Below the pieces are notes generated by a model. That model was not told where the DNA came from. It did no database searches and was given only the letters and a program-made list of their open reading frames with translations. A stretch of 39,521 bases of DNA, taken from positions 1-39,521 of the IMG/VR virus record IMGVR_UViG_3300033143_001263, one strand, 5' to 3'. A program made the translations under genes and the position numbers. The DNA is from a virus. This document shows, piece after piece, positions 1 through 39,521 of the stretch; position 1 is the stretch's first letter; the number at the start of each line of letters is the position of its first letter.

Positions 1-482
1 CAAAAAGATAAATATAAAATTCCTCTTGAGTCAAGTGGGAGTGGGTTATCTGACAATGACAGAGAAAAATTAGATGCTTATAAAAGTTACATAGATGAAT
101 CTAAAACTGTGCAAGAAGCTCAGAAAAAAAAGTATGATTGGTTTCTCAAGAAAACTGATGAGGTTTTCAATACTGAATTCAAAGGTTTTGAGTTTAACGT
201 AGGAGATAAAAATTTTACTTACAAGCCTGGCGATGCTACTGAAATTAAAAATGTCCAAAAAGATGTTGCAAATTTTGTAAACAAATATATGGACGAAGAT
301 GGTTTAATTAAAGACGCAAAAGGATATCATAAAGCATTATCAATTCAAAAAAATCAAAAAACATTGATATGGACGTTAGACAGGCTTCTCAGAGTGTATC
401 AAAAGATGGTTTAAAAATTAGAGCTGTCGGTGATACAAACAGTGGAAGAGGACTCAGAATAAAAAGTATAAAACGAGTATAA
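1..482 (+). CDS. Putative scaffold-like virion protein, 3' end only, apparent -1 frameshift
   Basis: The gene is truncated at the left edge and is read in frame 1 from base 1. It encodes a charged, helical, lysine- and glutamate-rich segment. Frame 1 stops at 412-414, but the -1 frame continues from about 354 to the TAA at 480-482 with a plausible basic tail (NIDMDVRQ...GRGLRIKSIKRV). That tail fills the space up to the capsid gene at 506. An A-rich heptamer at 348-354 (A AAA AAT in the reading frame) sits exactly where the frame changes. Position directly upstream of the major capsid gene and the coiled-coil character suggest a scaffold-type role; this is inference, as no family was recognised with certainty. 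The frame change could be programmed slippage, a real mutation or a sequencing error. Confidence 0.55.
348..354 (+). promoter_or_regulatory. Candidate -1 frameshift slippery heptamer
   Basis: The heptamer AAAAAAT is arranged as A AAA AAT relative to frame 1, so it fits the X XXY YYZ rule for -1 slippage. After a shift here the reading continues as S-K-N-I-D-M-D-V-R to a stop at 480-482. A second run of six A at 356-361 follows. No strong downstream stem was identified. Confidence 0.35.
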
Positions 483-505
483 ATTTTAAAAAAAAGTAAA
501 AAATT

Positions 506-1948
506 ATGTCAGTACAATTAAACCCAACATTTGCTTTACAGCCATCAGCTCAAAAGCAAGTGTTAACAACAAACTACATAACTAACTTTGATTTCTTAAA
601 TCAGTATCTTCCTGATACTTATGAAAAGGAATTTGAGCGTTATGGAAATAGAACAGTAGCTTCATTCTTAAGAATGGTAGGTGCTGAAATGCCAACTAAC
701 TCAGATATGATTAAGTGGGCTGAACAAGGTAGATTACACACAAAGTTTGTAAACTGTGCTTCTGGATCAGCAGCTGGTGTAAATACAGCTACTATTACTA
801 TTAGCGATACACAAGTACCAGGATTACAAGCTGGAATTACTACTGTAGGATTAAGAAAAGGTCAAACTATCATGCTTTCTGATAATACACCTGGTTCTTC
901 TTTATCTAACAAAGCTGTTATTACAGACACACCAACTGCAACAACAATTGATGTTGCTTATTACGAAGCTGGTGGACAAACATTTACAGCGGCTGAAACT
1001 TTATCTTTATTTGTGTATGGTTCTGAATTTAAAAAAGGAACTGCAGGAATGGAAGGTTCATTAGAAGCTGATGATGTGTTCTTTAATAATAAGCCTATTA
1101 TTATGAAAGATACTTACCAAGTATCTGGTTCTGATATGGCACAAATCGGTTGGGTAGAAATACAAACTGAAAATGGTGCAAACGGATACCTATGGTATTT
1201 AAAGTCTGAGCATGAAACAAGATTACGTTTTGAGGACTACATGGAAACAGCAATGATTGAAGCTGTACCTGCAGCAAACGGATCTGGAGCTGAAACTGCA
1301 TTAACTACAGGTGCTGTTCCAGGTGCTGGAGAAGTAAACGCTGGTTCTGAAGGAGTATTCTATGTTGTAAATGACAGAGGAAATGTTTGGGGAGGTGGAA
1401 ACCCAACAACTCTTGCAGGTTTTGATTCAATTATTCAAAGACTTGATAAGCAAGGTGCTATTGAAGAAAATGTTTTATTTGTAAACAGAAACTTCTCATT
1501 TGATATTGACGATATGTTAGCTGCACAAAATTCTTACGGAATGGGTGGAACTTCATATGGTTTATTTGACAATGATAAAGACATGGCATTAAACTTAGGT
1601 TTCACTGGATTCAGAAGAGGTTATGACTTTTACAAGTCTGACTGGAAATATCTAAATGACCCTACAATGAGAGGAGGTTTAACAGGAGGTGCTGTAAATG
1701 GATTATTAGTTCCTGCAGGATCAACAACTGTATATGACCAAATCATGGGTAAGAATGCAAAAAGACCATTCTTACATGTAAGGTACAGAGCTTCTGAAAC
1801 TGAAGACAGACGTTACAAGACTTGGATTACAGGTTCTGCTGGAGGAGCTGCAACATCTGATTTAGATGCGATGACAGTAAACTTCTTGACAGAAAGAGCT
1901 GTTTGTACTTTAGGTGCGAATAACTTCTTCTTGTTCAACCAAGCTTAA
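506..1948 (+). CDS. Major capsid protein
   Basis: This 480-aa protein is the probable main shell protein of the phage head. Its N-terminus (LNPTFALQPSAQKQVLTTNY... then a segment on a tyrosine-rich YERYGN-like stretch around residues 40-50) and its Gly/Ala/Thr-rich beta insertions are typical of major capsid proteins of marine Bacteroidetes podoviruses and crAss-like phages. Length is usual for an HK97-fold capsid protein. It follows a scaffold-like gene and precedes head and connector genes, the standard order. An A-rich leader (about 483-505) precedes the ATG, with no Shine-Dalgarno. The gene is followed by a strong hairpin that probably ends or stabilises its transcript. The assignment rests on similarity of sequence character and on context; the fold itself cannot be verified here. 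Confidence 0.8.
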   Translation: MSVQLNPTFALQPSAQKQVLTTNYITNFDFLNQYLPDTYEKEFERYGNRTVASFLRMVGAEMPTNSDMIKWAEQGRLHTKFVNCASGSAAGVNTATITISDTQVPGLQAGITTVGLRKGQTIMLSDNTPGSSLSNKAVITDTPTATTIDVAYYEAGGQTFTAAETLSLFVYGSEFKKGTAGMEGSLEADDVFFNNKPIIMKDTYQVSGSDMAQIGWVEIQTENGANGYLWYLKSEHETRLRFEDYMETAMIEAVPAANGSGAETALTTGAVPGAGEVNAGSEGVFYVVNDRGNVWGGGNPTTLAGFDSIIQRLDKQGAIEENVLFVNRNFSFDIDDMLAAQNSYGMGGTSYGLFDNDKDMALNLGFTGFRRGYDFYKSDWKYLNDPTMRGGLTGGAVNGLLVPAGSTTVYDQIMGKNAKRPFLHVRYRASETEDRRYKTWITGSAGGAATSDLDAMTVNFLTERAVCTLGANNFFLFNQA

Positions 1949-1965
1949 GCTGAAGTAAATTAACG

Positions 1966-2020
1966 AAGAGGGGGTGAAAGTCACGCATGTAAACGCCCTA
2001 TTAGTAACCCCCTCTTTATT
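1966..2020 (+). terminator. Structured hairpin/terminator after the capsid gene
   Basis: AGAGGGGGT at 1967-1975 pairs with ACCCCCTCT at 2007-2015, about 9-10 bp, and is followed by TTTATTTT. The 31-base loop contains GTGAAAGTCAC, which can form a competing small hairpin. It probably acts as a terminator or as a 3' end stabiliser for the capsid mRNA. The loop is longer than in a usual intrinsic terminator. The next gene is preceded by a TTAAA microsatellite (about 2021-2040). Confidence 0.65.
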
Positions 2021-2047
2021 TTAAATTAAATTAAATTAAATATTATT

Positions 2048-2803
2048 ATGAAAAAACAAAGTAAATATGTAGCTAAATCATACAAGCTACTAAGAGATGC
2101 CGCTCCATTATCTTATATGTTAGCGACACGACATTCAAACCGATATCCATTATTACATTTTGATGAAGATGCTGGAACTAATAGACCTCTTCGTTATGCA
2201 AAAAATCAAAAGTCTCCTTTTGAAGATGAGCAAGACGGAAATGCTATATTAGAACCTGTTGTTTTTGAAAATGGGTTTTTACACGTTCCTAAAAACAATC
2301 AAGTTTTACAACAGTTTTTACACTATCATCCACAAAACGGACAAGTGTTTTCGGAAGTAGACGCTAAAAAAGATGCACAGCAAGAATTAGAACTTGCAGA
2401 AATGCAACTTGAAGCTCAAATACAAGCTAAAAATCTTTCAGTAGATAAATTAGTAACTGTGTGTAGAGTTTTTATGGGAGGTGCAGTTGATAAAATGTCA
2501 ACAGCTGAATTAAAAAGAGATGTGTTAATGTTTTCAAAACAAAATCCAGAGGATTTTATGAATATATTAAATGATCCTATGTTAGAATTACAGGATACTG
2601 TAATACAATTGTTTTCTGAAAATTTGTTAGTATTTAAAAATAAACAAAAAGATGTGCATTTTAATTTTAAAACTAATAAAAAACGAATGTTAACAGTTCC
2701 TTTTGGAGAAGATCCCTACTATATTGTAGCATCTTATTTTCAGACAGATGAAGGTATTGAGTCATTTAAACTTTTGAAAAAGAGCTTAAATAAGGGAGAT
2801 TAA
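2048..2803 (+). CDS. Hypothetical virion-module protein, 251 aa
   Basis: I do not recognise a family. The protein is soluble and charged. It has a mixed N-terminal part that includes FDEDAGTNRPLRYAKNQ (about residues 38-54), a Glu/Gln/Ala-rich helix around residues 105-130, and a helical region up to about 200. The C-terminus is beta- and aromatic-rich (VPFGEDPYYIVASYF). It lies between the capsid gene and small beta-rich head proteins, so a head-associated structural or assembly role is likely. The ATG follows an AT-rich leader (TTAAATATTATT). There is no signal peptide or membrane segment. Confidence 0.6.
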   Translation: MKKQSKYVAKSYKLLRDAAPLSYMLATRHSNRYPLLHFDEDAGTNRPLRYAKNQKSPFEDEQDGNAILEPVVFENGFLHVPKNNQVLQQFLHYHPQNGQVFSEVDAKKDAQQELELAEMQLEAQIQAKNLSVDKLVTVCRVFMGGAVDKMSTAELKRDVLMFSKQNPEDFMNILNDPMLELQDTVIQLFSENLLVFKNKQKDVHFNFKTNKKRMLTVPFGEDPYYIVASYFQTDEGIESFKLLKKSLNKGD

Positions 2804-2809
2804 TTTAGT

Positions 2810-2817
2810 TATATTTG
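2810..2817 (+). promoter_or_regulatory. Candidate Bacteroidetes -7 promoter element
   Basis: TATATTTG fits TAnnTTTG and lies 33 bases before the ATG at 2850, in the short gap after the stop at 2803. No convincing -33 TTTG was found at standard spacing, so the call depends on the -7 motif and position. Confidence 0.5.
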
Positions 2818-2849
2818 TACTTTACTAACCCCTTAATTTTATTTTTATT

Positions 2850-3266
2850 ATGGCAATGACAAAATTTTTAAGAGTAGACAATGCTGCAGCATCAATTGCT
2901 GGTGGTAAAGTCCTCATACCAATACAAAACATAGCAGTTATAGAACAAACTTCTGCAACTGTATGTACAATTAAATATTCAAACAGTGCAGCTGGTTTTG
3001 ATGAGTGTGCAATAACACACACAGCTTTACCAAGTTTCGCTGACGCTTCTGGTGCAGAAAATGCAGCTACCTTTGTTGGTGGAAACGTAGACCAGTGTAG
3101 AAACATGAGAATATTAATACAAGACTCAGTAGCTGATGCATTATCAACAGGATGGACAAGCCCATTATATGATATTATTGTACCGTCTCCAAGAGCAGGT
3201 TTTCCTGCAGCAACTGGTGGTGCAGTTCCTGTACAAGTGACTATTGATACAGTAGTTTTTAGTTAA
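2850..3266 (+). CDS. Small beta-rich structural protein, possible head decoration
   Basis: This 138-aa protein is rich in Ala, Thr, Val and Ile, without charged clusters, and probably folds as beta sheet. It has its own candidate promoter, as expected for an abundant virion protein. The N-terminal pattern (KFLRVDNAAASIAGG, then IPIQNIAVIE) and the C-terminal end (VPVQVTIDTVVFS) resemble the two ends of the next protein (KYLEIPVN at its start, VITVESLTLS at its end), suggesting that the two are related. A role as head decoration, minor capsid or head-fiber protein is inference. Confidence 0.6.
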   Translation: MAMTKFLRVDNAAASIAGGKVLIPIQNIAVIEQTSATVCTIKYSNSAAGFDECAITHTALPSFADASGAENAATFVGGNVDQCRNMRILIQDSVADALSTGWTSPLYDIIVPSPRAGFPAATGGAVPVQVTIDTVVFS

Positions 3267-3285
3267 TATTTAAAACAATTATAAT

Positions 3286-4239
3286 ATGATAGCGAAATAT
3301 TTAGAAATACCAGTTAATACTGTAGTGGCCTCAGGAACATCTGAGTTTATTACAGGCACAACTGCTTCAGCAGCTTTAGCCTCTGGTACAAATGCTGCTG
3401 CTGTTCCAAATGAGCTCAATGATGCTACTGCAGACTTTGTAACTGATGGTATTGTTGCAGGTGATATAGCATATAATATTACTGCTGGTACTCAAGGTGC
3501 TATTACAGTAGTTGCTGCAACAAAGCTAACATTTGCGACTAACTTGTTTAACGCAGGTAGTGAAAGCTATGCAGTTCGTAAGGAAAAGCAATTAAATGCT
3601 GTTGGAACAACATTTACAGCACGTGGAGTTAAAGTTGGAGATATTGTGAAGAATGTAACTGCAGGTACGCAAACTACTGTAGCAGCTTTAATTAATGAAA
3701 CATCATTAACATTAACTGCTGATATATTTAACAGCCCAACTTTGTTTAATGATAATTTTACAATTGAAGCTCCAGCTGATGAACTTTATGATTTTGGACA
3801 AACTTTTGTAACTACTGTTAGCTTAGGTGATGTGATGGAAAACACTACTGCAAACACAAGTGAAAAGGTAATTCAAATTATAAATAACAACAGATTAAAG
3901 CTTAGTGGAAACTTTGGAACAACTACAGATGCTTATAGCATATTTGATTCTACTTTTGCATCAACTTACTTAATTGATATGAATTCAATAGTTTTCGTTG
4001 ATAGACATGATAATGAGCAGACTAAGATTATTTTAAACACTAATGTTACTCCTACTTTAACAATAGACCATTCAGATCAAGGATCTGGAAGAGCTGTTGC
4101 AGTTGCAATTCAAAATGCAATGAAAAGAGGATATATCGGTGTAAATATGCCTGACCCTCCTGGACCATCGGCTTCAAGAGTACAGATGCCTATATTTGAA
4201 GGCTCTGTTATTACAGTTGAGTCACTGACACTTAGTTAG
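3286..4239 (+). CDS. Structural protein with three internal beta modules
   Basis: This 317-aa protein has three copies of a roughly 50-residue module at about residues 49-97, 109-160 and 172-220. Each carries a GD(I/V)xxNxTAxT turn (GDIAYNITAGTQ, GDIVKNVTAGTQ, GDVMENTTANTS), then a strand, a hydrophobic LxLxxxxF strand and a final Y/F-x-I. The modules appear inserted between a short N-terminus and a C-terminal domain (from about 226) that resembles the 138-aa protein upstream. It is probably an exposed head or fiber-like component. A terminator follows at 4262-4294. Exact location in the virion is unknown. Confidence 0.6.
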   Translation: MIAKYLEIPVNTVVASGTSEFITGTTASAALASGTNAAAVPNELNDATADFVTDGIVAGDIAYNITAGTQGAITVVAATKLTFATNLFNAGSESYAVRKEKQLNAVGTTFTARGVKVGDIVKNVTAGTQTTVAALINETSLTLTADIFNSPTLFNDNFTIEAPADELYDFGQTFVTTVSLGDVMENTTANTSEKVIQIINNNRLKLSGNFGTTTDAYSIFDSTFASTYLIDMNSIVFVDRHDNEQTKIILNTNVTPTLTIDHSDQGSGRAVAVAIQNAMKRGYIGVNMPDPPGPSASRVQMPIFEGSVITVESLTLS

Positions 4240-4261
4240 TAGTTTTACAACAATTTTAAAG

Positions 4262-4294
4262 AGAGGTTACAAAAAAAGTAACCTCTTTTTTTTT
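4262..4294 (+). terminator. Intrinsic terminator
   Basis: A perfect 9-bp stem, AGAGGTTAC (4262-4270) with GTAACCTCT (4278-4286), encloses a 7-A loop and runs into a T tract to 4294. It ends the head-protein transcript just before a new promoter. Confidence 0.9.
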
Positions 4295-4296
4295 GC

Positions 4297-4304
4297 TATA
4301 TTTG
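4297..4304 (+). promoter_or_regulatory. Bacteroidetes-type -7 promoter element
   Basis: TATATTTG, exact fit to TAnnTTTG, begins three bases after the terminator T tract and 24 bases before the ATG at 4328. The terminator-promoter pair separates head genes from connector and tail genes. Confidence 0.65.
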
Positions 4305-4327
4305 TAAAAGAATAAAAAGCATTTTTT

Positions 4328-5296
4328 ATGGCAATGATTGATGAAGTTAGGAGTACAGTATTAGGTATTATTAATAAGAATAATTACGGATATTTATCTC
4401 CTCAAGATTACAATTTATATGCAACACAAGCTCAGTTGGATATATATGAAGATTATTTTTATCAATATAATCAATATATAAACAGAGAAAATTTAAGACA
4501 GTCAGGAACAGGATATGCTGATATTGTAAAAGGATTGGTAGAGGTTATTGATTCTTTTTCAGAAGAAGTTTTTTTAACACAAGCAAATGCAAATACATTT
4601 AGCTTACCAGCAGATTATTACTTAATAAACAAAATATTTTATTATCCAACTTTATTAACCAGTGGAACTACTGCAGCAGGTAACATTGCAAATAAGTTAG
4701 ATGCTACAGGAACACCATTTGTAGTGCCAGGAGGATTTAATATACCACAATTTCCTCCAACAAATAGTATTGTAATTAATACTGACTCGTCAACTTTAGG
4801 TCAGGCTTTTGTTACAGCTGTAGATTCTACTAACGTATTAAGTATATCGGACTCTATATTTAATGTAGCAGGAGGTGGTGAAAACTATTCTATCTATGAT
4901 AACACTAACATAACCGAAGTAGAAAGGGTTAGTCAAAACAAAATATTTTATTTAACAAGTTCTACTTTGACAGCACCATCTAATCAGTATCCTGCCTATG
5001 TGCTATCAGGTAACATTGTTTCAGTTTATCCAACATCTATAAGAAGTGCAGGACAAATAAAAGCACAATATGTAAGGTATCCAAAGTCTCCTCAATGGAC
5101 TTATCAAATATTATCTGGAGGAGCACCTTTATATGATCCTACAATGGCTGGTCATCAAGACTTTGAATTACCATTATCTGATATGCCTGGATTAGTTGCT
5201 AAAATATGTCAATATATAGGAATAGAAATTAGAGAATCTGAAGTATATCAGTTTGGATCTCAAGAAATAGTTCAAGACAACCAAATACAAGTATAA
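4328..5296 (+). CDS. Connector/ring-like structural protein 1
   Basis: This 322-aa protein starts with a helical, tyrosine-rich segment (NNYGYLSPQDYNLYATQAQ, residues 18-36), as seen in head-tail adaptor/ring proteins of crAss-like and marine flavobacterial podoviruses. Around residues 145-191 it carries one copy of the beta module repeated in the preceding protein (TAVDSTNVLSISDSIF, then ENYSIYD). The C-terminal part contains AQYVRYPKSPQWTY and ends in a helix. The gene starts the second late transcript and is followed 3 bases later by another connector-like gene. Function is inferred from order and character. Confidence 0.6.
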   Translation: MAMIDEVRSTVLGIINKNNYGYLSPQDYNLYATQAQLDIYEDYFYQYNQYINRENLRQSGTGYADIVKGLVEVIDSFSEEVFLTQANANTFSLPADYYLINKIFYYPTLLTSGTTAAGNIANKLDATGTPFVVPGGFNIPQFPPTNSIVINTDSSTLGQAFVTAVDSTNVLSISDSIFNVAGGGENYSIYDNTNITEVERVSQNKIFYLTSSTLTAPSNQYPAYVLSGNIVSVYPTSIRSAGQIKAQYVRYPKSPQWTYQILSGGAPLYDPTMAGHQDFELPLSDMPGLVAKICQYIGIEIRESEVYQFGSQEIVQDNQIQV

Positions 5297-5299
5297 GAT

Positions 5300-6220
5300 A
5301 TGGGTTATATTACTGATTATAAATATTATGAAAACAACGGTATTTCTCCAACAGACAAAAATTGGGGATCATATCAGTATGTTGGTTTAAATGACATTGT
5401 TTCTAATTTTATGTTGATGTATCAAGGTAATAACGAAATTATAAATAATGTAGAAAGATATCAGGTATTGTTTCATGCAAAGCGAGGTATACAGGAGTTA
5501 AATTACGATGCTATGAAACAAGTAAAGATTTTACAAATGAATGTAGATTCTGATATTAGGTTTGTTTTACCTCCTGACTACGTAAACTATGTAAGAATAT
5601 CTAAGTTTTCTAACGGTGTTTTGTTTCCATTACAAGAAAACATTCAAACAATGTTTGCTCAGTCTTATTTACAAGATGCTGATGCAGAAGTTATATTTGA
5701 TGCAGAAGGTAACGCTACAAGGCCACAAAATTCTGAAGTAGACTTAAGTAGAATTAAAGGTGGTATGTCTAAGCTATATTTAGGACCTGGCCCTTTTAAT
5801 GGACAGATGGGTCATTGTTGTGATGGAGAATGGTATTTTAGTTATGGCTTAGGACAAAGATATGGTCTAAATACCGAAACAGCTAACATAAACCCTACTT
5901 TTACAATAGATAGACAATCAGGAGCAATATATTTTAGTTCTGCTATGTCTGGTGCATCAGTAGTTATGGAATATATAAGCGATGGAATGAACGGTGGAGA
6001 TGACACTTCTATTAGTGTAAATAAATTATTTGAAGAGTATTTATATGCTTACATAAAATACTCCATTCTTAATAATAAATTAGGTGTACAAGAATATGTA
6101 GTAAATCGCTCCAGAAAAGACAAATCATCTTTGTTGAGAAACGCTAAAATAAGACTAAGTAATATCCAGCCAGGTAGGTTGTTAATGAATTTGAGAGGAC
6201 GAGATAAATGGTTGAAATAA
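5300..6220 (+). CDS. Connector/ring-like structural protein 2
   Basis: This 306-aa protein contains YVGLNDIVSNFMLMYQG (about residues 27-43), then FHAKRGIQELNYD and LPPDYVNYVRISKFS (about 90-104). From memory these resemble a family of head-tail ring proteins of crAss-like and related marine phages, in which IQEL...D and LP.DYVNYV are conserved. A Cys pair (HCCDGEWYF) lies in the middle, and the C-terminus is basic (RKDKSSLLRNAKIRL...). It probably forms part of the tail-tube/head connector ring beneath the portal. It directly precedes the stabilization protein, as in crAss-like phages. No database comparison could be run. Confidence 0.65.
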   Translation: MGYITDYKYYENNGISPTDKNWGSYQYVGLNDIVSNFMLMYQGNNEIINNVERYQVLFHAKRGIQELNYDAMKQVKILQMNVDSDIRFVLPPDYVNYVRISKFSNGVLFPLQENIQTMFAQSYLQDADAEVIFDAEGNATRPQNSEVDLSRIKGGMSKLYLGPGPFNGQMGHCCDGEWYFSYGLGQRYGLNTETANINPTFTIDRQSGAIYFSSAMSGASVVMEYISDGMNGGDDTSISVNKLFEEYLYAYIKYSILNNKLGVQEYVVNRSRKDKSSLLRNAKIRLSNIQPGRLLMNLRGRDKWLK

Positions 6221-6221
6221 T

Positions 6222-9200
6222 ATGGATATTAAAAGCACTTTTATAAAAGGTAAAATGAACAAAAGCGTTGATGAACGCTTAGTTCCTCCAGGAGAATACA
6301 TAAATGCCTTAAATGTTAGATTAGGATCAACTGAAATATCTGAAATAGGTGCAGTAGAGAATTCTAAGGGTAATACTAATTTAACAACAGAACTTCCTGC
6401 GGGTAAAACAGAATTATCACAACAAGCTATATGTATAGGTTCGTATGCTGATAGCACAAATAACACCCTATATTGGTTTGTTCATGATAACGCTTTTAAT
6501 GTAACACAAATAGCTGATGTTATTTTTTCCTATAATACAGATGACAATATATTAACACAACATTTTACCTCAATAGGTGTAGGAACTACTTTATTAAATT
6601 TTAATCCAAAATATTTAATTACAGGAATTAGTAAAATTGATGATTTACTTTTTTTTACAGACAATTTTAATCCCCCACGTTTTATAAATGTAAATAGAAA
6701 TTATAGCGGAGGAGAAGATATTAGTGTAATACAAAAACCACCAGGATTTAAAAGTGGTGAATTAGTTGCTCCAGATTATAATTTGTTTAATTCTTCTTTT
6801 TCTGAAGAAAATTATTTAAAAGATAAGTTTTTATCTTTTGCATATAGATTTAAATATCAAGATAATCAATATAGTGCTACCTCTTTATTTTCTGATGCAG
6901 CTTTTGAACCAGGAGAATTTGATTTAGATTATGCATCCAGAGAAAATTTAGGAATGACTAATAAATTCAATGGAACGCAAATAAAGGTAAGTACAGGAGG
7001 AGAAAATGTGGTTGCATTTGATATATTATTTAAAGAATCTAACAGTAATATTATATTTGTATTAGACACTATAAATAAAGAATCATCAGGTATTCCTAAC
7101 AATTCATTTTTTACCTATACTTTAACCTCTAAAAAAATATACAGCACCTTAGGATCAGATGAGCTTCTTAGACAATATGACAATGTGCCTTTAATAGCAC
7201 AAGCTCAAGTTATACAAGGAAATAGACTAATGTATGGTAATTATGAAGATGGAAGAGATATTTCTTTGGCTAACGGTCAACCTATTGATGTAAGATTTAG
7301 TCCAACTATCATAAGTAATCCTATAAGAACTGTTAATTTATTACCACCTGTTCAGCAAAGTAACACACAATTTACTCAATATGATATAAATACTTTTCAA
7401 TCACAAATTGTAGGAGGTGCAGGTATTAGTTTTAGTTTTTTAGATTCTACAGGTGCTATATTACCAGAGTTTCAAACAGGTGTTCCTATTGGCACAGTAT
7501 TTAATTTAAGTTTAGCATTTCAGGCAGCATTAACAACATCTTTAGATCCTGCATCACCACCAGCAGATTTTCCAATAGGATATCAGCCTTTTAATGGTGC
7601 TGTTATAACTATAGGGTCTCAATGGATTACCTCACAAGATTATGGAAGCATTGAAGATATGCTAAATGGTAATGATTTTGCAGCAATGATAGGTACAGCT
7701 ATAGGTACAACACTAAAACCTATTCAAACAGCACCAAATTCACAGCTTGGAAACACCCTAACAGATAAGTTCAACGCTTTAATAAAAAACACGAGCCCTA
7801 AAGCAGCTCAATATATATTTAATTTTCCTCTGAATTTATCTGGTATAAGTAGTTCAACTACAGATCAACCATTAAATTACATAGTAAATCCAACTGGGTT
7901 TTTAATAACTCCTAATGCTGTAAGATTTTTAACACAAAATCCTTATTCAAATACAACAGTCTTTTCATATTTTAGGTTTGTAGCTTCTGCGTCAAGCATA
8001 TCATATGGTTCGGCAACAAATGCCAAAAGCTTACATTCAAATAGAGATTATGATGCAGCAATAGTATACATGGATGACTATGGTAGAGCAACTCCTGCTA
8101 TTTCATCATTACTAAGTTCAACTCATATAGCTGCAAAACAAAGCGTAAAGCAAAACATAATGCAGGTAAGCGTTCACAATCCACCACCACCATGGGCTTC
8201 TAAGTATAAGTTTGTTTTAAAACCTTCTGCTACAGAATATAACACTTTATTCGTAACCAGATATTATAGGGACAGAATAAAACCAGATATTATTTGGTTT
8301 AAGTTAGAAGGTGATCAAAAAAATATTATTACTGAAGGAATGAAGCTTATTGTAAAAGCAGATAATTCAGGACCATTAAATGTTTTATTAGAAGAAACAG
8401 TTTTAGAAGTAAAGGCTTATGCGGCTGATGAATTAGGTCCAGCAGGTGGAAAGTCTTTAGAGGGTTTGTATTTTAGTATACAAGGAGATTTAAATGTAGA
8501 ATCAATACAAACTACTGCATCTTTTATGTACAATAAAAGAGCTGCAAAAGATGAAAACACCAGAGATTGTGATACACAAGTTATAGCAAGAACTGTGTTA
8601 TTTCCAACTGTTGATATTGATGCTGGGAATATAACAACATGGGTAAACTACACCATACCAGCTGGTACTCAGATAAAAATAGAAATGAGAATATGGAGAG
8701 CGGCAAACACAGACGGTGTTCAGACAGTTGATTGGAGATGGAATCAAAAATATATTTCTCCTACAGAGTATCAATCTTTTAGAGAATGGTGGATAGGTGA
8801 AGATATAGGAAATTTAGTAGCTGGTACATCAAATACAGGTGTTATAAAGCCAGTTGGTTATTATGAAGAAACTCCAGTAGCGTTTGGAGATACAGTACCA
8901 GATAATGCACCTTATTATGGTTGTAACACGTATACAATAGGATGGAAAGAAGTTCAAAGTGTAGGTTCAGGATTGTATTGGATGTACTTATCACATGGTT
9001 GTCCTCTTCAAGGACCTTTTTATGACAAAAGTCCAAGTAACTGTGAAATAAGAATAAAAGTTAATAGAGAAAACGACCTGGTTATTTTTGAAACTACACC
9101 AAATTTAGCTGATCCAAATTTATTTTATGATTCATCTGAATCGTATGATATAGTGCTTGATGCTAATAATGAATTATCTCATTCTGGTAATGTTCAAAAT

Positions 9201-11075
9201 CAAGAGTTACAGTCTTTGACACCAGCTATTGTTAATTTACCATTTTTTAATTGTTTTACTTTTGGAAACGGAGTAGAAAGTATTAAAATTTTAGATTTAC
9301 CTACTGAGGTTTCTGTAAATTTAGGTGAAAGAACCACAGCGGTAGCTACAGGAAACATAAAAAGAGCTCATAGATTTGCCAGTATAACATATAGTGGTAT
9401 TTTTCAAGGACAAACAAATTTAAATAATACTAATGAATTTAATTTAGGTTTAGTAAACTATAGGGATTATGAAAATTCATTTGGTAGTATTATGAAACTT
9501 CATGATAGAGAAACAGATATATTAGTTTTACAAGAAGACAGAATATCATATGTATTAACTTCTAAAAATTTAATTTCAGACTCAACAGGAGGTGGTGCAA
9601 TAACATCAGTGCCAGAAGTTTTAGGAACACAAATAGCAAGAATAGAAGAGTTTGGTATAAGCAGAAACCCAGAAAGCTTTACACATTATGGTAAAGATAT
9701 GTATTTTGCAGATGCTAAAAGAAATGCAATATTAAAACTATCTGGAGGAAGTATTAAAAGTGACGCATTAGAAGTTGTTTCAGAATATGGTATGAGATCG
9801 TACTTTAGAGATAGTTTTATAGGACAACTTAATACACAAAAATTAGGGGGGTATGATCCGTATATGGGTGAATATGTTTTTTCAAACACTGATATAAGTT
9901 TACCGCAGGAAGAAAAAATTATACCATGCGGAACAGACGTTTCTAAAATTAATACAACTAAAACTTTTACTTTTTCATATAAACTAAGCCCTACAGTTAG
10001 TACAGTTGATGTTGATATAGCAATAAATAATACAACCAGTAATGTAACCTTATCAGCTGTGTGGAATGGTACATCAGTAATTAATGCTACAACACATCCA
10101 GGCTCTGTAAATATAACTCAAAGCCCTTCAACTCCTTTTACATTTACTAAATCTTTGCACTTTCCACAAATTTTAGAAGTAACTATTGTAGCTAACCAAG
10201 AGTCAAGTTATGAATTAACAGTAAATTGCCCAACAGTTGTTGTTTCAAATGTAACCAGATTAATACTTTCTACAAATTTAAATGCTGGTAAAACATTACA
10301 TACAGCATATATGTATCGTGACTTAACACCAAGTCCACCTTTTGATAGTCCTGAAGACGAAATTCCTATTACGTTATCAAGCGTATCTACTACAGCTTTG
10401 ACTCATATAGATACAACTGCTGGACAGCAATCAACGGGTATAATACCATATGACGGTACAAGAAGTGTGGTTAATGTATCAAAACTTGCAGGTGATACAT
10501 ATGATTATAATGTAGTAGAAAACAAAATTTATGTTTTCAAAGACACAACTCCTGGTGGGGTAAAAACAGAAACGGATTTTATAAATGAAGGTGGTGTAAC
10601 TATTTTACAGGGTCAAACTCCTATAGCAGGAATTAATTTTCCAGATAAATACCAAGTTCAAACACCAACTGATTTATCATCATTTGGTAGTAATGATAAT
10701 TTATTAGTTGTTATAGATTTAAGAGATTTTAATTATGCAGCCACTTTTGTAGGAATTCCAGGGTTTCCTCTTAATTGTTCCGCTTATTCAAATCAGGTAA
10801 CACAATATACATTTGATGCTAACTCAGACCCTATGCCTTCTCAGTTTCAAGCTTGTAATTTAAATTTAAATGCTTTACCTACTCCTCAAACTAAAAAAAC
10901 ATTTGCACATAGAGGTGTAAACTCAGGAACACCAAGAGTGGGTGATCCATGTCAAGTATCATCAGGATCAAATGTAAGAATGCCACCAGGTTGGTATAAA
11001 ATTTCTGGTAATAGAGTAATACAAATAGGTACAGGAACACAAAGGGGAATAGTAATAAATAAAATAAATTGTTAA
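6222..11075 (+). CDS. Tail stabilization (muzzle-like) protein, 1617 aa
   Basis: The N-terminus KGKMNKSVDERLVPPGEYIN, followed by ALNVRLGSTE and ENSKGNTNL (residues 10-50), is the hallmark of the large phage stabilization protein of crAss-like and related podoviruses, distantly comparable to P22 gp10. The long protein is beta-rich throughout. A propeller-like section is suggested by repeated Y/W-containing strands and by a region around residues 1080-1230 (GSIMKLHDRETDILVLQEDRI, ILKLSGGS, MGEYVFSN). The family forms the distal closure of the short tail. The gene begins one base after the preceding stop and is followed one base later by a 63-aa gene. Its length is at the upper end for this class, with Thr/Asn-rich insertions. 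Confidence 0.75.
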   Translation: MDIKSTFIKGKMNKSVDERLVPPGEYINALNVRLGSTEISEIGAVENSKGNTNLTTELPAGKTELSQQAICIGSYADSTNNTLYWFVHDNAFNVTQIADVIFSYNTDDNILTQHFTSIGVGTTLLNFNPKYLITGISKIDDLLFFTDNFNPPRFINVNRNYSGGEDISVIQKPPGFKSGELVAPDYNLFNSSFSEENYLKDKFLSFAYRFKYQDNQYSATSLFSDAAFEPGEFDLDYASRENLGMTNKFNGTQIKVSTGGENVVAFDILFKESNSNIIFVLDTINKESSGIPNNSFFTYTLTSKKIYSTLGSDELLRQYDNVPLIAQAQVIQGNRLMYGNYEDGRDISLANGQPIDVRFSPTIISNPIRTVNLLPPVQQSNTQFTQYDINTFQSQIVGGAGISFSFLDSTGAILPEFQTGVPIGTVFNLSLAFQAALTTSLDPASPPADFPIGYQPFNGAVITIGSQWITSQDYGSIEDMLNGNDFAAMIGTAIGTTLKPIQTAPNSQLGNTLTDKFNALIKNTSPKAAQYIFNFPLNLSGISSSTTDQPLNYIVNPTGFLITPNAVRFLTQNPYSNTTVFSYFRFVASASSISYGSATNAKSLHSNRDYDAAIVYMDDYGRATPAISSLLSSTHIAAKQSVKQNIMQVSVHNPPPPWASKYKFVLKPSATEYNTLFVTRYYRDRIKPDIIWFKLEGDQKNIITEGMKLIVKADNSGPLNVLLEETVLEVKAYAADELGPAGGKSLEGLYFSIQGDLNVESIQTTASFMYNKRAAKDENTRDCDTQVIARTVLFPTVDIDAGNITTWVNYTIPAGTQIKIEMRIWRAANTDGVQTVDWRWNQKYISPTEYQSFREWWIGEDIGNLVAGTSNTGVIKPVGYYEETPVAFGDTVPDNAPYYGCNTYTIGWKEVQSVGSGLYWMYLSHGCPLQGPFYDKSPSNCEIRIKVNRENDLVIFETTPNLADPNLFYDSSESYDIVLDANNELSHSGNVQNQELQSLTPAIVNLPFFNCFTFGNGVESIKILDLPTEVSVNLGERTTAVATGNIKRAHRFASITYSGIFQGQTNLNNTNEFNLGLVNYRDYENSFGSIMKLHDRETDILVLQEDRISYVLTSKNLISDSTGGGAITSVPEVLGTQIARIEEFGISRNPESFTHYGKDMYFADAKRNAILKLSGGSIKSDALEVVSEYGMRSYFRDSFIGQLNTQKLGGYDPYMGEYVFSNTDISLPQEEKIIPCGTDVSKINTTKTFTFSYKLSPTVSTVDVDIAINNTTSNVTLSAVWNGTSVINATTHPGSVNITQSPSTPFTFTKSLHFPQILEVTIVANQESSYELTVNCPTVVVSNVTRLILSTNLNAGKTLHTAYMYRDLTPSPPFDSPEDEIPITLSSVSTTALTHIDTTAGQQSTGIIPYDGTRSVVNVSKLAGDTYDYNVVENKIYVFKDTTPGGVKTETDFINEGGVTILQGQTPIAGINFPDKYQVQTPTDLSSFGSNDNLLVVIDLRDFNYAATFVGIPGFPLNCSAYSNQVTQYTFDANSDPMPSQFQACNLNLNALPTPQTKKTFAHRGVNSGTPRVGDPCQVSSGSNVRMPPGWYKISGNRVIQIGTGTQRGIVINKINC

Positions 11076-11076
11076 G

Positions 11077-11268
11077 ATGCCAGTAGTTAATTTATATTTT
11101 GATGGAATAAGTTGGTGTGATGCAGTAGGAGTATTTACTGACTCAACACTTACTACTTATTATGACCCAGGTGTTCCTGCAGGTCAACCTGTAGAAATAA
11201 TTTTTAATGGATACAAAAGAAGTTGGACTTTTTCAACAAAAACTCTTGGTCCTTGTGTAAGTTGTTAA
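11077..11268 (+). CDS. Small tail-associated protein, 63 aa
   Basis: I do not recognise this protein. It is beta-rich with aromatic residues and four cysteines in all, three of them near the ends (WCDAVG near residue 13, terminal CVSC). It sits one base after the stabilization protein and 10 bases before the next gene, clearly within the tail operon. The spacing supports a real gene. A small accessory tail protein is the likely role. Confidence 0.55.
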   Translation: MPVVNLYFDGISWCDAVGVFTDSTLTTYYDPGVPAGQPVEIIFNGYKRSWTFSTKTLGPCVSC

Positions 11269-11278
11269 ATAATTAAAT

Positions 11279-12037
11279 ATGTCAAAAAGAGAAACATTAT
11301 CTTATAGCGATGGAGTAAAAGGTTGGCCATCATTTTATTCATACATACCAGAATTTATGGTTGGTATGAATACTTATTTTTACACATTTAAAAATGGTAG
11401 GTTATACAGGCACAATACCAATGAAAGAAGAAATGAATATTACGGTATTTTATATAGTTCTGAAATAACAGGTGTATTTAATACAGAACCTACAACTATT
11501 AAATTATTCAAAACAATATCTATTGAAAGTAATGACGCATGGACTTGTTCAAATTTAGCAACAGATTTAAATTTAGGACAAATAAATAATACATTTTTTG
11601 AAAAAAAAGAAGGAGAGTGGTTTAGTTATATTAGATATAACACAGCATTAGAAGATTTTAAATTAAGATCTACACATGGTATAGGAACAATACCAACTGC
11701 TAATTTATCACCTCCCACTTCAGGTATTTCTGAAATAACTCTACCATCTGGTTTAAAAATAGACAACATGATCAGTGGGGGTGACGCTATTTATATTAAT
11801 AATGATACTCTTTTGGGTTTAGTTACTGATTTAAATTATAGCACAAATGTAATTTCGGTTACAAATTCTGCAGGTATATCTCTTACTTCTCCTACTTTTT
11901 TCTTTTATTATAAAAACCCACAAGCAGAGTCAAATGGGGTCAGAGGATATTTTATGGAATTTACGCTACAAAACAGTTCTGATAAGCCTGTTGAGATGTT
12001 TTCTTTAGGGAGTAGCGTGATGAAAAGTTATCCATAG
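11279..12037 (+). CDS. Probable tail structural protein, 252 aa
   Basis: The N-terminal half (SYSDGVKGWPSFYSYIPEF, then NTYFYTFKNGRLYRHN, residues 8-46, and VFNTEPTTIKLFKTISIE) resembles a domain found in tail stabilization or tail structural proteins of crAss-like and flavobacterial phages, where a KGW.SF motif is followed by a tyrosine-rich hairpin. Residues 168-212 (GDAIYINNDTLLGLVTDL... NVISVTNSAG) look like the same beta module seen in the proteins at 3286 and 4328. It follows the tail genes closely. Probably a virion component; precise role unknown. Confidence 0.6.
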   Translation: MSKRETLSYSDGVKGWPSFYSYIPEFMVGMNTYFYTFKNGRLYRHNTNERRNEYYGILYSSEITGVFNTEPTTIKLFKTISIESNDAWTCSNLATDLNLGQINNTFFEKKEGEWFSYIRYNTALEDFKLRSTHGIGTIPTANLSPPTSGISEITLPSGLKIDNMISGGDAIYINNDTLLGLVTDLNYSTNVISVTNSAGISLTSPTFFFYYKNPQAESNGVRGYFMEFTLQNSSDKPVEMFSLGSSVMKSYP

Positions 12038-12044
12038 ATTTTAT

Positions 12045-12052
12045 TATCTTTG
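12045..12052 (+). promoter_or_regulatory. Candidate promoter directly before the acetyltransferase gene
   Basis: TATCTTTG matches TAnnTTTG and is followed by TAAGA and the ATG at 12058. A start about 7 bases after the motif would fall on or next to the ATG, giving a leaderless or nearly leaderless mRNA. Confidence 0.4.
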
Positions 12053-12057
12053 TAAGA

Positions 12058-12459
12058 ATGAGTTTAAATATAAAACCACTAACAGATAAAGACTACGATG
12101 AGGTGTTGTGTGAATGGTGGAAAGACTGGAGATGGACTCCTCCAGCAAAAGATTTTTTACCTGAAACAGGTTATATGGTTTATTACAATGATGAACCTAT
12201 ATGTGCAGGTTATATTTATATGACTAACTCAAATGTTGTTTTATTAGAATGGATTATATCTAATTTTAAATTTAAAAATAAAGACATTAGAAAAGAAGCT
12301 TTATTGATGTTGATAGAAACAATAACATCTTTAGCAACAGGATTAGGAAAAAAATATATATATTCACTTTTAAAAAATCAGCCTTTGATAAATTTATATA
12401 AAGATTTAGGCTATTTAGAAGGTGATTCAAACGCAACTGAAATGATAAAAAAATTATAA
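12058..12459 (+). CDS. GNAT-family acetyltransferase
   Basis: This 133-aa protein matches small phage GNAT N-acetyltransferases. The N-terminal strand-helix contains WWKDWRW (residues 20-26), then a PICAGYIY strand (about 43-50), VVLLEWIISN (about 60-69), a helix with RKEALLMLIETI, the GLGKKYIYS strand, and a C-terminal NLYKDLGYLE that is the usual LYxxxGF-type ending. It would move an acetyl group from acetyl-CoA to an amine; the substrate is unknown. Such genes are frequent among tail and ejection genes of marine phages, where modification of a virion or host protein is suspected but unproven. The stop is followed one base later by the next ATG. Confidence 0.75.
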   Translation: MSLNIKPLTDKDYDEVLCEWWKDWRWTPPAKDFLPETGYMVYYNDEPICAGYIYMTNSNVVLLEWIISNFKFKNKDIRKEALLMLIETITSLATGLGKKYIYSLLKNQPLINLYKDLGYLEGDSNATEMIKKL

Positions 12460-12460
12460 T

Positions 12461-13402
12461 ATGGGTGCAGTAACAACAGCAATAATAGGTATAGCAGGTG
12501 CAGGACTAAGCTTTGCACAAGCACGAAGATTAGCTGACGCAAACAGAGACGCAAATAGAGCAGCAGCAGAAAAAATGGCTGAGTTAAAAAAACAAGCCAA
12601 CGTTAATGTTATGGAAGAGCTTAGTATTAGTGAAGACCTATACAAACAAGAATTAGAAAATAATTTACAGGTAAGTGCAGATTTAATTAATGCAGCAAGA
12701 GAAGGTGGAGGAAGAGAAGTTGCAGCAACAGCTGGTAGAATTGGTGCATTACAAACAGAACGTGCCGAACAATCAAGACTAAGTCAACAACAAGAATTAA
12801 ATACTTTAGAAGCTATACAGGCACAAGAAGATGCTGATATAAATCAACAGCTATTAGCAATTGATGCAGCTGCAATGCAAGACGAAGCTGCAAGAGACGC
12901 ACAGACAAGAGCTGCAGTAGCTCAACAAGTTCAGTCTGGTATTTCATCTTTAGGAAGTGCATTAACTTCTATATCAGCAAATCAACCATTAAATAAATTA
13001 AGTAAAGAAGATAAAGCATTAAGAAAACTGTACTCTAAAAATAAAAACATTTTAGAAGCGGCAGATATATCTGAAATTGATTTTTATAAAAACCCAAAAC
13101 TTTTAGATGACTTATTAAACAAGCCTGTAATGTCTGATTATGATAAAATGACACAGGATATTTTAAAAAATGTAGATAAAAAAATCAAAAAAAACAAAGG
13201 TTCTTATCAAGACTTGATGAGTAGATTTAATATGCAACAAAAACTTAGTGGAAACCCAGTGCCAAACTTTAGTTTATTAGAAGATGATTTTTCTTTGACT
13301 ACACCATCTATGACAGACTTTAGTCTTTCAAGGCCAAGCCCTTTTCAACAAGATACAGAAAACATATTTGCAAAGTATGGACTAACATTACAACGTGATT
13401 AA
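12461..13402 (+). CDS. Internal virion (ejection) protein, T7 gp14-like position
   Basis: This 313-aa protein opens with a short hydrophobic Ala/Gly segment (VTTAIIGIAGAGLSFAQA, residues 4-21), followed by a long Ala/Gln/Glu-rich helical and probably coiled-coil region to about residue 165 (ANRDANRAAAEKMAE, QEELNTLEAIQAQED). The rest is charged and less ordered. This matches the plan of internal virion protein B of T7-like phages (gp14), which is packaged in the head and ejected to form part of the DNA channel. It is the first of three consecutive ejection-type genes with 3-base gaps. Assignment is from architecture and order. Confidence 0.6.
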   Translation: MGAVTTAIIGIAGAGLSFAQARRLADANRDANRAAAEKMAELKKQANVNVMEELSISEDLYKQELENNLQVSADLINAAREGGGREVAATAGRIGALQTERAEQSRLSQQQELNTLEAIQAQEDADINQQLLAIDAAAMQDEAARDAQTRAAVAQQVQSGISSLGSALTSISANQPLNKLSKEDKALRKLYSKNKNILEAADISEIDFYKNPKLLDDLLNKPVMSDYDKMTQDILKNVDKKIKKNKGSYQDLMSRFNMQQKLSGNPVPNFSLLEDDFSLTTPSMTDFSLSRPSPFQQDTENIFAKYGLTLQRD

Positions 13403-13405
13403 GAC

Positions 13406-15142
13406 ATGGCAAAACAAAACATAAACTTTAACACATTTGTACCTGAAGACTTAACTAAGTCAACAATTGATTGGGGTGCGGTAGCAACAGGATTAACTAC
13501 ACAGTTAACAGCTATAAAAAAAGAAAGAGAAGCAAAGCGAAGTAAGTTTGAAGATGATACCTATAAACGAAATAGAGAGCTTAGAGAGTTAGAACAATAT
13601 GACAGCCCATCATTAAATCAGCTTGTTATCAGTGCTTCTGGTTCAGCACAAAATTTTTTAAAAACTCAAAATGATTTATTTAAAAGAGGTTTAATAAGTG
13701 AAACTGATTACACAAAAGCAATGGACAGAATATCTGGTAACTTTGCAGACTTTTCAAAAGCAGCAAAAAATTATGACACTGCTTATCAAGCTTATCAAGC
13801 CAGAATAGCAGCTGACCCTTCAAAAGGTTATTTAGGTTCTTCAAAGATAGAACAACAATTTGCTGAAGGAGCTTTAGCTTTTGGTAATTTAAAAGGTTTA
13901 GTAGAGTATGTAAATCCAACTACTGGAGAGATATCTTTAGTAAGGCCAAACGATGATGGTTCTATACCTAAAGACCCATCAAAACACATACCATTTTCAG
14001 GTATGAATAATAGGTATAATTTCAGATTAGATATATATGATGTTATCGGTAAAACTAAAAGTATTGTAGATTCTTTAGGTACAACTATAGAAGAAACACG
14101 TACTCTGGATGATGCAACTATATTTACTGAAACAGCTAAAGCAGAAAAAGGAAAATACATAAAAGGATTTATGGCTAAAGATTTAGATGTTGCCAGTGTA
14201 TTAACTGATTCTATGGGGGATTATTATACAACAACGGACTTGAATGACGAAGATCCGTTTGCTATACATATAGATTATTCAGATAATAATCAGCCAACTA
14301 TTGTTGACCCAAAAGGAGAAAGATGGAAAAAACAAAAAGAAGCTGCTGAAGAATATTTTAATCAAGTTTTTGATGATCAAATAGATAAAAAAGACAAGGC
14401 TATTAGAACAAAATTCCAAAATGAAGGTACTTCTGTACGAGAAAATGAGCTTAAAGACCGAAAATATAAAGAGGTAAAAGTAGATATGCCTGATTACACG
14501 AAAGAAAGACAAATTGGACCTAACAATACTCCTACTACAGGGACTGAATATGTAAATGAAGCATTGAGTGAGGAAATAGGTATTAATGATTCTGATGATC
14601 AGATATTAGAAACTTATACTTCAGTTACTGAAGCATACATTGACCCAAGAATACAGAGATATTATAATAATAAGGGTCAAGGTTTAAAAACTACTTATAT
14701 AGATGATTCAATAATTATGCCACTTACGATTGCAGATTTACCTGAAGAACACGAAGTTAGAGTACGTTTTGCTGATCAACCTGACAAAAAAATATATGTA
14801 GTTATGCACCAACCAACTACAGTAAGAGCTGGTCAAACTCCAACAATGGATGAGCTTGTAAATCCTTATGGAACGCTTTTAGAAAGTGAAATTTATTATA
14901 GTGAAAGACAAGCTAAACAAGATGATTATATAATAGATAATACAACTATAGAAGGTAGAGATGCTGAATATATGCTTGTTGATTTTGCGGGAAGAAATTT
15001 AAAAATAGACAAGATAAGAACTAAACGAAGTCAACCTGTTTGGAAACAAATACAAGAAGAAATAATAAATCCTGCTGTACAGCCATACAATGATGCTGAG
15101 TATAACAGAATTTATGGTGACAATTCAATGGGTAATTTTTAA
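13406..15142 (+). CDS. Putative internal virion protein, T7 gp15-like position
   Basis: This 578-aa protein has an N-terminal charged helical part (residues 30-70 rich in Lys/Arg/Glu), a mixed middle (IPFSGMNNRYNFRLD), and a C-terminal beta/alpha region ending in EEIINPAVQPYNDAEYNRIYG. I do not recognise the domain. Placed between the gp14-like and the giant protein, with 3-base gaps on both sides, it occupies the gp15 slot of a T7-type ejection cassette. No membrane helix or enzyme motif was seen. Confidence 0.55.
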   Translation: MAKQNINFNTFVPEDLTKSTIDWGAVATGLTTQLTAIKKEREAKRSKFEDDTYKRNRELRELEQYDSPSLNQLVISASGSAQNFLKTQNDLFKRGLISETDYTKAMDRISGNFADFSKAAKNYDTAYQAYQARIAADPSKGYLGSSKIEQQFAEGALAFGNLKGLVEYVNPTTGEISLVRPNDDGSIPKDPSKHIPFSGMNNRYNFRLDIYDVIGKTKSIVDSLGTTIEETRTLDDATIFTETAKAEKGKYIKGFMAKDLDVASVLTDSMGDYYTTTDLNDEDPFAIHIDYSDNNQPTIVDPKGERWKKQKEAAEEYFNQVFDDQIDKKDKAIRTKFQNEGTSVRENELKDRKYKEVKVDMPDYTKERQIGPNNTPTTGTEYVNEALSEEIGINDSDDQILETYTSVTEAYIDPRIQRYYNNKGQGLKTTYIDDSIIMPLTIADLPEEHEVRVRFADQPDKKIYVVMHQPTTVRAGQTPTMDELVNPYGTLLESEIYYSERQAKQDDYIIDNTTIEGRDAEYMLVDFAGRNLKIDKIRTKRSQPVWKQIQEEIINPAVQPYNDAEYNRIYGDNSMGNF

Positions 15143-15145
15143 CAT

Positions 15146-18100
15146 ATGAATAAAGAAGCTTTAGAAACTTTATATGGGTTAGCTCAACGAGATGGTTATA
15201 CAAAATCTTTAGAAGAGTTTACTATTTTAATGCAACAAAATCCTGAAGCAGTAAATCAGATGTATGGTATTGCAAGAAAAAATGGATATCAAAAGTCAGA
15301 AGAAGATTTTAACATATTAGTTGGATTTCAGCAACCTGTAAAAAAAAAAGAACCGACACCAGAAAGCCCAGAAAGCCCAGAAGTGGATTCAGATGGTTCT
15401 GGGGATCTGGAAATTACGGAGGAAGTTATTACGGAAAACGAAGGAGTTGGCACTTCGGATTATTTACAAAGTCAGGATCTTGATTTTGAAATGGCTGAGG
15501 TTAAACCCTACAGTCCTGTTTATGCCGATGCTCAAATGCAAGACTTATCAGTTGGTGAGAGAGACACTGCAATAGAAAGAATATTTGGTAAAAATGAATT
15601 TACAGATTTTTTTGGCGATATGTGGCGGTCAGGTGTTCAAGGCCAAGCACAAGGAGGAACTATTGATGAGTCATTAGAATTATTAGGTAAATCTCGTATC
15701 GGTGCTGACATAACGTCCGAAGATATACAAGATTTTTTAATAGCACAAAGACAATTACAAAGCGTAGGTGTTTCAGATGAAATGAAAGACTTTAATCGTA
15801 TATACCAAGCTAACGGTGGTGGTGCGTGGGGTTGGGTAAAAGGTGTTTTGGCTAACCCATCAACAATACCTCAGCTATTTGTTTCTTCAATGAGTGCTAT
15901 GGTAAACCCTACTGTATTAGCAGGAGCTGCCGCTGGTGCGGCTGCAGGTTCTGTTGCTTCACCTATAGGAACAGCTGCAGGGTTTTTTGCAGGAGCTGGT
16001 ATAACATTAGAAACAGGTTTAACTTTTGCTGAATTATTACAAAAAGAAGTTGTTGATAGAGGGTTAAAAATGGATGAGGCAGGGGTAAGACAAGTCTTAG
16101 AAGATAAAGACGCAATGAGTAGTATCCGAAATAAATCAGCAGGGCGTGGACTTGTTATTGGTGCTATTGATGGTATTGCTTCTAAAGTAGGTGTAAAGGT
16201 AGGTGCAAGAACTTTAGGCGGTAAAGCATACGGTTTAGGCAAAAAAGTAAAAGCGACTGGTCAAGTAGCGGCAATAGAGGCAGCAGGAGGTTCTCTTGGT
16301 GAAATAGGTGGGCGATTGGCAGCTGATCAAGAAATGGATGCAGCTGAAGTTTTATTTGAAGGGTTTGCGGGAACAGCAACTTTACCTGCTACACTTGGAA
16401 TAGCAGCATATAAATCACCTAAATATTACATAAATAAAAGTCAATTTAATGAAGAAGGAAAAGACTTAACACGTGTTGATCCTGAAGTCATGGAAGATTT
16501 AATTTATAATTCTACAGATGAAGAATTTGCTGCAGCCGAAATAACTATTAAAAACAATCCAGAGTTAGAAAAAGTTGCTGCTGATAGAAAGAAAAAAATT
16601 CATAGTAAAGCAGAAGCACAAAGAGAAATACTACAAGCTAAACCAAATATAAGTCAAGAAATATTAGACAAATTAGTTCCTCTTCAAGAAGAATTAAATT
16701 CATTAGAAGGTAATAAATCACAACCAGCAAAGAAAAGAAAAGCTGAAATTATTGCAGAAATGAATAAAATAGAAGAAACAATGGTTGTGGAAAGATTTGT
16801 AGAAACTAAAGATTTAGCAGAAAAAAAGAAAAAAGATACTGAAGAAACAACTGCTGTTGAAGAAGTAGTTGAAGAAACAACTGCAACACCTGAAGTAAAA
16901 GAAGAGGCAAAAGATTTAGCAGAAGCTGTGGCTTTAGATACTGATGAGACAGTGACAAATGAAGAAGGAGAAGTAGTAGGAGAAAAAGTTGATGAAGGAG
17001 AAGTAATGATTAGATATGGTGAAGAATCAGAACAAGATCTATTTGCACCATTAGATTTCAAAAACACTAAGAGAACAGGTAAAGGACCAGCACCAGCTAA
17101 CTTAACATTCTTTGGTCCAGCTAATAGAGCTGGAACATATAAAGCAGAAGGAACTCGTAATAAATTTACCGCAAAACTTAATATCAAAAACCCATTTGAA
17201 GTTAAAAAATCTGATGTTTGGACAGTAGAAAAATTACAACCAATTATAGATGCAGGTCATGACGCTATTGTAGTTACAGATCCTGTAGCTCCTGAAACAA
17301 TTGTATTAGATAAAAGTATTATAGAACTCACTGCACCTACAGTAGAAAAAATAAATCAAGTTGGTGATATTTTTTCTGACTCAAAAAATACAATGCAAGA
17401 AAACGAAACAAAAATTGCAGAGATTTCTGATATTGAATCAATAAACACAGATAACAGTAATGTTAATCAAGGACAAGTAAGTGTGTCAGGATCATTTAGT
17501 CCAGGGTTTACTACCATAGTAGGTGATTCAAAATTAAATCAGGACAGAAGAAATGCTGTTACAAAAGCTGTTAAAGTTGATAAACAAGGTAAATTAATAA
17601 ATAAAGATGTCAATTTATATTTTGATATTTATGATTTAAAGGATGGTAGTAAAGTTTTTTCATTAGTAAATCCTAATCATAGAGATTCAGCAAAAAGAAG
17701 TGCTGTTTATTCTGTAAACATAACATACGATGCTAATAGTCCAATAGCACAAAATTTTACTACAGCTGACCAGAATGCTATAAATGAAGTATTAATCAAA
17801 AAAATGAATCAAATTACTTCTGAAGTTACAGGAGTAAAAACTAAACCAAAACAAGATGCCACTACAAAGCAAAGCCCAACTAAGGTGGATGGCCAAAAAC
17901 AAGCCAAACCTGTTCAAGATGTTTCTAAGAGAGACACCAAACGTGGAAAGCCTACCAGAGAGAAAGTCCAAGACCAAAATGAGAAACAGAAACAAGACAC
18001 GCAAAAGAAAACGAAAATAAAAAAACTAAATGCAATAGCACCTAATGCATATGTAAACGTGTCTGACACTGGCTCAACTAAAGTTGCTCAACAGTTTATA

Positions 18101-21100
18101 AAACCTGCCAAAAGAGCTCTGTCTGCGTTAAAAAAATTAGCACCAGATGTTATGGTTGTAATACATGAAAAAGATGTTGACTATCGTAAAGCTATTGGTA
18201 ATCCAAAACAAAAATCTGCTGGTGTATTTAGAAATGATAATGTAATTCATATCAACGCTGAATTAGCTAATACATTTAAAAACCCAGTAAGAGTATTACA
18301 ACATGAAATTTTTCATGCTATATTAAAAAACAAATTAGGTTCAGAAACTAAAATAGCTGCACTAACAGACAGAATGTTTAAGGCTCTTTCAAAATCAGAA
18401 TTAGATCCTGAAGTAAAAAAACAAATTGATGAGTATATAGAGTTATATAAAGATGCTAATAAAAGCGACAAAGAAAGATTGTCATACGCTAATGAAGAAT
18501 ATATGGCAGAAGTGTTTGGGTTTTTAGCTAATAACTTAACAACATTAAAAGCACCTCAACAATCTATTATTAAAAGGTTCTTAAGTAAATTAAGTAATTT
18601 ATTAGGGCTTACTGCAGAAGATGTTCTTGGTACTGACAAAGCAATGATTGATTTATTGAATGTAGTAGCAGGAAAAGTACAAACTGGAGAAACAATTACT
18701 AAGTCAGATGTAAAACAACTTGACTTATTTGCAGGTGGTAAAGAGGTGAAAAATCCATCAGCTGCTTTAAAAACCATGATATATGGTGATTTTGAAATTA
18801 CTTACACTGAGGATGAAAAAATTGCTGATTATATAAAAGAAGGTTTAATTACACAGCCTAAAAAGGTAAAAGATGTATTTAAAAACATGGGTGATAAGGT
18901 AGAGGTTCTTGTCCATTCTCCAGATGATATGTTAGCTGGTGAAATAAAATATAAAGGTGAACAAATATTTGAAGGTTCAGGAGGAATATTTTTTGTAACT
19001 AAGTTTGGTGATGTATGGGCTTCTACTAAGGATGCAGCAAATCAAATAGTTAAAGGATTAAACAAACAAATTGATGAGCAGGGTAGAGGTTTTATGATGT
19101 TAGCCAAAGGATCAACACAAAAATTATTCAGTGCAGCGGCAGGTGTTGAAGGAGCAATGAAAATTTTAGATTTAATGTTAGATAATAAAATATTTTCTCC
19201 ATCTGAATTTAGAGCTGCAGTAAGCCGAGCTGTTGCTAAAGAACAAACAAGACTAACAACAAAAGCTAAAAAAGAGAAAAAACCTGCTCCAAAATTTAAA
19301 CCATTTAAATTAAGAAAAAGTGCAAAGGATCTTAAGAAAGATGTTGTAAAATTATTAGCCGACAAAGATTCTGGTACGTTTGAAGCAAGAGGTAATATTG
19401 TAAGAGGAATTGCTGATGCTTTAGCGGCAGCAAAGTTAACTCCAGAACAACAATTGAGAGCAGCTGAATTTTTAGGAGGTGATACTAAAAGAAAAGTTGG
19501 TGTTGGTTCTACTGTTCAGGCTAAAACAGGAATACCTTTACAACAAGGACTTGCTGATTTAGTTGCTTTAGCTATGGCTGAAAATATAACAAAAGGATTA
19601 AGTACAGGAGATATATATGGTATTATAGAAGTTAATAAAAAAGTACAGACCTTTGATACGAATCATCCAAGTTATCAGAAGACAATAAAAATTGTAGATA
19701 AAGACGGTAAACCAATAGAGGGTAAGGAAGGAAAACCCATATTACATTTACCTCAAGACAGAGAAGCGGGTAAAGATGTATTAGTTCCTAATTTTGGTCA
19801 AGCAGGAACGACTCCATATAAGCCAGGCCAAGTTCCTACCATGACAGGTGAAGTAAATATGGTTACAGAAAAAACTTCTTTGTATACTGGAAAGAGTCAA
19901 GAAAAAAGAATATTTAATAAAGAAGATAGTATCAATGATGTTGTGGCTAAGGCCAGAGGATTAGATTATAGTGAGGCAGCTATATTTGAATACTTAAGAA
20001 ACAATAGAAAACTATCTACAGATGAAGCAAGAGCAGCTTTAGAACAAAAGACAGAAGCTTTTACTGATATACCAATGGAGTTCCAAATGGTTAATGGTGG
20101 TATAAATGAAGGACAAACTTTATTTAATCAAGTGTCTTATGAAATGAATAAGTTCAGTGTAGATAATCCTGATGCTACTCGTATACAAACTGAAAAAAAG
20201 GCTTTTGAAATTTTAAGAAACAACGACATATTTAAGGCTCAGGATAAAAATATACAAAACAATATTGAAATAGCATTTAAAGGTGTTGTTGGTAAGATAG
20301 AAAGTGTAGAGGTAAATAGACGTATAAGTCGTTTAAAAAGAGATTTATATATATCTAAAAGAGGACAAAGAGATTTAAGAAAAGTACAGCTGCAACTTAA
20401 ACAACTAATTAGAAAATATGTTCCTAAGGAGGCTACATTTACAAAACCTGAATTAGATAGAATTTTAAATAGTATAGCTACAGCAACTCAAGATTCTATT
20501 TTATCTGTAGGTCAAAAAATATTTGATGCTGTTGATGCTAAAAGAAAACAAATAAAGTTCAAAAGAATAAAAGAAATAAAAGAGATGGTTAATAAATTAG
20601 CTAAATCAGCTAACAAAAAATCATCACGTCCTATTGCATCAAACATAGAAGGAGCTGGTGTAGCATTCTTTAAAGAAGTTCGTAATGTTTTACAAGCTTC
20701 TTTGATACCTGATGCTGTAAAAAGAGGAGAAAAACTATTTCAAATAGGTGCTTTGATTGAATCAAATCAACAGGAAACACAGATTGCATTAGAAAAACAA
20801 AAACGAGGAGAAGCCTTAACATTAAGAGAACAAACATTATTAGCTCGTATATTGGCTTTTGATACCTTTCAAAATATATACAATCAAGATTTAGAAGCTA
20901 TTACTGATATTTTAGAAAAAATGAAAGAGGCTAAGACTGATTCAATAGCTATGCTAAATATGGCAAGGTTAGAACGAGCTGAGGTAAACAATGAAATATA
21001 TGAATCAGCAACAAATCAGATCAGACAAAACTATCCAGAACTATTTTTAGATGACGGTAAGGGTGACTTAAAAACTAAAAGAGATTTAGATGCTGTAGAC

Positions 21101-23347
21101 AAAGAAAGATTTTTAGGTACGACTCGTAGTAAAATAAAAAACTTTATAAAACAATTTAATTTTACTTCTACAGTTGGTATAAGAGCTTATCTAAGAAATA
21201 GATTATCTCACTTAGGAACATTAATGAATATTATTGATGATGTTAATGTTGGAAACACATTTTTTTATGACTCAGTTTATCAAGGAATAAACAGAATGCA
21301 TACAAAAGCATTAAGAGGATATTATAATGCTCAGACAATGATTGATTCTATTGCTGCAAGTATAGATGGTATAAACAGTTATCAAGACTTAAAAGAAAAA
21401 TTACCTTTTGGACCTCAAAAAATAGACTTTAAAGGCACAACCTATATTAACGCAGCAACTAATGAAGCTCAAGAAGAATTTAGTGTTACACAATTAATGA
21501 GAATATATGCCTTAAGTAAAAACAAAATACAAGCAGAAAAATTAGAGGCTTCAGGATTTGGTGAGGCACAGATAAAACAAGTAAAACAAATTATAGGAAC
21601 AGATGCAATAGAGTTTGTAGATAAAATAGTTGAATGGTTAAGTACCGATTACTTTAATAGTATTAACAATGTATACAAACAAGCCAACTATACTGACTTA
21701 GGTTTTGTAGAAAATTATTTTCCTACAAAAAGTATTTCTCAATCAGATGTATCAAAAGACTTGATTGGAGGTGCAAACTTTGCTAAAGTTTTTAGTGCTG
21801 AAACTGCTCCATCATTAAAAGAAAGGGTAGATGAAAAGGGAGCGATTGACACTGAACCTGACTTTATTGAAACTTTAGAGAACCACGTTTCTCAAATGGA
21901 AAGGTACAAAGCATACGCATTAGGTGTTAAAAATTTACAAGCTTTATTTAAAGTTCCAGCTGTAAATACTTTACTAACTCGTTTAGGAATATCTGAACGA
22001 GTAAACACGTCTATTAATTTAGCTTTAAACCCAGAGTCAGGTGTTCGTACTCAAGGTTTTATGGCTAAATTACAAAGAAAGTTTACAGGCTTTGCTTTAG
22101 GTTTTAAGGCTATTCAGTTACTAAAACAATCTACATCTTTTATTAACGCTTTTGAAGAATATAAAGGTAAAGGTGGTCTTGGTGGTTTTATGATAGGCAT
22201 GGCAAAAGTTGTGGCAAGACTTCCTTACTATATGAAATTAGCGTCTGAAATATCTCCTGATTTTAGAGATCGTTTGCGTAAAGGATTAGAAGGTGATTTG
22301 TATAGATTAGAAACAGGAAGTAGAACCACAGCTCCAGTAGAGAGAAGAATTAAAGATATGAGACAAGCATTGAAAGAAAAAGACTATGATGCTTTTAAAA
22401 ATAAAATTATAACTTTATTTCAAAAAGGTGCAGCTATGCCTACAGTTCTGGGTGATATTATGGGAGTTATGGGTTACATGGTAAATTACGAAGCTAATCT
22501 TGCTAATGGTATGTCAAAAGCAAAAGCCGCTGAAGCATTTAATAATTACAATGCTACTCAGCAATCACGAAGAGAAACAGATAAAATACCTTTACAACAA
22601 AGTCAGAATGAATTAACCAGAGCTTTTACAATGTTTGGAAGTACACTGTTTTTACAAATGAATAAAGTAATGAGCTCTACTGGTAATATAGCAAAGGCAA
22701 TAAAAAACAAAAAAGTTCCACGTAAACAAGATATACGAGGGTTTGCTTTAAACTTTGCTGCTGCCAACGTGATGTTTGCTTTAGCTGCAAATATGTTTAA
22801 ATTTATGGGTAATGATGAAGACAAAGAAGAGGCAATGAATAGATTAAAAGACGCTATGTACGGATTAAACTTATTGTATCAAATTCCATTTATTGGTGCA
22901 GCTTCTCAAGAATTTATAATGAGACAACAAGGAAGGTCTATAGGTTATGCTGATGATGTAGTAAACCCTATAAAGTCTGTAATCAGAAAAATAAACAAAG
23001 GCATTAAAGATGGAAGAGTTGATAAGAGTATTAGGCCACTTGTTGAAATTTTATTAGGAGCACAGCTTGATCCTTTTGTTGGTATGTATAATTTTATTAA
23101 TGATCAGGGTGGAGCACGTGATGATGCGTTCTACGACATCTTTGGTATAAGTCCATCTTATAGGCCAGGGACTGGTGTGGTTTACAGCCCAGAAGATTTA
23201 AAATATATAAAAGAAACTAATCCAGAGCTATATAAACAAATTCAAGAAAACAAAAAATTATCAAAGAGTGGAGGTAAAAAGAAAATGAGTAAATCAGAAA
23301 TGAAACGTACTAACCCTGAAATGTATTATCAAATCTATGGAGAGTAA
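15146..23347 (+). CDS. Giant polyvalent internal virion protein with metallopeptidase and ART-like domains
   Basis: This 2733-aa protein occupies the T7 gp16-like slot. Visible parts in order: two N-terminal repeats of YG(L/I)Axx(D/N)GYxKSxE(E/D)F (residues about 10-50); an acidic linker; a Gly/Ala-rich hydrophobic stretch at about 250-300; a Lys/Glu-rich linker (about 540-620); a domain at about 620-735 with LNIKNPF (NPF at 682-684), then DAIVV and IVLDKSIIEL, resembling ADP-ribosyltransferase-type domains of phage polyvalent proteins; a zinc metallopeptidase site H1053-E-I-F-H1057 with a possible downstream Glu ligand in NEEYMAE (1116-1122); an uncharacterised region near 1247 (MGDKVEVLVHSPDDMLAG); long helices; and a C-terminal ejection-protein-like part with hydrophobic helices (2316-2560) and a DIFGISPSYRPGTG ending. 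It is likely packaged and injected with the DNA. The ART call is tentative because catalytic residues are not certain. Confidence 0.7.
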   Translation: MNKEALETLYGLAQRDGYTKSLEEFTILMQQNPEAVNQMYGIARKNGYQKSEEDFNILVGFQQPVKKKEPTPESPESPEVDSDGSGDLEITEEVITENEGVGTSDYLQSQDLDFEMAEVKPYSPVYADAQMQDLSVGERDTAIERIFGKNEFTDFFGDMWRSGVQGQAQGGTIDESLELLGKSRIGADITSEDIQDFLIAQRQLQSVGVSDEMKDFNRIYQANGGGAWGWVKGVLANPSTIPQLFVSSMSAMVNPTVLAGAAAGAAAGSVASPIGTAAGFFAGAGITLETGLTFAELLQKEVVDRGLKMDEAGVRQVLEDKDAMSSIRNKSAGRGLVIGAIDGIASKVGVKVGARTLGGKAYGLGKKVKATGQVAAIEAAGGSLGEIGGRLAADQEMDAAEVLFEGFAGTATLPATLGIAAYKSPKYYINKSQFNEEGKDLTRVDPEVMEDLIYNSTDEEFAAAEITIKNNPELEKVAADRKKKIHSKAEAQREILQAKPNISQEILDKLVPLQEELNSLEGNKSQPAKKRKAEIIAEMNKIEETMVVERFVETKDLAEKKKKDTEETTAVEEVVEETTATPEVKEEAKDLAEAVALDTDETVTNEEGEVVGEKVDEGEVMIRYGEESEQDLFAPLDFKNTKRTGKGPAPANLTFFGPANRAGTYKAEGTRNKFTAKLNIKNPFEVKKSDVWTVEKLQPIIDAGHDAIVVTDPVAPETIVLDKSIIELTAPTVEKINQVGDIFSDSKNTMQENETKIAEISDIESINTDNSNVNQGQVSVSGSFSPGFTTIVGDSKLNQDRRNAVTKAVKVDKQGKLINKDVNLYFDIYDLKDGSKVFSLVNPNHRDSAKRSAVYSVNITYDANSPIAQNFTTADQNAINEVLIKKMNQITSEVTGVKTKPKQDATTKQSPTKVDGQKQAKPVQDVSKRDTKRGKPTREKVQDQNEKQKQDTQKKTKIKKLNAIAPNAYVNVSDTGSTKVAQQFIKPAKRALSALKKLAPDVMVVIHEKDVDYRKAIGNPKQKSAGVFRNDNVIHINAELANTFKNPVRVLQHEIFHAILKNKLGSETKIAALTDRMFKALSKSELDPEVKKQIDEYIELYKDANKSDKERLSYANEEYMAEVFGFLANNLTTLKAPQQSIIKRFLSKLSNLLGLTAEDVLGTDKAMIDLLNVVAGKVQTGETITKSDVKQLDLFAGGKEVKNPSAALKTMIYGDFEITYTEDEKIADYIKEGLITQPKKVKDVFKNMGDKVEVLVHSPDDMLAGEIKYKGEQIFEGSGGIFFVTKFGDVWASTKDAANQIVKGLNKQIDEQGRGFMMLAKGSTQKLFSAAAGVEGAMKILDLMLDNKIFSPSEFRAAVSRAVAKEQTRLTTKAKKEKKPAPKFKPFKLRKSAKDLKKDVVKLLADKDSGTFEARGNIVRGIADALAAAKLTPEQQLRAAEFLGGDTKRKVGVGSTVQAKTGIPLQQGLADLVALAMAENITKGLSTGDIYGIIEVNKKVQTFDTNHPSYQKTIKIVDKDGKPIEGKEGKPILHLPQDREAGKDVLVPNFGQAGTTPYKPGQVPTMTGEVNMVTEKTSLYTGKSQEKRIFNKEDSINDVVAKARGLDYSEAAIFEYLRNNRKLSTDEARAALEQKTEAFTDIPMEFQMVNGGINEGQTLFNQVSYEMNKFSVDNPDATRIQTEKKAFEILRNNDIFKAQDKNIQNNIEIAFKGVVGKIESVEVNRRISRLKRDLYISKRGQRDLRKVQLQLKQLIRKYVPKEATFTKPELDRILNSIATATQDSILSVGQKIFDAVDAKRKQIKFKRIKEIKEMVNKLAKSANKKSSRPIASNIEGAGVAFFKEVRNVLQASLIPDAVKRGEKLFQIGALIESNQQETQIALEKQKRGEALTLREQTLLARILAFDTFQNIYNQDLEAITDILEKMKEAKTDSIAMLNMARLERAEVNNEIYESATNQIRQNYPELFLDDGKGDLKTKRDLDAVDKERFLGTTRSKIKNFIKQFNFTSTVGIRAYLRNRLSHLGTLMNIIDDVNVGNTFFYDSVYQGINRMHTKALRGYYNAQTMIDSIAASIDGINSYQDLKEKLPFGPQKIDFKGTTYINAATNEAQEEFSVTQLMRIYALSKNKIQAEKLEASGFGEAQIKQVKQIIGTDAIEFVDKIVEWLSTDYFNSINNVYKQANYTDLGFVENYFPTKSISQSDVSKDLIGGANFAKVFSAETAPSLKERVDEKGAIDTEPDFIETLENHVSQMERYKAYALGVKNLQALFKVPAVNTLLTRLGISERVNTSINLALNPESGVRTQGFMAKLQRKFTGFALGFKAIQLLKQSTSFINAFEEYKGKGGLGGFMIGMAKVVARLPYYMKLASEISPDFRDRLRKGLEGDLYRLETGSRTTAPVERRIKDMRQALKEKDYDAFKNKIITLFQKGAAMPTVLGDIMGVMGYMVNYEANLANGMSKAKAAEAFNNYNATQQSRRETDKIPLQQSQNELTRAFTMFGSTLFLQMNKVMSSTGNIAKAIKNKKVPRKQDIRGFALNFAAANVMFALAANMFKFMGNDEDKEEAMNRLKDAMYGLNLLYQIPFIGAASQEFIMRQQGRSIGYADDVVNPIKSVIRKINKGIKDGRVDKSIRPLVEILLGAQLDPFVGMYNFINDQGGARDDAFYDIFGISPSYRPGTGVVYSPEDLKYIKETNPELYKQIQENKKLSKSGGKKKMSKSEMKRTNPEMYYQIYGE

Positions 23348-23591
23348 TTTTGACGAAGACAAATGTTTTAACAACACTTATCAGATTATAACTGGTAGAA
23401 AAACGTTAGTTGATTTTTTAGATACTGAAGAAGAGCTGTGGTTTTTACATGATCCTGCTAAAGATAACCTAAGACATAACGACCCTGTATACAATGAGCT
23501 TATTAATTATTTTATATATACTGAAGAGTATGAAAAATGTGCTGAAATATTGGAATTGCAAAAAGCGTTAAAACAAGCTTTGTTTAATTAA
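23337..23591 (+). CDS. Small acidic hypothetical protein, 84 aa
   Basis: The ATG lies inside the end of the giant gene and overlaps it by 11 bases, a sign of translational coupling. The protein is acidic and helical (FDEDKCFNNTYQIITGRK; a C-terminal EYEKCAEILELQKALKQAL helix). I do not recognise a family. It is the last gene of the late transcript and its 3' end overlaps the convergent minus-strand gene by 8 bases. A role as chaperone or accessory to the preceding virion protein is only a guess. Confidence 0.5.
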   Translation: MESNFDEDKCFNNTYQIITGRKTLVDFLDTEEELWFLHDPAKDNLRHNDPVYNELINYFIYTEEYEKCAEILELQKALKQALFN

Positions 23592-23979
23592 TTTGATCAA
23601 CAGATGTTATATGATCACTGTGGTTTCTATTTCTATTATATTGAGCAACTAAATCACTCTCAAAATTTTTCTTGTAATTTTTTCTTTCTGCCTCTAATTT
23701 ATAAAAAGAGAAAGCATTCATACCCACAGTATGAGCATCAGTTGGAAAAAAATATTTCCACCCTTTAGATCTACCTCTATTTATATAGTAACAAAAAGCT
23801 ACAGCTAATTTGCCTGTGTTTTTTTTAAAATTTACTACAGCTGAATCATCTGATGTAGGTATGATTTCATCTACACTAAATGTTTCATTATTAATATTAC
23901 CTTGTCTTGTTTTGTTTGAAAATCTTTCTGCAACTGTAGTGCAGAAAACATCAAGTTCTTTTGCTCTTTCTTTGTTCAT
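23584..23979 (-). CDS. Hypothetical protein, 131 aa, end of the minus-strand operon
   Basis: I do not recognise this protein. It is basic overall, with FCTTVAERFSNKTRQG near the start, a beta section (SAVVNFKKNTGKLAVAFCYYINRG) and a GWKYFFPTDAHTVGMNAFSFYKLEAERK segment that suggests a compact alpha/beta fold. It is the last gene of the replication operon and converges with the late virion operon, overlapping it by 8 bases with no terminator seen between them. Confidence 0.5.
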   Translation of the reverse strand: MNKERAKELDVFCTTVAERFSNKTRQGNINNETFSVDEIIPTSDDSAVVNFKKNTGKLAVAFCYYINRGRSKGWKYFFPTDAHTVGMNAFSFYKLEAERKNYKKNFESDLVAQYNRNRNHSDHITSVDQIN

Positions 23980-24009
23980 GATGGCCAGATTGTTATTATG
24001 TTTGTTGTT

Positions 24010-24219
24010 TTATATTTCATCCGTCAGCGATTGAATTAGATCAGCTAAAACTTTTATTAAATCTTGTGCTTTTTCTTTAGCCTTTTCATGTTCCCGTTCC
24101 ATTAAATCTTCATACAAGTCATCCCCAAACTGATGTATACAGTCTGTCACATAAGTTATGTGGCTTATTGTAGATTTATCTTCAGGTGCTATTCTTGACA
24201 TTATACTTGATTTTATCAA
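24010..24219 (-). CDS. Small hypothetical protein, 69 aa
   Basis: I do not recognise it. It is acidic and helical, with DCIHQFGDDLYEDLMEREHEKA followed by a hydrophobic amphipathic ending (LIKVLADLIQSLTDEI). The spacing of 19 bases from the gene upstream (24239) and 30 bases from the next fits the operon. Possibly a small regulatory or adaptor protein; no motif supports more. Confidence 0.45.
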   Translation of the reverse strand: MIKSSIMSRIAPEDKSTISHITYVTDCIHQFGDDLYEDLMEREHEKAKEKAQDLIKVLADLIQSLTDEI

Positions 24220-24238
24220 ATATAAAAAAAATTAGCAC

Positions 24239-24583
24239 TTATCCTAATTCTTCAGGATTTTTTATATAACAATTTATATTACGGAGATCTAAATACTCAT
24301 CAACTGAAATCAAAGTTATGTCGCTTAAGATAGCAGGACCTTTATTTGTTCTTATAATTTCAAGAGCAAAAGTTATTATAGATTCGTCTATATCAACAAT
24401 GCATCCTCCTAAAATTTGCGATGTTAGATCGTTTTTTGGTATGACAGGTAAGTTTTTTTGTATAAATGTAGCTATTTTTACTGCCTTTACAATTTTAAAT
24501 TCTTCTTGTAGGTTTTCAATAAAATGATCTTCTACGCTCCATTTAATCTCCCCTATAGATTTCTGTTTTAATTCCATGATCAT
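24239..24583 (-). CDS. Hypothetical protein, 114 aa
   Basis: I do not recognise this alpha/beta protein (KIATFIQKNLPVIPK, LGGCIVDIDESIITFALEI, ISVDEYLDLRNIN). The annotated ATG overlaps the VRR-NUC gene by 41 bases; a second Met two codons later is an equally possible start. The overlap suggests coupling to the nuclease gene. Confidence 0.45.
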   Translation of the reverse strand: MIMELKQKSIGEIKWSVEDHFIENLQEEFKIVKAVKIATFIQKNLPVIPKNDLTSQILGGCIVDIDESIITFALEIIRTNKGPAILSDITLISVDEYLDLRNINCYIKNPEELG

Positions 24584-24785
24584 TTAGTTGTTTTATTCTA
24601 TATTGTTGAATAGCAGACACTTTACCTCTTGGTTTTTTAATTTCAGAAAATAAAACATCTGAGTCTTTTGGTATAGCTATTAAATCAGGTATACCGTTTT
24701 TATTTGTTACTGTTAATTTAATAACGTAGTAGCCCTGTTTCTCCAATTGTTTTATACGTTTTAATTGGATTTGGTTTTCAGTCAT
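24543..24785 (-). CDS. VRR-NUC domain nuclease
   Basis: This 80-aa protein is a minimal VRR-NUC member of the PD-(D/E)XK superfamily. The expected order is present: an N-terminal helix (residues 3-18), the catalytic P33-D34 in NGIPDLIAIP, the E48-x-K50 pair in LFSEIKKPRGKVS, and Q60 in the following helix. Such phage nucleases are thought to act on branched or damaged DNA during replication or recombination. It lies directly downstream of an SF2 helicase gene (1-base gap), a pairing common in phages and consistent with joint action on replication forks. Confidence 0.85.
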   Translation of the reverse strand: MTENQIQLKRIKQLEKQGYYVIKLTVTNKNGIPDLIAIPKDSDVLFSEIKKPRGKVSAIQQYRIKQLNDHGIKTEIYRGD

Positions 24786-24786
24786 A

Positions 24787-26028
24787 CTACAAATCTAATG
24801 AATCTCTTTTAAAATGATTTAGTGTATAATCTTTCTTTTTAACTACGGTTTTATATATATCATTTTCTATTCCTTTGTAACTAAATATCCAATAGATTTT
24901 ATTATAAGACCTATCTTTTGTTGTCATACGATCACGACTTTGAAAATATGATGTAGCACTAAAATCAATATTATAGTATACCAAAGCTTCTGCTTCTTTT
25001 AGGCTTACTCCTTCACGTCCTGCCACTATTTGCAAAGCTATTGATTTGTTTGTAGATTTAAATTCTTCTAAATCATTTGTAAGCTCATCTTCAAAAACTT
25101 CTTTTAATGCTTTATACTCTTGAGTAAACTTATAAAATATTGCAATCTTTTTATTTTTAAAATATTTTTTTATAAAATTAACTTTACTAAAATCTACTGT
25201 TATAGCTTTTCCGCTCTCAAACTTTACTGTACCAGAACAAAGTTGATGAACTTTGGACATAAGCTTAACACCTGTATCACCCAATAGTATTTCTCCATCA
25301 CCCTCTACTACCCTGTCTTTTTTTAATCTTTTAATTAAATTTTTAGTAGCATCATTTAACTCTACATATAATATTTTTTCTTCAGTTTCTGTTTTAAATC
25401 CTGCCTCCTTTTGTGTGTAACTTATTTTAAAGGGGTTTACAGCTGTTATAATAGACTTTAATCCTTTTGTATAGTCATTAATCATCATGCTGTTTATTTT
25501 ACGCTGTGTGACGTTAACGTGAGTTTTTGCAAAAGCATAAAAGTTTTTAAATTTAGCAAAAGGATTATTTTTTATACCATAAACTTGATGATACATTTGA
25601 CTGTATGACTCAGGTGTTGGTGTGCCTGATAAAAGCAAGACCTGTGGGTTTGATCTTCTAAATATTTCTTTAACTTGTTTTGCTCTTTTGTTTGGCCGAG
25701 GAAATGCTCCTAAAGAATGTGCCTCATCACAAATTACAACATCCCATCCTGTTTGAGGTACTTTATGCAATGACTCATAATTTATTACTTCCAAATAAAA
25801 CTTTGGATTTAATAAATAATAATCGTGTTCTATACTTGATATAGCTTTCTTCTTTGTAATGAACAAAACGTTTTTAGCTTCAAGTTCAGTGCAAATTCCT
25901 AAACTTGTAAGGGTTTTACCTGTTCTTACTTCCATAGCTAAGTAAACAAAATTACTATAGCCATAGCAAAATATTTTTACAGCTTTGTCAATAATTTCGT
26001 TTTGGTAATCTCTAAATTTCATCATCAT
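24787..26028 (-). CDS. Superfamily 2 DNA helicase (SNF2/DEAH-like)
   Basis: This 413-aa protein carries SF2 motifs. Residues 6-12 (RDYQNEI) resemble a Q-motif. Walker A lies at 33-39 (EVRTGKT), DEAH at 101-104 in VVICDEAHSLG, motif III SGTPTPE at 134-140, and motif VI at about 363-373 (QSRDRMTTKDR). It is compact compared with cellular SNF2 enzymes, typical of phage versions. It probably remodels replication forks or recombination intermediates. Three Met codons overlap the end of the primase gene (26012), so the exact start is uncertain by two codons. Confidence 0.85.
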   Translation of the reverse strand: MMMKFRDYQNEIIDKAVKIFCYGYSNFVYLAMEVRTGKTLTSLGICTELEAKNVLFITKKKAISSIEHDYYLLNPKFYLEVINYESLHKVPQTGWDVVICDEAHSLGAFPRPNKRAKQVKEIFRRSNPQVLLLSGTPTPESYSQMYHQVYGIKNNPFAKFKNFYAFAKTHVNVTQRKINSMMINDYTKGLKSIITAVNPFKISYTQKEAGFKTETEEKILYVELNDATKNLIKRLKKDRVVEGDGEILLGDTGVKLMSKVHQLCSGTVKFESGKAITVDFSKVNFIKKYFKNKKIAIFYKFTQEYKALKEVFEDELTNDLEEFKSTNKSIALQIVAGREGVSLKEAEALVYYNIDFSATSYFQSRDRMTTKDRSYNKIYWIFSYKGIENDIYKTVVKKKDYTLNHFKRDSLDL

Positions 26029-28402
26029 CTGTTTTAAATTCTATGTATCTACCATTTATATTTCTACCCTCTTCAAATTCTTTTCCAAATTTAAAAACAG
26101 AATAAGAACGTATCCAACCCCAAAACTTTATTCTTGATATAGTAAATTTAGATTTAGGTGCAAAGTCAGGATGTTCGTTAATAAAGTCATCATACAAGTC
26201 TTGTTTAAATATTCTTGTGTTCGGTTTTAACATCTCATTAGGTTGACTACCATTTATCAATCCACACCATTCAATAAATTCATGACATGTTTCTGCTGAT
26301 AATTTCCTAATTTTTAGATTTACAAATTGACTTTTTAATAAACCTTTATTTAAATATACTTGTAAATTTTGTATCATATAATTATCAAACTGACACCATT
26401 CATTATCATCCCATTCACCAAACATAAGTTTTCCAAATTCTACTAATGGAGTAAATTCTTTAGTGTAGTGTTGTGCGAGTTCCAATTCCCATTTCCTTCT
26501 TTCAAATGAAGAACCTTTTCCTTTAATAGCATAATTTGTAGTTAATGCAACCTTTGGAGATTTAGCAAATGGTATTTTTATTGCATCTTTATTTTTCTTT
26601 TCTAATGTTAAACCTTCAGTAATTACACTAAACAACCTTTCAAAATCAAATGATTTTTTTACATCATCAAAACATAATATCTGTGTGTCAGCTGAAACTA
26701 ATTGATATGCAAATGATCTTTCAAAAGTAAAACTTTTACCATCAATTGTAACTAACTTTTTCATGTGAGATAGTCCATTCATAAACAACCCCTTACCTGT
26801 TCCTCCCTCTGGATTGTCAGATATTACCTCATCATTTAAAATAACAGCAGGACAATAAGATAAGTTTTTCCATCCATGTAATAAGTAACCTATAGTAGAT
26901 TCCATAGAGTCAATACGACTTTGATCTTCACCACAAATATTAGATATAAAAGTTTTGTAATCACATTTGCCTACTTTACACATAGTAAAGTTTCTGTCAA
27001 TAACATGGTCTCTCCAAACGTAACCTCCTAAATCTATATAATCAATTAGAGTTATGTCATTAGGTGTAACTTTAACTGCACAATTCATGTAATATAAATA
27101 TGCAGTTTCCTTTGTGTTTTCAATAAAAAACACATTGATAGAAGAAAGCAATGTAAGAAACTCTTCCCTAAAATATCTTGTCATCTCTGCAAAATAGTTA
27201 TATACAGATAAGTCATCTATAGTCAACAGATAACTTAGAACAAAATCTTTTATTTCTTTTTCTGAAGTGTGATCAATTAAATTGTTAGTGACTCTAACAA
27301 AAACATAATTTTTACTTCCTACAGGATTAAACTTATAAAAACCATTATCCTCTAAAAAGTTTTTAAATAATATGTGTGTTATTTTTACAACTCCTTTGTC
27401 ACTTTTTGTCCAAAACTGATAAACAGCTTGTTCTTCTTCAAGACGAACTATAACATTTTCTATATCTACGACATCAATATTTTCGTCTTCTAATTGACAT
27501 CGTATTTCTTTTTTTGGCACACCACGTCTTAACTGTTGTTTTACTAAATTAACCCTGTCTTCATCCTCATAATATTTTGTGCCAAAGTTTTGTGTGTTTG
27601 CATATGCTGACTGTATTGTTCTTTTAATTTCATTTAGATTAAAATCTTTTGAGTCAAAATTACCCATTACATACTCAGCCAAGTTTTGTGGGACTCCAAA
27701 ATCATTAAAGGCAGCTGCAAGTATGTATACATTATTATTTCTTTCACCATTTTTTAAACCGTATTTTTTTTCCCACCATTTTATAAGTATGTCTACTATT
27801 TTATTTTCATCTGTAATTGGTATAGTAGGTTTGTCTAAATTTTTATTTACCTCAACAAATTCTGTTTCTTCTATTTTTTCCCATACACTTGAATTTTTAT
27901 TTACATATATTAATGGATCATAACTTTCATAGCATACTCGTGATACGTTTTGTGAGGTAGAATCAAAATAGGGAGAGTCTAAAAACTTTTGTAAAGACTT
28001 AAAATATCTTTTGTGGTTTTCAACTATAGGTGGAATTTTGACAAGTGCTTTTAAACCTTTTCCACTTGGTGAAACAAATACACTGTATATATACTTGTTT
28101 TTAGTTAGCTTTTCTTTTTCCTGAAGTAATTCTTTGTTTGTTTTATATCCATCAAAATCTAAACATATTAGACCACTATGTTCAAGTAATGATTTGTCAT
28201 TTCTTTTATTAAACTTACCACTAAAACATATGGCAGGTAATAATTTTTTTAATTCGTTTCTTTTATCTTTATCTTTTTCAGCTCTAATATTTTTTACTGT
28301 CTCAGCTGAGTTTCCTTTTTCAATCCTTTCTAAAGTTACTTCTACCTCTCTGTAAAAAGGTTGATCTGTATTTTTTATGTCCTTAAATATTGTTATTTCC
28401 AT
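26012..28402 (-). CDS. Bifunctional primase-helicase (BT4734/VirE-like N-terminus, PriCT, SF3 helicase)
   Basis: This 796-aa protein is the replicative primase-helicase. The N-terminal part (residues about 50-175) has the BT4734/VirE-N primase-type signature: ICFSGKF, SGLICLDFDGY with D82 and D84, SPSGKGLKALVKI (111-123), and a VSRVCYESYDP segment. A PriCT-like helical part follows (about 200-270, WWEKKYGLKNGERNN). The C-terminal half is an SF3/D5-type ATPase: Walker A GGTGKG at 533-538, Walker B ILCFDDV (575-581), sensor TTNY (621-624) and an arginine-finger candidate at R635/R636. It would prime and unwind phage DNA at the origin. The gene has its own control region (28403-28500) after a terminator, which separates it from the recombination genes. 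Confidence 0.85.
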   Translation of the reverse strand: MEITIFKDIKNTDQPFYREVEVTLERIEKGNSAETVKNIRAEKDKDKRNELKKLLPAICFSGKFNKRNDKSLLEHSGLICLDFDGYKTNKELLQEKEKLTKNKYIYSVFVSPSGKGLKALVKIPPIVENHKRYFKSLQKFLDSPYFDSTSQNVSRVCYESYDPLIYVNKNSSVWEKIEETEFVEVNKNLDKPTIPITDENKIVDILIKWWEKKYGLKNGERNNNVYILAAAFNDFGVPQNLAEYVMGNFDSKDFNLNEIKRTIQSAYANTQNFGTKYYEDEDRVNLVKQQLRRGVPKKEIRCQLEDENIDVVDIENVIVRLEEEQAVYQFWTKSDKGVVKITHILFKNFLEDNGFYKFNPVGSKNYVFVRVTNNLIDHTSEKEIKDFVLSYLLTIDDLSVYNYFAEMTRYFREEFLTLLSSINVFFIENTKETAYLYYMNCAVKVTPNDITLIDYIDLGGYVWRDHVIDRNFTMCKVGKCDYKTFISNICGEDQSRIDSMESTIGYLLHGWKNLSYCPAVILNDEVISDNPEGGTGKGLFMNGLSHMKKLVTIDGKSFTFERSFAYQLVSADTQILCFDDVKKSFDFERLFSVITEGLTLEKKNKDAIKIPFAKSPKVALTTNYAIKGKGSSFERRKWELELAQHYTKEFTPLVEFGKLMFGEWDDNEWCQFDNYMIQNLQVYLNKGLLKSQFVNLKIRKLSAETCHEFIEWCGLINGSQPNEMLKPNTRIFKQDLYDDFINEHPDFAPKSKFTISRIKFWGWIRSYSVFKFGKEFEEGRNINGRYIEFKTDDDEI

Positions 28403-28406
28403 TTAT

Positions 28407-28489
28407 ATTCCAAACTTATTCCAAAGTTATTTTTATATAACTTATTGATTATTATTATATTATATTATTATTTTATATATTCCAGAGTT
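28407..28489 (-). repeat. ATTCCAAA 11-bp repeats and AT-rich tract upstream of primase
   Basis: ATTCCAAACTT (28407-28417) and ATTCCAAAGTT (28418-28428) are in tandem, followed by about 50 bases of almost pure A/T and a third diverged copy, ATTCCAGAGTT (28479-28489). The same layout recurs upstream of groEL at 36942-37038. On the minus strand the two tandem copies read TAACTTTG and TAAGTTTG, which fit the TAnnTTTG promoter motif. They may be promoters for the primase gene, binding sites for an initiator or regulator, or both. Confidence 0.6.
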
Positions 28490-28499
28490 ATAAGTAAAA

Positions 28500-28526
28500 A
28501 AAGAGGGAAAGAAATATCTTTCCCCC
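28500..28526 (-). terminator. Intrinsic terminator between SSB-like gene and primase gene
   Basis: On the minus strand GGGGGAAAGA pairs with TCTTTCCCTC around a TATT loop (28503-28526, one mismatch) and runs into a T tract at 28496-28502. It should end the transcript carrying the recombination genes. Confidence 0.8.
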
Positions 28527-28545
28527 TTTACTAAACACACAACAA

Positions 28546-28806
28546 TTAGAATGGTAAGTCATCCTCTGGAGTAACAACCTCTTTTTTTGCTTCTGGTTTC
28601 CAAGTATCAACAGCAAGATAATGTGTTTTACCATATTGATCTGCACCATTTTGTCTTTTTTGAACGTTAAGATTTATATACTTTTTACCATTTTTACCTG
28701 TTTGAATATGCTCTGCAGGTAAATCAGATAAGCAAACACTAACCGATACGAGGTTACCATCAAACTTTTCTATACCATTACCTACAAAAATTTTTTTATC
28801 ATCCAT
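28546..28806 (-). CDS. Small SSB-like protein with acidic C-terminal tip
   Basis: This 86-aa protein starts at the ATG two bases after the preceding stop; an upstream in-frame ATG at 28827 would overlap the previous gene and is less likely. The body is beta-rich (NLVSVSVCLSDLP, KKYINLNVQKR, KTHYLAVDTWKP). The C-terminus, PEDDLPF, closely resembles the acidic tip of bacterial SSB (DDDIPF), which docks recombination and replication proteins. It is adjacent to the exonuclease and ERF genes and before the primase gene. A single-strand-binding or SSB-mimic role is inferred; the core is shorter than a full OB-fold SSB. Confidence 0.55.
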   Translation of the reverse strand: MDDKKIFVGNGIEKFDGNLVSVSVCLSDLPAEHIQTGKNGKKYINLNVQKRQNGADQYGKTHYLAVDTWKPEAKKEVVTPEDDLPF

Positions 28807-28807
28807 T

Positions 28808-29020
28808 TTAATGTATTTTAATTTCATGTTCCAAAATGTCTAAAACGTCAGCCATAAGCTTTTGCTTATCCTGTTCGCTTTTCATAGTAGTTGGAACTTC
28901 TACTATAAAGATTTCTCGTTTCCAAGAGAGCTTTGAAAGATAGTGTTTTATTATCTTTAAAACAACCTTTAAAACAAAAAATATTTTTCTATGCCAAATA
29001 ATGTTTCTATAGTGTTTCAT
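28808..29020 (-). CDS. Small basic hypothetical protein, 70 aa
   Basis: I do not recognise it. The start chosen (MKHYRN) overlaps the exonuclease stop by 14 bases; an ATG three codons earlier is also possible. The first half is basic with many Ile, Leu and Trp residues (HRKIFFVLKVVLKIIKHYL), and the C-terminal half is a helix with LMADVLDILEHEIKI. Its place between exonuclease and SSB-like genes suggests a recombination or replication accessory role. Confidence 0.5.
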   Translation of the reverse strand: MKHYRNIIWHRKIFFVLKVVLKIIKHYLSKLSWKREIFIVEVPTTMKSEQDKQKLMADVLDILEHEIKIH

Positions 29021-29753
29021 AATGAACATATTGGTTTATGTCTTCAGTAGCATCATCGCTAAAGAATCTGTTATAAATATGAACAGCATCCTCTACCTTT
29101 TCTTTACCCCTTTCTAAAAAATCAGGAGATGGCTCATAAATTCCTAAGTCTAATGTATTTTTATCTATTACATAAAACACTAAAGGTTTGCCAAAGAGTT
29201 CTTGGTATATGTAAGCTTGACTATCATAATTATATTTTCTTGCAGAAAATTTAAACTTATTTATATCAGATGTGGTTTTGATATCTATCAATTGATCTGT
29301 ACATACAATATCTGCTTTACCTTTCCACTGTAATCCATACAACTCTTTCACCATAGGAACTTCATACATATTATCTATGTCATATATATATTTACTCATA
29401 TGCTTGTTAGATCTCATTACTTTTACAACATTAGATAGATGCTGAACTTCTTTAACAAGAAGATAAATTTCTTTATCATTTTGTTCAACATACTCTTTAT
29501 ATGTTTTAGTATTTCTACTTTGTAAATTTAATACAGTAAAGTCCTTTAATTTTTCAGGTTCTAACATAGCTGTATGAAAGTATCTACCTTCAAGCATTGC
29601 CTTAGTTTCTTGTTGAGGTTTTCTAAATTGTTTTGGGTTATTTAACAAAGTGTTGATGTCAGAATTAGACAACCACTGTTTGCCATATTCACCATAATAT
29701 TTAGTGTCATCTTTAAGGTTGTTTACAACCTCTACTAATTTATGCAAATCCAT
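29007..29753 (-). CDS. PD-(D/E)XK exonuclease, RecE/Exo VIII-like
   Basis: This 248-aa protein has the typical RecE/YqaJ-related plan: an N-terminal WLSNSDINTLLNNPKQF (residues 27-43), G56-x3-H60 in EGRYFHTAML, D148 in WKGKADIV, and the D157-x-K159 pair in LIDIKTT, followed by Q179 in YDSQAYIY. These form the metal-dependent nuclease site. It would resect phage DNA ends to yield single strands for annealing. The gene starts within the stop of the ERF gene (TAATG at 29753), showing tight coupling of an exonuclease-annealase pair. Confidence 0.85.
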   Translation of the reverse strand: MDLHKLVEVVNNLKDDTKYYGEYGKQWLSNSDINTLLNNPKQFRKPQQETKAMLEGRYFHTAMLEPEKLKDFTVLNLQSRNTKTYKEYVEQNDKEIYLLVKEVQHLSNVVKVMRSNKHMSKYIYDIDNMYEVPMVKELYGLQWKGKADIVCTDQLIDIKTTSDINKFKFSARKYNYDSQAYIYQELFGKPLVFYVIDKNTLDLGIYEPSPDFLERGKEKVEDAVHIYNRFFSDDATEDINQYVHYETL

Positions 29754-30328
29754 TATATATGTTTTGAAAGTTCTTTTTTAGTCTTTGCAGAAACTTTAAA
29801 CCTTTGTTGTACATGCTCAACAATAACAGGAAGACCTAATGCTTTTATTTTAGGATCGGCAATGTATGATAAAACATTTTTCCAATCTTCACCACCAACT
29901 TCTAACTCTACTTTAGTGTTTGTAACAGGTTTTTTCTTTACTTCAGGTTTTACAGTATCGTATATATTAGCATCTGTATCTTTATCTGTTATTATACCAA
30001 GCATAGAACTTAAAGAATACCTTCTGTAATAAGTTATTCCTGCTCCTGCTGATTGATGTTTATTCATTCCCTTTTGATCACAGTCAGGTATATTAGCATG
30101 GCTTTCAATAGTCTCTCCTGTTAGTGTGTGAAATAATATAGTTGTTAGTCCATCTCCCTGAACTAACTGAGTAAAACCTAAATTATGTTTTTTTAATAAA
30201 GGATTTATTTGTGCTATCATATGCTCAAGTCTAATATACTTGTATCCATATCCATCTGTTCCTTTTAAGAGTACAGGAACTTCTTGCTGAAAATCAGCCA
30301 AAGCTTTATAAATGTTTTTCTTTTCCAT
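29753..30328 (-). CDS. erf: ERF-family single-strand annealing protein
   Basis: This 191-aa protein matches the ERF superfamily of phage recombination mediators. Evidence is the N-terminal helix pattern (IYKALADFQQEVP), YGYKYIRLEHMI (about residues 27-38), the long LLKKHNLGFTQLV segment, and above all AGAGITYYRRYSLSSMLGI followed by TDKDTDAN, the family hallmark around residues 93-120. It anneals complementary single strands produced by the adjacent exonuclease, giving a Red-like recombination system. The remaining C-terminus is a variable linker and a basic helix. Named after P22 erf by family only. Confidence 0.85.
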   Translation of the reverse strand: MEKKNIYKALADFQQEVPVLLKGTDGYGYKYIRLEHMIAQINPLLKKHNLGFTQLVQGDGLTTILFHTLTGETIESHANIPDCDQKGMNKHQSAGAGITYYRRYSLSSMLGIITDKDTDANIYDTVKPEVKKKPVTNTKVELEVGGEDWKNVLSYIADPKIKALGLPVIVEHVQQRFKVSAKTKKELSKHI

Positions 30329-30339
30329 GTGATTTTATT

Positions 30340-30726
30340 TTAATTAATTAATTTGTTTGTGTGATAAGCATATTTTTTCATTATAATCTCTCGTTTATTT
30401 TTTAGATTCTTAATAAACTTATCGTTTTTACGAGTGTTTACTTCTGTTTTCATTTTATCCTGAATGATGTTTAGTTTTCTTTTGCAGTTTTCTAATGCTA
30501 ATAGTCTGCAACCTTTTTCCCAACCATTCTCATAAAATATATTGTATTCATTATCAGTAAGTTCTTGATAGTAATCTCCATTTTTAGAACAGTTAAGAAT
30601 TTCTAATTTGCTTGGATATTTACTAATCTTAACTCCTACATTAATCATGCTCATACCTCCATTTCTTTTGTACTGTATGGTTTGATCTTGAAGTGCTTGA
30701 TTAAATATATCGTCTTTACTATACAT
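30340..30726 (-). CDS. Hypothetical protein, 128 aa
   Basis: I do not recognise this basic protein. The N-terminal half has mixed composition (NGGMSMINVGVKISKYPSKLEI) and a DNEYNIFYENGWEKGCRLLALENC segment. The C-terminal third is a Lys/Asn-rich helix (KMKTEVNTRKNDKFIKNLKNKRE) of possible nucleic-acid-binding character. Its start overlaps the DnaA-like gene by 8 bases. Confidence 0.5.
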   Translation of the reverse strand: MYSKDDIFNQALQDQTIQYKRNGGMSMINVGVKISKYPSKLEILNCSKNGDYYQELTDNEYNIFYENGWEKGCRLLALENCKRKLNIIQDKMKTEVNTRKNDKFIKNLKNKREIIMKKYAYHTNKLIN

Positions 30727-31012
30727 TAGATATTTTTTTAACGAACTCTTGATAGTCTTTGTCTTGATCTACTAATTTTTTAGCTTTTTCTACACCATTC
30801 ATTATAGTATTATGTTGTACAGGTAATCCATTTTTTTCCATAAACCTTCTTATACTACTAATTTTAATTGGCCTTTCATATGCTAAATAATAAAGCATTT
30901 GTCTTGCTTCAGGTCTTGGTGAAACACGTGATTTTGAAAACATGTCCTCCAATGATATATAAAATTGTTCAGCTACTAATTCAGCGTATGTATCAAATAT
31001 TTCTTTTTTCAT
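30719..31012 (-). CDS. Stand-alone DnaA domain IV-like DNA-binding protein
   Basis: This 97-aa protein aligns over its whole length with the C-terminal DNA-binding domain of DnaA. VAEQFYISLEDMFSKSR corresponds to the VAEYYxIxxxDLLSKxR segment, PEARQMLYYLAYE to the ARPRQMAMxLAxE helix, and QHNTIMNGVEKAKKLVDQD to the DHTTVLHAxRKIExL signature. The core His and Thr are kept, while the first Asp is Gln. The AAA+ and domain I parts of DnaA are absent. It could bind DnaA-box-like sites to regulate transcription, start phage replication or compete with host DnaA. The gene is in the recombination/replication operon. Confidence 0.75.
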   Translation of the reverse strand: MKKEIFDTYAELVAEQFYISLEDMFSKSRVSPRPEARQMLYYLAYERPIKISSIRRFMEKNGLPVQHNTIMNGVEKAKKLVDQDKDYQEFVKKISNV

Positions 31013-31028
31013 TTTACTTATTTTTTTA

Positions 31029-31286
31029 TTATAAAATCATCTTGTTCAGCTTGTCTTCTTTTTTTAAATTTTTTATTTCATACTGTAGATGGTGTATTGC
31101 TTTTTCTAAATCTTCAATATGCTTCTCTGTTAGTGTCATACCTTCTTCTTCTTTTTTACCTGCTCTTAAAAGGTAAGTAACAGCATTTCCTACATTGTAT
31201 GAGCAGGAAAACCCATACACAACTTGCTCGGCTTCATACCCGTTTTTTCCTATATAATAATTTGGTTTTTTTCTTATTTCTTTCAT
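31029..31286 (-). CDS. DUF3310 family protein
   Basis: This 85-aa protein fits DUF3310 (also annotated as nucleotide-kinase-like in phages). It shows YYIGKNGYEAEQVVYGF, then NVGNAVTYLLRAGKKEE, corresponding to the GNvxKYixRaGkK core, and a final EDLEKAIHHLQYEIKNL helix. The biochemical role is not established; the family is frequent in early and replication regions of phages. It overlaps the gene upstream by 53 bases, so a slightly later start cannot be excluded. Confidence 0.75.
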   Translation of the reverse strand: MKEIRKKPNYYIGKNGYEAEQVVYGFSCSYNVGNAVTYLLRAGKKEEEGMTLTEKHIEDLEKAIHHLQYEIKNLKKEDKLNKMIL

Positions 31287-31548
31287 ATCTATTTATAAAT
31301 TCTTCGGTTAATGTTTTATTTAATTTATATTTACTCATATCATTTTTTACAATGATCTTTTCAGGTATTGGTAATGCGTATTTACACGCAGAAACAAATC
31401 TACCTTTTATTTCTATTTTATCAGTCTCTTTAAAGAAATTATTCATTTCAATAGTGTCTAATCTATGTGCTTTATTATAGTTCCTCAAGTGTTGTTCGGA
31501 CCTGACTTGGTCCACTAAATATTGTGCTAATCTTTTCATTTTATTCAA
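31234..31548 (-). CDS. Small basic hypothetical protein, 104 aa
   Basis: I do not recognise this Lys/Arg/Asn-rich protein (VDQVRSEQHLRNYNKAHRL; C-terminal RYERNKKKTKLLYRKKR). It is the first gene of the recombination operon after a structured leader (31549-31727). The basic nature suggests nucleic-acid contact, but no motif is seen. Its start is preceded by an AT-rich leader without Shine-Dalgarno. Confidence 0.5.
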   Translation of the reverse strand: MNKMKRLAQYLVDQVRSEQHLRNYNKAHRLDTIEMNNFFKETDKIEIKGRFVSACKYALPIPEKIIVKNDMSKYKLNKTLTEEFINRYERNKKKTKLLYRKKRV

Positions 31549-31727
31549 TTAAATTTTTAGGAGGTAGATAAGAGTATTAACTTGTTTGGGCATTATTGCC
31601 TTTATACCTACCTCCCTAAATACAACAAGTCAAACATTTAATATTAAGGTATCTTACACCTATAAAATTATGGGATTATTCCCGACTTGTTATTTTGTTT
31701 TGTAATTATTTAACTGATGAATTTCTT
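31549..31727 (-). ncRNA. Candidate structured, switch-like leader of the recombination operon
   Basis: This gene-free gap precedes the gene at 31548. One stem pairs 31560-31567 with 31608-31615 (8 bp) around a GGCA-TTAT-TGCC hairpin (31589-31600). A second pairs 31624-31631 with 31684-31691 (8 bp) and encloses AGGT/ACCT and GGGA-TTAT-TCCC (31672-31683). The strand at 31624-31630 is also complementary to 31580-31586, so two pairings exclude each other. This looks like an attenuator or a regulated leader. It is based on visual pairing only. Confidence 0.45.
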
Positions 31728-31907
31728 TCATCTTGTGCAGAATTGTATTACATTCTCCTTAATTTGTGGGGTCTGATCTTTAATTTTTTTATCTAAACTT
31801 TTAGATCTCATTTTTTCATACGTCTCTGCAACATATTTTACCCAAGATTTATAGTCTAATGGCTCGTATTTATACTTACCAAGTTTTGCCTTATATTCTC
31901 TATTCAT
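31728..31907 (-). CDS. Small basic protein, 59 aa
   Basis: An open frame runs from ATG at 31905-31907 to a stop at 31728-31730. The protein (MNREYKAKLGKYKYEPLDYK..., then WVKYVAETYEKMR, and a Lys-rich helix) has the Lys/Glu/Tyr composition and A/T-rich codons of its neighbours. It fills the space between two structured segments. No family was recognised; a small DNA- or protein-binding early protein is possible. Confidence 0.5.
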   Translation of the reverse strand: MNREYKAKLGKYKYEPLDYKSWVKYVAETYEKMRSKSLDKKIKDQTPQIKENVIQFCTR

Positions 31908-31921
31908 AATTTTTATATTAG

Positions 31922-32030
31922 TTAAAAAAAAAGTTGGCTTTGTTTATCCCTTCTATCCACAGGTTGCCCTGCTCAGTGGTTCTGGTATAACTTAGTTTAT
32001 GTACTCAGATTTAATCATAAATACCAACTT
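31922..32030 (-). ncRNA. Candidate three-way-junction RNA
   Basis: On the minus strand AAGTTGG (32030-32024) pairs with CCAACTT (31937-31931), followed by a 9-T run. Inside are a hairpin CCA-(CTGAG)-CAGG-GCAA-CCTG-TGG (31957-31979) with a GNRA tetraloop and a stem TTTATG/CATAAA (31996-32001 with 32016-32021). The tetraloop and U tract favour the minus strand. The sequence CTATCCACA (31953-31961), one mismatch from a DnaA box, lies inside. Could be a small RNA, a leader of the 59-aa gene, or a replication or protein-binding site. Confidence 0.4.
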
Positions 32031-32065
32031 AAAATGAAAACAATTGCTTCAAAAATACATAATAA

Positions 32066-32722
32066 TTAGTTAACAACCAAATCAATATGTAAATAATTGT
32101 CTTTTACTTCAAAACTATAGCTGTCACCTCTAACCATTCCAGATTCGTAATTGAACTTCATATAGTCAATAACTTCATTTGGAATTCTAAAAGAAGAATC
32201 AACAGCATAATCATTTATGTCTTTTGTCATTCCTTCAATGTCAAAATATTTCCTAATTAAATTATTTGCGTTTTCTTTAATTAAGTCGTGTGTTTCTTTG
32301 TTGACAAATTGAGGAACTAATGTGTCTATGTCAGTGATGACAGCATGGATGTCTTCATCAAAAGGTTTTACAGCCAGAACTTGTGTGTTTCTACCATCTG
32401 TCAGAATTATAGAATTATCTGTCGTATAATAAAAATGTGTGTATGGTATATTTTTTAAACGATGTGCTACAGTTCTGTTACCGATTAACTCTGGTGTACA
32501 CTCTTCTGGTTTTACTTCTAAAAAATTTAGATCTTTTGAATATTGTTTCCAAAAATATAAGTCTTGACCTTTTTTCCATTCTCTTAGTTTTGAATGTATA
32601 AGAGCTTGTTCACTGTGGGTATAACCTACACCAACTTTTGTTGTAGGGTATCTATATTTTTCTATTACACCATAACTTGAGCTTTGCGAATCACATGATA
32701 TAGTGGCTATAAATTTTTTCAT
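32066..32722 (-). CDS. Hypothetical early protein, 218 aa
   Basis: I do not recognise a family. I chose the start at 32722 (MKKFIATIS), which overlaps the stop of a 41-aa ORF in an ATGA junction; the frame stays open for 20 more codons upstream, but these lie inside the small ORF. The protein is alpha/beta, with SCDSQSSSYGVIEKYRYPTT near the start, a WKKGQDLYFWKQYSKDLNFLEV middle part and a C-terminus ending in YSFEVKDNYLHIDLVVN. No membrane segment or enzyme motif is evident. It is the last gene of an early unit that begins after the operator-like repeats. Confidence 0.55.
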   Translation of the reverse strand: MKKFIATISCDSQSSSYGVIEKYRYPTTKVGVGYTHSEQALIHSKLREWKKGQDLYFWKQYSKDLNFLEVKPEECTPELIGNRTVAHRLKNIPYTHFYYTTDNSIILTDGRNTQVLAVKPFDEDIHAVITDIDTLVPQFVNKETHDLIKENANNLIRKYFDIEGMTKDINDYAVDSSFRIPNEVIDYMKFNYESGMVRGDSYSFEVKDNYLHIDLVVN

Positions 32723-32844
32723 ATTATATATTCTTTTATATTGTCTTTTATAAGTTTTCTTTTTACTTCTTGTAATGTCCACTTATAACCATCCTCCTCA
32801 AAGAATTCTTTGTAGAATTGTAAAAATTTTAATGTGTATTTCAT
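32719..32844 (-). CDS. Tiny ORF, 41 aa, ATGA-coupled to the next gene
   Basis: ATG at 32842-32844 starts a 41-aa frame (MKYTLKFLQFYKEFF, EEDGYKWTLQEVKRK, LIKDNIKEYII). Its TGA overlaps the next ATG (ATGA). A candidate -7 element, TAAATTTG (32849-32856, minus), stands only 4 bases before this ATG, so the message may be leaderless. The regular amphipathic composition and the coupling favour a real small protein. Function is unknown. Confidence 0.45.
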   Translation of the reverse strand: MKYTLKFLQFYKEFFEEDGYKWTLQEVKRKLIKDNIKEYII

Positions 32845-32848
32845 ATTA

Positions 32849-32856
32849 CAAATTTA
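32849..32856 (-). promoter_or_regulatory. Candidate -7 promoter element of the 32844-32066 unit
   Basis: The minus strand reads TAAATTTG, fitting TAnnTTTG, 4 bases before an ATG. Upstream are an 18-bp shared element (32883-32900) and 20-bp-spaced repeats (32945-32978). Confidence 0.45.
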
Positions 32857-32882
32857 ATTAATATTAGTCGTAAGTCTATTAG

Positions 32883-32900
32883 TTAATAATTTCTACAAAA
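32883..32900 (-). promoter_or_regulatory. 18-bp element shared by two early promoter regions, copy 1
   Basis: TTAATAATTTCTACAAAA occurs here and, identically, at 36136-36153. Both copies lie a few tens of bases upstream of the first gene of a minus-strand early unit. Read on the minus strand it begins TTTTGTAG, so it could contain a -33 TTTG element, with TAGACTTAC 18 bases after the TTTTG here and TAATCTTAC 21 bases after it at the other copy. Confidence 0.5.
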
Positions 32901-32944
32901 ATAAATAAAAAAAACTTAATAAACAAATATATTTAGATCTTTTT

Positions 32945-32978
32945 GTCGTGCGTCCTTAATTTAAGTCGTGCGTCCTTA
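32945..32978 (-). repeat. Two direct repeats with 20-bp spacing, operator-like
   Basis: GTCGTGCGTCCTTA occurs at 32945-32958 and 32965-32978, exactly 20 bp apart, close to two helix turns. The sequence is GC-richer than the surroundings. It lies between the terminator at 32982-33004 and the start of the unit at 32844, an expected position for regulator binding. Confidence 0.6.
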
Positions 32979-32981
32979 TAC

Positions 32982-33004
32982 AAAAAAACCCCTCAAAAGA
33001 GGGG
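32982..33004 (-). terminator. Intrinsic terminator of the early unit
   Basis: On the minus strand CCCCTC-TTTT-GAGGGG (32989-33004) is followed by seven T (32982-32988). It ends the transcript of the genes at 36114-33031. Confidence 0.92.
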
Positions 33005-33030
33005 TGTACCAAGATTAATCTCAGCCATAT

Positions 33031-33273
33031 TTATATCAATTCGTAAACTTTATTATAGCACTCATTTCTGTCATTATCATTCCAATGACCATTGTTATAT
33101 AAGTTATTGAATTCACCAATTTCAATTGCGATAGGTATGATATCTAAAACATCTACTTCACCATCAGAATTAAATCTTAATTCCCCAATCATATCTAATA
33201 TGATAAGGTTCACTTCTAAATCTATTCCTTTATAAGTTCCCATCTCTCTGCTTTTTATATTCATATTCATCAA
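33031..33273 (-). CDS. Hypothetical early protein, up to 80 aa
   Basis: I do not recognise it. Several in-frame Met codons occur (33273, 33270, 33264 and MGTYKG at 33243). The last would overlap the upstream gene by only 14 bases and is plausible. The protein is acidic, with LEVNLIILDMIGELRFNSDG and a NGHWNDNDRNECYNKVYEL ending. It is the final gene before the terminator. Confidence 0.45.
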   Translation of the reverse strand: MMNMNIKSREMGTYKGIDLEVNLIILDMIGELRFNSDGEVDVLDIIPIAIEIGEFNNLYNNGHWNDNDRNECYNKVYELI

Positions 33274-33538
33274 TCAACTTTTCTAAGTCATCATCACCTA
33301 ACTCTCTGAACTTTTTCCTCTCTTCTTCTGTAGAAGACAAGTGAGATAAGATTTCAATGTATGTTTGTCCACCCATACCATCATTCCAAATAGTAATTCC
33401 CAACTTGTTTGTCTTGCATTCATAACCCTGACCTCTTCTTGTTTCATAGTACCGAACATCTGTCACCTCTAATTCAGTTGCCTTTTTTTCAGTCAGATTT
33501 TTAGCCATCCTGAAAATGTCTTTATTATTGTATGTCAT
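33230..33538 (-). CDS. Hypothetical early protein, 102 aa
   Basis: I do not recognise it. An N-terminal helix (NKDIFRMAKNLTEKKATE) is followed by a beta part (VTDVRYYETRRGQGYECKTN, LGITIWNDGMGG) and an acidic helical C-terminus (STEEERKKFRELGDDDLEKL). It could be a small regulator or host-takeover protein. It overlaps the following gene. Confidence 0.5.
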   Translation of the reverse strand: MTYNNKDIFRMAKNLTEKKATELEVTDVRYYETRRGQGYECKTNKLGITIWNDGMGGQTYIEILSHLSSTEEERKKFRELGDDDLEKLIDEYEYKKQRDGNL

Positions 33539-33542
33539 AATT

Positions 33543-33839
33543 TTATTTGTTAGTTATTTTTTTAATATCTTCTATGTATAAGCAACCATCCTCTAAATCT
33601 TCTTGAATGTAAACTCCTGCATTTAAAGACATATCTACTATACTTTGTTCTGCAACGTCTAATATTATCGTTACTTTGAATTTAGATGATTTTTCAGAAT
33701 CTTTATACATTTGTTTTGCTTCATCTCTGATGTCTTTAACAGAAACTTTATTGTTCATTAATCTAAACAATAAATCTTCAATCCAATCTTCATGGCTATT
33801 TCCTAACCAATGTTTTACTTCCTCTTTTTTTATTTTCAT
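33543..33839 (-). CDS. Hypothetical early protein, 98 aa
   Basis: I do not recognise it. It starts with a basic helix containing HWLGNSHEDWIEDLLFRLMN, then a charged linker, and a strand-rich C-terminus (FKVTIILDVAEQSIVDMSLN, GVYIQEDLEDGCLYIED). Spacing to the neighbours is 4 and 15 bases, consistent with an operon. An A/T-rich leader precedes the ATG. Confidence 0.5.
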   Translation of the reverse strand: MKIKKEEVKHWLGNSHEDWIEDLLFRLMNNKVSVKDIRDEAKQMYKDSEKSSKFKVTIILDVAEQSIVDMSLNAGVYIQEDLEDGCLYIEDIKKITNK

Positions 33840-33854
33840 TTTATTTTATTTTAA

Positions 33855-34037
33855 TTATTGACTTGTTACCAATACTACCTCTTGGTATTCTTTACCTCTC
33901 CCCCCAAAAGTTTTGTGTAACTCTACTTTAAATACCCATTCATTAGGTAAATCATCAGGAACATTATTCATTATAGTTCTGATTGGTATGTCTTGAGGTA
34001 GTTTTTGTAATTCATTTATTAAATCTTTAACATCCAT
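33855..34037 (-). CDS. Small early protein, 60 aa, behind an RNA leader
   Basis: I do not recognise it with certainty. DVKDLINELQKLPQDIPIRT is the kind of N-terminus seen in small phage proteins of unknown role, followed by VFKVELHKTF and EYQEVVLVTSQ strands. It is preceded at about 20 bases by the conserved two-hairpin leader (34056-34113). The same leader stands in front of the 87-aa gene at 35836, suggesting shared control. Confidence 0.55.
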   Translation of the reverse strand: MDVKDLINELQKLPQDIPIRTIMNNVPDDLPNEWVFKVELHKTFGGRGKEYQEVVLVTSQ

Positions 34038-34055
34038 ATCTATTTAATTTAATTT

Positions 34056-34113
34056 TGCGAGGATTATTCCTCTACCACGAAATCCCCAATGCGATTAGCA
34101 TTGAGGCACGTGG
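34056..34113 (-). ncRNA. Two-hairpin RNA leader, copy 1
   Basis: Read on the minus strand: CCACG...CGTGG outer pairing, inner stem CCTCAATGC / GCATTGGGG with loop TAATC, then GTGGTAGAGG, hairpin GAGGA-ATAA-TCCTC and GCA. A second copy lies at 35854-35914, with different bases but preserved pairing in the inner stem and identical flanking GTGGTAGAGG and CCTCGCA blocks. Both precede a start codon at about 20 bases. Conserved unpaired bases and compensatory changes point to a functional RNA. Confidence 0.6.
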
Positions 34114-34130
34114 AAAAAACAAAACAAAAA

Positions 34131-34628
34131 CTATTCTTTAAGTGTATATGATTCTTTAGGTTTTAAAGGGTTGACAACTGTTGTATGCTTACGATTGTAT
34201 CTGAATTCTACAGCATCAACATGCATTAGAACACCACCCTGAGCAATACATTTTTCTACAACAACTCGGCCAAGATCGTTTGATTCTTCTCCATCCCATT
34301 CCATCTCTCCTTCAGCATAAATCTCTTCTCCTTTTGTACTCCATTCATGAAGTTTGTTTAAGAAAAATTCTATCCACTTTCTGCCCATGTAAGTCTTCTC
34401 TCCACCATCCCAAAAGAAAACTCCATACTTTTCACCCCAATTTGTTGTTCGGTTTTCAATCATAAATCCACACCATATGCTCGGCATTATTCTTTTTGGG
34501 TCTCCATATGGATGAAGTTCATCATCGTGTCGTGTGTCTCTGATTTTGGTATTCCAATAAGTCAATTCTTCTTTAGTGAACGCTCTATTGGTTTTTAATT
34601 GGCCTTCCCAATCTGTATTGTATCCCAT
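34131..34628 (-). CDS. Hypothetical early protein, 165 aa
   Basis: The N-terminus MGYNTDWEGQLKTNRAFTKEE resembles small phage proteins with an MGYxTxxEG start, whose role is unknown. The body has many Trp (SIWCGFMIENRTTNWGEKYG, FFWDGGEKTYMGRKWIEFF) and an acidic GEMEWDGEESNDLGRVVVE section. This suggests a compact soluble fold. It is transcribed with its neighbours; 5 bases separate it from the upstream gene. Confidence 0.55.
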   Translation of the reverse strand: MGYNTDWEGQLKTNRAFTKEELTYWNTKIRDTRHDDELHPYGDPKRIMPSIWCGFMIENRTTNWGEKYGVFFWDGGEKTYMGRKWIEFFLNKLHEWSTKGEEIYAEGEMEWDGEESNDLGRVVVEKCIAQGGVLMHVDAVEFRYNRKHTTVVNPLKPKESYTLKE

Positions 34629-34633
34629 TTTTA

Positions 34634-35152
34634 TTATTTTAAGTTAGTAATTAATCTGAATTGATAATCGTAGTCATCAAATTCACAATAGTATCTGTCT
34701 CCATTATCTGCAATCTGTCTGAGTCCCTCTATGTCTGTAGTAACCCATTCTTTTTCTTTATGCTCTTCAATCCAATTTTCTATTCTCCATTCTAAATCCT
34801 CTATAGTTTCATCGTATTGTTTTTTGGTAAATAGGGAAACAGTATTTATATTGCATAAGATACCGAATGCGTAAGTATCCTCTTTTAATTCATAAACTTG
34901 ATAGCTTCCATCATTACCATTTGCACCTTCATAAATGTATCCATCTCCATCGCTGTATGGCTCGGCATTTCCCCACCATTCCTGATTGCTATATTGTGAT
35001 ACATCTCCCTCAATATTATTTGCTTCACTTAGGGCTCTTGAGTATGCCCATTCAAATGCTTTATTTTTATCTGTGAATATGCGTGTGTCAACTCCATTGT
35101 GGTCAGAGTATCCCTCACCATTCCACGTGTCTATTACTATATATTTTTTCAT
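34634..35152 (-). CDS. Hypothetical acidic early protein, 172 aa
   Basis: I do not recognise a family. The protein begins KKYIVIDTWNGEGYSDHNGV, then contains Trp/Tyr/Asp-rich acidic segments (YSDGDGYIYEGANGNDG) and a C-terminal DNGDRYYCEFDDYDYQFRL. The high acidity could mimic DNA or bind a basic partner, but this is speculative. A GNRA-capped hairpin precedes the gene at 35184-35201. Confidence 0.5.
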   Translation of the reverse strand: MKKYIVIDTWNGEGYSDHNGVDTRIFTDKNKAFEWAYSRALSEANNIEGDVSQYSNQEWWGNAEPYSDGDGYIYEGANGNDGSYQVYELKEDTYAFGILCNINTVSLFTKKQYDETIEDLEWRIENWIEEHKEKEWVTTDIEGLRQIADNGDRYYCEFDDYDYQFRLITNLK

Positions 35153-35183
35153 TTTGTTTTATTTAATTTATACTATGTTGCTG

Positions 35184-35201
35184 ACACTACTTGCGTAGTG
35201 T
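35184..35201 (-). promoter_or_regulatory. GNRA-capped hairpin in the leader of the 172-aa gene
   Basis: The minus strand has ACACTAC-GCAA-GTAGTGT, a perfect 7-bp stem with a GCAA tetraloop, 32 bases before the ATG at 35152 and just after the stop of the upstream gene. No T tract follows, so it is a leader element rather than a terminator. Confidence 0.5.
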
Positions 35202-35210
35202 TTCGGAAAT

Positions 35211-35573
35211 TTATTCCTCTTCAGAGCAACTGAATAACTTCATATAAGCATCTGCATACTTTTGCTTATACATCTCCTGAACAGTGTCTATGCTTTCTAA
35301 AATGCAATTTCCATAGTAGTCTGTCCATTCTTTTTTTAATCGGATTCTAACAGTACCATCGTTGTTTTCATCCTTACCTCTTATCTTATCAGTAAGCCAC
35401 TGTATGTTCTGTTGGATGTCCTGATTCCATCTACCTTTAGTCCTGAATAATACTCTTGAACAGAGTTGTGCTTCTTCCCATGAACTAAATACGATGTTGT
35501 TGTTCATCCATCTGACAAGTTCTCTTCTGTTATTGTCCCTGAACCTGACATAATTATTGTCTCTGTATTTCAT
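35211..35573 (-). CDS. Hypothetical early protein, 120 aa
   Basis: I do not recognise this basic, Arg/Asn/Trp-rich protein (NNYVRFRDNNRRELVRWMNN, then LCSRVLFRTKGRWNQDIQQN). The C-terminus has VQEMYKQKYADAYMKLFSCSEEE. Arg-rich segments could contact nucleic acid. It is joined to the upstream gene by a TAATG overlap at 35573. Confidence 0.5.
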   Translation of the reverse strand: MKYRDNNYVRFRDNNRRELVRWMNNNIVFSSWEEAQLCSRVLFRTKGRWNQDIQQNIQWLTDKIRGKDENNDGTVRIRLKKEWTDYYGNCILESIDTVQEMYKQKYADAYMKLFSCSEEE

Positions 35574-35836
35574 TATTGCAAGTGGTTTTCGTTAATATAG
35601 TCTTCTATCTCCATCCATAATGCCTCATACAGTTTGTCTGTTACATCATCATTATTTAACGTGAGTTTTTTAATCTCAATGTTATGCTCTCTTGGTGTAC
35701 TTCTGTCTATAGCTTCAGGAATATCTGTCTCTAAATACGTTACTCCAAGTACGTTATTCTTGCTCAATTCGTAGCAGCAGTATTTGATTTTTGTCCACTG
35801 ATTATATATGTGGTTGAATTTATTTTCTACTTTCAT
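35573..35836 (-). CDS. Small early protein, 87 aa, behind an RNA leader
   Basis: I do not recognise it. The protein is mixed charge with KFNHIYNQWTKIKYCCYELS near the start and an acidic end with LYEALWMEIEDYINENHLQ. It follows the second copy of the two-hairpin leader (35854-35914). Stop and next start overlap (TAATG). Confidence 0.5.
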   Translation of the reverse strand: MKVENKFNHIYNQWTKIKYCCYELSKNNVLGVTYLETDIPEAIDRSTPREHNIEIKKLTLNNDDVTDKLYEALWMEIEDYINENHLQ

Positions 35837-35853
35837 TTGTTTGTTTTTTATTA

Positions 35854-35914
35854 TGCGAGGAATAGCCCTCTACCACAAAAACCCCACTACTTTCATAGTG
35901 AGGTATCTGAGGTT
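35854..35914 (-). ncRNA. Two-hairpin RNA leader, copy 2
   Basis: Minus strand: stem CCTCACTA / TAGTGGGG with a 6-base loop (TGAAAG), then TTTTTGTGGTAGAGG, hairpin GAGG...CCTC and GCA. Compared with copy 1 the inner stem bases AATGC/GCATT are replaced by ACTA/TAGT with pairing kept, and the U-G wobble in CCTCA/TGGGG is kept. The T run after the stem also looks terminator-like. It lies 18 bases before the ATG at 35836. Confidence 0.6.
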
Positions 35915-35922
35915 GATAAGGT

Positions 35923-36114
35923 TTAGTGAAACTGCTCTAATTCTACCTTCAATAAATCGTTCTTATGCAGTTGTTTGATGGTAGCATATACTACCCTCAT
36001 CGTGTTCTTAAACTCTCCCATATCGTTTATATTTAACTCCTCTGTGATGTTAAATGCTATAATTTCAACGGGTGAATGAATAGGGATTGACATAGTTTTT
36101 TCTTCTGTTTTCAT
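35923..36114 (-). CDS. Small early protein, 63 aa, first gene of the minus-strand early unit
   Basis: I do not recognise it. It has an acidic start (KTEEKTMSIPIHSPVEIIAF), a middle NITEELNINDMGEFKN and a C-terminal helix (VVYATIKQLHKNDLLKVELEQF). An internal Met (residue 8) could be an alternative start. As first gene after the control region it is probably made very early, perhaps as a regulator or host-takeover factor. Confidence 0.5.
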   Translation of the reverse strand: MKTEEKTMSIPIHSPVEIIAFNITEELNINDMGEFKNTMRVVYATIKQLHKNDLLKVELEQFH

Positions 36115-36135
36115 ATTTGTAAGATTAATTAATAC

Positions 36136-36153
36136 TTAATAATTTCTACAAAA
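36136..36153 (-). promoter_or_regulatory. 18-bp shared element, copy 2
   Basis: The sequence is identical to 32883-32900. It lies 22 bases upstream of the ATG at 36114 and is followed on the minus strand by TAATCTTACAAATATG, similar to TAGACTTAC at the other copy. Confidence 0.5.
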
Positions 36154-36577
36154 CTACTTAATAATAATGACTTATGCAAATGATTCTGTATTTATTTTCA
36201 CTATTAATACTTCTTTTTCTTTATTTATTTGATAATCAGCTGGATTATCCTGAGTCTGTCGGTGTGATTTGTTTGTGTGTGAAGTGTGTCGGACTGTGGC
36301 TAAGGGAAGTCTCTGCACTTCTCCTTACACTTGCAAGTCTGTAGGGGTGGGGGAAGGTGCTGCTTGAGTTAGTGCGTTAAACGTAAAGCAATGGCCTGTG
36401 CGTGTACGTGAGTGGGCGTGTGCGTGTGCGTGGTGGGCAAAGTAAAAGACAAAAAATTCCGATAAAAAATTACAAAAAAACAACCCCCCCCTAAAAAAAA
36501 ACTACGTTTCCTATTACAGTAGTTATGTGTATAAGTATGTGGAACACTCAACCTCTAAATGTCTAACAAAATTTTAT

Positions 36578-36585
36578 TATCTTTA
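36578..36585 (+). promoter_or_regulatory. Candidate -7 element of the rightward small gene
   Basis: TATCTTTA differs from TAnnTTTG only at the last base and lies 13 bases before the ATG at 36599. It decides the start: a longer frame from 36527 would contain the promoter. Confidence 0.45.
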
Positions 36586-36598
36586 CAAAAAAATAACT

Positions 36599-36874
36599 AT
36601 GAACTGCGGATGCGGACAAACACCTTGTAAAACTTTCGGTTCACAAAATAAAAATAATATGGATAGAGATAATAAGATCGGTAATTTTGTTGATGGCTTG
36701 TTTATTAAAAATGGTAGACTAATGAATTCAAGACCTGATGGTATTTCAGGAATTGAACGTGCATCAATGTATAGACAACAAATGAAAAAACAATATAAAA
36801 TAGATTGTATCGCAGATGGAATTGAAAGAGCTAAAATGAGAATGGATGGTGATCGTAACATTTACGAAATGTAA
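36599..36874 (+). CDS. Small protein with Cys-rich N-terminus, 91 aa
   Basis: The start at 36599 is chosen because a promoter-like element lies just before it. The N-terminus MNCGCGQTPCKTFGSQNKN has three closely spaced cysteines (CGCG...C), a possible metal-binding site. The rest is charged and helical (IERASMYRQQMKKQYKID, ERAKMRMDGDRN). I do not recognise a family. It is the only gene of its transcript, ended by a strong terminator, and may act early or as a regulator. Confidence 0.6.
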   Translation: MNCGCGQTPCKTFGSQNKNNMDRDNKIGNFVDGLFIKNGRLMNSRPDGISGIERASMYRQQMKKQYKIDCIADGIERAKMRMDGDRNIYEM

Positions 36875-36898
36875 AAATAATTTTGTTTGTTTGTGATT

Positions 36899-36924
36899 AG
36901 AGGAGCTTAGTCTCCTCTTTTTTT
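36899..36924 (+). terminator. Intrinsic terminator
   Basis: AGAGGAG (36899-36905) and CTCCTCT (36912-36918) form a perfect 7-bp stem around CTTAGT, followed by seven T. Confidence 0.92.
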
Positions 36925-36941
36925 ATACTTAGTCTGGACCT

Positions 36942-37038
36942 ATTCCAAAGATATTCCAAAGATATTCCAAACTTTAAATTTTCTAACTTTTTGATTTTCA
37001 ACTATTTATCTTATTATTATTATTTTATTCCAAACTTT
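36942..37038. repeat. ATTCCAAA repeats with AT-rich tract upstream of groEL
   Basis: ATTCCAAAGAT occurs at 36942-36952 and 36953-36963, then ATTCCAAACTT at 36964-36974. About 52 AT-rich bases follow, then ATTCCAAACTTT at 37027-37038. An inverted relative (CTTTGGACCTTGGAAT) lies at 37112-37127. The layout matches the region upstream of the primase gene (28407-28489): an 11-bp tandem array, an AT-rich spacer of about 50 bases, then another copy. It may be an iteron-like origin or a shared regulator site. Confidence 0.6.
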
Positions 37039-37148
37039 CGGGTATTAAAAAAAAATAAATAAAAAAAAATATAATATACATATTACTATATAGCTTAAAT
37101 ACTAAAAAATTCTTTGGACCTTGGAATGCTGTATTATTATTATTTTAT

Positions 37149-37156
37149 TATATTTG
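37149..37156 (+). promoter_or_regulatory. Bacteroidetes-type promoter of groEL
   Basis: TATATTTG, exact TAnnTTTG, lies 20 bases before the groEL ATG; TTTG at 37113-37116 and TTG at 37121-37123 upstream are not at ideal -33 spacing. Confidence 0.65.
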
Positions 37157-37176
37157 CGTAAATTAAATTTAATATA

Positions 37177-38766
37177 ATGGAACAAGGATATATACCAAAA
37201 GACCTGAGCTTTGATGATGAAGCACGTCATAAGTTAATTACAGGTATCACTAAAATTTCTAAAGCAGTTAAGAGTACATTAGGACCATTGGGTAAAACTG
37301 TTTTGATTGAATCACCAAACCATACATCAGGCATGACTGTAACTAAAGATGGTGTTACTGTAGCCGAGTCTGTTTACTTAGATGATCCAATAGAAAACTT
37401 AGCAGTTAGAATGGTTAAAGAAGCGTCATCACGTACAGCACAATCTGCTGGTGATGGAACAACTACTGCAATTGTTCTTACAGAAGCTTTAGTAAAAGCG
37501 GGACAACAAACATTAACATCAGAGTCAAACACCACAGAAGTTATTAGGTATATAAATAATCATGCATCAAAAGTAATATCAAACTTAGAAAGCAATTCTA
37601 AAAAAGTAACTGAGGATAGGTTATTAGACGTTGCTTCTATATCTGCTAATAATGATAGAGAGATAGGTAAGATCATTAAAGATGCATACACACAGGTTGG
37701 TATCAATGGAATGGTAACTGTAGAAAAGTCTATGACATCCGAAACCTATGCTGAGGTTACTAATGGAATTAAAATAGCAAGAGGTTGGTCTTCTAATTTA
37801 TTTATCAATAATCAAAAGAAAGATGAATGTATACTTGAAGATGTAAAGATTTTAGTTTGTGATTCTGAAATAAACAGTATACTACAAATTGAAAATGTTT
37901 TGAAGCCTGTTATAAACAACGGAGATAAACTGTTAATTATTGCACCATGTGCTGTAAATGTTATAAATACTTTAGCAGCTAACGTTGTTCGTAATGGATT
38001 AAAGTTTTGTAATATAGCACCTCCACAATTTGGATTCAAGCAACATGAGCTTATGCAGGACATTGCATTATCAGTTGGTGCAAAATATTATTCTGAAAAG
38101 ACTGGAGACGATTTGAGTTTAATAATGCCACATGATTTGGGTACTGCTGATAAAGTAATCGTTGGTGAAAAGTCTACTGTCATATTCAAAAAAGATAATA
38201 ACACACCAGAGTTAAACGACAGAATAAAAGAATTAAAGGTTCAACAAAAGAATACCAAAGATAAGTCAACAAGAGAATTTATAAATGAACGTATAGCCAG
38301 TTTAGCAGGTTCTATTGGCTGTATCTTTGTTGGAGGTAACTCAGATATAGAACAAAAAGAAAAGTATGATAGAGTGGATGATTCAGTATGTGCAGTACGT
38401 TCAGCTTTAGAAGAGGGTATATTGTCTGGTGGAGGTATAGCATTGTTTAGAGAATCATTGAAGTTAAAAGCCAAAACCAAAAACCAAGATGAAAAAGATG
38501 CTGTCTTAATTTTAGAATCAGCTCTTCGCTCACCACTTATGCAAATATTAGCTAACGCTGGTAAAGATAATGACAAAGTTATTGACCAAGTGTTTGATAA
38601 AAAATACAACTACGGTTATGATGTAAAGAACAATAAGTACGGAGACATGTATGACATGGGTGTTATTGATCCACTTAAGGTAACAAAGAACGCACTGACT
38701 AACGCAGTTAGTGTTGCTACAACTATACTTAGCACTAATGCTATTGTAACAAATATGAGAGCATGA
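37177..38766 (+). CDS. groEL: Phage-encoded GroEL chaperonin
   Basis: This 529-aa protein is a group I chaperonin, which forms rings that fold proteins in an ATP-dependent cavity. Diagnostic parts: VKSTLGPLGK (31-40), GMTVTKDGVTVA, the ATPase signature AGDGTTTA (91-98), apical VINTLAANVVRNG, then DRVDDSVCAVRSALEEGILSGGG with the catalytic-type Asp and GGG at 418-420, and MGVIDPLKVTKNAL near the end. It lacks the C-terminal Gly-Gly-Met tail of many bacterial GroEL. The sequence is divergent from bacterial versions and the gene order is groEL before groES, unlike host operons, so it is a phage gene and not contamination. It probably folds capsid or tail proteins. Confidence 0.95.
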   Translation: MEQGYIPKDLSFDDEARHKLITGITKISKAVKSTLGPLGKTVLIESPNHTSGMTVTKDGVTVAESVYLDDPIENLAVRMVKEASSRTAQSAGDGTTTAIVLTEALVKAGQQTLTSESNTTEVIRYINNHASKVISNLESNSKKVTEDRLLDVASISANNDREIGKIIKDAYTQVGINGMVTVEKSMTSETYAEVTNGIKIARGWSSNLFINNQKKDECILEDVKILVCDSEINSILQIENVLKPVINNGDKLLIIAPCAVNVINTLAANVVRNGLKFCNIAPPQFGFKQHELMQDIALSVGAKYYSEKTGDDLSLIMPHDLGTADKVIVGEKSTVIFKKDNNTPELNDRIKELKVQQKNTKDKSTREFINERIASLAGSIGCIFVGGNSDIEQKEKYDRVDDSVCAVRSALEEGILSGGGIALFRESLKLKAKTKNQDEKDAVLILESALRSPLMQILANAGKDNDKVIDQVFDKKYNYGYDVKNNKYGDMYDMGVIDPLKVTKNALTNAVSVATTILSTNAIVTNMRA

Positions 38767-38855
38767 TAGAGTTTTTATTAAAACTGTTGGGTATTAAAAC
38801 AGAAACAAACAACATAATTAAAAACATGGAGAAACATGAAGAAAAGAAAGCTTAA
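38763..38855 (+). CDS. Tiny ORF, 30 aa, overlapping the groEL stop
   Basis: ATG at 38763 overlaps the groEL TGA (ATGA) and reads MIEFLLKLLGIKTETNNIIK then NMEKHEEKKA to a stop at 38853-38855. The hydrophobic start and charged end are protein-like, and it overlaps the next ORF by 20 bases. It could be a small coupled peptide or only a translational bridge to the following genes. Confidence 0.35.
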   Translation: MIEFLLKLLGIKTETNNIIKNMEKHEEKKA

Positions 38856-39006
38856 CTCAAAAAATCCAAAATTTGATCCTTCGGATCAAATTATAGAAAA
38901 AGAACCTCGTAGAGAACTTATATGTGAAGTTCCTACAAGGACTATAAAAGGTAGGATTACCCCCCAATCCAGAAAAGCAAAAATTTATGCTATATTTAAA
39001 GATTAA
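38836..39006 (+). CDS. Small basic protein between groEL and groES, 56 aa
   Basis: This ORF begins at 38836 (MKKRKLNSKNPKFDPSDQII) and ends with TAA at 39004-39006. It continues EKEPRRELICEVPTRTIKGR and ends in ITPQSRKAKIYAIFKD. It lies 3 bases before groES, giving a groEL-(small ORFs)-groES operon. The basic, proline-containing sequence is not a known co-chaperonin. It could be an adaptor or unrelated; composition and spacing support coding. Confidence 0.55.
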   Translation: MKKRKLNSKNPKFDPSDQIIEKEPRRELICEVPTRTIKGRITPQSRKAKIYAIFKD

Positions 39007-39009
39007 AAT

Positions 39010-39267
39010 ATGAAGCCAATTGGTAAGTATGTAGTTATAAAACCTATTAAAGAAGAATTAAAAACTAAGTCAGGATTAATTCTTACAGCTGAAGATGCTG
39101 ATGAGTTTAGGTATAAGAAGGGTGAAGTAATAAAACCAGGAACTGATGTCTCAGAAATTAAAGAAGGTGAAATTATTTATTATGATAAGTCTGCTGGGTT
39201 TAGTATGCTTATACATAACGATACTTTTACTGTTATTACTGAGAGAGATATCGTTGTTGTTTTATAA
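39010..39267 (+). CDS. groES: Phage GroES-like co-chaperonin
   Basis: This 85-aa protein fits the Cpn10 fold: KYVVIKPIKEE at the start, a mobile loop at about residues 15-28 (LKTKSGLILTAED) with LIL (23-25) in the place of the GroEL-contacting IVL of E. coli, then GEVIKPGTDV, EGEIIYYDKSAG and a C-terminal ITERDIVVVL. It is shorter than E. coli GroES (97 aa) through a reduced roof region. It should cap the ring formed by the groEL product from the same operon. Its 3' end overlaps the convergent gene by 32 bases. Confidence 0.85.
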   Translation: MKPIGKYVVIKPIKEELKTKSGLILTAEDADEFRYKKGEVIKPGTDVSEIKEGEIIYYDKSAGFSMLIHNDTFTVITERDIVVVL

Positions 39268-39517
39268 AATTATTAAGTTCTTTTATAGAATTACGGTAAA
39301 CTTTATCCATGTAAGATGCGTCAGCTCTAAACAAAGGATTGATTGATGGTGATTCAGCTATCTCTTCTCCATGTAACTTTCTGTAAATAGTATTAGCTAA
39401 CCGCTTACCTTTGTAAGATAATTCATACAAGGTAGTATGTTTACCATAACCCTTTCTCCATACATGAATCCAGCCATCTCTTAGTAATGTATCAAATCTT
39501 TTAACATCCCAAGACAT
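39236..39517 (-). CDS. Winged-helix-like DNA-binding protein
   Basis: This 93-aa protein (SWDVKRFDTLLRDGWIHVWR, then HTTLYELSYKGKRLANTIYR) has the helix-turn-helix plus wing pattern of small MarR/PadR-like regulators. The C-terminal part (KVYRNSIKELNNFIKQQRY) is a helix suited to dimerisation. Similar proteins occur in flavobacterial phages, as I recall, without assigned function. It converges on groES with a 32-base overlap and starts 4 bases from the window edge, so its promoter is outside. Confidence 0.55.
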   Translation of the reverse strand: MSWDVKRFDTLLRDGWIHVWRKGYGKHTTLYELSYKGKRLANTIYRKLHGEEIAESPSINPLFRADASYMDKVYRNSIKELNNFIKQQRYLSQ

Positions 39518-39521
39518 TAAT

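Follow-up and report, generated by a model that had tools for sequence, protein, structure and literature searches.

A repeated RNA leader with covarying stems precedes early genes in phages related to Elemovirus

Two elements on the minus strand of a 39.5 kb phage piece (39,521 nucleotides; we refer to this whole stretch as the window) belong to a well-supported and previously uncatalogued family of RNA leaders, which we compared in 59 copies on approximately 40 phage contigs sharing the window phage's primase. The element probably acts in cis on either the translation or the 5' end formation of early genes, and the best explanation we can offer, held tentatively and on the strength of the sequences, is that it works through host machinery on how these genes are translated, by start-site insulation or standby. 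The RNA family is new, while its kind, the repeated cis-acting phage leader, is already known. Post-transcriptional control in Bacteroidota phages has been little explored, and Bacteroidota hosts initiate without Shine-Dalgarno pairing. A compact leader with clear compensatory mutations, reused before many unrelated early genes and present in one to three natural copies in each phage that bears it, offers ready material for testing how Bacteroidota choose messages for translation or process them, and it could serve as an expression part for Flavobacterium.

The early genes of the window phage lie on the minus strand, and both copies are internal to an early operon, between its promoter and its terminator (Table 1). 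An earlier note had proposed from the letters a duplicated two-hairpin leader, possibly undescribed, with two shared blocks, and the combined pattern GTGGTAGAGG-N6-CCTCGCA indeed matches exactly at 34056–34078 and 35854–35876 on the minus strand. There are still exactly two matches in the window when up to three mismatches are allowed; in 100 dinucleotide shuffles the mean was 0.01 matches, and no shuffle contained two. The observation is confirmed, with RNAfold z-scores of -5.1 and -3.7 for the two copies, but an outer third stem (P1) had been missed, and the GAGG/CCTC hairpin (P3), present in both window copies, is not part of the family core. The inner stem (P2) is as described: its letters differ between the copies while pairing is kept, and its U-G wobble (CCUC/GGGG) is present in the minus-strand RNA alone. 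The closeness to small early genes holds as well, at 18 and 17 nt from the ATGs.

Table 1. Positions of the two leader copies, their parts and the neighbouring features in the window.
Feature	Position	Strand	Details
Element copy 1	34056..34113	-	whole span
Copy 1 P1	34113-34109 / 34079-34075	-	CCACG / CGTGG
Copy 1 P2	34106-34098 / 34092-34084	-	CCTCAATGC / GCATTGGGG, loop TAATC
Copy 1 internal-loop strand, and TA	34083-34080; 34074-34073	-	ATTT is the internal-loop strand (first position); TA precedes P3 (second position)
Copy 1 P3	34072-34069 / 34062-34059	-	GAGG / CCTC, then GCA
Element copy 2	35854..35913	-	whole span
Copy 2 P1	35913-35906 (5' side)	-	ACC-u-CAGA / UUUG-u-GGU
Copy 2 P2	35903-35896 / 35889-35882	-	CCTCACTA / TAGTGGGG, loop TGAAAG
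Copy 2 after P2		-	TTTT, then GTGGTA
Copy 2 P3	35870-35867 / 35860-35857	-	GAGG / CCTC, then GCA
60-aa gene, downstream of copy 1	33855..34037	-	ATG 18 nt past element; no family match
87-aa gene, downstream of copy 2	35573..35836	-	ATG 17 nt past element; no family match
165-aa gene, upstream of copy 1	34131..34628	-	end of stop codon to P1, 17 nt
63-aa gene, first of operon, upstream of copy 2	35923..36114	-	end of stop codon to P1, 9 nt
Putative operon promoter	36149..36180	-	Bacteroidetes-type, TTTG-N20-TAGTTTTG; read from the sequence
Intrinsic terminator closing operon	32988..33005	-	ACCCCTC TTTT GAGGGGT, then T6-7

The promoter is one that we take to be of the established Bacteroidetes type. 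A second, near-identical early promoter is located at 32896–32927 on the minus strand; both read TTTG-N20-TAnnTTTG, then GTAGAAATTATTAA, and each of the two starts an early operon. A search for T7-type RNA polymerase (PF00940) gave no match in 18 phages, with control genomes equally silent.

Family members were collected beginning with an exact scan of viral contigs for the P3/core pattern, which contains no part of P2. This gave 26 matches; we discarded roughly half of them as coincidences in GC-rich coding sequence, and 11 AT-rich contigs carried the whole element 17–19 nt before an ATG. Nearly all of these first relatives have a well-paired P2 made of other letters (e.g. GCTCACTA/TAGTGGGC and GCTCAGTA/TACTGGGC). 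A covariance model (R1) recovered many more copies, which lie upstream of the primase in the relatives, and a second model (R2) found further copies absent from its training set; at loci that could be oriented by the primase, every significant match is on the primase strand. The covariance-model search had been named beforehand as a check of the earlier proposal of a cis-acting, phage-specific RNA for processing or translation control, and the many homologs, with stems preserved through compensatory change, support it.

The element is present in 16 of 31 related phages tested. The window primase and the gene order (Erf, exonuclease, primase, helicase, GroEL) resemble those of Elemovirus-like podophages, and the carriers are podophages related to Elemovirus, presumably with Bacteroidota hosts. 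A phage-encoded GroEL-type chaperonin (Cpn60) is located at 37177–38766 on the plus strand of the window, and Elemovirus relatives have GroEL together with GroES. Searched as DNA against named phages, the element gave chance matches only, and the element is absent from the stretches searched of Elemovirus 10-3D, Maribacter phage Panino and MW202828 (primase 67% identical). Among 295 Bacteroidia genomes there were only five weak matches, all of them ordinary terminators on inspection, so that phage-specificity holds as far as tested and we set aside an element of host genomes. The Rfam 15 covariance models found nothing in the window at gathering thresholds and chance matches only around copy 1 at E≤5, in keeping with an RNA not previously described.

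The conserved order of the unit is P1, an internal loop, the P2 hairpin, GUA, usually P3, and some 21 free A-rich bases before the AUG. P1 has about 5 bp; the internal loop usually has 2–4 nt on its 5' side and UUUU or AUUU on its 3' side; and P2 has 8–10 bp under loops such as GAAA, UAAUC and UUAC. P3 is present in about 35 of the 59 copies, many with letters other than GAGG/CCTC, and has variable stems and tetraloops including AUAA, AUAG and AUGU. Conservation also extends to unpaired letters, namely the UUUU strand and GUA, and GTGGTA is near-invariant (49 of 59 copies). We rejected a tRNA or tmRNA identity (ARAGORN, 0 genes in the window) and set no store by the tRNA D-loop-like letters UGGUAGAG seen in some copies, given that P3 letters vary and no tRNA was found; a Shine-Dalgarno role for the GAGG of P3 was likewise discarded, as it is too distant from the ATG and missing in other P3 types.

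Across 46 copies, 97.8% of P2 cells are paired, compared with 41–52% when the strands are slid, and 77 cells show double changes as against 17.7±3.7 in shuffles that ignore relatedness; double changes are seen at six of the eight P2 pairs. Because P1 was in no search model, it and the later-found copies provide the least biased tests of covariation. The 5' flank of each copy pairs with that copy's own 3' strand at a total score of 526, compared with 447±12 when strands are permuted among copies and a maximum of 495 in 20000 permutations, and own-flank pairing is also supported among the later-found copies (p=0.001). Examples include CCACG/CGTGG, CCTAG/CTAGG, CCTAC/GTAGG, CTACA/TGTGG and CTACC/GGTAG; P1 is weak in a few copies.

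The third P2 pair is U-G in 36 of 46 copies, and the excess of G-U pairs over A-C mismatches in P2 (48 against 1) identifies the coding strand as the folding strand. Taken alone, this bias is compatible with folding of coding-strand single-stranded DNA, but the distances to translation signals argue for RNA because they are near-fixed. An element acting at the DNA level, whether a promoter, a repressor site or a recombination joint between gene cassettes, is very improbable. Flanks do change on either side of identical copies, as with the window and contig L030, which have a common 5' module and diverge directly after GGTAG, but the wobbles are strand-asymmetric, the stems covary, and the spacing from stop and ATG hardly changes. 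Nor is the Bacteroidetes -7 promoter motif enriched overall upstream of the copies (7 found, 8 expected), and a sigma-70 scan showed no excess over shuffles.

All 59 copies have a T run after P2, and a weak intrinsic terminator or attenuator, in which P2 and TTTT stop a fraction of transcripts within the leader, was weighed. P2 and T4 of copy 2 were flagged as terminator-like, model R2 cross-matches real terminators in Bacteroidia genomes, and Bacteroidota intrinsic terminators resemble the element in having a GC-richer hairpin followed by T. However, the run is only 2–5 T (mostly 3–4) and is interrupted by NGTGG-type letters, whereas the phage's own terminators have 6–7 T; a proper intrinsic terminator, with about six or more T directly after the hairpin, can be rejected. 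P1, moreover, covaries and closes only after the T tract, for which a terminator has no need, GTGGTA is conserved, and the element travels with the downstream gene. Attenuation is therefore quite unlikely.

The association with the downstream gene follows from comparison of flanks: many pairs of copies have similar downstream and unrelated upstream flanks, with the reverse in only about five, and we conclude that the element belongs to the gene it precedes. The genes following it are diverse, comprising a methyltransferase-like protein and several small families, with several different genes per genome; relatives of the window's 165-aa gene (MGYNTDW...) are themselves preceded by the element in L034, L036 and L039. 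Seventeen copies have a wide or undetermined gap to the upstream gene, and five of these have a TAnnTTTG motif 26–48 nt upstream, compared with 1 of the 42 others (p=0.006). The element is thus kept behind either a gene or a promoter motif. An intercistronic hairpin without UUUU-GTGGTA, ACACTAC-GCAA-GTAGTGT, occupies a similar position before a 172-aa gene at 35153–35210 on the minus strand of the window.

The spacing on both sides is constrained. The upstream stop codon is always at least 19 nt from P2, mostly 19–27 nt, and about 19 nt is, from ribosome footprints, roughly the smallest gap that leaves a hairpin folded beside a terminating ribosome. Downstream, the free spacer from the end of P3 to the ATG is mostly 17–22 nt (median 21), and in copies lacking P3 the distance from GUA to the ATG is 14–36 nt. 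The 3' end of the element coincides with the start of the region of low pairing propensity described in F. johnsoniae, where the stretch from -20 to +20 is little paired and initiation benefits from adenines at -3, -6, -12 and -13 (PMC6847099).

These positions suggest how the leader may work. In the mRNA the unit is predicted to form one irregular hairpin, in which an internal loop with a U4 strand separates P1 from P2 and a GNRA-like or UAAUC-like loop caps P2. GUA comes next, then usually the short P3 with its AUAR-type loop, and finally about 21 unpaired A-rich bases up to the AUG. The unit would sit immediately past the footprint of a ribosome that terminates on the upstream gene and just short of the 30S initiation region of the gene that follows, and from this position between the two footprints it should be able to stay folded while both genes are translated. 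The leader could then shield the A-rich start region from upstream RNA, whether a preceding cistron or a leader, keep the start site open and in this way support initiation on the downstream gene, presumably recognized by or acting through host machinery and with no dedicated phage protein. Against insulation, P3 and the free spacer vary among copies, and about half of the related phages lack the element, so that early gene translation can proceed without it. GUGGUA and U4 are conserved beyond what base pairing requires, and this suggests a specific recognition partner, for which simple insulation has no need. It is doubtful, though conceivable, that the structure is a start tag replacing Shine-Dalgarno guidance, such that host ribosomes or a host RNA-binding protein recognize P1/P2-GUGGUA at about -35 and favour early phage genes in infection.

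The main rival to an effect on start sites, drawn by analogy with T7 R1.1 and ranking before an operator and then attenuation, is an RNA processing site, and we regard it as possible. On this view, as at the early intercistronic sites of T7, a host RNase III-type enzyme would cut at the U4 internal loop and separate the downstream cistron, with P2 then protecting the new 3' end and P3 capping the new 5' end. R1.1 itself is 60 nt long, has a 4/5-nt internal loop and lies between genes 1.0 and 1.1 (PMC6121014), and the T7 early RNase III sites resemble the element in being structured internal-loop hairpins, repeated several times between cistrons of an early phage operon and served by a host enzyme. 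Both window copies are intercistronic in an early operon and have an irregular hairpin with an internal loop, and the loop has a conserved U4 strand on its 3' side. A search of these phages for RNase III found none, with the control detecting it in 8 genomes; the enzyme used would then be the host's, and no phage gene co-occurs with the element. However, P1 and P2 together give a duplex of only about 13–15 bp in addition to the loop, which is little for RNase III and below the roughly 20 bp of a T7-type site; the strongly conserved GUGGUA letters are not demanded by RNase III; and the element is coupled to its downstream gene and in some copies directly follows a promoter, where there is no upstream cistron to split off. 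Cleavage is a candidate here.

The near-invariant GTGGTA, the conserved unpaired UUUU and GUA, and the occurrence of the element before several different genes of one genome would also suit a translational operator, at which a phage or host RNA-binding protein on the hairpin and GUGGUA represses or activates several early genes co-ordinately, in the manner of T4 RegA-type or coat-protein operators. Among 170 gene families in 24 large phage contigs (14 with the element and 10 without), however, none tracks significantly with it after correction (best p=0.02, uncorrected), which makes a dedicated phage regulator unlikely, except as a core gene or a host protein. The structure also lies outside the 30S site, so that protein binding need not block initiation, and overall we consider an operator rather unlikely. 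T4 RegB and RegA do control many early phage messages at translation start regions (PMC3014915), but both are phage proteins; RegB cuts GGAG motifs and is inhibited by structure, and RegA binds variable sites without RNA structure, whereas the element is structured and has no co-occurring protein that we could find.

An effect on translation has likewise been suspected, and is unproven, for SAS and ESAS of Cluster K mycobacteriophages, described in the sections drawn on here as repeated phage-specific elements immediately upstream of the starts of different gene families, rare or absent in the host, with inverted repeats in ESAS (PMC3203893, PMC12699233). Our element, too, recurs ahead of the starts of genes from unrelated families in a single phage group, and the resemblance is functional only. 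SAS is tied to the start codon itself, whereas the element ends about 20 nt upstream of it; P1 and P2 covary, whereas those sections do not describe RNA structure or covariation for ESAS; and the hosts differ. The 13-bp SAS sequence GGGATAGGAGCCC has no match in the window with up to two mismatches.

Several further features of the window and its relatives were also noted. A 2733-aa protein encoded at 15146–23347 on the plus strand has no significant Pfam or PDB relative, its sole match being a PHROG of unknown function over residues 133–587. At 31541–31700 on the minus strand, a second and larger structured leader precedes a small gene (MKRLAQYLV...) and is conserved in at least 13 relatives, with compensatory changes at 14 of 23 predicted pairs and near-invariant TAATATTAAATGTTT, AAAGGC and GTTAATACT blocks; it gave chance matches only with Rfam at E≤5, and looks like an uncatalogued cis-regulatory RNA or a ribozyme-like element. 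In L016 (reverse complement, near base 5039) and L041 (near base 2032), a P3-type mini-hairpin, GGCAATAGTGCC or GGGAATAGTCCC, is followed by TTAATTAA...ATG and preceded by a different 5' hairpin, ACAAGAGCAAATTTGCTCTTGT, which suggests that these leaders are modular.
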